Shown piece by piece: positions 1-64,000 of a stretch of DNA of 64,000 bases. Made by a program: the position numbers and the translations under genes. Below the pieces are notes generated by a model. That model had not been told where the DNA came from. It worked only from the letters and a program-made list of their open reading frames with translations, and ran no database searches. The DNA lies in contig NZ_JNLJ01000001.1 of assembly GCF_000703045.1 (NCBI RefSeq), positions 186,001 to 250,000 of the forward strand. The letters are read 5' to 3'. Each line of letters begins with the position of its first letter. Position 1 is the stretch's first letter. Source of the DNA: Persephonella sp. IF05-L8. GTDB lineage: Bacteria; Aquificota; Aquificia; Aquificales; Hydrogenothermaceae.

Positions 1-666
1 GTAAATGAATGGGTAAAACAGGCAATCCTCCTTTATTTCCCAATTCAAGATATGCAGGTTATGGAAGTTGGACCTTTTGAATATTACGATAAAATACCCC
101 TCAAGAAAAACTGGAAAGAAGCAGGGGTTAGGGTTGTTCCACCTGCAACAGCAAGATACGGCTCATTTATAGAAGCAGGGGCAATCTTAATGCCCTCTTA
201 CGTAAATATAGGGGCTTATGTTGGAAGCGGAACTCTGGTTGATACATGGGCAACTGTGGGCTCATGTGCCCAGATTGGAAAAAATGTTCACCTTTCTGGA
301 GGTGTCGGAATAGGTGGAGTTTTAGAGCCTCCAAATGCAAAACCTGTTATTGTTGAGGATAACTGCTTTATAGGTTCAAGATGTATCATTGTTGAAGGAG
401 CTGTTATAGAAGAAGAGGCAGTTTTAGGTGCTGGAGTTGTTATCACAGGTTCAACAAGAATAATAGATGTTTCAGGAGATGAACCTGTTGAGTATAGAGG
501 AAGAGTACCTGCAAGAAGTGTTGTAATTCCCGGAGTTATGAACAAAAAATTCCCTGCAGGTGAGTACGGCGTTCCTGTAGCTCTTATAATTGGTAAAAGA
601 AAAGAATCAACGGACAAAAAAGTTTCTTTAAATGAAGCATTAAGAGAATTTAATGTAGAAGGATAA
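1..666 (+). CDS. dapD: 2,3,4,5-tetrahydropyridine-2,6-dicarboxylate N-succinyltransferase, 5'-partial
   Basis: Succinylates tetrahydrodipicolinate in the succinylase branch of lysine and meso-diaminopimelate synthesis (cytoplasm). The reading frame is open from base 1, and residues before the first internal ATG at 52 ([14 protein letters not shown]) already match DapD, so the gene starts upstream of the window. Visible hallmarks are a left-handed beta-helix hexapeptide pattern, the run [11 protein letters not shown], then [20 protein letters not shown] and [11 protein letters not shown], and a C-terminal segment ending in NEALREF. The C-terminus is complete with a TAA stop. A strong hairpin follows immediately at 673-696. 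The family assignment is near certain; only the N-terminus is missing. Confidence 0.96.
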
Positions 667-672
667 ATAAAA

Positions 673-696
673 AAAGCAGGCCAGAAGGCCTGCTTT
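673..696. terminator. 10-bp perfect stem-loop between dapD and carbonic anhydrase
   Basis: AAAGCAGGCC (673-682), loop AGAA, GGCCTGCTTT (687-696). On the plus strand only three T close the stem and the next bases AGAGGTGAT are the ribosome binding site of the following gene. On the minus strand the stem is followed by a T-rich tract, as in an intrinsic terminator, but no minus-strand gene lies just upstream of it. It may be a weak terminator or attenuator for dapD read-through, or an mRNA-stabilising or processing hairpin. Confidence 0.6.
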
Positions 697-708
697 AGAG
701 GTGATAGG

Positions 709-1338
709 ATGGCTCAGATACCTTTTTTGGAAGGGGTAAAACAGTTTAAAAATCTTAAATTCAAAGAATACGAAGAAACATTTAAAAAACTCATAGAAGA
801 AGGGCAGCATCCCAAGGCTCTATTTATCACCTGTTCAGACTCACGTATTCATCCAGATGAAATAACAGGAGCCGACATTGGAGACCTGTTTATTGTCCGT
901 GTTATAGGGAATATGGTTCCTCCTTTTAAGCCTGATAATGAGTTTCACGGGGTTGCTGCAGCTGTTGAGTATGCTGTTTCTGTATTAAATGTTCCGGATA
1001 TTATAATTTGTGGTCATTCCCATTGTGGTGCATGTGAAGCCCTTTATAAAGACCTTCCAGATGATATATCAATTATTCATGTAAAAAAATGGCTTGAGCT
1101 TGGTAAAGATGTAAAACAGATAGCACAGGCGAATGTAAAAGAAAAGGGAAGAAGACTTTTTGAGCTAACAGAGAGGCTAAATGTCATAAAACAGATGGAA
1201 AATCTCCTTACATATCCAGAAGTTAAAAGAAAGGTTGAAGAAGGTAAAGTCAGGCTTCATGGATGGTATTATGTGATAGAAAAAGGACAGATTGAGTATT
1301 ACGACCCCCAAAAAAATGAGTTTGTGCCTATCACATAA
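709..1338 (+). CDS. Beta-class carbonic anhydrase
   Basis: Interconverts CO2 and bicarbonate with a zinc ion, in the cytoplasm; for an autotroph this feeds carboxylases and pH balance. The protein has 209 residues, usual for the family. The zinc ligands Cys42, His103 and Cys106 sit in CSDSR and GHSHCGAC, and the Asp44-Arg46 dyad is present. The start ATG at 709 is preceded by AGAGGTGAT. The gene ends in the sequence TAATG, sharing one base with the start of the following ZIP transporter, so the two are probably translationally coupled. No signal peptide is seen. Confidence 0.95.
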   Translation: MAQIPFLEGVKQFKNLKFKEYEETFKKLIEEGQHPKALFITCSDSRIHPDEITGADIGDLFIVRVIGNMVPPFKPDNEFHGVAAAVEYAVSVLNVPDIIICGHSHCGACEALYKDLPDDISIIHVKKWLELGKDVKQIAQANVKEKGRRLFELTERLNVIKQMENLLTYPEVKRKVEEGKVRLHGWYYVIEKGQIEYYDPQKNEFVPIT

Positions 1339-2078
1339 TGGATGAAATAATACTGGCAGGTCTTCTGGTTCTCGTCCTTACCAGCCTTGGTTCCATTTTT
1401 GCTGTATTTTTTAAAAATCTGCCTGAATGGGGTCTTGATTTTGGTCTGGCTTTCAGTGGGGGTGTTATGCTGGTTGCTTCTTTTACATCTTTAATACTAC
1501 CTGCTACAGAAACAGGCAGCATATGGAGTGTTATTTTTGGAATAGTCCTGGGATTTGGACTTATTTTTACTATTGAAAAGTTTGTTCCCCACGAGGAGTA
1601 TTTCCTTAAGTTTAAAACTTCCACAATAGAAAAAGAAAAGCTTAGAGGAATTTTTCTGGTTGTTTCAGCTATTGTAATCCATAATATTCCAGAAGGTATG
1701 GCTGTTGGTGTATCAATGGCAAATGATGTTGAAAAAGGATGGGCAACTGCCCTTGCAATCGGAATACAGGATATTCCGGAAGGTTTTGCCGTGTCTTTGC
1801 CTTTGATTTTTTTAACTGAAAGGGCGTGGATACCTGTTTTAATTGGTGTTTTAAGTGGTTTTTCTGAATTTGTTTTTACGGTTTTAGGTGGTTTTACCTT
1901 TAGTATATTTTCTGCTTTTTTGCCTTTTGGTCTAAGCGTAGCCGGTGGAGCTATGATTTATGTAACAGTAAAAGAAGTTTTCCCTCAGGTTTATCAAAAT
2001 AAAAATGAAACTCTTATAACCACCGGATTTTTACTTGGCCTTCTTATTATGCTTTATCTGGATACTACTCTGGGATAA
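1338..2078 (+). CDS. ZIP family divalent metal transporter
   Basis: Predicted inner-membrane importer of zinc or a related divalent metal, ZupT/GufA-like, 246 residues. Several hydrophobic segments are visible. The two ZIP signature helices read HNIPEGMAVGVSMA and, about 30 residues later, QDIPEGFAVSL, which places the paired His/Pro-Glu-Gly metal-binding residues typical of TM4 and TM5; the second site has Gln-Asp where many ZIPs have His-Glu. It overlaps the carbonic anhydrase stop by one base, so zinc uptake may be coupled to a zinc enzyme (inference). It ends exactly where the convergent AMMECR1-domain gene ends, with no intergenic terminator. Confidence 0.9.
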   Translation: MDEIILAGLLVLVLTSLGSIFAVFFKNLPEWGLDFGLAFSGGVMLVASFTSLILPATETGSIWSVIFGIVLGFGLIFTIEKFVPHEEYFLKFKTSTIEKEKLRGIFLVVSAIVIHNIPEGMAVGVSMANDVEKGWATALAIGIQDIPEGFAVSLPLIFLTERAWIPVLIGVLSGFSEFVFTVLGGFTFSIFSAFLPFGLSVAGGAMIYVTVKEVFPQVYQNKNETLITTGFLLGLLIMLYLDTTLG

Positions 2079-2669
2079 TCACTCGCTAAATGTTTTTGTG
2101 TGGTAGATAAACACCTCTATAGGATATGTTAGCCAGCAGTCAGAGGGTAATCCTGCTTTCATACATAGATGGGATAAAAACTGGGTTTTATCTGGTAGTT
2201 GCTCCCATACTTCCGGTAGAAAGGTTGCCTGATGGTTTCCGTATTTTAGGATTACACCGTCCTTAAATGGCTGTAATTTCTGGAGCAGGTCATAAGGGTC
2301 AGAAAATTGCAAAGGCTGGGGATAAGACAAAATAGAAACCTTTACCTTTATATTTGATAATTCTTCAGGTCTTACAGGTAAAAATCTTGGGTCAGAGGTT
2401 GCTGCAGCTATAGCATTATGTATCACATCTTTGTAAAGAGGCTGATGTGGTATTATTGAGCCAATACAACCTCTAAGCTGATGGGTAGGCGAAACCTCAA
2501 GAGTAACAAAAGAAGCCCCCTTTTTCTTCCAGCTTTCATAGGGAATTTCTTTTAAATCTATTTCTAATCCTGTTTTTAGATACTCTTCAATTGCTTTTCT
2601 GGCAAGCTGAACAAGTGCCTGTCCTTCTTCCTCTGTAATCTCATCAAGGGAAACAATTACATCTTCCAT
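2079..2669 (-). CDS. amrA: AmmeMemoRadiSam system protein A (AMMECR1 domain)
   Basis: AMMECR1-domain protein of 196 residues whose biochemical role is not settled. The family signature LRGCIGSI is present near residue 75, and the middle SDPRFLPVRPEEL segment is typical. The ATG at 2669 follows GGAGGAATAA. It lies directly downstream of the MEMO-like gene with no gap between the two. These two are members A and B of the AmmeMemoRadiSam set described in protein family databases; the third member, a radical SAM protein, is not in this window. Symbol and pairing follow established family naming; function here is unknown. Confidence 0.9.
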   Translation of the reverse strand: MEDVIVSLDEITEEEGQALVQLARKAIEEYLKTGLEIDLKEIPYESWKKKGASFVTLEVSPTHQLRGCIGSIIPHQPLYKDVIHNAIAAATSDPRFLPVRPEELSNIKVKVSILSYPQPLQFSDPYDLLQKLQPFKDGVILKYGNHQATFLPEVWEQLPDKTQFLSHLCMKAGLPSDCWLTYPIEVFIYHTKTFSE

Positions 2670-3482
2670 TTATTCCTCCTTGTAAAAAATGTAGCTTGCA
2701 TATCCTACAACAGCAGACCTGTCTCCTGAAGTATCTCCGGAAGTTTTATAATCAAGAACTTTTCCCTTCCAGCCTACTCTTCTGGAATAATTAATTATTG
2801 CCTCAAGACCTATTTTTCCACAGGCTTCACATCTATCAAGCAGTGATAAATCAAGATGTTCAACAGCCATATTACAGTTTATATCTATCTCCCTTGCCAT
2901 ATGGTCAGGATAGTAATGGCTTAAATCTGTGCTTATCACCACAACAACATCATCCCTGTTATCTTTTATCTGTGCTATAACCTCTTCCACAACAGAATAA
3001 TGAACCTGTCCATACACAACAGGGATTATTGAGAAATCCTCTAAAACCATTTGAAGAAATGGAACTTGAACCTCAAGGGAATGCTCTTTCAGATGTGGGA
3101 TTGTATTAAGGGTTATTGGCAGATGTCTGTTGTTAGCCACAAATCTTTCTATTTCCTCTTTATTTACCTTAACTTCTCCAAGAGGTGTAAGCCAGTAGTC
3201 ATAATACCCAAATGATATCCCCTCAAAAGGAACATAATGGGAAGGTCCAACAAGCAAGATTGTGTAATGTTTATCTGGGTCAAGATTTAAAAACTGCTTA
3301 TAGCTAACAGCTGCAACTGGTCCAGAGTATATATATCCTGCATGTGGAGATGCTACAGCTTCAGGTTTATATAGATATAATGGAGCTTTCTCAAGGTATT
3401 CAGTAAGCATTTTTCTCAATTCAACAGGGTCTGCAGGATAAAACATATCACTAACAGCTGGCTCTCTTATCTGAAGGCTCAT
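2670..3482 (-). CDS. amrB: AmmeMemoRadiSam system protein B (MEMO1 family)
   Basis: MEMO-family protein, 270 residues, structurally related to class III extradiol dioxygenases and to the human MEMO1 protein. Conserved metal-site-like motifs are visible: SPHAGYIYSG (about residues 45-54), VGPSHYVPFEG, TDLSHYYP and SGDTSGDRSAVVGYA near the C-terminus. The Cys found in the last motif of animal MEMO1 is not seen there. The ATG at 3482 follows AAGGGAGGATAAAG. It is the first gene of a two-gene unit with the AMMECR1 gene. The substrate is unknown, and no radical SAM partner is adjacent. Confidence 0.9.
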   Translation of the reverse strand: MSLQIREPAVSDMFYPADPVELRKMLTEYLEKAPLYLYKPEAVASPHAGYIYSGPVAAVSYKQFLNLDPDKHYTILLVGPSHYVPFEGISFGYYDYWLTPLGEVKVNKEEIERFVANNRHLPITLNTIPHLKEHSLEVQVPFLQMVLEDFSIIPVVYGQVHYSVVEEVIAQIKDNRDDVVVVISTDLSHYYPDHMAREIDINCNMAVEHLDLSLLDRCEACGKIGLEAIINYSRRVGWKGKVLDYKTSGDTSGDRSAVVGYASYIFYKEE

Positions 3483-3523
3483 CTTTATCCTCCCTTTTTG
3501 GTAATTAATATTGGTTGTTTCGG

Positions 3524-3790
3524 TTATTTTTCAATCTTTTTTGTCTGTCTATATACAAAAGCAAGAATTTCCGCAACTGCTTTATAAAGCTCCGGCGGTA
3601 TCTCCTGATTTATTTCTATCTGTGATAAGGCTTCCACTAAAACAGGGTCTTCTTTTATGGGAATATTATGCTCTTTTGCTACCTGAATTATTTTTTCTCC
3701 GATATGGCCTTTACCTTTGGCTATTACCTTTGGGGCTTTGTCTTTGCCTCTTTCATATTTTAAAGCAACGGCTTTTTTGTCTTCAGCCAT
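3524..3790 (-). CDS. FlhB-like C-terminal domain protein (stand-alone)
   Basis: An 88-residue protein corresponding to the cytoplasmic C-terminal domain of FlhB/YscU export-gate proteins, without the membrane domain. It shows the family pattern A-V-A-L-K-Y near residue 7, the P-K-V-I-A-K-G-K-G stretch, then I-P-I-K-E-D-P-V-L-V-E-A-L. The autocleavage NPTH motif of full FlhB is absent because the domain starts after it. It overlaps the upstream FliK-like gene by one base (TAATG). Similar orphan pairs (YlqG/YlqH in Bacillus) occur outside flagellar loci. No flagellar gene is nearby, so a flagellar role is not shown. Confidence 0.85.
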   Translation of the reverse strand: MAEDKKAVALKYERGKDKAPKVIAKGKGHIGEKIIQVAKEHNIPIKEDPVLVEALSQIEINQEIPPELYKAVAEILAFVYRQTKKIEK

Positions 3791-4851
3791 TAAACCCTGT
3801 CAGACATTAGATTTTCATCTATTAATTTCCGGTCATCTACAGGCCTTTTCAAGAATTTGAGAAAAACTTCAGAAAACCCATGTCTTTTGACATTCTGGAT
3901 AAGCTCATCTGAATTTTTTCTGATTAACTCTTTAAGCTGCTGATTTTCCACAAAAAAGTTTAGATACAACTCTCTTCCAAACTGGAATATTCCACCTGAA
4001 AATCTGCCTAAATCCTTAAAATCAAGACTTATTCTACAAAAATAAACATTTTTCCATTTTTTGCTTTTTTTCAGAAAAATATCTCCCCTTTCCAAATCAT
4101 CCCAGAGCAGTGGCAGAAAAATATAAACACTTTCAAAAGCTCTGGACAAAATCTGATAGCCTTCAATTGCAGTAAATATTTGTTTTTCACCCTGTGATAA
4201 CTCTTTCCTGCTGGAAAGGATATATTTCAGGTCGTCTTTTATTTCTGAAAATTTTTTGTGTTTTATTTTATTCTCAAAAAACAGACCTGAGTTTTTTATT
4301 ATCTTTTCAAATGTTTCAGGGGATACTTCCTTTATTGAGTGTAATATCTTGCTTATTTCTGTATTGTTTATCTGGAGGTTTATCTTCTGGGATGACAAAA
4401 ATGAGTTAAGCAGATTTTGTGCTAATTTTTGTGCTTTAGTATCTGAACTGTTTATATTCTGGAGTATGTAGGAAAAAATTGAGTTTAAAATGGTTTCTCT
4501 ATTTTTCCCTGATTGCAAAAAATTTATGATTTCTTCAGCCGGATACTCTGTTTTAGGATTTATCAAAGCCTCGTTTTTGTTAAGGATACCTATTAGCTGA
4601 ATTTTTAGTTTATGGTCTGTCTGGGGAGTATTAAGAATTTTTAAGAGTAAAGATGTATCTTTCTGTAAAGGGATTTCTGTATTTACCGTCAGAACGCCTC
4701 CTTTTATTCGGAGGACTACTCCACCTGTTGAGAGGATATCAATAACCTCTGCTTTTACTGTTTCTCCTGCTTTCAGGGTGATTGAATTTCCCAGGGGTTT
4801 TACAATCTGGAAATACTCATAATTATTAAGCAGAGGTTTAAAATTAATCAT
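3790..4851 (-). CDS. FliK-like (hook-length control C-domain) protein
   Basis: A 353-residue protein that I assign to the FliK-like group from its layout and context: a beta-rich N-terminal segment (about 25-90, GETVKAEVIDILSTGG), a helical linker, and a C-terminal domain (about 240-345) with hook-length-control features such as the WKNVYFCRISLDFKDLGRFSG stretch read in parts, followed by a helix with LIRKNSDELIQNVKRHGF. It overlaps def by four bases (ATGA) upstream and the FlhB-C-like gene by one base downstream. In several phyla such FliK-like and FlhB-C-like genes are paired without flagella. Function is unknown. Confidence 0.7.
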   Translation of the reverse strand: MINFKPLLNNYEYFQIVKPLGNSITLKAGETVKAEVIDILSTGGVVLRIKGGVLTVNTEIPLQKDTSLLLKILNTPQTDHKLKIQLIGILNKNEALINPKTEYPAEEIINFLQSGKNRETILNSIFSYILQNINSSDTKAQKLAQNLLNSFLSSQKINLQINNTEISKILHSIKEVSPETFEKIIKNSGLFFENKIKHKKFSEIKDDLKYILSSRKELSQGEKQIFTAIEGYQILSRAFESVYIFLPLLWDDLERGDIFLKKSKKWKNVYFCRISLDFKDLGRFSGGIFQFGRELYLNFFVENQQLKELIRKNSDELIQNVKRHGFSEVFLKFLKRPVDDRKLIDENLMSDRV

Positions 4852-5357
4852 TTTTTATAAACTTTTCGTTTAAATATATCCTTCGGGGAAGCTACCCTAT
4901 CAATAAAAAGTTTTCCTATTAGATGGTCCATCTCATGCTGAATAACAACTGCTTCAAACCCTTCTGTATCAAATGTTATTGTGTTTCCATTTATATCTTC
5001 TGCTTCAACTTTTATCCAGTAGTGTCTTTTTACGTTTCCTGTGTAGTCTGGGACAGAAAGGCAACCCTCCCTTATTACAATCTCACCATCATGGGCAATT
5101 ATTCTTGGATTAGAAAGTATCATAAGGCCGTGATTGAGCTTGTTATGTTTATGCTTATACTCAGATGCATCAACAATTATGGTTTTTATATGTTTATTAA
5201 CCTGAGGGGCGGCTATTCCCACCCCTGCAGGTGAGTTTTTCATTGTATAAAGGAGTTTATCCACAAACTCTTTAAATTCTTTACCGAAATCCACAACCTC
5301 TATGGAGGGTTTTTTAAGCCTTTCATCTGGATATCTTAAAATCTCAAGTTTTTCCAT
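4848..5357 (-). CDS. def: Peptide deformylase
   Basis: Removes the formyl group from the N-terminal methionine of nascent proteins. The length of 169 residues is standard. All three motifs are visible: GVGIAAPQ (46-52), EGCLSVP with metal ligand Cys99, and QHEMDH with His141, Glu142 and His145. Its ATG overlaps the stop of the ACT-domain gene (TAATG) and the stop overlaps the FliK-like ATG, so it lies in a tightly coupled five-gene run gcvH to the FlhB-C-like gene. The reaction is well established for the family. Confidence 0.97.
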   Translation of the reverse strand: MEKLEILRYPDERLKKPSIEVVDFGKEFKEFVDKLLYTMKNSPAGVGIAAPQVNKHIKTIIVDASEYKHKHNKLNHGLMILSNPRIIAHDGEIVIREGCLSVPDYTGNVKRHYWIKVEAEDINGNTITFDTEGFEAVVIQHEMDHLIGKLFIDRVASPKDIFKRKVYKK

Positions 5358-5887
5358 TACATCTCCACACTTTCAACTTTTTCTATAGAAAGGTCTATAT
5401 TAAGCTCATCTTTTAAAGCTTCAAGCTCAGGTTTAATATCTTCTTCTGTAAGTCCTGGAGGAAATTCAACCTGTGCTATTAACACATAAAGCTCAGGGCT
5501 TTTTTCTGTTCTCAAATCTGCAATGTTTATATTTTTGTCTGCAAGTAGTTTTGCAACTTTATAAACAATTCCCGGCCTATCTGCCCCATATAAAATAAGG
5601 TTATATACCTGACCTACTTCTTCTTTATTCTGGTATACCTCTTCAGGAATTTCCCTTACATTTATCATAAGCCCTTTTTCTTTTGCTATCTGGTTGAAAC
5701 TATCTTTTAATTCCTCAGGGGTAATATCATTTTCAAAACTAACAATCAGCATAACTGCAAATTCATTATTCAGCCTTGTCATTGCAGAGTCTTCTATATT
5801 TGCCCCTTTTTCATAAAGAACCTTTGTAAGACCGGCGACTATTCCCGGCTGGTCTTCTCCAACTGCTGTTATAACAAAATGTTTCAC
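5357..5887 (-). CDS. GcvR-like tandem ACT-domain protein
   Basis: A 176-residue protein with two ACT domains (about 3-80 and 93-170), each opening with a G-x-D-x-P-G-I-V turn (GEDQPGIVAGL and GADRPGIVYKV) that usually forms an amino-acid binding site. It resembles GcvR, the regulator of the glycine cleavage system in enterobacteria. The neighbour gcvH, three bases upstream, supports a link with glycine metabolism. The start is GTG at 5887, with the GAGG of its ribosome binding site inside the end of gcvH. There is no DNA-binding domain. A regulatory role is inference. Confidence 0.8.
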   Translation of the reverse strand: MKHFVITAVGEDQPGIVAGLTKVLYEKGANIEDSAMTRLNNEFAVMLIVSFENDITPEELKDSFNQIAKEKGLMINVREIPEEVYQNKEEVGQVYNLILYGADRPGIVYKVAKLLADKNINIADLRTEKSPELYVLIAQVEFPPGLTEEDIKPELEALKDELNIDLSIEKVESVEM

Positions 5888-5889
5888 CT

Positions 5890-6306
5890 TTACACCTCTT
5901 CTTCGCTTTCTACTTCCTGTATATAAGCTCTGTAATCATCCGCAGTCATAAGGTCTTCAAGCTCATTTGGGTCTGACATTTGTATCTCTGCTATCCATCC
6001 ATCTCCGTAAGGGTCAACATTAACAAGGCTTGGGTCTTCTTTCAGGTCTTCATTTACAGAAAGTATTTTCCCTGTAAGAGGAGAATATATATCAATTGCA
6101 GCCTTTACAGACTCAACAGATGCTATTTTGTCTCCTGCTTCAACTTCTGAACCAACCTGTGGAAGTTCAACATAAACTACATCACCAAGCTGATGCTGAC
6201 CATAGTCGGTTACTCCTATCACAGCATCATCACCATCAACCTTTACCCAGAGGTGCTCCTTTGTATAATAAAGTCCATCAACAACCTTGAAATCTTCTGC
6301 TGCCAT
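5890..6306 (-). CDS. gcvH: Glycine cleavage system H protein (lipoyl carrier)
   Basis: Small lipoyl-carrying protein that shuttles the aminomethyl group in the glycine cleavage or reverse glycine synthase reaction. It has 138 residues, with the N-terminal YTKEHLWVKVDG motif, the hallmark TDYGQHQLGDVVYVELP, and the lipoylated lysine Lys68 in ESVKAAIDIYSP, then NPELNEDP-like and DGWIAEI segments. An acidic tail (VESEEEV) follows. The ATG at 6306 has TCAGGAGG upstream. It heads the run gcvH - GcvR-like - def - FliK-like - FlhB-C-like. Aquificales carry several H-protein-like lipoyl carriers, some linked to sulfur oxidation; the ACT neighbour favours glycine metabolism here. Confidence 0.92.
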   Translation of the reverse strand: MAAEDFKVVDGLYYTKEHLWVKVDGDDAVIGVTDYGQHQLGDVVYVELPQVGSEVEAGDKIASVESVKAAIDIYSPLTGKILSVNEDLKEDPSLVNVDPYGDGWIAEIQMSDPNELEDLMTADDYRAYIQEVESEEEV

Positions 6307-6368
6307 TACAGTCCTCCTGATTTATAATTTTAAACAGTCATAATCTATATTAAGCCAGGAGTAATAAT

Positions 6369-7061
6369 ATGGCAATAAGGGAAAATGTGGAAAAAATCAA
6401 AGAAAAGATAGAAAAGGCTGTTCAGAAAGCAGGAAGAAAACCTGAAGATGTAATACTTCTGGCTGCTTCCAAAACCCAGCCACCTGAAAAGATAGTTGAG
6501 GCTTATGAAGCAGGTATCAGATATTTTGGAGAAAATAGGGTTCAGGAGGGAATTAAAAAGATAGAAGCCCTTTCTGACCTGAAGGATATCCACTGGCATT
6601 TGATAGGTGGATTGCAGACAAATAAAGCAAAATATGCTGTTAAATATTTTGAACTGATACATTCCCTTGATAGAGAGGCTCTTGCAGATGAACTGGACAA
6701 AAGGGCAGGGAAAATAGAAAAAGTTCAGGATGTTCTGATAGAAGTTAATGTAGGAGAAGAAGAAACAAAATACGGGGTAAAACCTGAAAATCTTGAGAAA
6801 TTATTTGAGTATTCTATGCAGAAAGAAAATCTAAGGATTTTAGGACTTATGTGTATTCCTCCGTATTTTGAAGACCCAGAAAAATCCAGGCCTTATTTTG
6901 CAATGCTTAGAGAAATGAAAGAACAACTTGAGAAAAAATTTAATATCAGTCTTCCCCATTTATCCATGGGAATGTCCCATGATTTTGAGGTTGCAATAGA
7001 AGAAGGTGCAACTATAGTTAGAATTGGCACTGCTATTTTTGGGGAAAGGAAATACTTATGA
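6369..7061 (+). CDS. YggS/PLPBP family pyridoxal-phosphate homeostasis protein
   Basis: A 230-residue single-domain PLP-binding protein of the alanine racemase N-terminal fold that buffers PLP and influences amino-acid pools. The PLP lysine is Lys35 in LAASKTQP. Other hallmarks are GENRVQE, HWHLIGGLQTNK, a run giving VLIEVNVGEE, and the C-terminal SMGMSHDFEVAIEEGATIVRIG read in parts, with the phosphate-binding MGMS. The start ATG follows AGGAGTAATA. Its last four bases (ATGA) overlap the start of nfeD. It diverges from gcvH, sharing a 62-base promoter gap. Confidence 0.94.
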   Translation: MAIRENVEKIKEKIEKAVQKAGRKPEDVILLAASKTQPPEKIVEAYEAGIRYFGENRVQEGIKKIEALSDLKDIHWHLIGGLQTNKAKYAVKYFELIHSLDREALADELDKRAGKIEKVQDVLIEVNVGEEETKYGVKPENLEKLFEYSMQKENLRILGLMCIPPYFEDPEKSRPYFAMLREMKEQLEKKFNISLPHLSMGMSHDFEVAIEEGATIVRIGTAIFGERKYL

Positions 7062-8329
7062 AAAAATTTTTACTTGTATTTCTTATCTTAATAGGTTTCT
7101 CCTATGGTCAGGTTGTTGTTGGAGAATGGGACAAACCTGTAACACCTGTTATGGCAGATTATGTCAAAAGAGTTGTAAACAAAGCACAGCAGGAAAATGC
7201 AAAAGTAATCATCCTACAGCTGGACACCCCTGGCGGACTTGGAAGTGCAATGAGAGATGTTATCAAAACAATGATAAACTCACCTATTCCGGTAGTTGTT
7301 TATGTCTCTCCTCCCGGAGCTCAGGCAGCTTCGGCAGGTGCACTAATCACAATATCAGCAGATATAGCAGCAATGGCTCCATCTACCAATATTGGTTCTG
7401 CATCCCCAGTAAACATGACCGGCAAAGATATAGACGAAACAATGAAAGAAAAAGTGATTAATGATATGCTGGCATTTGTCAGAGCTATTGCAAAGGAAAA
7501 AGGAAGAAATGTAAAAGTTATTGAAAAAATGATTACCGAAGCAAAAAATTTATCTGCCGAAGAAGCCTTAAAACTAAAAGTTATTGATGTTATAGCAACA
7601 GACCTGAATGATTTACTGAAAAAGATAAATGGCAAAAAAGTTAAAAAGGCTGGTTCTACCAAAACAATAAAACTTTCCCAGAATGAAAAAATTGTTTATG
7701 TTAAACAGAGTTTTAAAGAAATATTACTAAGCATACTTACAAATCCAGTTGTTGCATACCTGCTTCTTATGATTGGTTTTTATGGAATATTTTTTGAACT
7801 TTATAATCCGGGAAGCGTAATTCCCGGCGTTGTCGGTGCAATATCAATACTACTTGCCCTTTATGCCCTAAACACAATATCTGTCAACTGGCTGGGTGTT
7901 TTGCTGATAATACTGGGTATTCTGTTTTTTGTTCTGGAAATAATAACTCCAACTTTCGGAGCCCTTGCAGTAAGCGGTGTAATAGCTCTGATATTTGGTT
8001 CAATAATACTTATCAGCCCCGATTCACCTTATGGAGACGTTCCTGTGAAAGTTATACTACCTGTAGCCTTGTTCAGTGCTGCATTTTTCCTGACAATTGC
8101 ATATCTTGGTATTAAGGCACAGGTCAGAAAACCTGTAACTGGTAAAGAGGGAATGATTGGCAAGATTGGAATAGCAGAAACAGATATAGACCCAAAAGGA
8201 AAGGTATTTGTAGAAGGTGAAATATGGGATGCTTACTCTGAAGTCCCTATCAGAAAGGGCGAAGAAGTAAAAATATTATCAGTGGAGGGATTAAGATTAA
8301 AGGTCACAAAAGCCCACAGGGAACATTAA
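7058..8329 (+). CDS. NfeD-family membrane serine protease (ClpP-like)
   Basis: A 423-residue long-form NfeD protein: signal peptide (about 1-17, ending FSYG), a ClpP-like protease domain (about 20-200) with nucleophile Ser92 in QAASAG preceded by the GGLGSAMRD turn, four or five transmembrane helices (about 225-360) and a C-terminal soluble OB-fold NfeD domain (about 370-420). The archaeal relatives cleave stomatin-like proteins; no stomatin gene is adjacent. The start overlaps yggS by four bases. The YbdK-type gene overlaps its 3' end in another frame. Confidence 0.9.
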   Translation: MKKFLLVFLILIGFSYGQVVVGEWDKPVTPVMADYVKRVVNKAQQENAKVIILQLDTPGGLGSAMRDVIKTMINSPIPVVVYVSPPGAQAASAGALITISADIAAMAPSTNIGSASPVNMTGKDIDETMKEKVINDMLAFVRAIAKEKGRNVKVIEKMITEAKNLSAEEALKLKVIDVIATDLNDLLKKINGKKVKKAGSTKTIKLSQNEKIVYVKQSFKEILLSILTNPVVAYLLLMIGFYGIFFELYNPGSVIPGVVGAISILLALYALNTISVNWLGVLLIILGILFFVLEIITPTFGALAVSGVIALIFGSIILISPDSPYGDVPVKVILPVALFSAAFFLTIAYLGIKAQVRKPVTGKEGMIGKIGIAETDIDPKGKVFVEGEIWDAYSEVPIRKGEEVKILSVEGLRLKVTKAHREH

Positions 8330-9411
8330 ATTTCAAAAATTCCAAACCTTTTACTGTAGGGGCAGAATTAGAGGTTCAGCTTGTAAATAGGGAAGACTTT
8401 TCCCTGTCTGATAGTGCAGATATCATTTTTAAAAATCTACCTGAGGATTTAAAGGATATCGTCCAGCCTGAAGTTCTTACATCAATGGTGGAGATTGTTT
8501 CTCCTGTATGCGAAAAACCTGAAGAAGTTATTTACTATTTCAGAAAAGCTCTAAAGGAAATTAACCAGATAGGCAAAAACTACGATTTTATTATATCTGC
8601 CCTGGGGACACATACATTTGCCAAAAAAGAAGAAACTCACATCACAGCTAAGGAAAGATATCTTCGGCTTTTAAAAGAACTTCAGATATTACTCAGACAA
8701 TTTCTTATATACGGACTTCATATACATGTAGGCTTTCCCGACAAAGAAAGTGCCGTCAGGGCATACAACCTGACAATAAACTATCTGCCTGTTTTCCTTG
8801 GAATATCCACCAGTTCTCCATTTTTCTATGGTGAATTTACAGGTCTTCATTCATACAGGACAAAAATATTTGAACAGCTACCAAGAGCAGGTATTCCCGA
8901 GTATTTTAAGAATTTCTCAGAGTTTGAGGAACTATTTTTTATATTAAAAAATAAAGGCTTTATAGAAAGTATAAAAGATATATGGTGGGATGTCCGTATT
9001 CATCCAGACCTTGGAACTGTTGAACTAAGGGTATGCGACTCTAATCCAGAACTGGACAGGATAGAGCTGCTTATAACCCTTTTTCAAGGAATATCAATGC
9101 TGGCACAGGAAATAAGAATTCCTGAGTTTTACCATCAGGTTTTGAAACAGAATAAATGGAATGCAACAAGACACTCAATCTATGGAAAATTTGTAGATAC
9201 AACTGGAACATCTACTGTAAAAGAAAAAGCATTTGAACTGCTTGAAAATATGCAAAAGAAAGGAATATTTAAGGAACTTAAAACTGAAAACCGGATAAAT
9301 AAACTAAAAGATGTATTGAAAAAGAAACCTGTTTCTGAAAAAATGATACTGGTTTACAAAAAGACAAATGATATCAGAATACTGGAAAGTCTGGGTTTCA
9401 TAGAAGAATGA
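8296..9411 (+). CDS. YbdK-type glutamate-cysteine ligase-like carboxylate-amine ligase, non-canonical start
   Basis: ATP-dependent ligase family (GCS2) that joins glutamate to an amine such as cysteine. The frame is open from 8242, and from 8329 it encodes NFKNSKPFTVGAELEVQLVN, closely matching the N-terminus of E. coli YbdK (PFTLGIELEMQVVN). The first in-frame ATG is only at 8485, which would delete the conserved GxELE residues. Between 8242 and 8340 no ATG, GTG or TTG is in frame. ATT at 8296, six bases after GGAGGG (8284-8289), is my best start; reinitiation or frameshifting from nfeD is an alternative. Later motifs HIHVGF, ESIKDIWWDVR and GTVELRVCD fit. It overlaps ggt by four bases. Confidence 0.85.
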   Translation: MKGHKSPQGTLNFKNSKPFTVGAELEVQLVNREDFSLSDSADIIFKNLPEDLKDIVQPEVLTSMVEIVSPVCEKPEEVIYYFRKALKEINQIGKNYDFIISALGTHTFAKKEETHITAKERYLRLLKELQILLRQFLIYGLHIHVGFPDKESAVRAYNLTINYLPVFLGISTSSPFFYGEFTGLHSYRTKIFEQLPRAGIPEYFKNFSEFEELFFILKNKGFIESIKDIWWDVRIHPDLGTVELRVCDSNPELDRIELLITLFQGISMLAQEIRIPEFYHQVLKQNKWNATRHSIYGKFVDTTGTSTVKEKAFELLENMQKKGIFKELKTENRINKLKDVLKKKPVSEKMILVYKKTNDIRILESLGFIEE

Positions 9412-10925
9412 AAGGTGTTATAGCAGCAGGAGATAAACTGACAGCCGAGGCTGGAGCTGAGATACTCAAAAAAGGTGGGAATGCTTTTGATGCAGCCATA
9501 GCAGCACTACTTGCAGCTCCTCTTGCAGAACCTGCACTTACAAGTTTAGGTGGTGGAGGTTTTCTCCTTGCTATTGAAAAAGACACCCTTCCTACAATCT
9601 ATGATTTTTTTGTTGATGTTCCTCCAAAAAGAATTGAAAATCCAGACTTTTTCCCTGTTTATGTGGATTTTGGTTCTACTGTTCAGGAGTTCCATATAGG
9701 CTGTGGTTCTGTTGCTATTCCCGGTATGATTGCCGGTATATACCAGATATACAAAGAAAAAGCCTCAATGCCTCTTTCTGAGCTTATCAAACCAGCATTA
9801 AAATACGCCACCGAAGGAATTTTTCTTTCAAAAATGCAGGCATCATTTGTTAAACTTCTTGAACCTATTTTCACCGCAACAGAGAAAGCAAGGAAAATCT
9901 ACGCCCCAGATGGAAAACTTATTGATGAAAACACCCTTTATAAAAATCCCGATTACGGAGAATTTTTACAAAAATTTGCACAAGAAGGAGCCTGGCTGTT
10001 TTACGAGGGAGAAATAGCAGACCGGATAGATGTCCTATGCAAAAAAAATAATGGATTAATCAGAAAAGAAGATTTACGCAGATATGCTGTGGCAGAAAAA
10101 GACCCTGTTTATTTCAAGTTCAGGGATTACGACATTTTCATAAACTCTCCACCTTCACCTGGTGGGGTGTTAATAGCATTTACATTAAAACTTCTTGAAA
10201 AAGAAGATTTAGGAGATTTTGGAAGTATACAGCATATATCAAAACTTGTTGAAGCAATGCATACAACATATCTGTTTAGAAGAGAACATATTGATAAAAA
10301 TATACATAAAACCGGCATAGAACTAATCATAGAGGATGAAAATCTGATTAAGACTTATCAAAACTTTTTCAAAAAAAGGATTAATCTGTGGGGAAATACA
10401 ACCCATATATCTATAATTGATAAATACGGGAACGCAGTTAGCACCACCACAACAAACGGAGAAGGTTCAGGATATATAATCCCAGAAACAGGAATAATGT
10501 TAAATAATATGCTTGGAGAAGAAGACCTTAATCCTGAAGGATTTTTCAAATGGCCTGAGTATGTCCGACTTCCTTCAATGATGTCTCCAGCTGCAGTTCT
10601 AAAGGAAAACCAGATAAAACTAATATTAGGAAGTGCAGGAAGTAACAGAATTAGAAGTGCAATTATACAGACGATTTTGAATAATATAATTTTTAACAAA
10701 AGTGTAAAGGAAGCTGTAGAGCTACCACGAATACATTATGAAAATCATGTGGTATTTATTGAGCCTGGATACTCCCCTGAGATTATTAAAAAAGCAGAGG
10801 AATTATACGAAACGGTGGTGTTTGAAGAAAAAAGTCTGTTTTTCGGTGGTGTTCAGGCTGTTACAGGTGATTTTCAGGGGGCAGGAGACCCCCGTAGAAG
10901 TGGTTATGTCATAAAAGTGGATTAA
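9408..10925 (+). CDS. ggt: Gamma-glutamyltransferase, no signal peptide
   Basis: N-terminal-nucleophile hydrolase that transfers or hydrolyses gamma-glutamyl groups, for example of glutathione. It has 505 residues and self-processes before the nucleophile threonine; here TTHIS places it at Thr331, giving a large chain of about 330 and a small chain of about 175 residues. Other motifs are AGAEILKKGGNAFDAAIAA, PGMIAGIY, GILLNN-like GIMLNNMLGEEDL and GSAGSNRI. Unlike most family members it has no signal peptide (starts MKGVIAAGDK), so it is probably cytoplasmic. The ATG overlaps the stop of the YbdK-like ligase, suggesting linked gamma-glutamyl synthesis and breakdown. Confidence 0.93.
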   Translation: MKGVIAAGDKLTAEAGAEILKKGGNAFDAAIAALLAAPLAEPALTSLGGGGFLLAIEKDTLPTIYDFFVDVPPKRIENPDFFPVYVDFGSTVQEFHIGCGSVAIPGMIAGIYQIYKEKASMPLSELIKPALKYATEGIFLSKMQASFVKLLEPIFTATEKARKIYAPDGKLIDENTLYKNPDYGEFLQKFAQEGAWLFYEGEIADRIDVLCKKNNGLIRKEDLRRYAVAEKDPVYFKFRDYDIFINSPPSPGGVLIAFTLKLLEKEDLGDFGSIQHISKLVEAMHTTYLFRREHIDKNIHKTGIELIIEDENLIKTYQNFFKKRINLWGNTTHISIIDKYGNAVSTTTTNGEGSGYIIPETGIMLNNMLGEEDLNPEGFFKWPEYVRLPSMMSPAAVLKENQIKLILGSAGSNRIRSAIIQTILNNIIFNKSVKEAVELPRIHYENHVVFIEPGYSPEIIKKAEELYETVVFEEKSLFFGGVQAVTGDFQGAGDPRRSGYVIKVD

Positions 10926-11836
10926 TCAAAAAGGGCATCAACAAAAGCCTTTGCATCAAACGGCTGTAAATCTTCTATTCCTTCACCAACACCTATAAAC
11001 TTAATAGGAATTTTAAGCTCTTTGCATATTGGTATAATTGCTCCACCTTTTGCTGTTCCGTCCAGCTTTGTAATTACTATTCCTGTTATATCTGTTGCTT
11101 CTTTGAAAACTTTTGCCTGATTTATTGAGTTCTGTCCAATTGTTCCATCAAGGACAAGTATTGTTTCAACAGGTTGGTCTGGCATAAGTTTTTGTATAGT
11201 TCTTTTTATCTTCTGAAGTTCCTTTATAAGATGCTCTTTAGTGTGCAATCTTCCAGCAGTATCAACCAGAACAATATCATCCCCCCTGCTTTTTGCAGAA
11301 TTCACAGCATCATACACAACAGCTGCAGGGTCAGCTCCCGGAGAATGTTTAACAATCCTTGCACCTGCCCTTTCTGCCCATACTTCAAGCTGGTCTATGG
11401 CTGCTGCCCTGAACGTATCTGCTGCAGCAAGGACTACAGATTTACCTTCTTTTACGAACTGGGCTGCCAGTTTTCCAACAGTAGTTGTTTTTCCACTACC
11501 ATTTATACCAAGGAACAAAATCACAGCAGGTTTTTCATCACCAAGATTTAGAGGTTTTTCACACTCTTTTAAAATCTCATAAAGCTTTTCTTTCAGTAAT
11601 TCCTTTAATTCTTCTCCGTCTTTCAGTCTTCTCTTCTTGCTTTCTTTCCTCAGAAAATCCAGAATTTCCTCTGTTTCCTTTACACCTACATCTGCTTTGA
11701 GAAGAACCATCTCAATATCTTCAAAAAGCTCCTCATCTATCTTCCTACCAAATGATATACTGCTAAAGGTGTCAACAAACTGTTTTTTAGTTTTTTCAAG
11801 GCCTGATTTCAGTCTGTCAAACATAGACTTGAACAT
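10922..11836 (-). CDS. ftsY: Signal recognition particle receptor FtsY
   Basis: SRP GTPase receptor that docks ribosome-SRP complexes at the membrane. It has about 304 residues, a minimal form without the acidic A domain. Motifs are GINGSGKTTTVGKLA (G1), the DTFRAAA loop, DTAGRLH (G3) and TKLDGTAKGG (G4). I chose the ATG at 11836 rather than a GTG at 11848, because GAGGTGG lies five bases before this ATG. The 3' end overlaps ggt by four bases, tail to tail. Its partner ffh is in the same window at 61335. Confidence 0.97.
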   Translation of the reverse strand: MFKSMFDRLKSGLEKTKKQFVDTFSSISFGRKIDEELFEDIEMVLLKADVGVKETEEILDFLRKESKKRRLKDGEELKELLKEKLYEILKECEKPLNLGDEKPAVILFLGINGSGKTTTVGKLAAQFVKEGKSVVLAAADTFRAAAIDQLEVWAERAGARIVKHSPGADPAAVVYDAVNSAKSRGDDIVLVDTAGRLHTKEHLIKELQKIKRTIQKLMPDQPVETILVLDGTIGQNSINQAKVFKEATDITGIVITKLDGTAKGGAIIPICKELKIPIKFIGVGEGIEDLQPFDAKAFVDALFD

Positions 11837-11953
11837 TTTCCACCTCACGTGTAATAATTAAATTAAGTTATAAAAGTTATACTTTAATAAATTTTTTACA
11901 ACTATTTAATTACCATAAAGTATAGCCGATAATAGAAAAAAAAGGAGGGTAAT

Positions 11954-12241
11954 ATGAGGTTTTTATACGGATTTATTTTATCATTTTTTCTTATGCTTCC
12001 GTCAATAGCTGAAGAAACAACAACAACTGAGCTACTTGATGAGGCTCAAAACTCCATAAAAGCTGCCTTTGAAAGTGGTTGTGCAAAGTTTGCCCCTTAT
12101 GAATTTTCCAAAGCAGAAACTTACTACTATATTGCCAGAGAAGAAACATCAAAACTAAACACAAAGGCTGGAGATGCAGCAGCTATGAAAGCTATAGAAT
12201 GGGCTCTTAAAGCAATGTCAAAAAGGTATGGGGAGGAATAA
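11954..12241 (+). CDS. Small exported helical protein
   Basis: A 95-residue protein with a Sec signal peptide (about 1-19, cleavage after SIA). The mature part is an alpha-helical hairpin of about 75 residues with alternating charged and alanine positions (LDEAQNSIKAA, YEFSKAETYYYIARE). This resembles DUF4398-type helical segments found beside or inside OmpA-like proteins. One cysteine (in ESGCAKF) remains after cleavage. The start follows AAAGGAGGGTAAT. The OmpA-like lipoprotein begins three bases after its stop, so the two probably act together in the periplasm. Function unknown. Confidence 0.8.
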   Translation: MRFLYGFILSFFLMLPSIAEETTTTELLDEAQNSIKAAFESGCAKFAPYEFSKAETYYYIAREETSKLNTKAGDAAAMKAIEWALKAMSKRYGEE

Positions 12242-12244
12242 GAT

Positions 12245-13072
12245 ATGATTAAGAAAATTGCCGGAACAGTTGTAATAGCAGGTCTTTTAATATCCGGTTG
12301 TGCCACTAAGAAATCGGAAGAAACTAATCTTTTCCAAAAAAATATAAACAAAGATATCCAAACACTTAATAAAGAGATTGAGAAATTATACAAACTTCAC
12401 GTAAAAGAATGTGCTCCAGAAGAAATCGGAAAAGCAGAGGCTTATATTGATGCTATAGATGGCCTTGCATATATAAATCCTGATACTGGAGAAATAGTAA
12501 AAACAGAGATTAAAACAATAGATAAAATCCTTTACAAAAACAAAGCCCAAAAATATGTAGCACTTGCAAGAAACAAAGTTTACAGCGATGTTGATGGTGA
12601 TGGTATCCCTTGTTATCAGGAGATAGAGCAGGGAACCAACCCTTTTGAAGCAGAAACTAAAAAAGTAGCCAAACAAACAACTGAAAAACCTAAAAAACTT
12701 CCTGAAATTAAACCTGAATATAGACCTTTAAAGCTCCATGCCAGAATTCATTTTGATTTTGATAAGTATACAATTAAGAAAGATTATCTCCCATATCTGA
12801 ATGTTATTACCAGATATCTAAAAGCCCATGATGAACTTAAAGTTAAAATTGTGGGATACACAGATAGCATAGGAAGTAAAGCATATAATGACAAACTTGC
12901 CAGAAAAAGAGCAGAAGCGATTAAAAATTATCTTGTGAAACACGGAATATCCCCAGAAAGAATAGAAATCATAGGAAAAGGTAAAGAAGATTATCTGTTT
13001 GATAACAAAACTCCTTTAAATAGATTTACAAACAGAAGGGCTGAGTTCTTCGTAATGGAACCTACCCAGTAA
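12245..13072 (+). CDS. OmpA-family lipoprotein with C-terminal peptidoglycan-binding domain
   Basis: A 275-residue lipoprotein. The signal peptide ends in the lipobox LISG-Cys (Cys20), so it is predicted to be lipidated. A helical N-terminal region (about 25-110) repeats features of the small upstream protein (CAPEEIGKAEAYI). A short calcium-loop-like DVDGDGIPCYQE precedes a Lys/Pro linker. The OmpA C-domain (about 165-273) has HFDFDKYTIKK, the YTDSIGSKAYNDKLARKRA motif and the terminal NRRAEFFV. It probably anchors the outer membrane to peptidoglycan. Second gene of an envelope cluster. Confidence 0.92.
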   Translation: MIKKIAGTVVIAGLLISGCATKKSEETNLFQKNINKDIQTLNKEIEKLYKLHVKECAPEEIGKAEAYIDAIDGLAYINPDTGEIVKTEIKTIDKILYKNKAQKYVALARNKVYSDVDGDGIPCYQEIEQGTNPFEAETKKVAKQTTEKPKKLPEIKPEYRPLKLHARIHFDFDKYTIKKDYLPYLNVITRYLKAHDELKVKIVGYTDSIGSKAYNDKLARKRAEAIKNYLVKHGISPERIEIIGKGKEDYLFDNKTPLNRFTNRRAEFFVMEPTQ

Positions 13073-13083
13073 GGTAAGTAAAT

Positions 13084-13572
13084 GTGGCTGCAGGGAGAAC
13101 ACATGACTTAATAAATCTTTCTGTTCTTCCTGTGGCTGTTTATTACCTAAGACCTGAAAATGCTCCATCTTTTATAGCTGGATATTTTATTGGAACTTTT
13201 TTCCTCTCCCCTGATAACGATATTTTCCACTCAAAACCAAACAAACGCTGGAAAATTTTGAGATTTATCTGGTATCCATACACTAAACTCTTTTCTCATA
13301 GAGGGATATCCCACCTTCCAGTATTGGGAATATTAACTAAGTTAATATATTTAGTTATTGTTTTTTCTTTGATATCAGCTATTATCTTAATCCCTCTGTA
13401 TTTTTATAAACCTGATTTAATTCCTGAGATAGATACCAATCCTCAATCTCTAAAAGAGTATCTTTTACACCCTTTCACAGTTTCTTTCTTTTTTGGTCTT
13501 ATACTGTCAGAGATTGTTCATGTAATTACTGATATTATATATTCAGCAATCAAAAAACTTAAGGTGCTGTGA
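13084..13572 (+). CDS. DUF2227-like metal-binding membrane protein
   Basis: A 162-residue integral membrane protein with three or four hydrophobic segments. The pattern GRTHD near the N-terminus, LSPDNDI, KRWKILRFIWYPY, HRGISH and a late HVITD agree with the DUF2227 family, whose His and Asp residues are thought to bind metal; the activity is unknown. I take GTG at 13084 as start, preceded by AAGGTAAG; an ATG at 13082 is out of frame and closes after nine codons. It sits twelve bases after the OmpA-like gene and before the M50 protease. Confidence 0.75.
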   Translation: MAAGRTHDLINLSVLPVAVYYLRPENAPSFIAGYFIGTFFLSPDNDIFHSKPNKRWKILRFIWYPYTKLFSHRGISHLPVLGILTKLIYLVIVFSLISAIILIPLYFYKPDLIPEIDTNPQSLKEYLLHPFTVSFFFGLILSEIVHVITDIIYSAIKKLKVL

Positions 13573-13579
13573 CAGTAGA

Positions 13580-14695
13580 ATGAGATTTAAATCTATTCCA
13601 ATATTTAAAGTTTTCGGTATCCAGGTAAATCTGGACTTTAGCTGGTTTATTGTATTTTTCCTTATTACATTTACTTTGGCAGAAGCTTTTTATCCCTATT
13701 ACTACCCAGGGCATAACTTTCTGGTTTATCTATTTGTAAGTGCCATATCGGCAATATTGCTGTTTGCATCTGTTTTACTTCATGAACTATCCCACTCCCT
13801 TGTGGCTCTCAAATACGGTATTCCTGTAAGGGAGATAGACCTGTTTATATTTGGTGGTGTAGCCATGATAGAAGAGGAAGCTCCCTCTCCTAAAATAGAG
13901 TTTTTAGTGGCCATAGCAGGACCTTTATGTAGTTTTGCACTGGCTTTTATATTTTTCTTACTGGCTCTTTTTTATCCTCAGGATGATTTATTAAACGGAA
14001 TAATAAACTATCTAATGTATGTAAATCTGGCACTGGGATTATTTAATCTCATTCCAGCCTTTCCTCTGGATGGAGGAAGAATTCTCAGGTCAATAATCTG
14101 GGCTAAAAAGGATATAATCACTGCCACAAAAGTAAGCAGCTGGACAGGGACAATGTTTGCCTACTTTCTTATGCTTCTTGGCTTTCTTTCTCTTATACAG
14201 GGAAGTTTTATTAATGCCTTATGGTATGGATTTCTGGGATGGTTTTTGAAGAATGCTGCCAAAGTAAGTTTTGAACAGACCAAACTATCTGTAATTCTTT
14301 CCCAATACAAAGTTGAACAATTTATGCATACTGTAAAACCCGTCTTACCGGACGAAACCATATCAGAATTTATGCTTTATCATTATCCTATGTATAACAC
14401 AAGAATGTTTCCTGTTATCGGCAGAGATGGGAAAATTTATGTGGTTGATATTTTTGATATAAAAAGTATTCCTCAATCACAATGGGACAGCATAAAAGTG
14501 GTTGATATTGCAAAACCTATTGTAGCTTATGTGAGCCCTTATGACACCCTGATGAAAGCTCTTAAATTAATGAATAGATACCAGCTTGATGAACTACCTG
14601 TGATTTATGGAAATACGGTTCTGGGAATAATAAAAAGAGAAGTTATAGAAAGTTTATTGGAAAGATATATGTTACAGGAAAAATTCGGAAGGTGA
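13580..14695 (+). CDS. Site-2 protease family M50 metalloprotease with CBS domains
   Basis: Intramembrane zinc protease-like protein, 371 residues. The zinc motif HELSH (His68, Glu69, His72) lies in a transmembrane helix and the second site reads PLDGGRI. About six membrane segments span 10-215. The C-terminal part (about 235-365) contains a CBS pair, which usually binds adenine nucleotides and could tune activity. The start ATG follows a GACAG-type weak ribosome site eight bases after the DUF2227 stop. The substrate is unknown. Confidence 0.92.
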   Translation: MRFKSIPIFKVFGIQVNLDFSWFIVFFLITFTLAEAFYPYYYPGHNFLVYLFVSAISAILLFASVLLHELSHSLVALKYGIPVREIDLFIFGGVAMIEEEAPSPKIEFLVAIAGPLCSFALAFIFFLLALFYPQDDLLNGIINYLMYVNLALGLFNLIPAFPLDGGRILRSIIWAKKDIITATKVSSWTGTMFAYFLMLLGFLSLIQGSFINALWYGFLGWFLKNAAKVSFEQTKLSVILSQYKVEQFMHTVKPVLPDETISEFMLYHYPMYNTRMFPVIGRDGKIYVVDIFDIKSIPQSQWDSIKVVDIAKPIVAYVSPYDTLMKALKLMNRYQLDELPVIYGNTVLGIIKREVIESLLERYMLQEKFGR

Positions 14696-14699
14696 GAAA

Positions 14700-15893
14700 A
14701 TGAGAATATTTATTCTTATAACTGGCTCCGAGTTCACATATGGTTTAAAGCAGGAAAAAAATTCACTTTTTATAGCAAAGGAAGCTTTTAAAAGAGGGGC
14801 AGAGATAGTGGGCACAGCAATAGCCCCTGATAATATATACACCATCCAGTATTTTCTAAAAATGGGGCTGGATAAATCAGATGTTGTTGTGGTTTCAGGA
14901 GGTCTGGGTCCTACTGAAGATGATTTAACCCGTGAAGCTGTGTCAGAGGCTATCGGAGTTCCTCTTATATACGATGAGGAATGGCTAAAAAAGATTAAAG
15001 AAACACTCAAACAGCAAGGCAGAGAAATAACAAACAACATAAAAAAAATGGCTAAAATTCCCTATGGAGCCAGAAAAGTAGAAAATCCTGTAGGTAAAGC
15101 CCTTGGATTTATAAAAGTGCTTGATGATGTCCAGAAAGCTGTTGTATGCGTTCCAGGAGTTCCTTCCGAGATGAAGCCAATGATTTTAAAAGCTTTTGAA
15201 CTGCTTGGACTGAAAGAGACAGGAGGGTTTATTCATCTGTTCAGGACATTTGGAAAACCTGAAGCAGAGATTAACTATATACTAAAGGATATAGAAGGCC
15301 TTGTTTTGAATAGTTCCCCTAAAGGTGTTGATGTATATGTCATAGAAAAAGAAAAATTTTTCCTTGATAACAAGGTAAAAGTAATCAGAGAAAGGCTTGG
15401 AGAATTAATCTATACAGAAGATGAAAAAGAGATGGAAGAAGTTGTGGGGAATTTACTCAGGGAAAAAAATAAAACCATTTCCACTGCAGAATCGTCAACA
15501 GGTGGACTTATAGCTGCCAGAATAGTAAATGTTCCCGGCTCATCAGAGTATTTCATGGGGAGTGTAGTTTCTTACTCAAATCAGGTAAAGATAAATCAGC
15601 TTGGGGTAAATAAAGAGGATATTGAAAAATATGGAGCAGTCAGCGAAACTGTCGGCAGGCAAATGGCTGAAGGAGTTAAAAAACTTCTTAAAACAGATAT
15701 AGCTTTATCTGATACAGGAATTGCAGGGCCCACAGGTGGAACTCCTGAAAAACCGGTAGGCTTACATTATGTAGGATATTCAGATGATAATAAAACAGAG
15801 GTTCATAGGGTAGTATTTAAAGGAGAGAGAAATGATGTTCGCCTTGCTGTATCCCAGTTTGCATTAAATTTAGTTCGTCTAAATTTCAGGTAG
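14700..15893 (+). CDS. cinA: CinA-like nicotinamide-nucleotide amidohydrolase
   Basis: Two-domain CinA of 397 residues: an N-terminal MoCF/COG1058 domain (about 1-165; VVVSGGLGPTEDDLTREA) and a C-terminal amidase domain (about 245-395; STAESSTGGLIAARI with the serine nucleophile region, TGIAGPTGGTPEKPVG). The family recycles NMN (pyridine nucleotide salvage) and removes damaged nucleotides such as ADP-ribose; which activity dominates here is not shown. The start follows GAAGGTGAGAA. Its last 15 bases overlap the tail of the convergent diguanylate cyclase gene. Confidence 0.94.
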   Translation: MRIFILITGSEFTYGLKQEKNSLFIAKEAFKRGAEIVGTAIAPDNIYTIQYFLKMGLDKSDVVVVSGGLGPTEDDLTREAVSEAIGVPLIYDEEWLKKIKETLKQQGREITNNIKKMAKIPYGARKVENPVGKALGFIKVLDDVQKAVVCVPGVPSEMKPMILKAFELLGLKETGGFIHLFRTFGKPEAEINYILKDIEGLVLNSSPKGVDVYVIEKEKFFLDNKVKVIRERLGELIYTEDEKEMEEVVGNLLREKNKTISTAESSTGGLIAARIVNVPGSSEYFMGSVVSYSNQVKINQLGVNKEDIEKYGAVSETVGRQMAEGVKKLLKTDIALSDTGIAGPTGGTPEKPVGLHYVGYSDDNKTEVHRVVFKGERNDVRLAVSQFALNLVRLNFR

Positions 15894-17390
15894 TATAATT
15901 TCAACCCTGTTTCTACCTTTTTCTTTAGCCAGATAAAGTGCCTGGTCAGCTCTTTTTACAATACTGTCCGGAGTATCTTCAGGGGTAGCTTCTGTAACTC
16001 CGAAACTGGAAGTAACCTTTCCTACTTTATCAAAGTTATACTCTTCAATTTTCTTCCTTAATTTCTCTGCCAAAATTCTTGTTCCACTTATATCAGTTTC
16101 AGGTGCAATAATAACAAACTCCTCACCACCCCATCTGGCAAAAACATCTGTATCCCGAATATTTTCTTTTACAATTTTTGCTATTGTTTTCAGGACATAA
16201 TCCCCAACCTGATGACCATAAGTATCATTAATCTTTTTAAAATGGTCTATATCAAATATTATCAGTCCCAGTGGACGACCATATCTTTTGACTTTTTTAA
16301 GTTCTTCTTCCAGTACTCTATTAAACTTACCTTTATTATAAATTCGGGTAAGAGGGTCTATTTCAGAAAGAGTTTTAAATTTCTCACTTCGCTTGATTAT
16401 ACTTATCAATAACGCAAACACTGTAAGAATAGAAAACTCGACGGATAAATACATAATGATAAAGGCTTCATTAAACATAGATATTGTATTGTCTTTTTCG
16501 TAATAAACCAGATAACCAACATTTCTACCGGTAATATTTTTAATAACAATAAAGGAAACCACATAATAGTTTCCATCTATTTTTATATCAACAGCAAAAT
16601 TTGAAAACTGTTTAAGTCTGTTTTTCACTTTATCTTTCAAGGTCAAGTTTATCTTGGCAAATATATCAGGAGGAATTGCATAACTTTTCAAATCAGAGGG
16701 CTCATAATAAAAATCTTTATCAAACTCACTCTGAATATATGTTTTTCTGATTTCTCTTGATAAGGTATTAAAAAGGACATTTTTATAAATAAGAAATATG
16801 TACTCTCCTTTAAATATTTTTTTAAGCTCATCCTTTAAAGCTTCATAAGATAGAATTATCTCAACTGTTCCTAAAAATTTATCCTTGTAATAAAGCTCAT
16901 AAGGGAATTTAAAACCTCCAACAAAATTTTCTTTTTTCTCAGCTTCAAAAATGATATTGATTTTTTTATTTTCCTTTTGATTATCTCCAAATTTTTCAGG
17001 TCTATGAAATCTCAGGAAAACTGTTCCATCGGGCAGCTTTATCTGAATGAATTTTATCCCATACTTTTGCATATCCTTATATAAATCTTTATACTCCTCA
17101 GATAAGAGTTTCCTTACTTTATCTTTTTCTGAAGGAGGAAATTTTTCCAGCTGATACAACAGTTTCAAAAATTTCTCATCACTGAAATATCTTTTCTGGA
17201 TAAATTCAATTACCATCTTATAGCCATTAAGAGTAGCTTTAAATTCCGCTGCAGCCTTTACAATTTTTTGATTTAAATAAATCTGTTTGTTCTGTTCCTT
17301 TTTCTGTTCAAACAGGAAAAATATAGCTATAGACAAAACAAGAAAAATTGATATATATATAAGCACCGATTTTTTTATTTTGGCTTCCAT
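15879..17390 (-). CDS. Membrane diguanylate cyclase with periplasmic sensor
   Basis: A 503-residue GGDEF protein that should make cyclic di-GMP. Layout: TM helix (about 8-28), a large periplasmic sensor (about 30-300, Cache-like by position), a second TM (about 305-330), then a GGDEF domain (about 345-500). The active site is GGEEF at 421-425, and RDTD at 412-415 matches the RxxD product-inhibition site at the right spacing. DIDHFKKINDTYGH and the late ADQALYLAKEKGRN are intact, so it is probably catalytically active. Transcribed away from argH. Confidence 0.93.
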   Translation of the reverse strand: MEAKIKKSVLIYISIFLVLSIAIFFLFEQKKEQNKQIYLNQKIVKAAAEFKATLNGYKMVIEFIQKRYFSDEKFLKLLYQLEKFPPSEKDKVRKLLSEEYKDLYKDMQKYGIKFIQIKLPDGTVFLRFHRPEKFGDNQKENKKINIIFEAEKKENFVGGFKFPYELYYKDKFLGTVEIILSYEALKDELKKIFKGEYIFLIYKNVLFNTLSREIRKTYIQSEFDKDFYYEPSDLKSYAIPPDIFAKINLTLKDKVKNRLKQFSNFAVDIKIDGNYYVVSFIVIKNITGRNVGYLVYYEKDNTISMFNEAFIIMYLSVEFSILTVFALLISIIKRSEKFKTLSEIDPLTRIYNKGKFNRVLEEELKKVKRYGRPLGLIIFDIDHFKKINDTYGHQVGDYVLKTIAKIVKENIRDTDVFARWGGEEFVIIAPETDISGTRILAEKLRKKIEEYNFDKVGKVTSSFGVTEATPEDTPDSIVKRADQALYLAKEKGRNRVEIILPEI

Positions 17391-17444
17391 ATTCTTTAAG
17401 TTATAGTATTTATATGCATTTCGTCAAACAAAAGAGGTGAGATA

Positions 17445-18818
17445 ATGGCAGAAAAATTATGGGGCGGTAGATTTTCAGAAAGCACAGATGCTTTTGTTGA
17501 AGAGTTTACCGAAAGTGTTTCTTTTGATAAGGAACTGGCTTTATACGATATAAAAGGAAGCATAGCCCATGCCAGAATGTTGGGAAAACAGGGAATTATT
17601 CCACAGGAAGATGCAGAAAAAATAATAAAAGGTCTGGAAGAAATCAGAAAAGAGATAGAAGAAGGCAAATTCCAGTGGAAAAAAGAGCTTGAAGATGTTC
17701 ATATGAACATTGAAAAGGCATTAATTGAAAAAATTGGCGATGTAGGAGGAAAACTCCACACAGGAAGAAGTAGAAATGACCAGGTAATAACAGCTTTTAG
17801 ACTTTATCTAAAAGAAGAAACAAACAATATAATACAGCTTTTACGACAGCTTAAAAAAGCACTTTTGGAAAAAGCAAAGGAAACAGTTGATATAGTAATG
17901 CCTGCCTATACTCATTTGCAAAGGGCACAGCCAATAAGAATGGCTCATTATTTCTTAGCCTATCTGGAAATGTATAACAGAGATGAAGAAAGATTTTCAG
18001 ATACTTTAAAGCGTATTGACCAGATGCCTCTTGGAAGTGGAGCACTGGCAGGAGTTGATTTCCCAATAGATAGAGAGATGACAGCAAAAGAACTGGGATT
18101 TTCACAAATCATGAGAAACTCCCTTGATGCCACAGCGTCAAGGGATGCAATAATAGAATTCTTATCTGATGCTGCAATCTGTATGTCAAATCTATCAAGA
18201 CAATCAGAAGACCTGATTATATGGAACTCAGCCGAATTTTTCTTTATTGAGCTTCCTGACAAGCTAACCACAGGTTCTTCAATAATGCCCCAGAAGAAAA
18301 ACCCTGATGTTTTAGAGCTTATTCGTGGAAAAACAGGAAGGGTTTATGGGGATTTAGTTGCATTGCTGACAATAGTAAAAGGTCTTCCAATGGCTTACAA
18401 CAGAGACCTGCAGGAAGACAAAGAGCCTGTCTTTGATGCAGTCAGAACCCTAAAAGGCTCAATAATCGGAATGACAAAAATAATAGAAGGTCTAAAGCCA
18501 AGAAAAGAAGTTATGGAAAAGGCTGCAGGTGGATTTGCTTTAGCCACAGACCTTGCCAACTACCTTGTTAGAAAGGGTATGCCTTTTAGACAGGCACACC
18601 ACGTTGTTGGACAGATTGTGGGTTATCTGACCCAGCAAAATAGGGAACTGGAAAGTATTACACTTGATGAGCTTAAAAAGTTTTCTCCGCTATTTGAAGA
18701 AGATGTCCTTAATATTCTTAGCCCTTACTATGTTGCAGATGCAAGAAAATCTTACGGCGGAACAGCGAAAGAAAGAATTTTAGAGCAGATTAAATACTGG
18801 GAAGAAAAACTCCAATGA
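17445..18818 (+). CDS. argH: Argininosuccinate lyase
   Basis: Splits argininosuccinate into arginine and fumarate, the last step of arginine synthesis. The length of 457 residues is typical. Motifs are WGGRFSE at the N-terminus, HTGRSRNDQV, the catalytic serine loop GSSIMPQKKNPD and the TYNKDLQED-like YNRDLQEDKEP. The start follows AGAGGTGAGATA. Four-base overlaps link it to the MNT gene and onward to HEPN and HAD genes, an unusual arginine-synthesis neighbourhood. Confidence 0.97.
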   Translation: MAEKLWGGRFSESTDAFVEEFTESVSFDKELALYDIKGSIAHARMLGKQGIIPQEDAEKIIKGLEEIRKEIEEGKFQWKKELEDVHMNIEKALIEKIGDVGGKLHTGRSRNDQVITAFRLYLKEETNNIIQLLRQLKKALLEKAKETVDIVMPAYTHLQRAQPIRMAHYFLAYLEMYNRDEERFSDTLKRIDQMPLGSGALAGVDFPIDREMTAKELGFSQIMRNSLDATASRDAIIEFLSDAAICMSNLSRQSEDLIIWNSAEFFFIELPDKLTTGSSIMPQKKNPDVLELIRGKTGRVYGDLVALLTIVKGLPMAYNRDLQEDKEPVFDAVRTLKGSIIGMTKIIEGLKPRKEVMEKAAGGFALATDLANYLVRKGMPFRQAHHVVGQIVGYLTQQNRELESITLDELKKFSPLFEEDVLNILSPYYVADARKSYGGTAKERILEQIKYWEEKLQ

Positions 18819-19111
18819 AAGTCAGGCTTTTAGACTGGCAGATAAAAGCTATAAAAGAAGCTGTCCAGCAGGTTTTTGGCAATGATGTAAAAGTGTATAT
18901 ATTTGGTAGCAGAGCTAATCCTGAGCAAAAAGGTGGAGATATAGATATCCTTGTGCTTGTTCCAGAGCTGCAGGACAAATACAAGAAAAAGAGTAAACTT
19001 TTAACCCAGCTTTACAAAAGACTTGGAGAAAGAAAAATAGACCTGATTATTACAGATAGTATTAAAAGCGATATAGAGAGGGAAGCCGTAGAAAAAGGAG
19101 TTCTACTGTGA
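18815..19111 (+). CDS. Minimal nucleotidyltransferase (MNT), MntA-like
   Basis: A 98-residue DNA-polymerase-beta-fold nucleotidyltransferase. The active-site pattern is GS (31-32), nine residues, then Asp42 and Asp44 (GGDIDI). In characterised pairs the MNT antitoxin AMPylates a tyrosine of a HEPN toxin. The following gene is a HEPN-like protein carrying the target motif, overlapping by four bases. The ATG overlaps the argH stop (ATGA). The MNT-first order is opposite to the common hepT-mntA order. Assignment as a toxin-antitoxin module is inference from motifs. Confidence 0.88.
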   Translation: MKVRLLDWQIKAIKEAVQQVFGNDVKVYIFGSRANPEQKGGDIDILVLVPELQDKYKKKSKLLTQLYKRLGERKIDLIITDSIKSDIEREAVEKGVLL

Positions 19112-19566
19112 AGATAGAAACAATTCAAAAAAGATTTAACCAGTATCTAAATGAAGAGGAAAAACACCTACAAATCTTAAAGGAGGACATAGAAGCATTA
19201 CAACAATTTTATCCCTTTACGGCACAAACCATTGAAAAATTTTTAAATAAAAGAGAGTATTTAAGAATTTTAGACCAGCTAACATACAGATTTATGAAAT
19301 TTCAGGACACCCTTGCAAAACTGATAAGATATTATCTTCTTTTGAAAGGTGAAAATGTAGAGAATATGTCTGTTATAGATATTGTAAATCTTGCAGAAAA
19401 ACTGGGAATAAGTATCAATGAAGAGCTGTGGTTTGAGATGAGAGCCTTAAGAAACAGCCTTACACATGAATACGCACAGGACTACCAGCAGATAGCAGAA
19501 GCCTTAAACCAGCTTGTAAATTTTGTTGAAATTTTTGAAAAAATTCTTAACGAGGTGAGGAAGTGA
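19108..19566 (+). CDS. HEPN-domain nucleotidyltransferase partner (HI0074/HepT-like)
   Basis: A 152-residue helical protein of the nucleotidyltransferase substrate-binding HEPN group. The catalytic and modification motif R-x4-H-x-Y is intact: Arg115, His120, Tyr122 in RNSLTHEY. In HepT toxins this is the RNase site and the tyrosine AMPylated by MntA. The start GTG at 19108 overlaps the MNT stop, and the stop overlaps the HAD start (GTGA). Together the pair is a plausible type VII toxin-antitoxin module embedded in a housekeeping operon. Confidence 0.85.
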   Translation: MKIETIQKRFNQYLNEEEKHLQILKEDIEALQQFYPFTAQTIEKFLNKREYLRILDQLTYRFMKFQDTLAKLIRYYLLLKGENVENMSVIDIVNLAEKLGISINEELWFEMRALRNSLTHEYAQDYQQIAEALNQLVNFVEIFEKILNEVRK

Positions 19567-20330
19567 TAGTAATATTTGATGTTGATGGTGTTTTGATAGA
19601 TGTTACAAAATCTTACCATTACTCAATTTATGACACTGTGAAATATTTTGCACAGGAGAAACCCAGAGAAGAATTACTTGATATAAAGTTCTCGTTTAAT
19701 ATAAACAACGACTGGGATGCCTCAATAGCAGGAATACTTTATGCAAAATCAGGGCTATCCCTAAAGGAATTCAAAAAAGAGTTTGCTCCCTTCAGCCAGT
19801 CCCTTGATGATATGTTTAGATATGCTCAGGAGAAAGGAATTGAGTTGCCTGATTATAAAGAGCTTGTCCAGGTATTTGAAGATTTTTATCACCAGCATAG
19901 AGAAAGGGAAGAAATGATTTTCCCCCATGATGTTCTGGAAAGGGTCAGAAAAAAAGCGGATATATTAGGAGTTATCACAGGAAGACCCTTTTCAGACCTT
20001 GATTATTCCTTCAAAAAATTTGACCTGTATAAATATTTTGATTATATAATTACAGAAGATGACATACCTCAGCCAGATTTGAGAAAGCCATCTTCTTATC
20101 CTTTGAAGCTATTTTTTGAAAAAGTTGAGTTTGATAACCCTGTTTTTTATATAGGAGATACAAAAGCTGACAAAAAAATGGTAGAAAACTTTAACAAAGA
20201 AGAAAATAAAAATGTTAGATTTGTCCTCTATCAAAATGAACATAACAAAGATTTAAAGACAGAAAATAAAATAAAAGCCCCTGACGAAATATGTGAGGTG
20301 TTAAACAATTATGATTACGCACAAGATTAG
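19563..20330 (+). CDS. HAD-superfamily phosphatase-like hydrolase
   Basis: A 255-residue HAD hydrolase. Motif I is FDVDGVL (nucleophile Asp6 and Asp8), motif II corresponds to VITGRPFSD, motif III includes the lysine near KPSSYPLK, and motif IV is YIGDTKADKKM. The helical cap between residues 15 and 120 is large. It resembles the subfamily IA phosphatases of unknown substrate. The start is GTG at 19563, with GAGGTGAGG upstream inside the HEPN gene. Its 3' end overlaps the next small gene by 20 bases. Confidence 0.86.
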   Translation: MIVIFDVDGVLIDVTKSYHYSIYDTVKYFAQEKPREELLDIKFSFNINNDWDASIAGILYAKSGLSLKEFKKEFAPFSQSLDDMFRYAQEKGIELPDYKELVQVFEDFYHQHREREEMIFPHDVLERVRKKADILGVITGRPFSDLDYSFKKFDLYKYFDYIITEDDIPQPDLRKPSSYPLKLFFEKVEFDNPVFYIGDTKADKKMVENFNKEENKNVRFVLYQNEHNKDLKTENKIKAPDEICEVLNNYDYAQD

Positions 20331-20643
20331 ACTACTTTTTATATTCTTATTAATTTTTTCCTTTTCTTTTTCTGATACGATAACAGAAACGCTTGAAAAA
20401 TATGTAAACCAAGAACTTGAAAAAAAAGACACCAGTTTCAGAAAAAAACTTGATGAATGTCTTTCTATTTACAAAAAGTATCACTACAAAGACGAAAACC
20501 TAAAAAAAGAGATTGAACAAAAAGGATGCAAGCCATACATAGAAGAGTATGAAAGATTAATTGAGAAAGCAACAGAAAAATACAGTAAAGATTTAGAAGC
20601 AAATAAGAATACCACTATTCCAGATAAACCTAATCAGAGGTAA
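20311..20643 (+). CDS. Small exported protein, unknown function
   Basis: A 110-residue protein not recognised as a family. It has a clear signal peptide (about 1-21, ending FSFS-D) and a charged, Lys/Glu-rich mature part predicted as helices, with two cysteines (in DECLSIY and KGCKPY) that could form a disulfide in the periplasm. The start lies 20 bases inside the HAD gene, after GAGGTG, and cmk follows seven bases later. The overlap with both neighbours and the clean signal peptide argue that it is real. Confidence 0.7.
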   Translation: MITHKIRLLFIFLLIFSFSFSDTITETLEKYVNQELEKKDTSFRKKLDECLSIYKKYHYKDENLKKEIEQKGCKPYIEEYERLIEKATEKYSKDLEANKNTTIPDKPNQR

Positions 20644-20650
20644 GTCCAAA

Positions 20651-21334
20651 ATGATAATCACAATTGATGGTCCCGCAGGTTCAGGAAAATCAACAATTGC
20701 TAAAATGCTGGCAAAAGAGCTTGGATATACCTATATAGATACAGGAGCTATGTATAGGGCAGTTGCCCTTATGGTAAAAAGAAAAGGAATAGACCCTGAT
20801 AATCCTGACGCTGTTGTTGAGCTTATGAAAAAAATCCAGATAGACCTTAAGCCTGCAGAAAATGGGGTGCAGGTTTTTCTCAATGGTGAGGATGTATCCA
20901 AAGAAATCCGGACAGAAGAGATAGGAAAAATAGCTTCTAAAATCGCAAGGCACTCAGAAGTCAGGAGAATACTGGTTCAGATGCAAAGAGAATTAGGACT
21001 AAAAGCAAAAAATGTGGTAATAGAGGGAAGAGATACAGGAACAGTTATATTTCCAGATGCAGATATAAAATTTTTCTTTACAGCATCACCGGAAGTAAGG
21101 GCAGAAAGAAGGTTCAAGGAATTAAAGGAAAAAGGACTGGATATAAGCTATGAAGAAATTCTAAAAGAAATAAAAGAGAGAGACCATTTAGATGAAACCA
21201 GAAAAGATAGCCCCCTTAGACCTGCTGAGGATGCAATTATAATTGATACTACTGGTAAATCTTTGTCTGATGTTTTTCAGGATGTTTTGAAAATTATTAA
21301 AGATAGATTAAAATTTCAGGCAGCTAATTCATAA
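20651..21334 (+). CDS. cmk: Cytidylate kinase
   Basis: Phosphorylates CMP and dCMP to diphosphates. The length is 227 residues, and the P-loop GPAGSGKST starts at residue 6. The IDTGAMYRA motif, the GRDTGTVIFPDA region and the ERDHLDETRKDSPLRPA segment match the CMP kinase family. It closes the argH-MNT-HEPN-HAD-small protein-cmk run; a 122-base gap follows, with a promoter for the next gene. Confidence 0.97.
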   Translation: MIITIDGPAGSGKSTIAKMLAKELGYTYIDTGAMYRAVALMVKRKGIDPDNPDAVVELMKKIQIDLKPAENGVQVFLNGEDVSKEIRTEEIGKIASKIARHSEVRRILVQMQRELGLKAKNVVIEGRDTGTVIFPDADIKFFFTASPEVRAERRFKELKEKGLDISYEEILKEIKERDHLDETRKDSPLRPAEDAIIIDTTGKSLSDVFQDVLKIIKDRLKFQAANS

Positions 21335-21393
21335 ATTAACAACATCTAATTGAGACAAAACTTATAAGAAAACTAAATAAATTTTCAATCTTC

Positions 21394-21422
21394 TGTATAA
21401 CCACAGCAGGTTCTATTATAAT
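21394..21422 (+). promoter_or_regulatory. Putative promoter for the BioC-like gene
   Basis: A perfect TATAAT at 21417-21422 lies in the gap after cmk; the hexamer 17 bases upstream (TGTATA, 21394-21399) is a poor -35. The spacing to the TTG start at 21457 gives a leader of about 28 bases with GAGGAG. Support is the -10 box only. Confidence 0.4.
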
Positions 21423-21456
21423 AGTCATTCATAAAATCAAATTTTGAGGAGTTTAT

Positions 21457-22161
21457 TTGAAAAGCCTTATAAAGTTTTCATTCTCCAGATTTTCCGAGAT
21501 TTACGATAAGGAAGCTGCTCTGCAAAAGGAAGCAGCCAAAATTTTGATAGATTTTGCCCAGATTGAGAGTGGAAAAGGCTTAGACCTGGGATGTGGCACA
21601 GGATTTTTATACAGATTTTCAAACTGGCAGGATTTAACAGCCATAGATATAGCCCTTGATATGCTAAAGTTTTATAAAAAATTCAATAACAACTGCATTC
21701 AGGCAGATATGGAATATCTTCCCTTCAAAGAAAATACCTTTGATTTTGTTGTTTCTAACTTCTCAATTCACTGGGCAGACCTGAAAAAAACCATAAAGGA
21801 AGTCCAGAGGGTTTTAAAATTAGAAAGATATTTTATTTTTAACATTCCAGTGCAGGGAAGCCTTGAAGCAGTAGAACAAATACTGGGAAATACCCAGTTT
21901 GATTTCCTGTGCGTTCCTGAGATTTTAGAAACTTTGAAAAATAACAATTTTGGTATAGAAGACTTTTTTGTAAAAAATTTAGAAAAAGAATTTCCAGACG
22001 GATACCATCTACTTATGCATCTACATAAAACAGGAGTTGCCATTAACACAAAAAGCCAGTCTTTAGGGGAGAAAAGAAAAATAGTTCAAAAATTCAAATC
22101 TTATCAAAAACCTGTAAAACTCAATTACAAACTACTTTTTATAAAGGCATACACTACTTAA
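21457..22161 (+). CDS. BioC-like SAM-dependent methyltransferase
   Basis: Class I methyltransferase, 234 residues, resembling BioC (malonyl-ACP O-methyltransferase of biotin synthesis). The N-terminus FSRFSEIYDKEAALQKEAA is the characteristic BioC opening; motif I is GLDLGCGTGFL, followed by TAIDIALDML, the motif ADMEYLPFKENTFDFV and NFSIHWADL. The start is TTG at 21457 after GAGGAGTTTA; no ATG fits. It overlaps a convergent small gene by eight bases. No other bio genes are adjacent, so the exact substrate is an inference. Confidence 0.82.
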   Translation: MKSLIKFSFSRFSEIYDKEAALQKEAAKILIDFAQIESGKGLDLGCGTGFLYRFSNWQDLTAIDIALDMLKFYKKFNNNCIQADMEYLPFKENTFDFVVSNFSIHWADLKKTIKEVQRVLKLERYFIFNIPVQGSLEAVEQILGNTQFDFLCVPEILETLKNNNFGIEDFFVKNLEKEFPDGYHLLMHLHKTGVAINTKSQSLGEKRKIVQKFKSYQKPVKLNYKLLFIKAYTT

Positions 22162-22441
22162 AAATCTTTGTCCTGAAAACCCTCATCTGTTTTCCATCAA
22201 CAACCTCAAATTCAGGAGGAAGAATATCCTCTATTGTGTGAAGCTCTTTTATACCATACTGACTACACAAAACATTTATTGATTTTATAATTTCATCCTT
22301 TTCCATAACTGCTGTTTCCCAATAAGTAGCAAAAACAAGATTTCCATCCTTATCATGAATTGCCAGTCTCAGTTCATCCACAACCTCTTGTTGAGGGTCT
22401 CCATACATGGTTAATGTTCCATAAAGCTCCTTTCCTTCCAC
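22154..22441 (-). CDS. Conserved-looking hypothetical protein, 95 residues
   Basis: Not recognised. It starts at GTG 22441 with AAGGAG seven bases upstream, a good initiation site. The sequence has mixed charged and hydrophobic positions (EVVDELRLAIHDKDGNLVFATYWE), no signal peptide and one cysteine. It may be a small alpha/beta protein. It overlaps the tail of the BioC-like gene by eight bases and diverges from mtnB with a 95-base gap. Coding is supported by the ribosome site and codon character. Confidence 0.65.
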   Translation of the reverse strand: MEGKELYGTLTMYGDPQQEVVDELRLAIHDKDGNLVFATYWETAVMEKDEIIKSINVLCSQYGIKELHTIEDILPPEFEVVDGKQMRVFRTKIFK

Positions 22442-22536
22442 AACTAACTCCTTGAAAAATTTTTAAGCAGGAAAAAATTTTAACACCAAATTTGATAAAA
22501 TTAATGAAATTAATCCAGATTTTTTTCGGAGGTTAT

Positions 22537-23178
22537 ATGCCTTACAGACTTTATCAGGAAGAAAAGCAAAAGGCAGTAAATATTCTAAATGAGATAAAAG
22601 TAAAGCTCTACAATAGAGGCTGGTTTCCTGCAACAAGTGGAAACCTTTCTTATAAACTTCATGATGACCCACTTTATTTTGCAATAACCAGCAGTGGAAA
22701 GGATAAAGGCACAGTTACCCATGAAGATGTTATTTTTGTTGACAAAGATGCAAAACCTATAGAAAAAACAAGACTAAAACCATCAGCAGAAACAAAAATC
22801 CACTCCCAGATATACCAGAAAACAGATGCAGGCTGTGTTATCCATATTCACACAGTAAATAACAATTTTGTTTCTCAGGTATATTTTGAGGATGGATTTG
22901 TTCCTTTAAAGGATATGGAAATGATAAAAGCACTGGACATCTGGAAAGAAGATGCTTTTGTTAAAGTCCCTATCATAGAAAACTGGTTTGATTTAGACAA
23001 ACTGGCAGAAGAAGCAGGAAAGGCTATCAATCCGGAAGTTCCAGGATTACTGATTAGAAACCACGGAATTTATGCATGGGGTAGAAATGAGTTTGAGACA
23101 AAAAGACATATAGAAGCATTTGAATTTATGTTTGAATACATGAAAGATATGATGCTTTTTACCGGCAAAAAACTTTAG
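22537..23178 (+). CDS. mtnB: Methylthioribulose-1-phosphate dehydratase
   Basis: Class II aldolase-fold zinc enzyme that dehydrates methylthioribulose-1-phosphate in the methionine salvage pathway. About 213 residues. Motifs are the PATSGNLSYK loop, ITSSGKDKG, the catalytic region SAETKIHSQIY, the zinc His pair in VIHIHTVNNN and the later IRNHGIYAWG. I set the start at ATG 22537, preceded by CGGAGG; an in-frame ATG at 22492 has no ribosome site and adds a non-conserved segment. mtnD follows after 12 bases. Confidence 0.95.
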   Translation: MPYRLYQEEKQKAVNILNEIKVKLYNRGWFPATSGNLSYKLHDDPLYFAITSSGKDKGTVTHEDVIFVDKDAKPIEKTRLKPSAETKIHSQIYQKTDAGCVIHIHTVNNNFVSQVYFEDGFVPLKDMEMIKALDIWKEDAFVKVPIIENWFDLDKLAEEAGKAINPEVPGLLIRNHGIYAWGRNEFETKRHIEAFEFMFEYMKDMMLFTGKKL

Positions 23179-23190
23179 GAGGTGAGTAGA

Positions 23191-23730
23191 ATGCCAAAAA
23201 TAGTTTTTAGAGATACAGGGGAAACAATAGAAGGTGTAGAAGCTGTAAAGGAATTCCTTGACAAATATGGTATTACCTATGAAAGATGGGGAGTAGAAAG
23301 ATTATCCCCCGAGCTTAGAGAAAATTATGAACTAACACCTGAACAACAACAGGAAATCATAGATGCCTACAAAGAAGAACTTGAAAAACTCAAAAAAGAA
23401 AAAGGATACATAACAGAGGATATTGTTGTTCTTTCTGAAAAAACCCCAAATCTTGATGATTTAATGGCAAAATTCAAAAGGGAACACCACCACGTTGATG
23501 ATGAGGTCAGATTTGTTGTTGATGGAAGCGGAATATTTCCTGTAAAGATTGAAGGAAAGGTTGTTGAAATACACGTAGGCCCTGGAGATTTAATTGTTGT
23601 GCCTGCAGGTGCAAGACACTGGTTTGAACTTGATGAACAAAGAAAAATCAAATGTATCAGAGTATTCAAAACACCTGCTGGCTGGGAAGCAATATACAAT
23701 GAAAATGAAAAAGCAACAATGAAAGATTAG
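23191..23730 (+). CDS. mtnD: Acireductone dioxygenase
   Basis: Cupin-fold metalloenzyme that oxidises acireductone in methionine salvage. About 179 residues from ATG 23191, which is nine bases after AGGAGG; a GTG at 23182 in frame overlaps the ribosome site and is less likely. The metal-binding pattern EHHHVDDEVRFVV (His, His, Glu) and the second cupin motif with the last ligand in PAGARHWFEL are present. Whether the iron (on-pathway) or nickel (off-pathway) reaction occurs cannot be read from the sequence. Confidence 0.95.
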   Translation: MPKIVFRDTGETIEGVEAVKEFLDKYGITYERWGVERLSPELRENYELTPEQQQEIIDAYKEELEKLKKEKGYITEDIVVLSEKTPNLDDLMAKFKREHHHVDDEVRFVVDGSGIFPVKIEGKVVEIHVGPGDLIVVPAGARHWFELDEQRKIKCIRVFKTPAGWEAIYNENEKATMKD

Positions 23731-23739
23731 GAGGGATAA

Positions 23740-24510
23740 ATGGGATTATTAGAAGGAAAAAAGGCTCTCATTCTGGGGGTGGCAAATAACAAAAGTATTG
23801 CCTATGGAATTGCAAAGGCATTTCATAGAGAGGGGGCAATCTTAGGATTTAATTATCTGAATGAAAAAATTGAGAAAAGGGTAAGACCTATAGCAGAAGA
23901 GTTTGGAGCTGAAATTATAACCAAATGTGATGTTTCCTCAGATGAGGACATAAAAAATCTTGCTGAAACTGTCAGGGAAAAATGGGGAACAATTGATATT
24001 ATTGTCCACTCAATAGCCTATGCAAATAAAGAATTTTTAAAGGATTATTACTATAAAGTAGATAGAAAATCATTCCTTGAGGCTATGGATATAAGCGTTT
24101 ACTCTTTTACTGCAATTGCAAGGGAATTTATGGATATGTTTAATGAAGGAGGTAATCTCCTTACACTTTCCTATTATGGAGCAGAAAAAGTAGTTTATAA
24201 CTACAATGTTATGGGTGTTGCAAAAGCAGCATTAGAAGCTTCTGTAAAGTATCTTGCGAGGGATTTAGGAAAATTAAAAAACATCAGGGTAAATGCTATA
24301 TCTGCAGGTCCCATTAAAACCCTTGCCGCCTCAGGAATTTCCCAGTTTTCCGAAATACAAAAGATAGCAGCAGAAAGAGCTCCCCTCCAGAGAACTGTTA
24401 CAATTGATGAAGTAGGAAATGCAGCTCTTTTCCTGTGCAGCGACCTTGCTTCCGGTATAACAGGAGAAATTCTTTATGTTGACGCTGGTTATAATATAAT
24501 TGGAATGTGA
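23740..24510 (+). CDS. fabI: Enoyl-[acyl-carrier-protein] reductase FabI
   Basis: NADH-dependent reductase of the last step of each fatty-acid elongation cycle. 256 residues. The dinucleotide site GVANNKSIAYGIAKA, the SIAYA segment, the catalytic Tyr-x6-Lys (YNVMGVAK) and the C-terminal GITGEILYVDAGYN are typical. It follows mtnD by nine bases with AGGAGGGATAA. Its stop abuts the stop of the convergent DUF815 ATPase gene. Confidence 0.97.
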   Translation: MGLLEGKKALILGVANNKSIAYGIAKAFHREGAILGFNYLNEKIEKRVRPIAEEFGAEIITKCDVSSDEDIKNLAETVREKWGTIDIIVHSIAYANKEFLKDYYYKVDRKSFLEAMDISVYSFTAIAREFMDMFNEGGNLLTLSYYGAEKVVYNYNVMGVAKAALEASVKYLARDLGKLKNIRVNAISAGPIKTLAASGISQFSEIQKIAAERAPLQRTVTIDEVGNAALFLCSDLASGITGEILYVDAGYNIIGM

Positions 24511-25326
24511 TTAAAGACTTTTTATAAAATTAAGTGCCGTTCTACCGCTGAGGCTTCCTGCCTCAGTGGCATATTCCATTGCAAGTTTATGCAATCTTTC
24601 TTCTTCCATATTAATTCCAAATCTTTCAGCATAAAACTCAACAATACTCAGATATGTTCTTTTATCAAATTTATAAAATCCAAGTCTTAGACCAAATCTA
24701 TCAATTAGGGATAACTTTTCTTCAAGAATATCTGATGTTCTTGAATACTCATCCAAAGCTCTGTCAGAGAACTTAATAGGAATAAGATTTTTCTTATTAG
24801 ATGTTACATAGAAAAGCAGATTTTCAGGAATTTCGTATATTCCACCGTCTATTATGGTTTTGAATTCCTTGTAATCCTTTTCCTGTTCTTCAAAGGAAAG
24901 GTCATCTATGAAAATAATAAATCTAAATTCTGGATTTTGATGGATTAAACTGTAAAGTTTAAAAATGTTTAGAATATCTTCCTTTAGAACCTGAATTAGT
25001 TTTAGACCTTTGTTTGCAAATATTGGAAGCATGGCTTTCACAAGGGAAGATTTGCCTGTTCCCCTTTCTCCCCATAAAACTGCGTGGTTTGCCAGACTAC
25101 CTTCAACAAATTTTTGGGTATTCTTGAAAAGCTTTTCCTTCTGGTAATCAATACCTATAAGGGAGTTTATATCAACTTTTGAATAATTTTTTACAGGAGT
25201 TAAAGAGTTGTTATGAAAAAGGAAGGCATCTGCCTCCCTGAAGTTTGCTTTTAAATCTTCTGAGCCAATCAGTTTATCAATTTTGGATAAAACTCTGTTT
25301 AATAGCTGGGTGTCTATCTTATCCAT
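24511..25326 (-). CDS. DUF815-family AAA-like ATPase
   Basis: A 271-residue P-loop ATPase. Walker A is [12 protein letters not shown] (around residue 86), Walker B is [12 protein letters not shown], and the sensor-like YVTSNKKNL follows. The C-terminus [12 protein letters not shown] matches DUF815 proteins. The function is not established. Its ATG lies eight bases inside the end of gatB, so it is translationally coupled. Confidence 0.88.
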
Positions 25327-26749
25327 TTAATAGCTGGGATAGTATTTTATTTACAATTTTTGGATTGGCTTTACCTTTTGTTGCTTTCATTACCTGTCCA
25401 ACAAAAAATCCCATTAGTTTTGTATTTCCAGCTTTGTATTTCTCAACTTCTGCAGGATGATTTGCAAGCACTTCCTCAACAATTTTTCTTATTTCACCCT
25501 CGTCAGATACCTGTTTAAGTCCTTTTTCCTCAACAATCTGTTTAGGCTCTTTACCTGTTTTGAATACCTCTTCAAAAACTTCTTTTGCAATCTTAGATGA
25601 TATTGCTCCACTGTCTATAAGTTCAACAATCTGGGCAATATGCTCAGGTTTTACTGGACTTTCTGTTATATCAAGTCCCTCTTCATTTAGCTTTCCCAAA
25701 AGCTCATTGATAATCCAGTTTGCTATTGCCTTTGGATTTTTTGAATAGGCTTCAACTGCCTTTTCAAAGAAAATTGCCCTGTCCTTATCGGCCACCAGAA
25801 CTTCTGCATCATATTCAGTCAGCTTAAGCTCCTGAACATATCTTTTTTCTTTCTCATCTGGAAGCTCAGGAAGGCTTTCTTTAATCTGATTTATAAAGGC
25901 TGTTGTTATTCTTACAGGTATAAGGTCTGGGTCTGGGAAGTATCTGTAGTCATGGGCTTCTTCTTTTGTTCTCATTGTGAATGTTTTACCTGTTTTTTCA
26001 TCAAAAAGCCTTGTTTCCTGAACTATTTCACCGCCTTTTTTCAGGATTTTTGCCTGTCTTTCTATCTCATACTCAATAGCCTTTTGGACAAATCTAAAGG
26101 AGTTTATATTTTTTATTTCAACCTTTGTTCCAAATTTTTCTTCACCTTTAGGCCTGAGAGAAATATTTACATCACATCTAAGCTGACCTTTTTCCATATC
26201 TGCATCAGACACGCCAATATATCTCATTATGTTTCTCAGTTTTTCCAGATAAAGTCTTGCACCTACAGCAGAACGGATATCCGGCTCAGAAACAATTTCC
26301 ATAAGAGGTGTTCCTGCTCTGTTTAAATCTACATAAGAGTATTTCCCTTCATGTATTGTTTTTCCAGCATCCTCTTCCATGTGAAGCCTGTGAATTCTAA
26401 TTCTTTCTGTTTTTCCATCAACTTTTATGTCTATATAACCATCTGTAGCAAGGGGTTTATCATACTGGGAAATCTGGTATCCTTTTGGCAGGTCTGGGTA
26501 GAAATAGTTTTTCCTTGCAAATACAGAAAGCTCATGAACTTTGCAGTTTAAAGCAAGGGATGCCTTTATTGCATACTCAAGGGCTCTTTTATTTAAAACC
26601 GGTAAGCTACCGGGCATACCTAAACATACCGGACATACATTTGTGTTAGGTTCGGCTCCATACTCAACTTTACAGGAGCAAAAACATTTGGTCTGGGTTG
26701 CCATTTGAACGTGGACTTCAAGACCAATTACCGGTTCAAACTCTCCCAT
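25319..26749 (-). CDS. gatB: Aspartyl/glutamyl-tRNA amidotransferase subunit B
   Basis: Kinase-like subunit of GatCAB, which converts Glu-tRNA(Gln) and Asp-tRNA(Asn) to the amidated forms. 476 residues. The opening [12 protein letters not shown], the zinc cluster with cysteines in KCFCSC and CPVCLGMPG, the [14 protein letters not shown] segment and the HMEEDAGKT motif are intact; the C-terminal YqeY-like tail ends LSQLLNG. gatA and gatC are not adjacent. It diverges from ahcY with a 100-base gap. Confidence 0.98.
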
Positions 26750-26816
26750 TATATTCTCCCTGTTTTTATTATTGTCTATAGATTAGCAAAATTCCCTTTA
26801 ATTGTGAAGCACATAG

Positions 26817-26822
26817 TATAAT
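26817..26822 (+). promoter_or_regulatory. Putative -10 element for ahcY
   Basis: TATAAT 27 bases before the ahcY start, in the gap shared with gatB. No good -35 hexamer sits 16-18 bases upstream (CCCTTT), so this rests on the -10 box and position. Confidence 0.35.
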
Positions 26823-26831
26823 AACTACTAA

Positions 26832-28106
<1,275 letters not shown>

Positions 28107-28107
28107 T

Positions 28108-28470
28108 ATGAATGTTAAACCAGAAATAAAACAGCAGATTTTAGATGAGATATTTAAACTTTTAGATAAGGATAAAGTATGTGTTATATTGTTCGGTTCT
28201 TCAGCATTAGATAAAGGTTCCAGATACTCTGATATTGATATTGGACTTTTTTATACCGAGGAAATAGATGATGATATTTTTTTAAATCTGAAGGAAAATC
28301 TAAATTACTGGGTTGATACAGCACGGATTATAGATTTGGTTGATTTCCAGAGGGTTAATCTGGATTTTTTAGAATTTGCCCTTAAAGGAGCTATTATATG
28401 GCATGCGGGGAAAGAGTTCTTAAAAGAAAAATACATAATGAAAAACTATTGTCAAAATAAAGGAGGATAA
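28108..28470 (+). CDS. Second minimal nucleotidyltransferase (MNT), no HEPN partner
   Basis: A 120-residue MNT-fold nucleotidyltransferase. The signature GS (30-31), ten residues, Asp42-Ile-Asp44 is intact. It is longer than the MNT at 18815 and unlike it in sequence. The neighbouring gene is a DUF465-like coiled coil rather than a HEPN protein, so it is an orphan here. ahcY ends two bases before. It could have lost its partner or use one elsewhere. Confidence 0.85.
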   Translation: MNVKPEIKQQILDEIFKLLDKDKVCVILFGSSALDKGSRYSDIDIGLFYTEEIDDDIFLNLKENLNYWVDTARIIDLVDFQRVNLDFLEFALKGAIIWHAGKEFLKEKYIMKNYCQNKGG

Positions 28471-28472
28471 TG

Positions 28473-28697
28473 ATGACAAGAGAAGAAGCTATCAAAATCT
28501 TACTTGAAACTGATGAAGAATTTAGAAAATGGCATGAAGAAAGAGAAGAGTTAAAATGGAAAGTTCATAAATTAGAAAAACATTATCCCCCTGACCCTGA
28601 ATTAGAAGCAGAAGAAGAAAGATTAAAAAGAAGAAAACTTTATCTAAAAGACCTTATGGAGCAAAGAATAAGAGAATTTTTAGAAAAAAATAAATAG
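28473..28697 (+). CDS. DUF465/YdcH-like small coiled-coil protein
   Basis: About 74 residues, mostly charged heptad-like helix. The pattern EEFRKWHEEREELKWKVHKLE followed by ELEAEEERLKRRKLYLKD resembles the DUF465 (YdcH) hairpin. I prefer the ATG at 28473, six bases after GGAGG, to the one at 28470, which has only three bases of spacing; they differ by one methionine. Function unknown. Confidence 0.72.
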   Translation: MTREEAIKILLETDEEFRKWHEEREELKWKVHKLEKHYPPDPELEAEEERLKRRKLYLKDLMEQRIREFLEKNK

Positions 28698-28706
28698 AGG
28701 TAAAGA

Positions 28707-30380
28707 ATGAGAAGTGATATCGTAAAAAAAGGCTTTGAAAGAGCACCACACAGAAGTTTATTAAGAGCCTGTGGTCTTACAGAAGAGGATTTCAATAAGC
28801 CTTTTATTGGAGTTGCCAACTCCTATATAGATATTATTCCCGGGCATGTTCATCTGAGAGAATTTGCCCAGATTGTTAAAGACGCAATAAGAGAAGCCGG
28901 TGGTGTCCCTTTTGAGTTTAATGTGATTGGTGTTGATGATGGTATAGCAATGGGACACTCAGGAATGCATTATTCTCTGCCAAGTAGAGAAATTATAGCT
29001 GACGCAATAGAAACCGTTGTTGAAGCCCACAAACTTGATGCACTGGTATGTATTCCAAACTGCGATAAGATTGTCCCTGGAATGATGATGGCAGCTGCCA
29101 GATTGAACATTCCGGTGATATTCGTTAGCGGTGGTCCTATGGCAGCAGGCCATCTACCAGATGGTAGGCCAATAGACCTTGCAACTGCTTTTGAAGCTGT
29201 TGGTGCCGTAGCTCAGGGACAGATGACAGAAGCAGAACTTAAAGTAATAGAAGAAAATGCATGTCCTTCCTGTGGTTCCTGCTCAGGTATGTTTACGGCA
29301 AACTCTATGAACTGTCTGGCAGAAGCTCTGGGAATTGCTCTTCCCGGAAACGGTTCAATCCTGGCAATTGACCCAAGAAGACAGGAACTTGCCAGACAGG
29401 CAGGGAAACAGATTATTGAACTTGTTAAAGCAGACCTTAAGTTCAGGGATATAGTTAATGAGCAAACCATAGAAAATGCATTCACCCTTGATATAGCAAT
29501 GGGAGGTTCTTCAAACACTGTCTTGCATCTCCTTGCGATAGCTTATGAGGCAGGGATTGAGTTTCCACTGGAAAAAATAGATGAGATATCAAGGAGAACA
29601 CCAACACTGTGTAAACTTGCACCTGCAAGCCAGTATCATATGGAAGATTTAGACAGGGCAGGTGGTATATCAGCTATTTTAAAAGAACTCTCCAAAAAAG
29701 GATTACTCCACCTTGATAGGCCAACAGTAAGCCTGAAAACTCTTGGGGAAGTTATTGAGGACGCAGAGATTAAAGACCCAAATGTGATAAGACCAATAAC
29801 AAACCCTTACAGCGAAACAGGCGGACTGGCTATACTATTTGGAAATATAGCTCCAGATGGAAGTGTTGTCAAAGCTGCTGCTGTTGATCCATCAATGCAG
29901 GTTTTTAAAGGGACAGCAGTATGTTTTGATAGTGAAGAAGAAGCTATATCAGGAATATTCGGTGGAAAAGTAAAAGAAGGAAATGTTGTTGTAATTAGAT
30001 ATGAAGGTCCAAAAGGCAGCCCAGGAATGAGAGAAATGCTCTCCCCAACCTCAGCAATAATGGGTATGGGGCTTGGAGATAAAGTTTCCCTTATTACTGA
30101 TGGAAGATTTTCAGGAGCGACCAGAGGAGCTTGTATAGGGCATATCTCTCCGGAGGCAGCTGCAGGAGGACCAATTGGAATAATTCAGGATGGAGACGAG
30201 ATTTTAATTGATATTCCAAATAGAAAACTGGAACTCTTAATCTCTGAAGAAGAATTTGAAAGAAGGATGAAAGAATTCAAACCAAAACAAAAAGAAATCA
30301 AAAGCAGATGGCTCAGAAGATATGCCAAGCATGTAACATCTGCCAATAAAGGTGCAATATTAGAGGATGAATGCCTTTGA
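28707..30380 (+). CDS. ilvD: Dihydroxy-acid dehydratase
   Basis: Fe-S dehydratase of isoleucine and valine synthesis, 557 residues. The cluster cysteines lie in [12 protein letters not shown] and [27 protein letters not shown] and the late [14 protein letters not shown] with the active-site serine region are conserved. The start follows AGAGGTAAAGA. metK begins nine bases after its stop. Confidence 0.98.
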
Positions 30381-30388
30381 GGAAAAAA

Positions 30389-31519
30389 ATGAAAGTTATT
30401 AAAAGTGCTGAATCGGTATGTCAGGGACATCCTGATAAGGCAGCAGATATAATATCAGATGCAATACTGGACGAACTTTTAATTAAAGACCCATATACAA
30501 GGGCTTCTATTGAAGTGCTAATAACTACAGGGCTTGTCCATGTGTCTGGTGAACTATCAACAGATGCCTATGTGGATATTCCTAATATAGCGAGGGCTGC
30601 TTTAATTGAAATAGGTTATACGAAACCCGAATACGGGTTTGATGGTTATACAGCAGGGGTTATATCCACCATAAGTGACCAGAGCCCTGAAATAGCTCTT
30701 GGTGTTCCATCTGAAGGTGCAGGGGATACCTGTATAGTTGTAGGATATGCAACAGCAGAAACAGAAAACTATATGCCCCTTGCCTGCAATATTGCAAACA
30801 ATATTACAAAAACTATAGATGAACTAAGAAAAGATGATATAGTTCCGTTTTTTAGACCAGATGGAAAAGCTGTAGTGGTTGTTGAGTATGAAAATGGAAA
30901 ACCTGTCCGCATAAATTCAATCACTGTCCTTGTTCAGCATGAACCCTATGTTTCTGAGCTGGAAATGAAAGAAGCTATAGAAGAAAAAGTGTTAAAGCAG
31001 GTTATACCCCAGCAATTCATAGACAAAAAAACAAAAATTGTGATTAATCCTCTGGGTAGATTTATCATCGGGGGTCCTATGGCAGATACCGGATTAACTG
31101 GAAGAAAAATCATAGCTGATGCTTACGGAACTGCCGCAGCTTCAGGAGGAAGTGCCTTTTCAGGTAAAGACCCTACAAAAATAGACCGTTCAGCTTCATA
31201 TATGGCAAGATATATAGCAAAGCATATAGTTGCCTCAGGTATAGCCAATGAATGTAATGTAGAAATGGTATATGTCATTGGAGGAGATTACCCTGTTTCA
31301 TTTAATATAAAGACAGATACAGATTTAGACACTGAAAAATTAAACAGTAAAATAAAAGAGCTGTTTGACCTTTCTCCAGCAGGGATTATAGAGAAACTGG
31401 AATTAAGGAAACCTATTTATAAAACAACTGCATCCTACGGACATTTTGGTAGGGAAGGGGACGAATTTACCTGGGAGATAATAGATAAAAAGATAATGGA
31501 GGAATTACAGAATGTCTGA
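30389..31519 (+). CDS. metK: S-adenosylmethionine synthetase
   Basis: Makes SAM from methionine and ATP. About 376 residues. Motifs are SAESVCQGHPDKAAD, the GAGDTCIVVGYA-type loop, GRFIIGGPMADTGLTGRKI and GGSAFSGKDPTKIDRSASY. I use ATG 30389, seven bases after TGAGGA (30378-30383), not ATG 30371, which lies within the end of ilvD and adds a non-conserved MPLRKK. The degenerate GGDEF gene overlaps its end by eight bases. Confidence 0.98.
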   Translation: MKVIKSAESVCQGHPDKAADIISDAILDELLIKDPYTRASIEVLITTGLVHVSGELSTDAYVDIPNIARAALIEIGYTKPEYGFDGYTAGVISTISDQSPEIALGVPSEGAGDTCIVVGYATAETENYMPLACNIANNITKTIDELRKDDIVPFFRPDGKAVVVVEYENGKPVRINSITVLVQHEPYVSELEMKEAIEEKVLKQVIPQQFIDKKTKIVINPLGRFIIGGPMADTGLTGRKIIADAYGTAAASGGSAFSGKDPTKIDRSASYMARYIAKHIVASGIANECNVEMVYVIGGDYPVSFNIKTDTDLDTEKLNSKIKELFDLSPAGIIEKLELRKPIYKTTASYGHFGREGDEFTWEIIDKKIMEELQNV

Positions 31520-31946
31520 GAACAATCACATCTATGATTTTGATGTGTTTAAAGCCCTGGTGGAGCTGGAAATTAGAAGAATAGTTAGATATCATAAGAA
31601 TTCAAAATTTTCTATTGCCTTTATGTATGCACCAGATTTGGCAGCCAAATTTCAAAAAAATAGAAAAGAACTTGAGGAAATAGATATAGCCTTTATATTA
31701 AGAGATAATATAAGAGCTGTGGATGTAATCTCTCCTGTAGAAGAAGATTTTGTATTTTTATTCTTTCCAGAAACAGGGAAAAAAGAAGCAGAACAGGCCA
31801 TAAAGAGAATTAAAAAAGTCATTGATGATAATATAATTCATGGAATAGCCAGCTACCCTGAAGATGGAAAAGACAAAGAAGAATTATTTACTCATCTGGT
31901 TGAAATCATGAATAAAAAGCTGATACCGGTAATTGAATTAAAATAA
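31512..31946 (+). CDS. Degenerate GGDEF-domain protein
   Basis: A 144-residue stand-alone domain that looks like the core of a GGDEF domain: a middle LRDNIRAVDVI segment followed by VEEDFVFLFFP where active enzymes have GGDEF, and a C-terminal IASYPEDGKDKEELF. The two glycines of the active site are replaced by Val-Glu, and no RxxD at the right spacing is seen, so cyclase activity is not expected. It might bind a nucleotide or protein. The start overlaps metK by eight bases, and the end overlaps lpd by nine bases. Confidence 0.78.
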   Translation: MSENNHIYDFDVFKALVELEIRRIVRYHKNSKFSIAFMYAPDLAAKFQKNRKELEEIDIAFILRDNIRAVDVISPVEEDFVFLFFPETGKKEAEQAIKRIKKVIDDNIIHGIASYPEDGKDKEELFTHLVEIMNKKLIPVIELK

Positions 31947-33332
31947 TTTTCCAATTACAACATCATAAGTAGCATATAGAAAAATCTCACTTAAAGATGG
32001 ATGGAAATATATGAAGTCGTGGATTTCTTTTGCTGTCATCTGGTTTTTGATGGCATAAGCCATAATATGTATTAACTCTGAAGCCTCTATTCCAACTACT
32101 GTTGCGCCGATAATGTGGTTTGTTTGTTTGTCAAACACAAGTCTTACAAATCCCTCTGTTTCCAGTTCATCAACTGCCTTTTCATTATAGGTAAATGGAT
32201 AATATCCGGAAACAGTTTCTATGCCTTTTTCTTTTGCCTGCTGTTCACTCAATCCGACATGGGCAATTTCATAAGCGGTAAAGATAGACCAGGGGATAAG
32301 TGAATAGTCAGTCTCTACCTTCTTATTATCAAACATGTTTTCTAATGCCACCCTTGCCTCATAAGAAGCCACATGGGCAAGCATAGGTGAATTAACAACA
32401 TCACCACAGGCATAAATATTTTCAAAATTTGTTTGCAGGTAAGAATTAGTTTTTATAAATCCTCTTTCATCCTTTTCTATTCCTATACTGTCTATATCTG
32501 AAGTATTGGGTCTTCTTCCTACAGAAAGTAGAATTTTATCAACTTCCATTTGTGAACCGTCTGAAAGATTTACAACAACTTTATCTCCAGAAATTTTATA
32601 GTCTTTAACAGATGTTTCCAGTTTAAATTCTATTCCCAGTTTTTTGAATTTTCGTTGAAGCAGTCTTGATATATCCGGAGAAATAATATCCGAAGACAAC
32701 AATCTATCTTTTATCTCTACAATAGTTACTTGACTTCCATACTGGGCAGAAATATATGCCAGCTCACAGCCGGCAACACCCCCACCAACTATTAGAAGTC
32801 TTTCAGGAAGTTGCTCCATATTTTCCAGATAATCTTCAGTTGTAATAACATACCTTCCATCTGGAACTATACCACCAATTGAAACTGGAATTGAACCGGT
32901 AGCTATCAAAATGTATCTACCTTCTATAGTTTCTGTCTTTCCATCTTCATAGGCTATCTGAACCTGGTTTTGACCTATTATTTTGCCTGTTCCTTTATAA
33001 ACAGGAACCTTTTTGGCTTTTAAAAGCTGTGATAGGGATTTCCTTAAGAAACCTATAGCTTCATCTTTGCCTTTTTTTGCCTGAGAAAAATCAACTGAAT
33101 TAGAGGAAATATTAATTCCGTATTTATTAAGTAGAGGAATTTTTTCTATCTGACGGGCTCCTGCCCTATAGTATTTTGTTGGAATACAGGCTCTATTGAG
33201 ACAGTTTCCACCAATTTTGCCTTTTTCAATTATTGCTATATTTAATTTTTTCCTAAGAGCCGTGAGGGTTGCTTCATAACCCCCAGGCCCCATTCCAATT
33301 ATTATCAGGTCATACACTTTAGCATCCTGCAC
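31938..33332 (-). CDS. lpd: Dihydrolipoamide dehydrogenase
   Basis: FAD-dependent enzyme that reoxidises lipoyl groups with NAD. 464 residues. The FAD motif GMGPGGYEA, the redox pair Cys44/Cys49 in GGNCLNRACIPTK, the NAD motif VGGGVAGCELAYISA, YACGDVVNSPMLAHVA, and the catalytic FHPSLSE (His and Glu) are intact. It is last in the pilus operon; its start lies 14 bases inside the preceding lipoprotein gene. gcvH in the same window could be a partner. An alternative is a related pyridine nucleotide-disulfide oxidoreductase. Confidence 0.92.
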   Translation of the reverse strand: MQDAKVYDLIIIGMGPGGYEATLTALRKKLNIAIIEKGKIGGNCLNRACIPTKYYRAGARQIEKIPLLNKYGINISSNSVDFSQAKKGKDEAIGFLRKSLSQLLKAKKVPVYKGTGKIIGQNQVQIAYEDGKTETIEGRYILIATGSIPVSIGGIVPDGRYVITTEDYLENMEQLPERLLIVGGGVAGCELAYISAQYGSQVTIVEIKDRLLSSDIISPDISRLLQRKFKKLGIEFKLETSVKDYKISGDKVVVNLSDGSQMEVDKILLSVGRRPNTSDIDSIGIEKDERGFIKTNSYLQTNFENIYACGDVVNSPMLAHVASYEARVALENMFDNKKVETDYSLIPWSIFTAYEIAHVGLSEQQAKEKGIETVSGYYPFTYNEKAVDELETEGFVRLVFDKQTNHIIGATVVGIEASELIHIMAYAIKNQMTAKEIHDFIYFHPSLSEIFLYATYDVVIGKLF

Positions 33333-33987
33333 AGTAGTTTGGATCGTCTATATACTGACAACATTCACAATTATTTATATCAGAATATAGGAGATTATTG
33401 TCTACAGTGCAACCATCATCTCCAAAATGTCCAGCATCAAATCTAAAATATCCACTTATATTAATGTTGTTATCGTATAGTACTTCGTTACCATAAAATT
33501 TAATATTAACCCCATAAGAAGCATTCGCTATGTTTGCAAATACCATATAGTCTAAAATACATTTTTTTAATTTTAAAGGAACAGCTGTAGCCTGGCATGT
33601 GGTATCTTGGTCTACAACAGCAGTACAACTCATATTTAAAGTAAGAGGTTTTAATGTGGGTGAAACTTCATCTTCTTTAGAAAAGGAAAGTTCATACTTA
33701 TATATATTCACATCAGAAGGATTTATTTTTTCTGGATTTATTGATTTCACATTAAACGTAGCACTAATAAGTGTATCCTGGGTCGGTATAAGGTAATAAT
33801 CACAAGTACCGTCCCCATTACTATCTACCAAATCAAATAAATCAATCTGGGCTGTCGTAGGTGAAATAGATTTAAGTTCAACAACTACCGATGCACCGTT
33901 TTCTGCACCTCCCCCGGTGCCACAGGAATATAAAATTCCTGCAACTATAACAACTTGTAAAAACTTTAATGTCTTTTTAATCCCCAT
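33319..33987 (-). CDS. Cysteine-rich lipoprotein downstream of pilQ, unknown function
   Basis: About 222 residues, not recognised. The signal peptide carries a lipobox, ILYS-Cys22. The mature part is beta-rich with a DSNGDGTCDYY loop like a calcium-binding turn, and the last 30 residues hold several cysteines (NNCECCQY, NYCAGC). I take ATG 33987, with AAGGAGG eleven bases upstream; an ATG at 34011 lies within the pilQ end. Its 3' end overlaps lpd by 14 bases. Its position suggests a role with the pilus or an outer-membrane site. Confidence 0.75.
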   Translation of the reverse strand: MGIKKTLKFLQVVIVAGILYSCGTGGGAENGASVVVELKSISPTTAQIDLFDLVDSNGDGTCDYYLIPTQDTLISATFNVKSINPEKINPSDVNIYKYELSFSKEDEVSPTLKPLTLNMSCTAVVDQDTTCQATAVPLKLKKCILDYMVFANIANASYGVNIKFYGNEVLYDNNINISGYFRFDAGHFGDDGCTVDNNLLYSDINNCECCQYIDDPNYCAGC

Positions 33988-34003
33988 ATCTTCTAAATCC
34001 TCC

Positions 34004-35827
34004 TTACTCATATATTATTTTCGGTGTTATGAATATGAGAAGTTCTCTATTTTCATAGCTTTTATAGTTATTCTTAAACAACCAGCCTAAGAGGGGAATA
34101 TTCATAAGGCCAGGAACTCCTTTTTCTCCAACCTCTTCGGTTTTTTCCAGAATTCCACCAATAACTATTGTCTGTCCATCTTTAGCTACAACTTTACTTG
34201 TTACACTTTTTGTTTGTATAGGTGGTTGACCGGCAACAGATTTTGCAAAATCAGGTATATCCTGTGTTAAATCTATTGTCATTATAATATTACCATCTGC
34301 TGTAGTTCTTGGAACAACGTTCAGTTTAAGAACCGCCTCTTTAAATCTAACATTGGCAATTGCAGCTCCTCCTGTAGAACCAAATACTGTGTATGGAATT
34401 TCAAAACCCTGGGCTATCTCGGCACCTTCTCCATCTATTGTTATAACTTTAGGTCTTGATAGTATTTTGCTTTTTCCTATTTGCTCCAGGGCAGAAAGTT
34501 GCATATCTAAACTTGTAGTAAGCCCATTAACTACACCTATTGCTAAAGATGAACCTGTTCCAGGGGAAACAGATGCAGCAGGAAAATCAAACATATATCC
34601 TGTTAAAGAGCCACCAGATATACTATACCCGATATCTCCTGAACCTCCGTAATGAGAAATACCCCATTGAATTCCAAGTTCTCTTTTAAATGAGGATTGT
34701 ATTTGAACAATTCTTGCTTCTATAGCAATCTGATATGGTCTTTTTAAAAGAATGTTAGAGAAGTTTTTATAGACTTTTTCTACCACGGAAGGAATATCTG
34801 TAATACATATTTTAGGAAGGGATGTTATGATACTTCTTTCTCTTTCTGTTGTGGTTGAAGTTATAGTACTTCCAGTGTTACCGCCGAATTGAAGGTTCTT
34901 TTCAACACCTATTGCCTTTGATGTTTCTTTTGATTTAAAAATAACAGAACCGTATTTGGTAAGATAATTTTCGCTTATAGTTGTTAAAAGTTCTGCTGGT
35001 TCTAAAGCTCTTACATAATAGCATTTTGTAACAATGTCTATCTTTTGGGCTTTAGCCAGAATTTTACTTATTTTTCCAAAATTATTTCTTACTTCTATAA
35101 TAGTAAGTTTGTGTGTTTTGGGGTCATAGGAGTATTTTCCATAAGGGGAAAGTTTTTCTATCAGCTCATCTTCTATAGCCTGAAACTCTTCAGGTGCCAC
35201 AGTGAGTTCTTTTTTAATCAGCATAGATTCTGCTTTTGCTTTTTCTAAAGCCGCCTCTCTCATTCTCTGTTCTTTTTCTTCTTCTATTTTTGCTAATTTA
35301 GCTGCTTCTTTTTCAAGAGGCTTTAAAAATTCTGCTACAACTTTTTTAATGTTTTCCACATTTTCCTTAGCATCTCTTATATAAACTGCATTACTTGATT
35401 TATAAATCTTTATTTCTGCAGCAGGTGAGGCATTATCTTTTACTATACTTACAAATGAATTAAAAACATCTTTTCCGAGAAACTTAATAACATCAGGAGG
35501 TACAGTAATTAATGCATCTTCTGCCACTTTTATTCTATAAACACCGTTATCCTGTATATATATAAGTCCGTATTCTTTGAGAGCAAGCTTAAATAATGTT
35601 TCAATAGATACAGGTCTTCTGATTGAAAGATAAACAGGCATAGAGGAGTTTTTAGCTGCTTCCTTATCCCAGATAATATTTTTTTTCGCCAATTGAGATA
35701 TTACATCTATAACGGTACTTAATTTTGCTCCATAAAATTCTGCAGCTACCTTAGGTTGTGCTTTTACTCCTGTTGCTGAGAGAATGAACATTAGTACTAT
35801 TGTTATTAAAACCGTTTTTATTCTCAT
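34004..35827 (-). CDS. pilQ: Type IV pilus secretin PilQ
   Basis: Outer-membrane secretin through which the pilus passes. 607 residues: signal peptide (about 1-23), an N0/STN-like domain (about 28-100), N1, a highly charged helix (about 170-215, many Lys/Glu/Ala), a further N domain, and the C-terminal secretin domain (about 345-605) with VPGLMNIPLLGWLFK and the terminal LLIFITPKII. No AMIN domains are seen. It fits the pilMNOPQ order. Confidence 0.92.
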   Translation of the reverse strand: MRIKTVLITIVLMFILSATGVKAQPKVAAEFYGAKLSTVIDVISQLAKKNIIWDKEAAKNSSMPVYLSIRRPVSIETLFKLALKEYGLIYIQDNGVYRIKVAEDALITVPPDVIKFLGKDVFNSFVSIVKDNASPAAEIKIYKSSNAVYIRDAKENVENIKKVVAEFLKPLEKEAAKLAKIEEEKEQRMREAALEKAKAESMLIKKELTVAPEEFQAIEDELIEKLSPYGKYSYDPKTHKLTIIEVRNNFGKISKILAKAQKIDIVTKCYYVRALEPAELLTTISENYLTKYGSVIFKSKETSKAIGVEKNLQFGGNTGSTITSTTTERERSIITSLPKICITDIPSVVEKVYKNFSNILLKRPYQIAIEARIVQIQSSFKRELGIQWGISHYGGSGDIGYSISGGSLTGYMFDFPAASVSPGTGSSLAIGVVNGLTTSLDMQLSALEQIGKSKILSRPKVITIDGEGAEIAQGFEIPYTVFGSTGGAAIANVRFKEAVLKLNVVPRTTADGNIIMTIDLTQDIPDFAKSVAGQPPIQTKSVTSKVVAKDGQTIVIGGILEKTEEVGEKGVPGLMNIPLLGWLFKNNYKSYENRELLIFITPKIIYE

Positions 35828-35842
35828 AACCTCACCTCACTC

Positions 35843-36094
35843 CTACCTGATTTGGAAGTCTTTATTTGATATTCCATAACTATCTTGAAGTATCTCTTCA
35901 GGGTTCTTTCTGGTTTTTATCAATTTGGCTCTTCCATCAGGTGTCTCAATTACGATATATTTATTACCTCTGGTGTCTTTTATATACCCTACGGCGTTTT
36001 CTCCCTCAAAGAATGGTTCTTGCTCCTGGGCATTGGCTATTCCTAATAAACCCATAAAGATAAGGAAAATAGTTAAATTTCTAAGAGTTTTCAT
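35843..36094 (-). CDS. Short PilP-like pilus assembly protein
   Basis: An 83-residue exported protein (signal peptide about 1-22, ending NAQ) at the pilP position between pilO and pilQ. The mature part AVGYIKDTRGNKYIVIETPDG resembles the beta-rich homology region of PilP/GspC that docks to secretin. It lacks the usual lipobox cysteine and the long linker, so it is about half the normal PilP length. The assignment rests on position and this short segment. Confidence 0.65.
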   Translation of the reverse strand: MKTLRNLTIFLIFMGLLGIANAQEQEPFFEGENAVGYIKDTRGNKYIVIETPDGRAKLIKTRKNPEEILQDSYGISNKDFQIR

Positions 36095-36107
36095 TAATCC
36101 CTCCTAT

Positions 36108-36770
36108 TTACATAAAGTAGGTTGAAACAATAACTTTTATCTTAAAGGTATTGAGTTCTTTTCCTTTTACTTTTTCTATATAAACATTATCCAGACTGAA
36201 AAATCTATCGCTTTTTCCAAGCCTTCTAAGGAAAATTAAAAGATTGGATAGATTTCTGCTGCTCATATCCAGTTGAACTCTAACCCGATTTATTTTTATA
36301 AAAGATTTGTCCTTCTTTTTAGTTTTAGCAGTAACTATTTCGACTTTATCCTTTGATTTGTTATATCTCATATAAACCTCTTCAGGATTAGAAACTTTAA
36401 ATTCATTCATAGACATATTTGACCTGTTGGCAGCTTCAGATATAAAGCGTAGAATTTCTTGAGCCTGTTCTTCTGTTGGTATTACAGATTTTATTTCCTC
36501 AAGCTGTTTATTTAAGCTCTGTATTTCTGCTTTTACTTCTGCAAGTTTATCTTCCAGTTTTTTTCTAATTTCGGGACGGGCAAATCTTTTAAGTCTATCA
36601 ACCTGGGTTTGAAGGTTGTTAACTTCTTCTTCTAATCTTTTTTCTTCCATTTTTTTTGGTTCAATATAAAGTACATAAATTCCATATAACGCAAGTGCTG
36701 TAAAAACTCCAACCAGCAATATTTTTTGCCACTCAGGAAGCCCTTCCCATTGCTCTTTTATAGCATCCAA
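36108..36770 (-). CDS. pilO: Type IV pilus alignment protein PilO
   Basis: A 220-residue bitopic membrane protein: cytoplasmic start (LPEWQKILL), TM at about 17-38, a coiled coil of about 40-95, then a periplasmic ferredoxin-like domain (about 100-220). It is the partner of PilN and is three bases downstream of pilN, with AGGAAATAAC-type ribosome site at the junction. Confidence 0.86.
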   Translation of the reverse strand: MDAIKEQWEGLPEWQKILLVGVFTALALYGIYVLYIEPKKMEEKRLEEEVNNLQTQVDRLKRFARPEIRKKLEDKLAEVKAEIQSLNKQLEEIKSVIPTEEQAQEILRFISEAANRSNMSMNEFKVSNPEEVYMRYNKSKDKVEIVTAKTKKKDKSFIKINRVRVQLDMSSRNLSNLLIFLRRLGKSDRFFSLDNVYIEKVKGKELNTFKIKVIVSTYFM

Positions 36771-36772
36771 AG

Positions 36773-37426
36773 TTATTTCCTCCCTACCTGGTTATTTGGG
36801 GCTTTTTTCTCTTCCTTTTTTTTATTTCCTTCATTTCTCTTCCATTTATTTAGTTTGAAATTAAATGCATAATATTTAACTTTCTTATTTTGAGATAGTT
36901 GTTTTTTCACTGAATTAAATTTGATTTCAGTGTAATACTGGGATAAATTATCGTAAAAATTAGATATATATTTTGGATTGAAAGAAAATCCATCTAACTT
37001 TCCATTAGAACGACCAATTTCCATTTTCTTCAACCAGACACCATCGGGCAGACTAAGTACTATGGCTTTTATCATTGGAATAAAATCCGTTTTGGAAGAT
37101 GCCAGTTTGTTAAATACAGCTATTTTTAGTTTTGTTGTTTCTCTTAATTTTTCTGCTTCAACAACAGCCTTTTTCAGTCTATTTATCTGTTTTTCAATAT
37201 TCTTATATTTTGCTCTTTCTTCCAGTAAAACCTGTTTCTTTTCAGAAAGATTTGATATATTTCCGTTCAAATACACAATATAAACTATTTCAGCAGCTAT
37301 TAACAGGATAGGTATACCTATATATAGCAATCCTTTATTTGTTCCTATAGATGCAGGAGATATTCTTTTTTGAGAAACCTTAGCTTTTTTCTTTTCAGGA
37401 TTTAAATTAATCTTAATCATCTTCAA
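36773..37426 (-). CDS. pilN: Type IV pilus assembly protein PilN
   Basis: A 217-residue bitopic protein. The short cytoplasmic peptide IKINLNP, which binds PilM, is at residues 4-10; TM at about 33-53; a coiled coil (55-95) and a periplasmic domain follow. The tail is Lys/Asn rich. It overlaps pilM by 14 bases. Confidence 0.88.
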   Translation of the reverse strand: MKMIKINLNPEKKKAKVSQKRISPASIGTNKGLLYIGIPILLIAAEIVYIVYLNGNISNLSEKKQVLLEERAKYKNIEKQINRLKKAVVEAEKLRETTKLKIAVFNKLASSKTDFIPMIKAIVLSLPDGVWLKKMEIGRSNGKLDGFSFNPKYISNFYDNLSQYYTEIKFNSVKKQLSQNKKVKYYAFNFKLNKWKRNEGNKKKEEKKAPNNQVGRK

Positions 37427-38363
37427 ATCTCCTATATGCTAATCCAAATGGTATGTTATATATCCCCAGGGGAATATTTCCCTGGAAATCTATGTTAAGA
37501 GCTTTTACAGGGTCTAACTCAACAAGGGTAAATCTTGTAGAAAACTTAAGCTGCATATAAGCCTGTATTTCTGGGTATTTGGCAAAAAGTCCTGAGGTAT
37601 AGATAATTTTTGGTTCATTTATTGTGAGGAAGAAGTAGTTAATTTCATTAATTAGTTTATCAACAACTACTTCTTTCTCATCTGGGCTTAGCTCTTCATA
37701 ACTCCTGGCATCAAAATTCAAAGATTGAACTATAACATTTTCATGAAAGAAAATAAGATATGAATCATTAATGTCCAGATGGATGATACATATATTATTT
37801 TCTTCTCTTAAATCGGGATTATTCCTTCTTTCTGCTTCTGCAAGGTTTATTAAAGCAACCCCCTCGGAATCTATTATATCTAACTCTAAATTAGCATACT
37901 TCATTATTTCTCTTATATTTTCTATATCTTCTATTTTAGAAATAGCAACAAATACAATTAAACTGTCATCTTTTTCCTCTATGATATCGTAATCATAAAT
38001 TGTGCTTCCTTTTATACTTTTTATATCTTCTCTTATATTCCACTCAACAGCCTCCTCTATTTCTTTTGGAGACATTTTAGGTAGTTTCAGAGTTTTGTAT
38101 AATGTGGAAAGTGTAGGTATGCTAACTATAACATTTTTAATATGTAAATCTCTTTTCTCAAGTTCTTCTCTTATTAATAAACCTGCTTGTTCTTTGTTAT
38201 CAACGAGAGATACTTCAAAGGGCATTATAGGAATTTCAAAATGTCCTTTTTCTTTAGAAAGTACTGCTATTCTTGCAAAACCTTTATCAAGTTGAATACC
38301 TAAAGAGGTTTTTTCTTTATGAAAAATACCGGAAACAGGTTTTATTTTCTCGAGTACTTTCAT
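37413..38363 (-). CDS. pilM: Type IV pilus assembly protein PilM
   Basis: Actin-like cytoplasmic ATPase of 316 residues that binds the PilN tail. The opening SLGIQLDKGFARIAVL is the phosphate-1-like strand; segments KTLKLPKMSPKEIEEAVEWNI and the later LIIFFHENV-type strand match PilM. It is the first gene of the pilus operon; its start has GGGGAG seven to nine bases upstream, and the leader carries a small hairpin. Confidence 0.88.
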   Translation of the reverse strand: MKVLEKIKPVSGIFHKEKTSLGIQLDKGFARIAVLSKEKGHFEIPIMPFEVSLVDNKEQAGLLIREELEKRDLHIKNVIVSIPTLSTLYKTLKLPKMSPKEIEEAVEWNIREDIKSIKGSTIYDYDIIEEKDDSLIVFVAISKIEDIENIREIMKYANLELDIIDSEGVALINLAEAERRNNPDLREENNICIIHLDINDSYLIFFHENVIVQSLNFDARSYEELSPDEKEVVVDKLINEINYFFLTINEPKIIYTSGLFAKYPEIQAYMQLKFSTRFTLVELDPVKALNIDFQGNIPLGIYNIPFGLAYRRFEDD

Positions 38364-38440
38364 CCTTTTTTCTCCCCTCAGAGGTCGGAGGATAATAAAT
38401 CCTCTAAAGTCCTCGTTTATTTAATATATATTTTCGGAAA
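38364..38440 (-). promoter_or_regulatory. pilM leader with stem-loop and AT-rich promoter-like box
   Basis: On the minus strand a TATATATTAAAT stretch (about 38418-38430) is followed by GAGGAT-TTATT-ATCCTC, a six-base stem with a five-base loop, then the ribosome site. The stem is only about ten bases from the ribosome site, so it could affect translation. No known riboswitch is recognised. Confidence 0.35.
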
Positions 38441-38472
38441 AAAAGGGAAAGGCTTTAAGCCTTCCCTTTTTA
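38438..38472 (-). terminator. Intrinsic terminator after ppsA
   Basis: AAAAAGGGAAAGGCTT and AAGCCTTCCCTTTTT pair with one bulged A; the minus-strand reading ends in a T run just downstream of ppsA. The stem is flanked by A on the left and T on the right, so it could work in both directions. Confidence 0.85.
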
Positions 38473-38503
38473 TAGATTATAAAATTATAACATATTGTAA
38501 TAT

Positions 38504-40936
38504 CTAATGTAATCCTAATTTTTTCTCTATTTCGTAAATAGCTTTGGTGGTTTTCAGAACTGCGTCTGGATTTATTGATATTGTATCTATCCCCTGTTCA
38601 ACAAGGAACTGGGCAAAATCTGGATAGTCTGATGGACCCTGTCCACATATTCCAATTTTTCTTCCATGTTGTTTTGCTGTTTTTATCACCTGTGCTATCA
38701 ATCTTTTTACAGCTTCATTTCTTTCATCATACAGGTGAGCTACCAGTGAAGAATCTCTGTCTAAACCAAGGGTAAGCTGTGTCAGGTCGTTTGAACCAAT
38801 TGAAAATCCATCAAAATGCTGAGCAAACTGGTCTGCAAGGACAACGTTAGATGGAAGTTCACACATTACATAGACTTCCAGTCCGTTATCTCCTTTTTTG
38901 AGACCGAACTCTTCCATAACTTTGAGGACTTTTTCTCCTTCTTCTGGAGTTCTACAGAATGGAACCATAACTTTTACGTTGGTAAGTCCCATTTTGTTTC
39001 TTACTCTAAGAATTGCTTTACATTCAAGGCCAAATGCTTCTTTAAATTGTGGAGAGTAGTATCTGGACGCACCTCTCCATCCTATCATTGGGTTTTCTTC
39101 TATAGGTTCAAAATATTTTCCACCAATAAGGTTTGCATACTCATTTGATTTGAAGTCTGAAAATCTAACTATAACTGGTTTTGGATAAAATGCAGCTGCA
39201 ATTCTGGCTATACCATAGGAAAGTTTTTTGATGTAATACTCTTCTTTATTATCGTATCCAAATGTTTTGTCCTCTATTATTTTGGCCAGCTCTGGGTCTT
39301 TCTCTTTAATTTCTTCAAACTTAATAAGGGCAAGAGGATGTATTCCAATATAGTTATTTATGATAAATTCTTCTCTTGCAAGTCCAACTCCTGCATTTGG
39401 GAGGAATGAAAAATCAAATGCCCCTTCTGGAGAAGCAACATTCATCATAATAGGAGTTTTGGTTTTTGGCAGGGAGTTTATATCAACTTCTTCCACTTCA
39501 TAATCTATCTTTCCATCATAAACATATCCAGTATCCCCTTCAGCACAGGATACTGTTACAAGCTGGCCATCTTTTAACACTTCTGTTGCATTACCTGCAC
39601 CAACAACAGCAGGAACTCCAAGTTCTCTTGCAACAATGGCAGCATGACATGTTCTTCCACCTCTATTTGTTACAATAGCTGCAGCCTGTTTCATGATTGG
39701 TTCCCAGTCTGGGTCTGTCATATCTGTAACAAGAACATCTCCTGGTTTAAAATCTTTTGCATCTTCCAGGGAATACATCAGTTTGACATTTCCTGTAGCA
39801 ACTTTATCACCCACTGCTATGCCTGTAACCAGAACCTTTTTCATTCTTTCTTCATAAGGCTCGGTTATTTTATAAACTGTTATTTTTGAGTGGTCTTTTC
39901 TTGAGTGGATTGTTTCAGGTCTTGCCTGAACAATAAATATTTCATTTATTTCTCCATCTTTTGCCCATTCAACATCCATAGGGGTCCATTTGTTATATTT
40001 GTTGGAGTAATATTCCTCTATCTTCATAATCCAGTCTGCAAGTTTAAGAACCTCTTCATCTGTAAGACAGAACTGCTTTTGTTTTTCTTCTGGAACAGGA
40101 ACAACTTTTACCCTTTCATCCTCGGTTGTTCCATAAACCATCTTTTTATCTTTCTTACCTAATTTCTTTTCTATAATAGCCTCATATCCCTGTTTAAATG
40201 TTGGCTTAAATACAAGCCATTCATCTGGGGTTACTGCCCCCTGAACAACCATTTCACCAAGTCCATAAGAGCCTGTTATCAGGACAACATCTTTAAATCC
40301 ACTTTCAGTATCCAGTGAAAATCCCACTCCTGCTGCAGCAAGGTCAGAACGAACCATTTTTTGGATACCGACAGCAAGGCCAATAGAAAAGTGGTCAAAA
40401 CCAAATGATTCCCTGTAGGAAATAGCTCTATCAGTAAACAGTGAAGCAAAACAGCTTCTAACTGCGTTCAGGAGAGATTCATCTCCTTTTATGTTAAGGT
40501 ATGTATCCTGCTGTCCTGCAAATGAAGCATCTGGAAGGTCTTCTGCTGTTGCAGATGAACGAACAGCAACATCAACATAATGCTGGTTATACATCTGGCT
40601 TAGTTGATGGTAGTAATCAATTATGGCCTGTTTCAGGTCTTCAGGAAATTCTCCACCTTTTATCATTTCTCTAATTTCAAGACCTCTTTTTGCAAGGTCT
40701 TCAACATTGTTTGGGTCAAGTCCTTTTAAGGCTTCTGTGATTTTTTCCTTCAGATTGTTATACTCAATAAAATACCTGTAGGCATCAGCTGTAACTACAT
40801 AACCCATTGGAATTTTTATTCCCATAGGGGATAAACCTTTTATCATCTCCCCAAGGGAAGCATTTTTTCCACCGACAAGCTCAACATCTTCAATTCCTAC
40901 TTCATTAAGCCAGACTACCAATTTTCTGTCGGACAT
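38504..40936 (-). CDS. ppsA: Phosphoenolpyruvate synthase
   Basis: Makes PEP from pyruvate and ATP, the entry of gluconeogenesis in autotrophs with the reductive TCA cycle. 810 residues. ATP-binding N-domain with VRSSATAEDLPDASFAGQQ, the phospho-histidine domain GGRTCHAAIVAREL (His431), and a C-terminal PEP/pyruvate barrel with GSNDLTQLTLGLDRD and the ICGQGPS cysteine. It follows glyS by 28 bases, with AGGAGGATAT. The operon ends at the terminator at 38438-38472. Confidence 0.98.
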   Translation of the reverse strand: MSDRKLVVWLNEVGIEDVELVGGKNASLGEMIKGLSPMGIKIPMGYVVTADAYRYFIEYNNLKEKITEALKGLDPNNVEDLAKRGLEIREMIKGGEFPEDLKQAIIDYYHQLSQMYNQHYVDVAVRSSATAEDLPDASFAGQQDTYLNIKGDESLLNAVRSCFASLFTDRAISYRESFGFDHFSIGLAVGIQKMVRSDLAAAGVGFSLDTESGFKDVVLITGSYGLGEMVVQGAVTPDEWLVFKPTFKQGYEAIIEKKLGKKDKKMVYGTTEDERVKVVPVPEEKQKQFCLTDEEVLKLADWIMKIEEYYSNKYNKWTPMDVEWAKDGEINEIFIVQARPETIHSRKDHSKITVYKITEPYEERMKKVLVTGIAVGDKVATGNVKLMYSLEDAKDFKPGDVLVTDMTDPDWEPIMKQAAAIVTNRGGRTCHAAIVARELGVPAVVGAGNATEVLKDGQLVTVSCAEGDTGYVYDGKIDYEVEEVDINSLPKTKTPIMMNVASPEGAFDFSFLPNAGVGLAREEFIINNYIGIHPLALIKFEEIKEKDPELAKIIEDKTFGYDNKEEYYIKKLSYGIARIAAAFYPKPVIVRFSDFKSNEYANLIGGKYFEPIEENPMIGWRGASRYYSPQFKEAFGLECKAILRVRNKMGLTNVKVMVPFCRTPEEGEKVLKVMEEFGLKKGDNGLEVYVMCELPSNVVLADQFAQHFDGFSIGSNDLTQLTLGLDRDSSLVAHLYDERNEAVKRLIAQVIKTAKQHGRKIGICGQGPSDYPDFAQFLVEQGIDTISINPDAVLKTTKAIYEIEKKLGLH

Positions 40937-40964
40937 AATATATCCTCCTGATTATTCCTGTTAT

Positions 40965-43088
40965 TTAATTCGTTGTTATTTTCGTAAAATCTGCTATTTT
41001 CTGGAACATTTTGTTAATAAGTTCCATTAAAGAAAGCCTGTTATCTCTAATTTTTTTATCTTCCACCATAACCATAACGTTATCAAAAAATTGGTCAATG
41101 TATGGCTTCAGTTTAAGTAAATCTTCTAAAGCCTCAGTGTATTTTTTATTTTCAATATTTTTATTGAAATCTTCTTCCACTTCTTTAACTTTTGTATATA
41201 GCTGTTTTTCTTCTTCCTGCTGTAAAAGTTCAGGTTCAAAATGTCCAACAAATCCTTGTGGGATTATCTTACCAACTCTTTTAAAGACAATCATAATATT
41301 TTCAAATTCAGGGTTTTGTTTAAGTTTCTGGATACTTTCAATTTTGAGGTAGTTTCTGTAAAAATTAAATTCTGTGTCAGAAGCAATTACAGAGTTTATA
41401 ATATCTGTGTCATATCCTTTTTCTTTCATATAGGCGATAAATCTTCCTGTTATAAAATCTAAAACTTCAGGAATTATCTCCTCCTGATAAGTAGCTTTCC
41501 ATTCTTTATTTATTTCAGCAAATTTTAATATTTTTACTTTTGCAGCTTCTTTCTGTATATCTTCAAGTATTTCCTTTAAGGAAATGTCAACAGGTTTTTC
41601 AACAAGTATTCTAACAATTCCTATAGCATTTCTTCTTATGCCGTAAGGGTCTGCTGTTGCTTTTGGTTTTTCTCCGATAGATAAGAAAGAAAGCACTGTA
41701 TCCAGTTTATCTGATAAAGCAAGGATTGTTCCTATATATGTCTGGGGTAGTTCATCATCAGAGGTTTTAGGAAGGTAATGGTCATATATAGCCCTTGCAA
41801 CTTCAGGTTTTTCTCCCTGCTTTTCGGCATAGTGCATTCCCATTATGCCCTGTAGCTCATCAAACTCTTTGACCATTTCGGTAAGGAGGTCACATTTTGA
41901 AAGTTTGTTTGCCCTTTCCAAATCCTGAATATTATCAAAAGAGATTTTTCTTGCTATAAGTTTTGCTAATTCTCCATTTCTCTGGACTTTTTCAAGCATT
42001 GAACCAAGTTTCTGGTGAAACTGGACACCTTCCAGTTTTGGATAAAAATCCTCAAGATTGTGCTTTAGGTCTTCTTCATAGAAAAACAGAGCATCTTCAA
42101 GTCTTGCTGTCAGGACTTTTTCATATCCATGTTGAACTACAGACTTATCAGGAACTGCTGTATTGGAAATGGCAAGGAATTTTGGTATTAACTGGCCGTC
42201 CTTTTCAAAATTAAAGTATCTCTGGTGAACTTTACATACTGTTATTATTACTTCTTTGGGGAGGACAAGATATTCAGGAGAAAAATCTCCTAAAATCCCC
42301 ACTGGAAACTCTGTAAGGTTCACAACCTCATCAAGTAGTTCTTCATCTATAATAGGCTGGGCATCTAAGGTTCTGGCGAAACCTTCTATCTGGGTTCTTA
42401 TTGATTTTTCTCTTTCTTCATATTTTGCAAGAACATAGCCTAATTTTGTTAGTTCTATATAAAGGTTAGGGTCTGGAATTTCTTTTCTTTCTCCTCTACC
42501 AATAGGCTGGGTCATAAATCTGTGTAGATGTGTATATCTGTCTGCTTTTACTCCGGCTATTTCTACAGGGAGTACCTCATTATCAAGAAGAGATACAATC
42601 CATCTTATAGGTCTGGAAAATCTATATTCTGTGTTATTCCATTTCATTGTTTTAGGAAATGGAATTGATGAAATAAGTGAAGGAATAACCTCTGTTATAT
42701 ACTCAGAAACAGCTTTTCCCTGTATTAAAACCTTTGCTCCTATGTATTTTCCTTTTTCATTCTCTATTATCTGGAGTTCTTCTATTGGAATATTGTTTTT
42801 GGATGCAAAGGCAAGGGCAGCTTTTGTGTATTTTCCTTCATTATCAATGGCTACCTTTGCAGGGGGACCAATCAAAATTTTTTCCTGGTCTGGCTCTTTT
42901 TCATTAAGATTTTTCAGTATAAATCCAATTCTACGGGGTGTTCCAAATATCTCAATATTTTCAGGTGTATCATAGGCAAAAAATTTTTTAAAAAGTTCTG
43001 GTAATTTTTCTTTAAAATGCTTTATTGCAGCATTGACAGCTTTTGGTGGAAGTTCTTCTGTTCCTATCTCAAGTAAATAATTTTTCAT
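40965..43088 (-). CDS. glyS: Glycyl-tRNA synthetase beta subunit
   Basis: Tetrameric-type (alpha2-beta2) GlyRS beta subunit of 707 residues. The opening LLEIGTEELPPKAVN, KTMKWNNTEYRFSRPIRWIV, the HD-like region and the C-terminal anticodon-binding part ending in a LIN-K-M-F-QKIADF helix are characteristic. Its ATG is directly after the glyQ stop, so the subunits are cotranslated. Confidence 0.97.
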   Translation of the reverse strand: MKNYLLEIGTEELPPKAVNAAIKHFKEKLPELFKKFFAYDTPENIEIFGTPRRIGFILKNLNEKEPDQEKILIGPPAKVAIDNEGKYTKAALAFASKNNIPIEELQIIENEKGKYIGAKVLIQGKAVSEYITEVIPSLISSIPFPKTMKWNNTEYRFSRPIRWIVSLLDNEVLPVEIAGVKADRYTHLHRFMTQPIGRGERKEIPDPNLYIELTKLGYVLAKYEEREKSIRTQIEGFARTLDAQPIIDEELLDEVVNLTEFPVGILGDFSPEYLVLPKEVIITVCKVHQRYFNFEKDGQLIPKFLAISNTAVPDKSVVQHGYEKVLTARLEDALFFYEEDLKHNLEDFYPKLEGVQFHQKLGSMLEKVQRNGELAKLIARKISFDNIQDLERANKLSKCDLLTEMVKEFDELQGIMGMHYAEKQGEKPEVARAIYDHYLPKTSDDELPQTYIGTILALSDKLDTVLSFLSIGEKPKATADPYGIRRNAIGIVRILVEKPVDISLKEILEDIQKEAAKVKILKFAEINKEWKATYQEEIIPEVLDFITGRFIAYMKEKGYDTDIINSVIASDTEFNFYRNYLKIESIQKLKQNPEFENIMIVFKRVGKIIPQGFVGHFEPELLQQEEEKQLYTKVKEVEEDFNKNIENKKYTEALEDLLKLKPYIDQFFDNVMVMVEDKKIRDNRLSLMELINKMFQKIADFTKITTN

Positions 43089-43988
43089 TTATACTTCCCT
43101 GCTCCTTTTTAGAAGTGGATATCCAAGTTCTTCTCTATGTTTTACAAAGGCTTTAGCACATTCTCTTGCCAGATTTCTAACACGGGTTATAAATCTTGCC
43201 CTTTCATTTACAGATAAAGCTCCCCTTGCATCCAGGAGATTAAATATATGGGAGCATTTTAGGGCATAATCATAGGCAGGTATAGGAAGATTGTGTTCTA
43301 TAAGTTTAAAACCTTCTTTTTCATACATATCAAATGTTTTAAATAACATATCAACATCAGCAAGCTCAAAGTTGTATATAGACCATTGTCGTTCTGCTTC
43401 TTTATAAATATCTCCGTATTTTAGCCCATGTCCCCAGAGGATATCATAAACGCTATCAACATTCTGGAGATACATGGCTATCCTTTCAAGGCCATATGTT
43501 ATTTCTACGCTTACAACAGGTAAATCCAGACTGCCAACCTGCTGGAAATATGTAAACTGGGTTATTTCCATTCCATCAAGCCATACTTCCCAGCCCAGTC
43601 CCCATGCTCCAAGGGTCGGACTTTCCCAGTCATCCTCAACAAAACGAACATCATGTTTTGTAAGGTCTATTCCAAGGGCTTCAAGGCTTTTTAGATATAA
43701 CTCCTGTGGATTTTCCGGTGCCGGTTTTAAAATAACCTGAAACTGATAGTAATGCTGAAGTCTGTTTGGATTTTCTCCGTATCTTCCGTCTTTAGGTCTT
43801 CTGGACGGCTCAACATAGCAAACATTCCAGTCTTCTGGGCCCAATGACCTGAGAAATGTTGCAGGGTTCATAGTTCCTGCACCAACCTCTATATCATAAG
43901 GCTGCCATAAAATACATCCATGTTCAGTCCAGAATTTTTCTAATGTATGTATAATATCCTGAAAAGTTATTACTTCCTGCGCCGCCAT
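43089..43988 (-). CDS. glyQ: Glycyl-tRNA synthetase alpha subunit
   Basis: Catalytic class II synthetase subunit of 299 residues. [31 protein letters not shown] read in parts, [19 protein letters not shown], and [11 protein letters not shown] are family signatures. The start follows GGAGATTTA. First gene of the glyQ-glyS-ppsA operon, with a promoter at 44025-44054. Confidence 0.98.
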
Positions 43989-44024
43989 TAAATCTCCAAC
44001 TATATAAAAAATTAAACCCTTTCT

Positions 44025-44054
44025 ATTTTACAGTATTTTTCAGTGTTTTAACAA
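44025..44054 (-). promoter_or_regulatory. Putative sigma-70-type promoter of glyQSppsA
   Basis: On the minus strand TTGTTA (44049-44054), an 18-base spacer and TAAAAT (44025-44030), about 37 bases before the glyQ ATG. It diverges from the pbp1A promoter. No T-box leader is seen. Confidence 0.55.
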
Positions 44055-44067
44055 TATAACGTAGCCC

Positions 44068-44095
44068 TTTACAATTTTTTCACAGGGTATAAAAT
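44068..44095 (+). promoter_or_regulatory. Putative promoter of pbp1A
   Basis: TTTACA (44068-44073), 16 bases, TAAAAT (44090-44095), 33 bases before the start. The A/T background makes chance matches common, so confidence is moderate. Confidence 0.45.
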
Positions 44096-44128
44096 AAATT
44101 CTTCAAAAAACTTTATTTTTAGGGGAAA

Positions 44129-46393
44129 ATGTTGTCTAAATTTATTAAATACGGACTATTATTCATAATTGTATTACTTATAGCAGGAATTATTTCTGTA
44201 GGGGCTATTTTTTTCGCATATTCAAGAAATCTACCTGATATAAAACAACTGGAAAACTGGAAACCAAGTCAGGTAACCCAGGTTTATGCAGCTGATGGTT
44301 CTCTGATTACAGAATTTTTTCTTCAAAGAAGGCAATATGTAACAATTGATAAAATTCCTGACCACGTAAAAAAAGCTTTCATAGCCATAGAAGATAGAAC
44401 ATTTTACTCAAATCCAGGAATTGATGTATGGGGAATTCTTAGAGCCGCTTTTACAAATATCACCTCAGGCAGAATAGTTGCAGGAGGTAGCACAATTTCA
44501 CAGCAGCTTATAAAAAATCTCTTTTTAACTCCTGAAAGAAGTTTCAGAAGAAAAATAAAAGAAATTATTCTTGCTATAAAGTTAAACCAGATATATCCAA
44601 AGGATAAAATCCTGGAGATGTATCTTAATCAGATATATCTGGGGCATGGTGCCTATGGGGTTGAAGCTGCTTCTCAGGTGTATTTTGGAAAACATGTGTG
44701 GCAGCTTGATATATGCGAAGCTGCAGTTCTGGCAGGCTTACCAAAAGCACCAAGTAAGTATGACCCATACAAAAATAAAAAACTGGCAGAAAGTAGAAGA
44801 AATGCTGTTCTACAGGCTATGGTTGAAGAAGGTTATCTGGATATTGAAACTGCCAAAAAATGCTCCCAGCAACCTATAAAGCTAAAAACAGCAGAAGCAG
44901 ATGAAGGAAATATACATGATTATTTTACAGAAACAGTTAGGTTGTGGTTCATAAACCATTTTGGTAGTGATGCCCTTTATAAAGGTGGATACAAAATATA
45001 CACAACAGCAGACCCTGACCTTTTAAGAGATATGCATTTTATAGTTAAAGACCACCTTGAAGACCTGCAGTATCGTGTAGGTTTTCCAAAACTCACAACA
45101 GAAGAAATAAAGTTTATGACTAATAAATATAATCAGCAGAATATTAAATCCTTGGATGATTTAAAAACAGAAGGGATATACATAGGAATTATAGAAAAAA
45201 TAAAAAAACATACAATTTATTTCAAACTTGGGGAAATAAACGGAAAAGTTAAATTCTTTGGTTCACTTAGAAAAGCCAGAAAAGGTTACCCAATCTATAT
45301 CAGATATATTGGTAATGGTCAGTTTGAGTTTGTTCCCTATCTGGAAACAGCAGCAATATCTGTTGACCCTAAAACTGGAGCAATAAAAGCCCTCGTGGGA
45401 GGATACGATTTTGAAAAATCTAAATTCAACAGGGCAATTCAGGCAAAAAGGCAGCCAGGTTCTTCATTTAAACCAATAGTTTACACAGCAGCTATTTTAA
45501 ATGGATTTACAGAAATATCGGTAGTAAGGGATGAACCTGTTTCTATCTGGGACCCCCAAAAAGGCGAAGAATGGACCCCAAGAAATTATGAAAAAGAATA
45601 TAATGGTGAAGTTACTGTCCGAGAAGCAATTACAAGAAGTTTAAATGCCGCTGCAGTCAATACTCTACTGGAAGTTGGATACAATCCTGTAATTTCCCTG
45701 GCATACAAAATGGGAATTAAAACAAAACTTATGAAAGTTCCATCACTTGCTCTGGGTAGTATTGATGTATCCCCTATTGAGATGGCAACTGTTTACTCAA
45801 CCTTTGCAAATAATGGTGTTAAATGCATCCCTTATTTTATTGAAAAGGTTGTAGATGCAAGAGGGGAAATTGTATATCAGCATACACCCCAATGTCAGAA
45901 AGTAGTACCTGAGGATGAAAACTCTATAATGGTTGATTTACTTCAGGCAGTTGTTCAGGAAGGAACAGGAGTTAGAGCCAAAATCCTTGGATTTCCTGTT
46001 GCAGGAAAAACAGGAACAACCAATGATTATACAGACGCATGGTTTGCAGGATTTTCAACAAAACTGACAACTGTTGTATGGGTAGGATACGATTACAAAA
46101 AAACTATAGGAAGAAAAATGACCGGTTCAAAGGCAGCACTGCCTATATGGATAGATATTATGGCTACAGCTCACACGGATAAAGAAGTTCCAGGATTTAC
46201 ACATTCTCCAAACACCTATTACCTTCCAATAGATTTATCAACCAGAGCAATTGCTACAGAAAACTGCCCTGCCAAGAAAATTCTGTTTATTAAAGGAACA
46301 GAACCTATGATAGACTGTGAAGGTAATATAATAGTAGGTAATCTGCAAAATAACAATGACAATAACTTCCTGTATGACATAAAAGGAGAATAA
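44129..46393 (+). CDS. Penicillin-binding protein 1A (bifunctional transglycosylase/transpeptidase)
   Basis: Polymerises and crosslinks peptidoglycan in the periplasm. 754 residues: TM anchor (about 8-30), glycosyltransferase domain (about 55-225; [36 protein letters not shown]) and transpeptidase domain (about 400-690) with SxxK in PGSSFKPIV, SxN in RSLNAAAVN and KTG in [14 protein letters not shown]. The start follows AGGGGAAA. trpB begins two bases after its stop. Confidence 0.96.
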
Positions 46394-46394
46394 G

Positions 46395-47642
46395 ATGAAA
46401 TACAAGCTGCCAGACGAAAAAGGATATTTTGGAGAGTTTGGTGGAAAATTTCTACCTGAAACATTAATACCAGCCTTAGAAGAACTGGAAAGGGAATATG
46501 AAAAAATAAAAAATGATGGGGATTTTCAGAGGGAGCTTGTTTATTACCTTCAGGAATATGCTGGAAGACCCACCATCTTGTATTTTGCCCGTAGATTAAC
46601 AGAGGCTGTAGGTGGTGCAAAAATATATCTAAAGAGAGAAGACCTCCTCCATACAGGTGCACATAAAATTAATAATACTTTAGGACAGGTTTTACTTACT
46701 AAAAAATTAGGTAAAAAAAGAATAATTGCAGAAACAGGAGCAGGGCAGCACGGAGTATCAACTGCAACAGCAGCATCCCTGTTTGGTCTTGAATGTGTTG
46801 TTTATATGGGAGAAGAAGACGCAGAAAGACAGGCTCTCAATGTTTTCCGGATGAGATTACTTGGCGCAAAGGTTGAAATTGTAAAAGCCGGAAGTAGAAC
46901 ATTAAAAGATGCTGTAAATGAAGCTTTAAGAGACTGGGTTACAAATGTAAAAACAACTCACTATGTTATTGGCTCGGCACTGGGACCCCATCCATTTCCT
47001 GTTATAGTTAGAGATTTTCAGTCTGTTATTGGGAGAGAAACTAAAGAACAAATTATGGAAATAGAAGGAAGACTACCTGATGCAGTTGTTGCATGTGTGG
47101 GTGGCGGTAGCAATGCAATAGGAATGTTTCATCCATTTATAGAAGATGAAAATGTTCGTCTTGTCGGCGTTGAAGCAGCTGGGTATGGACTTGAAACAGG
47201 ACAACACGCAGCAAGTATAAATGGCGGCTCAGTTGGTGTTTTACACGGAATGAAAAGCTATTTTCTACAGAATGAATGGGGACAGATAGAGCATACCCAT
47301 TCTATATCAGCAGGACTGGATTATCCGGGGGTTGGACCAGAACATGCTTATCTAAAAGAAACAGGTAGGGCAGAATATATAACCGCAACAGATGAAGAAG
47401 CTCTGGAAGGATTTTTACTTTTATCAAGAGCAGAAGGAATTATTCCTGCCCTTGAAAGTTCACATGCGATAATCAAAGGAGTAGAAATAGCGAGAGAGTT
47501 GGGGAAAGAGGGGATTGTAGTTATAAATCTTTCAGGTAGAGGAGATAAAGATGTCCAACAGGTTAAAAACTTTTTAGATACAAATCCTGATGTATTTAAA
47601 AAACTGGAAGAAAATCTAAAAACAAAATATAGAGGATTGTAA
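46395..47642 (+). CDS. trpB: Tryptophan synthase beta subunit
   Basis: PLP enzyme that condenses indole and serine to tryptophan. 415 residues, TrpB1-like. The PLP lysine is in [20 protein letters not shown]-like [23 protein letters not shown] and the C-terminal LSGRGDKDV are present. trpA is not adjacent. It sits between pbp1A and a lipoprotein gene, an unrelated set by function, and its stop overlaps the following ATG (TAATG). Confidence 0.98.
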
Positions 47643-48019
47643 TGAAAAAAGTAGTTTATGGAGTTCTCTTAACATTTTTCCTTATTTTAACAGGCTGCGA
47701 AGATAAACCTTCTGATGAGCTTGTAAAAAAGCAGTTAGAAAGTCTTAGTATAATAGGAGAAGTGAAAAACTACAAAAGAATAAATGGCTACAAAGACGGA
47801 AACTACTACATTGTAGAATATGAATATGACCTATATATTGATAAGCAAAAAATAAAAGAATTATCAAACAAAATGAAAGGCTCTTTCTTTTCAGAAATCC
47901 AACTAAGTGCCTTATTAATGGGAATAGTTTTGCAATGCGGCTCCCAAAACCCTTGTCATATAAAAGAAAAAGCCAAATTTGTTAAAGGAGAAAAAGGCTG
48001 GAGTGTGGTAGAGGAATGA
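47642..48019 (+). CDS. Small lipoprotein, unknown function
   Basis: A 125-residue protein with a clear lipobox (ILTG-Cys19). The mature part is hydrophilic, Lys/Tyr rich, with a beta-strand pattern (GNYYIVEYEYDLYI) and two further cysteines (LQCGSQNPCH). Not recognised. The ATG overlaps trpB by one base and the 3' end overlaps rlmN by four bases (ATGA), so it is embedded in the operon. Confidence 0.78.
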   Translation: MKKVVYGVLLTFFLILTGCEDKPSDELVKKQLESLSIIGEVKNYKRINGYKDGNYYIVEYEYDLYIDKQKIKELSNKMKGSFFSEIQLSALLMGIVLQCGSQNPCHIKEKAKFVKGEKGWSVVEE

Positions 48020-49101
48020 TAAATCTAAAAGATTTTAATTACGGTGAGCTTGAGAGATGGGTAAGACAGCAGGGCTGGAAAAAGTTTAGAGCAAAACAGC
48101 TTGCCAAATGGATTTATAACAAGAAGGCCGCTTCATATGACGAAATGACAGACCTTTCTAAAGAAATCAGGAGCTATCTCAAAGAAAATACAAAATTAAA
48201 TGCCCTTGAGCTTATAACATATGAAGCGTCAAAAGAAGATGGCAGTATAAAATTTTTGTGGAGACTGGAAGACGGACATACAGTAGAAACTGTTTTTATT
48301 CCTGAAAAAAATCACTATACCCTTTGTGTATCAACACAGGTTGGTTGTGCTGTAGGTTGCACCTTTTGTTATACAACAAAAGACGGTCTTATCAGAAACC
48401 TTACAACAGCAGAAATTATAGACCAGTATATACAGTCCCAGAGATTTGTTGGACTGGATAGAAGAATATCAAATGTAGTTTTTATGGGAATGGGAGAACC
48501 CCTTGCAAATTATGATAATGTTAAAAAAGCTGTCCAGATTATGACAGATGACAGAATGCTTGGCCTTTCAAACAGAAAAATAACAATATCTTCCAGTGGA
48601 ATAATACATCAGATAAAAAGAATGTATGAGGACAAATCATTCCCTCAGGTTAGGCTTGCTGTGTCTTTAAATGCTGCAGACCAGGAAACAAGAGCTAAAA
48701 TAATGCCTATTTCAGAGACAAATACCCTTGAAGACCTTATGGAAACCCTCAACTCATTACCTGTTAAAAATGGATACAGGATAATGCTGGAATATGTTCT
48801 TATAAAAGATATAAATGATAGACCTGAAGATGCCCATAAACTTGCCAGACTAATAGGGAAAAATAAAAAAAGATACAAAGTAAATCTGATACCATTTAAT
48901 CCCCACCCAGGTTCACCATTTGAAAGACCTGATGAAGAAAGGGTTAATAAATTCCATCAAATACTCTGGCAGTATAATATCGGTGCATTTGTTAGATGGA
49001 GTAAAGGAAAAGATATATCTGCTGCCTGTGGACAGCTTAGAAAGAAAAATATAGAAGGAAAAAAGATAACTTTTATATCTCCCAAAAGTTTAAAAGTATA
49101 A
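48016..49101 (+). CDS. rlmN: 23S rRNA (adenine-2503-C2)-methyltransferase
   Basis: Radical SAM methylase of A2503 in 23S rRNA and A37 in some tRNAs. 361 residues. The cluster motif is CAVGCTFC; VVFMGMGEPLANYDNV, the conserved cysteine near the C-terminus (ISAACGQLR) and the KINLIPFNP-like VNLIPFNPHPGSPFE follow. It ends at a bidirectional hairpin shared with the convergent NiSOD gene. Confidence 0.97.
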   Translation: MINLKDFNYGELERWVRQQGWKKFRAKQLAKWIYNKKAASYDEMTDLSKEIRSYLKENTKLNALELITYEASKEDGSIKFLWRLEDGHTVETVFIPEKNHYTLCVSTQVGCAVGCTFCYTTKDGLIRNLTTAEIIDQYIQSQRFVGLDRRISNVVFMGMGEPLANYDNVKKAVQIMTDDRMLGLSNRKITISSSGIIHQIKRMYEDKSFPQVRLAVSLNAADQETRAKIMPISETNTLEDLMETLNSLPVKNGYRIMLEYVLIKDINDRPEDAHKLARLIGKNKKRYKVNLIPFNPHPGSPFERPDEERVNKFHQILWQYNIGAFVRWSKGKDISAACGQLRKKNIEGKKITFISPKSLKV

Positions 49102-49102
49102 C

Positions 49103-49123
49103 AAAGGGGCAAAAGCCCCTTTT
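49103..49123. terminator. Bidirectional terminator between rlmN and the NiSOD gene
   Basis: AAAGGGGC, loop AAAA, GCCCCTTTT; A-rich before and T-rich after, so it can end transcription on both strands. Same GGGGC-loop-GCCCC core as three others in the window. Confidence 0.88.
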
Positions 49124-49126
49124 ATA

Positions 49127-49609
49127 TTAATGATGATGGTCTTTATCTTTTTTGCCGGTATAAAGTTCCTCAAATTCTTTTAACAGCTCAATCAATTTCT
49201 GTGTATATTTTGTGTCAACATTCTGTTTAACCTTCATAGCATAGAAAGAAAGCTGATGGATAAGCTCTACTTCTCTTAGATACTTATGATATTTATCTTT
49301 GTTTTCTGGACTAACAGGCTTTATTCTCTGGGTGAAAAAATACTGCCAAAGAATTTTTTTAAATTTTTCTGCATGCTTGTCCTTGTTTATTACCCATCTA
49401 ACCAGCTGATTTTTTGAATAGGCATCTGTTTTTTTGCTTAACTCCTTGATTTTGCTTATGGATTTATCCATAGTAGCTATGTACTCGTAAAGCAGTGTAA
49501 ACCTCGCCCCATCATCATAAATTCCACAGGGAATTTGGCAATGAGCATAAACATTGGTAGCAAAAAAACTACTAAAAACAATACCCAAAACCATAACAAA
49601 CTTTTTCAT
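49127..49609 (-). CDS. sodN: Nickel superoxide dismutase with Sec signal peptide
   Basis: Dismutates superoxide using nickel held by an N-terminal hook. 160 residues. Residues 1-22 form a signal peptide ending VYA; cleavage there would leave His23-Cys24 in HCQIPCGIYD, a perfect match to the HCxxPCGxY hook of NiSOD. The helix with LVRWVINKDKHAEKFKKILW and the YFFTQRIKP segment matches the core of the Streptomyces enzyme. The tail is His rich (DKDHHH). The start follows AGGGAGGTTCTAAT. No separate maturation protease gene is in the window. A periplasmic location is inferred. Confidence 0.9.
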   Translation of the reverse strand: MKKFVMVLGIVFSSFFATNVYAHCQIPCGIYDDGARFTLLYEYIATMDKSISKIKELSKKTDAYSKNQLVRWVINKDKHAEKFKKILWQYFFTQRIKPVSPENKDKYHKYLREVELIHQLSFYAMKVKQNVDTKYTQKLIELLKEFEELYTGKKDKDHHH

Positions 49610-49658
49610 ATTAGAACCTCCCTTTTCTTTTCAAAAATACAGATTTATCTGGCAGGGT

Positions 49659-49664
49659 ATTATA
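49659..49664 (-). promoter_or_regulatory. Putative -10 element of the NiSOD gene
   Basis: TATAAT on the minus strand about 50 bases upstream of the start. The -35 region is weak, so support is partial. Confidence 0.35.
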
Positions 49665-49700
49665 ACTAAAATCATAAATCCTACATTTATAAAACAGTGT

Positions 49701-49730
49701 TTGATTTTTTTATGCTCCCTCAATTATAAT
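49701..49730 (+). promoter_or_regulatory. Putative promoter of acnB
   Basis: TTGATT (49701-49706), 18 bases, TATAAT (49725-49730), 40 bases before the acnB start. Good match to a primary sigma-factor promoter. Confidence 0.6.
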
Positions 49731-49770
49731 ATTCTGTCTAAAATCAAAAACTTACAGGAGAGGTGCGTAG

Positions 49771-52362
49771 ATGAGTTTTTTAGAAGAATACAGGAAACAT
49801 GTTGAAGAAAGAGCAAAACTTGGAATTCCACCATTACCACTTAACAAAAAACAGGTTGAGGAGCTTGTAGAACTTCTTCAACAGGTTCCAATAGTTGAAG
49901 AAGAGTTTCTTATGGACTTATTCCTTAACAGAGTTCCTCCAGGAGTTGATGATGCAGCATTTGTAAAAGCCAAATTCCTTGCTGACATCATTGAAGGCAA
50001 AGCAAAATCCCTTGCTATAACACCTGTTCATGCTGTTCAAATACTTGGAACAATGCTCGGTGGTTACAACGTTGAACCACTCGTAAAGGCACTTTCACAC
50101 AAAGATGAAGAAATTGCAAAAGAAGCTGCAAAGGCTCTTAAAAATATTCTTCTTGTATATGACTACTTTAATGATGTTGTTGAACTTGCAAAAGAAGGAA
50201 ATAAATATGCACAGGAAGTTTTAGAAAGTTGGGCTAACGCAGAATGGTTTACATCAAAAGAACCACTTCCAGAAAAAATAACTGTTACAGTTTTCAAAGT
50301 CCCAGGGGAAACAAATACAGACGACCTTTCTCCTGCAAGAGAAGCTTCAACAAGAAGTGATATTCCGCTACACGCACTTTCAATGCTTCAGGCAAAAATG
50401 CCAGATGCTATACAAAAAATTCAAGAACTTAAGAAAAAAGGCCATCCAGTTGCTTTCGTGGGTGATGTTGTTGGAACAGGTTCTTCAAGAAAATCTGCAA
50501 CAAACTCTCTTATGTGGTGGATAGGTGAAGACATTCCTTACGTTCCAAATAAAAGAAGAGGTGGTGTTGTAATAGGTGGAGTTATAGCTCCAATTTTCTT
50601 CAACACATGGGAAGACTCTGGTGGACTTCCAATAATAGCTGATGTTTCAAAACTTGAAACTGGAGATGTTATAGATATCTATCCATACGAAGGAAAAATT
50701 GTTAAAAATGGTGAAGTTGTTGCTACATTTGAGCTTAAGCCTAATACACTTCCAGATGAAGTTAGAGCAGGCGGAAGAATTCCATTAATCATTGGAAGAA
50801 ACCTCACAAGAAAAGCAAGAGAAGCCCTTGGAATGCCTGAAGAAAATATCTTTATCAGACCTGAGCAACCACCTGAAAAGGAAGGTGTTGGATACACACT
50901 TGCTCAGAAAATAGTAGGTAGAGCCTGTGGAATGGAAGGTGTAAGACCTGGAATGTATGTTGAGCCTCAGGTTCTTACAGTAGGTTCACAGGATACAACA
51001 GGAGCAATGACCAGAGATGAGATAAAAGAGCTTGCTGCTTTATCTTTTGGTGCTGACCTTGTAATGCAGTCTTTCTGTCATACAGCAGCATATCCAAAAC
51101 CAGCTGATGTTAAACTCCAGCTTACACTTCCACAGTTCATCATAAAAAGAGGTGGTGTATCCCTCAGACCTGGTGATGGTGTTATCCACTCATGGCTTAA
51201 CAGAATGGTTCTCCCTGATACAGTTGGAACAGGTGGAGACTCCCACACAAGATTTCCAATAGGAATATCTTTCCCAGCAGGTTCAGGACTTGTTGCATTT
51301 GCTGCTGTTACAGGAACAATGCCTCTTAATATGCCAGAGTCAGTTCTGGTTAGATTTAAAGGCGAAATACAGCCAGGTATAACAGTTAGAGACCTTGTTA
51401 ATGCAATTCCTTACTTTGCTATAAAACAGGGACTTTTAACTGTTGAAAAACAAGGTAAGAAAAATATCTTCGCAGGAAGAATTCTTGAGATAGAAGGACT
51501 TGAAAATCTCAAAGTTGAACAGGCATTTGAGCTTTCTGATGCATCTGCAGAAAGAAGTGCTGCTGCATGCACAGTTAAATTAAACAAAGAGCCTGTTATC
51601 GAGTATATCCAGTCAAATATCGCTCTCCTTGAAAAAATGATAGAAGCTGGATATCAGGATGCAAGAACACTCCAGAGAAGAATAGATAAAATGAAAGCAT
51701 GGCTTGACAACCCTGAGCTCCTTGAAGCTGACGAAAATGCTGAATACGCAGCTGTTATAGAAATAGACCTGAATGAGATTAAAGAGCCAATCCTTGCATG
51801 TCCAAACGACCCAGATGATGTTGCTACACTTTCAGAAGTTCTTGCAGATGAAAGAAGACCTAAGAATATAGATGAGGTATTTGTTGGTTCTTGTATGACA
51901 AATATAGGACACTTTAGAGCTGTTGGAGAAATCCTCAGAGGAGAAGGACAGGTTCCAACAAGACTGTGGATTGTTCCACCAACTAAAATGGACGAAAGAA
52001 GACTTGTTGAAGAAGGATACTACAATATCTACGGTGTAGCAGGAGCAAGGACAGAAGTTCCAGGATGCTCACTCTGTATGGGTAATCAGGCAAGGGTCAG
52101 AGACGGTGCTGTTGTAATGTCCACATCCACAAGAAACTTTGATAACAGAATGGGTAAAGATGCAAAAGTTTACCTTGGTTCTGCAGAAATATCTGCTATC
52201 TGTGCTATACTTGGAAGACTTCCAACAGTTGAGGAATACCACAAGTTTATGGAAGAAAAGATTGCAGGAAAAGAGGATAAAGTCTATAAATTCCTCAACT
52301 TCCATGAACTTCCTGAAGAAGAACTGGACATCCTTGTAGCTGACGCTTTATATACTTTCTAA
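49771..52362 (+). CDS. acnB: Aconitate hydratase B
   Basis: Isomerises citrate and isocitrate with a 4Fe-4S cluster; in a reductive TCA cycle it would run toward citrate. 863 residues, AcnB type with an N-terminal HEAT-like helical domain (about 1-155), then a swivel domain (about 165-370) and the catalytic part. Cluster cysteines are in the [17 protein letters not shown] and [10 protein letters not shown] segments. The start follows AGGAGAGGTGCG. It has its own promoter and terminator. Confidence 0.98.
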
Positions 52363-52366
52363 TCAA

Positions 52367-52392
52367 GGAAGGGGCAAAAGCCCCTTCTTTTT
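52367..52392 (+). terminator. Terminator after acnB
   Basis: GAAGGGGC (52368-52375), loop AAAA, GCCCCTTC (52380-52387), then TTTTT. It separates acnB and acnA transcription. Confidence 0.9.
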
Positions 52393-52540
52393 ATAAATCT
52401 GCAAATCTTTTTCATCCAATATAAAATCCCCATTTTTTCCAATCTAATATTTAATCCCCTGTTAAAAATAGATGTTGTAAATCATCCTTTTGGCAAATAA
52501 TTTGTTATATAGATTAAAAAAAATATCGAGGAGATGAGCC

Positions 52541-55279
52541 ATGGGAGATTTTGCTAAAAATATCACTGTAAATGGAAATAGCTACAAAATTTATAGTCTG
52601 GAAAAATTAAATCAGCTTCACCCAGGAGTAGAAACACTTCCATTTTCAATAAGAGTTCTTGCAGAAAATATTATCAGAAAATTTGATGGCAGAGTTGTTA
52701 CTGAAAAACATATAGAAGAGATAGCAACCTGGAAAAAGCGTTATGACACACCTGTGGAAATTCCTTTCCATCCTGCAAGGGTTATAATGCAGGACTTTAC
52801 AGGTGTTCCTGGGGTTGTTGACCTTGCGGCAATGAGAGATGCAGCAAAAAAGCTGGGTATAGACCCTAAAAAAGTTAATCCCCTTGTCCCTGTTGACCTT
52901 GTTATAGACCACTCTATTCAGATTGATTTTTTTGGAACTGAAGAGGCTCTAAAGAAAAATCTTGAGATGGAATACAAAAGGAATAAAGAAAGATACCAGC
53001 TTCTTAAATGGGCTCAGAATGCATTTGATAACCTGAGAATATTCCCTCCAGGAAGCGGTATTATCCATCAGGTAAACCTTGAGTATATCGCACAGGTTGT
53101 TATGAAATCTCAGGAAAATGGGGAAACTGTAGCATATCCGGACACACTCGTTGGAACAGACTCCCACACAACAATGATAAATGGTCTTGGTGTGCTTGGA
53201 TGGGGTGTTGGTGGTATTGAGGCTGAAGCTGTAATGCTTGGACAACCTTATTATATGAAAATTCCAGAGGTTATCGGAGTTAAACTGACAGGGGAACTTC
53301 CTGAAGGTGCAACAACAACAGACCTTGTTTTAACAATAACCCAAAAACTTAGAGAATATGGCGTTGTTGAAAAATTTGTGGAATTCTTCGGTGAAGGTGT
53401 TAAGAAGTTATCCCTTCCAGACAGGGCAACTATTGCAAACATGGCTCCAGAATACGGAGCAACAATGGGATTTTTCCCTGTTGATGAGGAAACTATAAAC
53501 TTCCTAAAACTCACAAACAGAAAAGAAGCAGCTGAGCTTGTTGAGGCTTATACAAAGGAAAATATGCTATTCTACGACGGTAAAAATGACCCTGATTATA
53601 CAGATATTATAGAGATAGATATGTCTCAGGTTGAACCTTCCCTGGCAGGACCCTCAAGACCACAGGACAGAGTTAATCTTAAAGATATGAAAAAAACCTT
53701 CATAGACTTGCTTAACTGTAACTACAACAGAGAAATTGATATAAAAGAAATCACAGCCTTTGAAGATGAAGCAGGCAAAGATATGGAAATTGGCGAATGT
53801 AGAATACACAAAGGTAAGAAAATAGCCAAAATCAATCTTGATGGTGAGGAAGTAGTTATTGGAGATGGCTCGGTTGTAATTGCTTCAATAACTTCCTGCA
53901 CAAATACCTCTAACCCTTCTGTTCTAATAGGGGCTGGTCTACTTGCTAAAAAAGCTGTTGAAAAAGGTTTATCAGTCAAACCTTATGTAAAAACATCCCT
54001 TGCCCCCGGTTCCCGTGTTGTTGAGGGATACCTGAAAAAAGCAGGACTGCTTCCTTATCTGGAAGCTTTAAGATTTCATATTGTTGGATTTGGTTGCACA
54101 ACCTGTATTGGAAACAGCGGTCCTTTACACCCAGAAATAGAAAAAGCGATTAAAGAAAATGACCTTATTGTATCCGCAGTTCTATCAGGAAACAGAAACT
54201 TTGAGGCACGAATTCACCCTGATGTGAAGGCAAACTGGCTTGCTTCTCCATTACTGGTCGTTGCCTATGCAATCGCAGGTAGAACAGATATAGACCTGAC
54301 AACAGAGCCTATAGGCAAAGACCCAAACGGAAATCCTGTATATCTGAAGGATATCTGGCCTTCTCAGGAAGAGATTAAACAAATCATAAATCAGGTTCTG
54401 GATGAAAAAGTATTTGAAGAAAAATACAAAGATATCCTTCTTGGAGATGAATACTGGCAGGCTCTTGAAGCTCCTACAGGAGAAACATTTGAATGGGACC
54501 CAGCATCTACATATATAAGAAAACCTCCTTACTTTGATAACTTTACAGTAGAAGTTAATCCTCCTACCGATATCAAAGGAGCAAGGGTTCTTGAACTGCT
54601 TGGAGACAGTGTAACAACTGACCATATCTCCCCTGCAGGTAAAATCCCACCAGAATATCCAGCAGGAAAATATCTCCTTGAACATGGGGTTCCAGTTGAG
54701 GAGTTTAACTCATACGGCGCAAGAAGAGGAAATCATGAAGTTATGGTAAGAGGAACTTTTGCAAATGTTCGTATCAAAAACAAACTGGTTGCACCAAAGG
54801 AAGGTGGATATACGCTGAAATTTCCTGAGAAAAAAGAGATGTTTGTTTATGATGCAGCAGTTGAATATGCAAAAGAAGGAGTTCCTCTTATTGTTCTTGG
54901 CGGAAAAGAATACGGAACAGGTTCTTCAAGGGACTGGGCAGCAAAAGGAACACAGCTTCTTGGTGTTAAAGCAGTAATTGTTAAATCATTTGAAAGAATA
55001 CACAGGTCTAACCTTGTTGGAATGGGAGTTTTACCACTGGTGTTCAAAGAAGGAGAAGGCTGGGAAGAGCTGGGACTTGATGGCTCAGAAACTTATGAGA
55101 TTATCGGTATAGAAGATATGAAACCTGGAAAAGAATTAATTGTAAGAGCAACAAAAGAAAATGGTGAAATTGTAGAATTTAAAGTAATCTCCAGACTGGA
55201 TACTGTAGTTGATGTTGAGTATTTCCAAAATGGTGGAATACTGCCAATGGTTCTGAGAAAAATAATCAGAGAAAGTTAA
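52541..55279 (+). CDS. acnA: Aconitate hydratase A (AcnA type)
   Basis: Second aconitase, 912 residues, of the IRP/AcnA type with the swivel domain at the C-terminus. Motifs are RVIMQDFTGVPGVVDLAAMRDA read in parts, GTDSHTTMINGLGVLGWGVGG, the cluster cysteines in TSCTNTSNPSVL and GFGCTTCIGNSG, and the C-terminal EYGTGSSRDWAAKG with the catalytic Ser. The start follows GAGGAGATGAGCC. The two aconitases share little sequence and have separate promoters. AcnA types often serve under stress in other bacteria; here the role is not shown. Confidence 0.97.
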   Translation: MGDFAKNITVNGNSYKIYSLEKLNQLHPGVETLPFSIRVLAENIIRKFDGRVVTEKHIEEIATWKKRYDTPVEIPFHPARVIMQDFTGVPGVVDLAAMRDAAKKLGIDPKKVNPLVPVDLVIDHSIQIDFFGTEEALKKNLEMEYKRNKERYQLLKWAQNAFDNLRIFPPGSGIIHQVNLEYIAQVVMKSQENGETVAYPDTLVGTDSHTTMINGLGVLGWGVGGIEAEAVMLGQPYYMKIPEVIGVKLTGELPEGATTTDLVLTITQKLREYGVVEKFVEFFGEGVKKLSLPDRATIANMAPEYGATMGFFPVDEETINFLKLTNRKEAAELVEAYTKENMLFYDGKNDPDYTDIIEIDMSQVEPSLAGPSRPQDRVNLKDMKKTFIDLLNCNYNREIDIKEITAFEDEAGKDMEIGECRIHKGKKIAKINLDGEEVVIGDGSVVIASITSCTNTSNPSVLIGAGLLAKKAVEKGLSVKPYVKTSLAPGSRVVEGYLKKAGLLPYLEALRFHIVGFGCTTCIGNSGPLHPEIEKAIKENDLIVSAVLSGNRNFEARIHPDVKANWLASPLLVVAYAIAGRTDIDLTTEPIGKDPNGNPVYLKDIWPSQEEIKQIINQVLDEKVFEEKYKDILLGDEYWQALEAPTGETFEWDPASTYIRKPPYFDNFTVEVNPPTDIKGARVLELLGDSVTTDHISPAGKIPPEYPAGKYLLEHGVPVEEFNSYGARRGNHEVMVRGTFANVRIKNKLVAPKEGGYTLKFPEKKEMFVYDAAVEYAKEGVPLIVLGGKEYGTGSSRDWAAKGTQLLGVKAVIVKSFERIHRSNLVGMGVLPLVFKEGEGWEELGLDGSETYEIIGIEDMKPGKELIVRATKENGEIVEFKVISRLDTVVDVEYFQNGGILPMVLRKIIRES

Positions 55280-55285
55280 CCTTCA

Positions 55286-55312
55286 GGGTAGGTTATATAA
55301 CCTGCCCTTTTA
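55286..55312 (+). terminator. Terminator after acnA
   Basis: GGGTAGGTTAT and ATAACCTGCCC pair (one G-T), followed by TTTT. Seven bases after the acnA stop. Confidence 0.8.
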
Positions 55313-55483
55313 GAAGAAAATTTCCTACCTATTATAAAAGGCTTTTAGTGTATATATTTTTTTTATATGTCTATTGCTCCTTTCAATTTTTTTGATAAAG
55401 TTTTTTTCAGTAATCTATAAAAATATTTGGCAATTTGATAATAGATATATAAAATAAAAGTTATCAGAACCTAAAAGTAAATA

Positions 55484-55522
55484 AAAAGGAGAAGGAAAAC
55501 CTTTGGCAAGGTTTCCCTTCTC
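55484..55522 (-). terminator. Stem-loop of 15 pairs, minus-strand terminator for formate dehydrogenase
   Basis: GAGAAGGAAAACCTT (55489-55503), loop TGGC, AAGGTTTCCCTTCTC (55508-55522), one A-C mismatch. On the minus strand it is followed by CTTTTTATTT, so it is a good intrinsic terminator about 285 bases after the formate dehydrogenase stop. Confidence 0.7.
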
Positions 55523-55806
55523 ATAGCGTGTTGCGGGGGAGAGTAGGGGGGATAAATTCTAAATAAATATTTTAAAACATATCAGTAATAATTACTACTC
55601 TTATTATTTTTATTTCCAAAATAGACAAATTTTCTAACAACAAAGTTATCAAGTTCATTGCTCTAATCTTTATATAAGAATACTCTTATTATCCTCCCCA
55701 CAGGATGTATTAATAATTAATAATAAGACAAATTTTCTTTTTTTGCATTATTTTTAATAAACTGCTATTCTTAGTTTTTCGTATTATTTAAAAGCATCCA
55801 TAAATA

Positions 55807-57891
55807 CTATTTACTACTTCTATAAACAGGTAATACATTTACTTTTACAGCTTTAAATCTTGCTGTTTTTACGAAGAAGTCTGCTTCATCTCCAAACAGA
55901 AAGTTAATTTTACTTTTTGCAAAATGAAAAGTTGTATATAAAGTTCCTTTTTTTAGCCACGGAACATACTCAATGTTTAGAACTTCTGACTTTCCATATT
56001 GGGATTTTAGAATTGCTTTCTGTGCATCATTGAGCCTTTCCCTATCTTCTTCGCTTACAAACAGCTTATCTTCATTCATTTTTGATATAAGAGATATACA
56101 CTCTTTAGTCTGGGCGGCGTTGTTGTAATGGATTAAGGCTCTTCCTGTAGTGAGATAGAAATCAGAAAATCCATCCTCTTCCAGTAGTTCGGCAACCATT
56201 CCCCGTTTTTCCCATTGTTTATAATGAAACTTTCCATATCCATCTGGTGTCCTGAATTTGTCTATATGCAGTATAGGAGTATCTTCTTCTTTAACAGGCC
56301 ATTGTAATCCCTTTAGCCTATTTTGTTTGAGTTTTTCATAAGAAGCTCCTGAAAATCTTTCTGGTGCTTCTTTTCTTACTTCGTTCCATACATCCTCAGA
56401 ATTTTTATAAAATGTATTTATTCCCATTCTTTTGGCTATTTCATCTAAAACCTGCCAGTCATCAGGCAGGTCTGAGTTTATAACAGGCTGAGATAGATGA
56501 AGCCTTCTTTCTGCATTCACATAAACACCTTCTTTTTCGTAAGCACTTTTTACTCCGAAAATAATATCTGCATACTCTGTAATCTCATTTGGAAATAGTT
56601 CATTTACAACCAAAAGCTCAAGCTGGTTTAAAGCTCTATGGATTTTATTCTGGTTAGGGTGTATATGGGCAATGTCCTCGCCTATGTTATAAATGGCTTT
56701 TATATTTCCTTCTAAGATTGCATCTATGATATCAGGGGTCATCAAACCTATTTCCTCTGGTGTCCTGTAATCAGGGTCGTAGTATGGCAGACAGCCCATA
56801 TCACAGGCACCCTGAACATTATTCTGTCCCCGAAGTGGCATAAGTCCTGCACCTTTTTTCCCGATATTTCCTGTTAAAAGGGCAAGATGAGTAATTGCCA
56901 TTACTGTATAACTACCATCTATATGCTCGGTAACTCCGAGCCCCCAGAGTATCATGGATTTTTTTGTGGCATACAGTCTTGCAACCTGACGTATTTTTTC
57001 TGGTAAGTCCTCATATCCTTTGATTTTTAGAAACAGGTCAGGGTCTGCATAAGGGTCATTAAGTATTTTTTCTTTATACTCTTCAAATCCTTTTACCCTT
57101 TCTTTTATAAACTGCTTATTGTAAAGATTTTCTTCTATAATAACCCTTGCCATCATATTCAGGACAAGGAGATTGGTTTCAAAGGGAATAGTGAGCTGAT
57201 AGGTAGCAAATTTTGATAAGGGTATCTCCCTGACATCTATTACTGCAAGGGGAATTCCTTCCCTGACCACATCCAGAATTCTGTTTGCCACAATAGGATG
57301 TGCTTCTGTTGTGTTTGAGCCTATCACAATTAAAAATTCTGTGTTGTAAATATCGTTAAATGGATTTGTTGCAGCACCTTCTCCGATAGTTGTTCTCATT
57401 CCCTTCAGGGACGGAGAATGACAGACACGTGCACAGTTATCAATATGTGGAGAACCTATATACCTTCTAATAAATTTCTGAAAGTAATAGGCACTTTCAC
57501 AGTTTGTTCGTGCTCCACCTATACCTGCTATTGCGTAAGGAGAATATTTTTCTTTAATCTGAGTTAATTTCCATGCAGCTATATCATAAGCAAGGTCAAA
57601 ATCTGCTTCATAAAATTTCTGGTCAAAATCAATTAGTGTGTTTAATCTACCCTTTATATAAGATGGGAAAAACTCCTTATTCTTTTCTATAAACTCCTTT
57701 TTTATTCTGGGTTTTTTTATCCTATAAGGAGAATATAGATACTCCCAGCCTTTACGACCTTTTATACATAGCTTTCCAAGGGATACTTCCCCTTCCTTTT
57801 TTGCAAAGGCTTTTATGATTTGACCATCATCAAGGCTGAAGGATATATCACAGCCTACACCACAATAGGTGCATACTGTATCTATAATCAA
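55807..57891 (-). CDS. Formate dehydrogenase alpha subunit (molybdopterin oxidoreductase, Cys type)
   Basis: Oxidises formate or reduces CO2 with a Mo or W bis-pyranopterin cofactor. 694 residues, about the size of E. coli FdhF. The N-terminal 4Fe-4S motif is Cys7, Cys10, Cys14, Cys42; the metal ligand is Cys157 with His158 in ARVCHSPS, a cysteine in place of selenocysteine. The start is TTG at 57891 with AAAGGAG upstream. No ferredoxin, cytochrome, chaperone or cofactor gene is adjacent, so its electron partner is unknown. No twin-arginine signal is present, so it is cytoplasmic. Confidence 0.88.
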   Translation of the reverse strand: MIIDTVCTYCGVGCDISFSLDDGQIIKAFAKKEGEVSLGKLCIKGRKGWEYLYSPYRIKKPRIKKEFIEKNKEFFPSYIKGRLNTLIDFDQKFYEADFDLAYDIAAWKLTQIKEKYSPYAIAGIGGARTNCESAYYFQKFIRRYIGSPHIDNCARVCHSPSLKGMRTTIGEGAATNPFNDIYNTEFLIVIGSNTTEAHPIVANRILDVVREGIPLAVIDVREIPLSKFATYQLTIPFETNLLVLNMMARVIIEENLYNKQFIKERVKGFEEYKEKILNDPYADPDLFLKIKGYEDLPEKIRQVARLYATKKSMILWGLGVTEHIDGSYTVMAITHLALLTGNIGKKGAGLMPLRGQNNVQGACDMGCLPYYDPDYRTPEEIGLMTPDIIDAILEGNIKAIYNIGEDIAHIHPNQNKIHRALNQLELLVVNELFPNEITEYADIIFGVKSAYEKEGVYVNAERRLHLSQPVINSDLPDDWQVLDEIAKRMGINTFYKNSEDVWNEVRKEAPERFSGASYEKLKQNRLKGLQWPVKEEDTPILHIDKFRTPDGYGKFHYKQWEKRGMVAELLEEDGFSDFYLTTGRALIHYNNAAQTKECISLISKMNEDKLFVSEEDRERLNDAQKAILKSQYGKSEVLNIEYVPWLKKGTLYTTFHFAKSKINFLFGDEADFFVKTARFKAVKVNVLPVYRSSK

Positions 57892-57982
57892 GATTTTTTC
57901 TCCTTTGGGAAAAGATGATTAGAAAATATTATATTGGAAGAATGAAAATAAAATATGATTTTTCTGATTGAAAGGAAAATAA

Positions 57983-58006
57983 AAAAGGGGCTTCAAAGCC
58001 CCTTTT
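57983..58006 (-). terminator. Terminator after bpsA
   Basis: AAAAGGGGC (57983-57991) and GCCCCTTTT (57998-58006), loop TTCAAA. On the minus strand it lies four bases after the bpsA stop with a T run. Confidence 0.88.
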
Positions 58007-58009
58007 GAT

Positions 58010-59086
58010 TTATGTTGTTGAGCCTTCTTCGTCTAAGTAAAGCTCTCTGAATACTTCATCTTTAATCTGCTCGTTTTCTCCTCTGAAACCTGGCATAGCT
58101 TCTATTCTGTACCATGCAGAACGATACCATATATCTGATGGTCCTTTGTTTACAGGTGCCACCTTCTGTGCCCTTGTTTCTTTGTGGTATTCCCAGTTCA
58201 TATATGCATTAAAGTCCTGAACAATATCTGTGATAACCATTCCGTAGTCATTTAATAAAGCCTTCTGGAACTGCTGCCATCTGTTTAGAGAAGAATCTCT
58301 CAGGGTTAATCCAAAGTATCCTGCTGAACCTTCCCCTTTAAGTGCAGCAATTCCTCTTGCAATAAATGCTTTAAATGCTTTAACTGTTTCTGGTGGGTCT
58401 GTTATAAACACATCAAAGGCACCTATCCATTCTTCTGGGAATGGATTTCTCAGGTCAAATCGGATTGCTTCAGCATTATCTATTCCAAGCTCTTTGAATA
58501 TTCTGTTATCAAAATCAATCGCCCTTTCATCAATATCAAGTATAAGAACTCTTCTTGCAAGACCTGTTAAAGCAACTGCAAGACCTGTAAGGTCGTCCTC
58601 TGCTCCCATTACAAGAATATCTCTGTTTCTAAGGTCTTCCCTTGAATCAAGGAAAAGAATTCTTGAGATTGTTGTTTCAGGGGTAACAGAACCCTGGTCA
58701 TACTCCTGAATAGCTTTTGGTCTGTCTTTTGCCAGCTCAACAAATGTTCTATACCAGTCTTTGTTAGCATAAAAAGGAATTCCTCTTCCTTCACATGCCT
58801 GACATGTGTAATCAACATAAGGTGGAATGTTTAACTCTTTTATAAGATTAAATCCCTTTTCTGTAATATAAAGCTCATCATTTTCAACTTTTACAAAACC
58901 TTCTTCAATAAGACCTTTTACTATTTCTGAGGCTGCTGGAACTGGAAGGTCTGAATAGTCAACAACTTTCCAGAAGTCTGATGTTACCTGCAGTGCAGCA
59001 AGAACCCTCTCAACGTTTCTTGGAATAAGCTTAATATTTGTTTTCTCAGTAGCTCTGTCAGCAATTTTTTTCAAAATTTCTGCCAA
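58010..59086 (-). CDS. bpsA: N4-bis(aminopropyl)spermidine synthase, BpsA type
   Basis: Adds two aminopropyl groups from decarboxylated SAM to spermidine to give a branched polyamine that protects nucleic acids at high temperature. 358 residues. An N-terminal winged-helix-like part (about 15-90) is followed by CQACEGRG (Cys95, Cys98), the GAEDDLTG SAM-binding loop (161-168) and the ITDPPET catalytic motif (Asp230). The family is restricted to thermophiles. The start has AAGGAGG upstream and lies 12 bases after speE. Confidence 0.93.
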   Translation of the reverse strand: MAEILKKIADRATEKTNIKLIPRNVERVLAALQVTSDFWKVVDYSDLPVPAASEIVKGLIEEGFVKVENDELYITEKGFNLIKELNIPPYVDYTCQACEGRGIPFYANKDWYRTFVELAKDRPKAIQEYDQGSVTPETTISRILFLDSREDLRNRDILVMGAEDDLTGLAVALTGLARRVLILDIDERAIDFDNRIFKELGIDNAEAIRFDLRNPFPEEWIGAFDVFITDPPETVKAFKAFIARGIAALKGEGSAGYFGLTLRDSSLNRWQQFQKALLNDYGMVITDIVQDFNAYMNWEYHKETRAQKVAPVNKGPSDIWYRSAWYRIEAMPGFRGENEQIKDEVFRELYLDEEGSTT

Positions 59087-59098
59087 TTGTTTACCTCC

Positions 59099-59932
59099 TT
59101 AAGATTTTTTTATCATATCCTGAATAAATTGCGGCAGTGCAAAAAGACAAGCATATATGCTATCACAAAAGTATTTAGTTTTCAATTGCTTAACCCTTTC
59201 TGTATTTCTGGTGGTATCGGTTATATCTATGAAATCTGAAGCTATAGTAAAACTCCACATCCCTGATGGATATGTTGGGACATAAGCCAGATAAACACCT
59301 GTATTTCTAAATACTTTTCTTATCTGGGATACTGCATTTTTAAAATAATTTTCCTGTAATATAGGGGACTCCGTCTGGGCAACCATAATTCCTTTGTCTC
59401 TGAGAGACGATTTTACTTTCTTATAAAACTCCTCACTGAAAAGCACCTCAGAAGCTCCAACAGGGTCAGAGGAGTCCATTATGATTACATCGTAATAGTT
59501 TTTTCTTTCTTCTAAGAAAGTATTTCCATCTTCTATAAATATTTTTACTTTAGGGTCTTTTAATTTTTCTGATATGGTAGGGAAGTATTTTTCAGAAACA
59601 ATGATTACTTCTTCATCTATCTCACATAAATGAACCTCTTCAACAGATGGGTGTTTTAAAACTTCTCTAACTGTTCCTCCATCACCACCGCCTATAACAA
59701 GCACTCTTTTCGGCTCTGGATGCATAACCATAGCAGGATGTGCCAGCATCTCGTGGTAAATAAACTCATCTTTCTCTGTGGTCTGAACAAGCCCGTCAAG
59801 TATAAGCACTTTCCCAAACTGTGGTGTGTCTAAAACAACTATTTCCTGATATTTTGATTTAATTTTTTTAACCTCATCTGCCTTAATTGTGAGGCCTACG
59901 CCGTCTGTCCAGTATTCAGTGAACCATATCAA
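59099..59932 (-). CDS. speE: Spermidine synthase (aminopropyltransferase)
   Basis: Transfers an aminopropyl group from decarboxylated SAM to putrescine or agmatine. 277 residues. Motifs are YHEMLAHPAM, GGGDGGTVREVLKHP, HLCEIDEEV, IIMDSSDPVGASEVLF and YVPTYPSGMWSF. It is between the M16-like gene and bpsA in an operon. In some thermophiles the homologue prefers agmatine; the sequence does not settle that. Confidence 0.95.
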   Translation of the reverse strand: MIWFTEYWTDGVGLTIKADEVKKIKSKYQEIVVLDTPQFGKVLILDGLVQTTEKDEFIYHEMLAHPAMVMHPEPKRVLVIGGGDGGTVREVLKHPSVEEVHLCEIDEEVIIVSEKYFPTISEKLKDPKVKIFIEDGNTFLEERKNYYDVIIMDSSDPVGASEVLFSEEFYKKVKSSLRDKGIMVAQTESPILQENYFKNAVSQIRKVFRNTGVYLAYVPTYPSGMWSFTIASDFIDITDTTRNTERVKQLKTKYFCDSIYACLFALPQFIQDMIKKS

Positions 59933-59945
59933 TATTCCAAACCTC

Positions 59946-61220
59946 CTAAGGTTTTACGATTACACATCTATATCCTGTTGGGATATATTTTTTCCATGTT
60001 TCAAGTATCTGTTTTTTAGTAACTTTATTTATCTTCTCTGGGTATTCTTTATCCATCTGATAACCTAATCCAAGAATTTCAAACCAGCCTATATACCATG
60101 ACTGTTTTGCTCTTGTCTGGTGTTCCATAAGGAAATGACCTATGATTTTTTCTTTTGCTGTTTTAATTTCTTCATCTGTAATTCCATTTTTTATACTTTC
60201 AACAACCTCTTCTATTCCTTTAACAGACTTTTCTGTCTTTTGTGGTGCAGTTCCAATATAAGCAATTAACCTTCCCATATTTTTTCTTGTTGGGAAAAAT
60301 GAACCTACTGCATAGGCAAGGCCTCTTTTCTCCCTAAGTTCCTGAAACAGCCTTGATGTAAATCCATCACCTAAAATTCCGTTTAGAACTTTCATAGCAA
60401 AATATTCCTTATCTAAAGCTGTTGGGGCTTCATAGGCAAACAAAATTGTTGATTGTGCACCTTCCCTTTTTAATGTTTTACATTTTTTTCCTTTTAGTCT
60501 GTAATCATAATGGGGGAATTTATACTCCTTAACAGGCAAATCAGTTAAAAGGCCTTTCAGATATTTTTCTGCTTCCGAATAAGAGATATCTCCCACTACA
60601 GAAACAACAAACCTTTTACCATTTAGCAGCTGTTTCCATCTTTTCTGGATATCTTTAATAGTTATTTTTGAAACATTCTCCTCAGTTCCCATAGGAGAAT
60701 ACTGATAAGGGGTGCCCTTATACATTTCTTTTCTGAGTGCATCAAAGGCATAAGAAAATCCTTCTTCCTTTTTGGCTTTTATCTGGGCAATAACATTCCT
60801 TTTTTCCATCTGAAGTTTATCTTCAGGAAATAGAGGGTTATAAATCATATCCTTTATTACTTCCATTCCCTTTTGAAAATCCTTTACCCGTAAAGCAAAC
60901 TCTATTGTTGAGTATTCCTCTCCAACAGAAGTTGATATATATCCTCCGCTATCCTCAAAAACTTTGTTTATCTGGAATGCAGAAAAATTTTTACTACCTT
61001 TCAGGAGAAGTGCCAGCGTTAGATTGGTTAGACCTTTTTTTCCTTCTGGGTCTTCTACTGAACCCCCTTTAATAAAAATGGTTCCAGCAATAATCCCTTC
61101 TCCCTCTGTCTGTTTAAATAAAATAGTTACACCATTTGGCAAAATATTTTTAATCACCTTTTCCTCCCCAAAAACTGGAAGTATTAATAGAAGAAAAAAC
61201 AGAAAAATTCTGCGAGCCAT
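59946..61220 (-). CDS. M16 peptidase-like protein lacking zinc ligands
   Basis: A 424-residue protein with a signal peptide (about 1-18, ending VFG) and both M16 half-domains. The position of the catalytic HxxEH reads Asn66-Leu-Thr-Leu-Ala70, so both His and the Glu are lost. The second half keeps the RGLAYAVGSFF segment with the Arg/Tyr pair typical of the non-catalytic subunit in two-protein M16B enzymes. It is probably the inactive partner of a catalytic M16 elsewhere, in the periplasm. First gene of the run to speE and bpsA. Confidence 0.85.
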   Translation of the reverse strand: MARRIFLFFLLLILPVFGEEKVIKNILPNGVTILFKQTEGEGIIAGTIFIKGGSVEDPEGKKGLTNLTLALLLKGSKNFSAFQINKVFEDSGGYISTSVGEEYSTIEFALRVKDFQKGMEVIKDMIYNPLFPEDKLQMEKRNVIAQIKAKKEEGFSYAFDALRKEMYKGTPYQYSPMGTEENVSKITIKDIQKRWKQLLNGKRFVVSVVGDISYSEAEKYLKGLLTDLPVKEYKFPHYDYRLKGKKCKTLKREGAQSTILFAYEAPTALDKEYFAMKVLNGILGDGFTSRLFQELREKRGLAYAVGSFFPTRKNMGRLIAYIGTAPQKTEKSVKGIEEVVESIKNGITDEEIKTAKEKIIGHFLMEHQTRAKQSWYIGWFEILGLGYQMDKEYPEKINKVTKKQILETWKKYIPTGYRCVIVKP

Positions 61221-61334
61221 TAATCCACCTCAAAACTTGAAAAATCTTAATTCTTAACAATATTTAATCAATTAAACCATAGTTATGTGATAATATTTAT
61301 TTTAAATCATTAAATCTAAAAAGGGGTGTGAAAG

Positions 61335-62663
61335 TTGTTTGAGCTTTTAACAGAAAAATTCAGCAATGTTGTTGAAAAATTAAAAAGGGTAAAAAAACTT
61401 GATGAAAAAACAATAGATGAAGCTCTTAAGGATATAAGGAGAGCTTTATTAGAAGCTGATGTAAACATAGACGTTGTAAAACAGTTTTTAAATGATGTTA
61501 AGCAAAAGTTAGTAGGTCAGGAAGTAATAAAAGGTCTTAATGCTGGTGAAACAGTAATAAAACTTATATACGATGAGCTGCTGAATATCTTAGGTGAAGA
61601 AGCACCTCTCAACAAATCAGAAAAACCCCCCACAGTTATAATGCTTGTTGGTCTTCAGGGAACAGGTAAAACAACAACAGCAGGTAAGCTTGCAAGATGG
61701 CTTAAATCAAAGGGATATGCAGTTGGAGTAGTATCAACTGACGTTAGAAGACCGGCAGCTGGAAGACAGCTATGCACACTTGCAGAAACAATTGGCGTGC
61801 CTTGTTTTATAGATGAAGAGGAGAAAGACGCTGTAAAACTTACAGAAAAGGTAATCCAAAAAGCTAAAGATGCAGGTTTATCTCATATAATCCTTGATAC
61901 AGCCGGTCGTCTTCATATTGATGAAGAATTAATGGATGAACTTGTAAAAATAAAAGAAAAAGTCCACCCTGCAGAGATTTTATACGTAGCAGACGCAATG
62001 CAGGGTCAGGATGCTATAAACACAGCAGAAGAATTTCATAAAAGACTGGGACTAACAGGTGTAATCCTCACAAAACTGGATGGTGATGCAAAAGGTGGTA
62101 TAGCCCTTTCTGTTAGAAAAGTTCTGGGAGTTCCTATCAAATTTATCGGTGTTGGAGAAAAAATAGAAGATTTTGAACCTTTCCATCCTGACAGAATAGC
62201 CCAGAGAATACTTGGGCTTGGTGATATTCAAACATTAATGGAAAAAATGCAGGCTGCAATAGATGAAGAAAAAGCTCAGGAAATGGCAAAAAGAGTTATG
62301 AATGCCGAATTTACCCTTGATGACCTGAGGGAGCAACTCCAGATGATTAGAAACCTGGGACCCCTTGAGAATGTGCTAAAAATGATACCAGGAATAGGCT
62401 CAAAAATAAAAGACCTTAAAGTTGATGAAAAACAGTTTATAAAAATAGAGGCAATAATCAACTCAATGACCCCTGAAGAAAGGGCAAATCCCCACATAAT
62501 TAACGGAAGTAGAAAAAGAAGAATAGCAAGGGGTAGTGGAACAACAATAATGGATGTAAATAGAGTGCTGAAACAATACAAAGAAATGAAAAAAATGATG
62601 AAAAAATTCAAAAAATCTGGTAAAATGAAACTTCCGTTCAATATGCCTAATTTACCATTTTAA
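61335..62663 (+). CDS. ffh: Signal recognition particle protein Ffh
   Basis: SRP54 GTPase that binds signal sequences and 4.5S RNA. 442 residues. G1 GLQGTGKTTTAGKLA, DTAGRLHIDEELM, TKLDGDAKGG and a methionine-rich M domain (about 300-440) with the SGSRRRIARGSG-like stretch GSRKRRIARGSG. The start is TTG at 61335 after AAGGGGTGTG; no ATG fits the conserved N-terminus. It heads ffh-rpsP-khpA. Confidence 0.97.
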   Translation: MFELLTEKFSNVVEKLKRVKKLDEKTIDEALKDIRRALLEADVNIDVVKQFLNDVKQKLVGQEVIKGLNAGETVIKLIYDELLNILGEEAPLNKSEKPPTVIMLVGLQGTGKTTTAGKLARWLKSKGYAVGVVSTDVRRPAAGRQLCTLAETIGVPCFIDEEEKDAVKLTEKVIQKAKDAGLSHIILDTAGRLHIDEELMDELVKIKEKVHPAEILYVADAMQGQDAINTAEEFHKRLGLTGVILTKLDGDAKGGIALSVRKVLGVPIKFIGVGEKIEDFEPFHPDRIAQRILGLGDIQTLMEKMQAAIDEEKAQEMAKRVMNAEFTLDDLREQLQMIRNLGPLENVLKMIPGIGSKIKDLKVDEKQFIKIEAIINSMTPEERANPHIINGSRKRRIARGSGTTIMDVNRVLKQYKEMKKMMKKFKKSGKMKLPFNMPNLPF

Positions 62664-62683
62664 AAACAGGAGGTAGTGAAAAC

Positions 62684-62935
62684 TTGGTAAGGATAAGACT
62701 TTCAAGAGCTGGAAGAAAGAAACACCCAGTTTACAGAATGGTTGTAATGGACAGCAGAGCCCCAAGGGAATCCAAGTATATTGATTATATTGGAACTTAT
62801 GACCCAATATTAAAAACTGGAAACATAAATGTAGAAAAAGCAAAAGAATGGCTTGCAAAAGGTGCACAGCCTACAGAAAGAGCATTAAAAATATTAAAGC
62901 AGTTTGGCTTAGAAGAAGAAACAGTAAAATCTTAA
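62684..62935 (+). CDS. rpsP: 30S ribosomal protein S16
   Basis: 83 residues. VRIRLSRAGRKKHPVYR, RESKYIDYIGTYDP and WLAKGAQPTERALKIL are signatures. The start is TTG at 62684 after AGGAGGTAGTG. It is second in the ffh-rpsP-khpA set; rimM and trmD, often next, are not present. Confidence 0.98.
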   Translation: MVRIRLSRAGRKKHPVYRMVVMDSRAPRESKYIDYIGTYDPILKTGNINVEKAKEWLAKGAQPTERALKILKQFGLEEETVKS

Positions 62936-62969
62936 ACTGAAACAGAAAATCTAAACGGAGGGAAGTCCG

Positions 62970-63209
62970 ATGAGCAAACTACAGGAACTGGTAGAGTTCG
63001 TGGCAAAATCTCTGGTAGACCACCCAGATAAAGTGGAAGTTAAGGAAATTGAAGGAGAGAAAACAACTGTTATTGAGCTTAAAGTAGCTCCTGAGGACCT
63101 TGGAAAAGTTATTGGAAGACAGGGTAGAACAGCAAGAGCTATCAGAACATTACTTGCTGCTGTTGCAAGAAAACAAAATAAAAGAGCAGTATTAGAAATT
63201 TTAGAATAA
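62970..63209 (+). CDS. khpA: KH-domain RNA-binding protein KhpA
   Basis: 79 residues, one KH domain with the GxxG loop in [13 protein letters not shown]. It binds RNA with a partner (KhpB or Jag) in other bacteria and is usually next to rpsP. The start follows GGAGGGAAGTCCG. A terminator hairpin follows. Confidence 0.95.
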
Positions 63210-63217
63210 TAAATAAA

Positions 63218-63240
63218 TGGGGCTAAAAGCCCCACTTTAT
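63218..63240 (+). terminator. Terminator after khpA
   Basis: TGGGGC (63218-63223), loop TAAAA, GCCCCA (63229-63234), then CTTTAT. Same core as other terminators here. Confidence 0.8.
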
Positions 63241-63275
63241 AAACATAAATATGGGGGAGATTTACTCCATATAAA

Positions 63276-63569
63276 TTAAATTTCTGTTAAATCGTAGGGA
63301 GAAATTTCAACCTTATTTATCTTTGATTTCAGCCATCTTGCTATTTCAAAAAGATTTTTAAATTTAGAGAATTAGGTAAGAAGTTTTTTCTTGGGAAATA
63401 TTTACTTTTAAAGCAGTTAGCTTCTTACTTTACAAAAGTTCTGCCCTCTTTACAGACTTATATTGCCCCTCTGGTTCGCTGTATCCTTCGGAATAAAAAT
63501 ATCAAACCCTTTTATCCAATTTTTTAAAAGATGAACTTTTGCGGGGTTTATCTGTAAGGAAAAAAGGTT
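63276..63569 (-). pseudogene. Possible decayed gene remnant, two coding-like fragments
   Basis: The 390 bases between khpA and tsaE hold no intact gene. On the minus strand a stretch 63450-63569 reads, without stop, a protein-like segment of about 39 residues containing SLQINPAKVHLLKNWI and then FDIFIPKDTANQRGNISL before a stop. A second stretch 63276-63371 reads KNLFEIARWLKSKI and ends ISPYDLTEI. They are in different frames with stops between. It could be a degraded gene downstream of tsaE; chance is not excluded and I recognise no family. Confidence 0.3.
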
Positions 63570-63600
63570 TCAGACAGTTATTTTAATTTTCCTGTTTATT

Positions 63601-64000
63601 TTAACTATAAAGTGTGAAAATACATTCTTTTAGATAGTCTGCATTTATAAAATCTATATTAAACAGCCTTATTTCATCATTTTCAACAGATATCTTGATA
63701 AAAATAACCGGTAAGTCTGTATACTGGCTTAACTCATTTTTTAACTCTTCATCTGCCCACTCAACAATAACAACCCCGTTTCCAAGAACATCTGTAAAGT
63801 CAAAATCTTTTACCCTATACAAATCAATATGATACACAGGAAACTTTGATGTTTCATACTCATTCATAATTGAAAATGTAGGAGAATTAACCTCGTCTTC
63901 TACAGAAGGGTCTATAGAAGAAACAAGATAACGGGTAAAAGTGGTTTTTCCTGCAGCCAGATTTCCCTGCAACAGTATTATTTCATTTCCTTTAAGGCAA
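63601..64000 (-). CDS. tsaE: tRNA threonylcarbamoyladenosine biosynthesis ATPase TsaE, 5'-partial
   Basis: P-loop ATPase partner of TsaB/TsaD in making t6A in tRNA. The frame is open to the window edge (LKGNEIILLQGNLAAGKTT), so the true start is outside; a TTG at 63972 is internal. The Walker A GNLAAGKTTF, the NSPTFSIMNEY motif and the YHIDLYRV segment are family hallmarks. The C-terminus is complete. Confidence 0.93.
   Translation of the reverse strand, partial: CLKGNEIILLQGNLAAGKTTFTRYLVSSIDPSVEDEVNSPTFSIMNEYETSKFPVYHIDLYRVKDFDFTDVLGNGVVIVEWADEELKNELSQYTDLPVIFIKISVENDEIRLFNIDFINADYLKECIFTLYS

Follow-up and report, generated by a model that had tools for sequence, protein, structure and literature searches.

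A predicted exported nickel superoxide dismutase in Persephonella with a Sec-type signal peptide that ends directly before the nickel hook

Persephonella sp. IF05-L8 carries a gene for a putative nickel superoxide dismutase (NiSOD) that would be matured by export. In the reading that we favour, with a probability of roughly 0.8, it represents an exported NiSOD subfamily in which the Sec machinery carries the precursor out, signal peptidase I makes His1, nickel is loaded outside and superoxide is removed in the periplasm. Characterised NiSODs need the protease SodX. Export by ordinary machinery would therefore replace a dedicated protease in this vent thermophile. The gene lies in a window of 64,000 nucleotides, the whole stretch of DNA that was analysed, and its features are collected in Table 1. 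The sequence-only reading had placed the gene boundaries correctly. It had not given the strand, which is minus; the plus-strand frame is riddled with stops. The precursor consists of the leader MKKFVMVLGIVFSSFFATNVYA, followed at once by HCQIPCGIYDDG, and ends in KDKDHHH. A strong ribosome-binding site, AAAAGGGAGG, precedes the ATG. The dN/dS value against two relatives (about 86% amino acid identity) was approximately 0.09–0.10, and the gene is therefore under purifying selection. Since the hook, the signal peptide and the His-rich tail all recur in relatives, a chance arrangement is excluded.

Table 1. Position of the sodN-like gene and its features in the window.
Feature	Position	Strand	Remark or basis
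sodN-like gene	49127..49609	minus	160-aa precursor, stop codon included; PF09055 match, dN/dS
Sec-type signal peptide MKKFVMVLGIVFSSFFATNVYA, 22 aa	49544..49609	minus	predicted signal peptidase I cut between VYA and H
Nickel hook HCQIPCGIY, mature residues 1-9	49517..49543	minus	conservation
Mature enzyme, predicted four-helix bundle	49130..49543	minus	AlphaFold2 and Foldseek
His-rich C-terminal tail DHHH	49130..49141	minus	recurs in Aquificota signal-peptide NiSODs
Ribosome-binding site GGGAGG	49617..49622	minus	seen just upstream of ATG
Terminator-like hairpin	49103..49122		between convergent rlmN-like gene (plus) and sodN (minus)

The protein matched the Pfam profile PF09055 (Sod_Ni) with 105.1 bits (E 5e-30; gathering score 25). 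Its score against the SodN equivalog TIGR02753 was 54 bits, below the curated cut-off of 90. The other signal-peptide NiSODs tested scored 32–46 bits, and classical SodX-linked NiSODs 155–183. Therefore, as judged by these profiles, the Persephonella protein is a member of the Sod_Ni family, yet of a divergent subfamily. HCQIPCGIY fits the NiSOD pattern H-C-x-x-P-C-G-x-Y and is predicted to stand at the mature N-terminus. Residues H1, C2, P5, C6, G7, I8 and Y9 of the hook are invariant in the 17–18 aligned sequences. An AlphaFold2 model of the mature part, calculated from an alignment of 17 mature sequences with the plasmid-record row left out, had a pLDDT of 89.6 and a pTM of 0.82. Hook residues 1–5 fell below a pLDDT of 50, as an apo monomer might well show. 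In a Foldseek search of the PDB, the best 16 matches were all NiSOD structures with a probability of 1.00, and the next one was an unrelated helical protein with a probability of 0.87. The E-values of the NiSOD matches were modest (0.007–0.06), which small helical bundles commonly give, and identity over the fold was 13–19%. The mature part is thus predicted to fold like Streptomyces NiSOD, and the identity proposed from the letters alone is backed by both the Sod_Ni profile and the predicted fold. At the sequence level the likeness to PDB entries is faint: a NiSOD was matched only at E 0.35, and the subfamily profile matched none, so that the structural comparison gave the clearer signal. Glu17 and Arg47, residues with roles in Streptomyces NiSOD, are seemingly not conserved in the alignment with the Persephonella protein.

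The leader has the properties of a Sec and signal peptidase I substrate: a charged n-region (KK), a hydrophobic core with a mean Kyte-Doolittle value of 2.72 over 10 residues, small residues at –3 (V) and –1 (A), and no lipobox. A twin arginine was found in none of the compared leaders, and Tat export was rejected on this ground. The cut site was predicted from hydropathy, the (–3,–1) rule and conservation. Residues 13–35 hold four positions compliant with the rule, and only the one between residues 22 and 23 is normally spaced after the core and leaves the hook intact; cleavage before His23, as had been suggested, is the fitting choice. The 19 distinct Aquificota leaders of this type (20 genes) carry one to three positive charges in their first six residues. 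Their hydrophobic cores are uncharged, with mean values of 2.4–3.5. At –3 the Aquificota leaders have A, S, T, V or G and at –1 mostly Ala (17 Ala, 1 Ser, 1 Thr), and the predicted cut falls directly before HC in 19/19. A plasmid-borne homologue from Ilyobacter has Leu at –3 and is otherwise laid out alike. Therefore, the signal peptide ending exactly before the hook, first noticed in the host protein, is a conserved trait of all signal-peptide-type relatives. Three classical SodX-linked leaders (G077, Novosphingobium and Nonomuraea) in contrast have no hydrophobic core and carry charges in its place (mean 0.1–0.4 against 2.4–3.6), and they likewise end in AxA before HC. Because both leader types end alike and their cores differ, the two routes seem to differ in the leader core rather than in the cut site. 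SodX-like proteins themselves weakly match signal peptidase I models.

The absence of SodX had been left to a genome search. No SodX was found in the host genome, which is 100% complete. The best match there to TIGR02754 scored 21.9 bits, covered the last third of the model and sits in the tail of signal peptidase I, which itself scored 190 bits to PF10502 and 178 bits to TIGR02227. No Peptidase_S24 was found in the complete genome either. Hence sodX is neither beside sodN nor elsewhere in the genome. Three SodX-like proteins whose genes adjoin a classical sodN were also made into a profile, which was run against 41 genomes of the host's family. The sole strong match was in the relative G077 (E 1.8e-42, a value partly due to the profile including G077's own sequence); the others were weak, partial and in longer open reading frames. 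G077 serves as a natural control, since it has one NiSOD of each type. The end of its classical sodN, with a charged and non-hydrophobic leader, is overlapped by a 99-aa SodX-like open reading frame. Its signal-peptide NiSOD is on a separate contig, with no SodX-like open reading frame in the stretch read. The SodX-like open reading frames adjoining classical sodN genes (L037:3486-3851, L038:2605-2970 and L002:1940-2236) scored 44–54 bits against the TIGR02754 cut-off of 63.25, and this curated cut-off likely misses real SodX proteins.

The Sec translocon carries unfolded proteins, and therefore nickel should bind after export. The NiSOD precursor would cross it unfolded. The general signal peptidase I would then cut between VYA and H, and the cut itself would yield the free N-terminal His1, whose alpha-amine and imidazole are required in NiSOD. 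A His at +1 is acceptable to signal peptidase I: TEM beta-lactamase, for one, begins with His. CopC and LPMO are cases of signal peptidase substrates with His at +1 as well (PMC12537917). After cleavage, the enzyme would fold and then bind nickel outside the cytoplasm, perhaps with the help of the His-rich tail. This tail, pointed out in the host protein at the outset, is conserved in the Aquificota homologues: all of their signal-peptide NiSODs end in His, with 1–5 His (mostly 2–5) in the last 12 residues. It is absent from SodX-linked classical NiSODs, and in the Ilyobacter protein His is near the C-terminus rather than terminal. Recruitment of nickel by the tail is our guess. A parallel is given by periplasmic CuZn-SODs, unrelated in fold and metal, which are Sec-exported, protect the periplasm and in some cases have His-rich extensions proposed to recruit metal.

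Other explanations were weighed against this one. A second, unrecognised protease could trim the exported protein to His1, or signal peptidase could cut elsewhere and an aminopeptidase expose His1. Classical NiSOD does need a dedicated protease (PMC3919588, PMC8346466), and a protease of an unrecognised kind could escape a homology search. On the other hand, all relatives have a permitted signal peptidase site immediately in front of His1, the genome has neither SodX nor an S24 peptidase, and the genes flanking sodN (rlmN and aconitase) are not protease-like. We therefore regard additional trimming as improbable. Retention of the leader as a membrane anchor, or a lipoprotein form, would mean that His1 is never free. 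The short hydrophobic leader and the Cys at +2 could be taken in this sense. However, His precedes the Cys, so that there is no lipobox and the lipoprotein was rejected, and the (–3,–1) rule is obeyed in every homologue; a retained leader is very improbable.

A further possibility concerns function. The exported protein could bind nickel or copper within a NiSOD fold and act as a metal carrier or sensor instead of a SOD. Its divergence from SodN and its His-rich tail are in line with this, and a role in carrying metal has been proposed for other secreted proteins that start with His (PMC12537917). Yet the hook residues known to matter in NiSOD (His1, Cys2, Pro5, Cys6 and Tyr9) are invariant, and the Persephonella genomes with NiSOD lack Fe-SOD, as expected if the protein serves as a SOD. 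A non-SOD role is thus considered unlikely, and the exported NiSOD is kept as the preferred reading.

Neither an Fe/Mn-SOD nor a CuZn-SOD was found in the host genome, which has one superoxide reductase (SOR) without a leader. The simplest reading is a division by compartment: the exported NiSOD would clear superoxide arising in the periplasm, and SOR would handle cytoplasmic superoxide. In Persephonella, seven genomes have NiSOD without Fe-SOD, two have Fe-SOD without NiSOD, and five, most of them incomplete, have neither; outside Persephonella, six genomes of the family carry both. The fuller proposal, a NiSOD lineage in which Sec and signal peptidase I replace the protease, the His tail aids loading outside, the enzyme is the host's sole SOD and the task is split with SOR, is given about an even chance. 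Some Fe/Mn-type SODs of relatives have twin-arginine leaders (TRRDLLKG and DRREFIKN; L031:1096-1833 and L032:1474-2208). By their leaders, SODs of this family may be exported by two distinct routes.

Of 136 Aquificota genomes, 19 carry Sod_Ni genes; these number 21 in total, 20 with a Sec-type leader and one without. In the host's family, NiSOD is present in 18/41 genomes. Therefore, the statement that NiSOD is unusual in an Aquificales-like thermophile holds at the level of the phylum, whereas within the family the enzyme is common. The contig scan gave only four near relatives (three under the title Persephonella, one under Aquificota), and no NiSOD relatives were found in viral contigs. The plasmid search gave one further signal-peptide NiSOD, that of Ilyobacter, and two classical controls. 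When a tree was built from the mature domains, the signal-peptide NiSODs were split from the classical ones with 100/100 support, on only three classical rows and with some long branches. Two draft genomes outside Persephonella (L007 in G073, L006 in G007) have Persephonella-like NiSODs on short contigs, which may reflect bin contamination or transfer.

SodX processing has been described for Streptomyces and cyanobacteria (PMC3919588, PMC8346466). The classical NiSOD with SodX (Streptomyces and marine cyanobacteria; TIGR02753/TIGR02754) shares with the Persephonella protein HCxxPCGxY, a predicted four-helix bundle and the requirement for a free His1. The classical enzyme has a charged, non-hydrophobic leader cut by SodX, which is usually encoded next door. 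The Persephonella protein differs by its Sec signal peptide, the lack of SodX, the His-rich tail and, ahead of the K-P motif, a longer loop. In Roseiconus lacunae, the signal peptide of NiSOD WP_230780104.1 ends in ASA directly before His. It was the seed for 'signal strapping' by Franco Cairo et al. 2025 (PMC12537917), and the search retrieved many NiSODs. Signal-peptide NiSODs have thus already been seen in another phylum. The parts of that paper on this protein use it as a search seed and do not discuss SodX, maturation, Aquificota or host SOD inventories. No description of a NiSOD maturation route through export and signal peptidase was found in the open-access papers covered, and an earlier mention elsewhere is possible. 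Among secreted N-terminal-His metalloproteins (LPMO, CopC, DUF4198 and HupE-linked 'anglerases'; PMC12537917), signal peptidase also exposes a metal-binding His1; these differ in fold and metal site and have no dithiolate hook. A HupE-like open reading frame, recognised by eye, is upstream of sodN in Novosphingobium (L037:2283-2876), and its leader ends in ALA before HPGHEHK. From its sequence, it is a candidate for another N-terminal-His protein near a nickel enzyme.

In ten cyanobacteria, sodN without sodX has been read as possibly unusable (PMC8346466). If export suffices, a missing sodX would not mean an inactive enzyme, and the hydropathy of the leader would predict the route. The question is also raised of how a dithiolate nickel site gets loaded outside the cytoplasm. 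Besides, the protein may provide a heat-stable NiSOD that is simple to make by periplasmic expression.

The sodN gene stands alone between two genes, convergent with an rlmN-like gene, a name read off its sequence, and divergent from aconitase B. No nickel-related link was found in either flanking gene. The terminator-like hairpin in Table 1 is one found against 0.3 expected in shuffled sequence. A conserved palindrome upstream of sodN, ATCAAACANTGTTTGAT (window 49689-49705), was considered as a sodN operator and rejected, since it apparently belongs with the aconitase gene that diverges from sodN. It has 11 matches in the host genome and none for the reversed control, with up to two mismatches allowed and palindromic sites counted on both strands. 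The sites, in the window and at loci L040, L041, L043, L044, L045, L046 and L047, adjoin genes for aconitase B, a monomeric isocitrate dehydrogenase, a ferredoxin oxidoreductase, a porin and a regulator of the IclR family. They possibly form a regulon of the IclR type that is centred on the reductive TCA cycle. Two differing aconitase-like genes are adjacent (window 49771-52362 and 52541-55279). One is of the AcnB type, and the other encodes 912 aa and is aconitase-like by eye.
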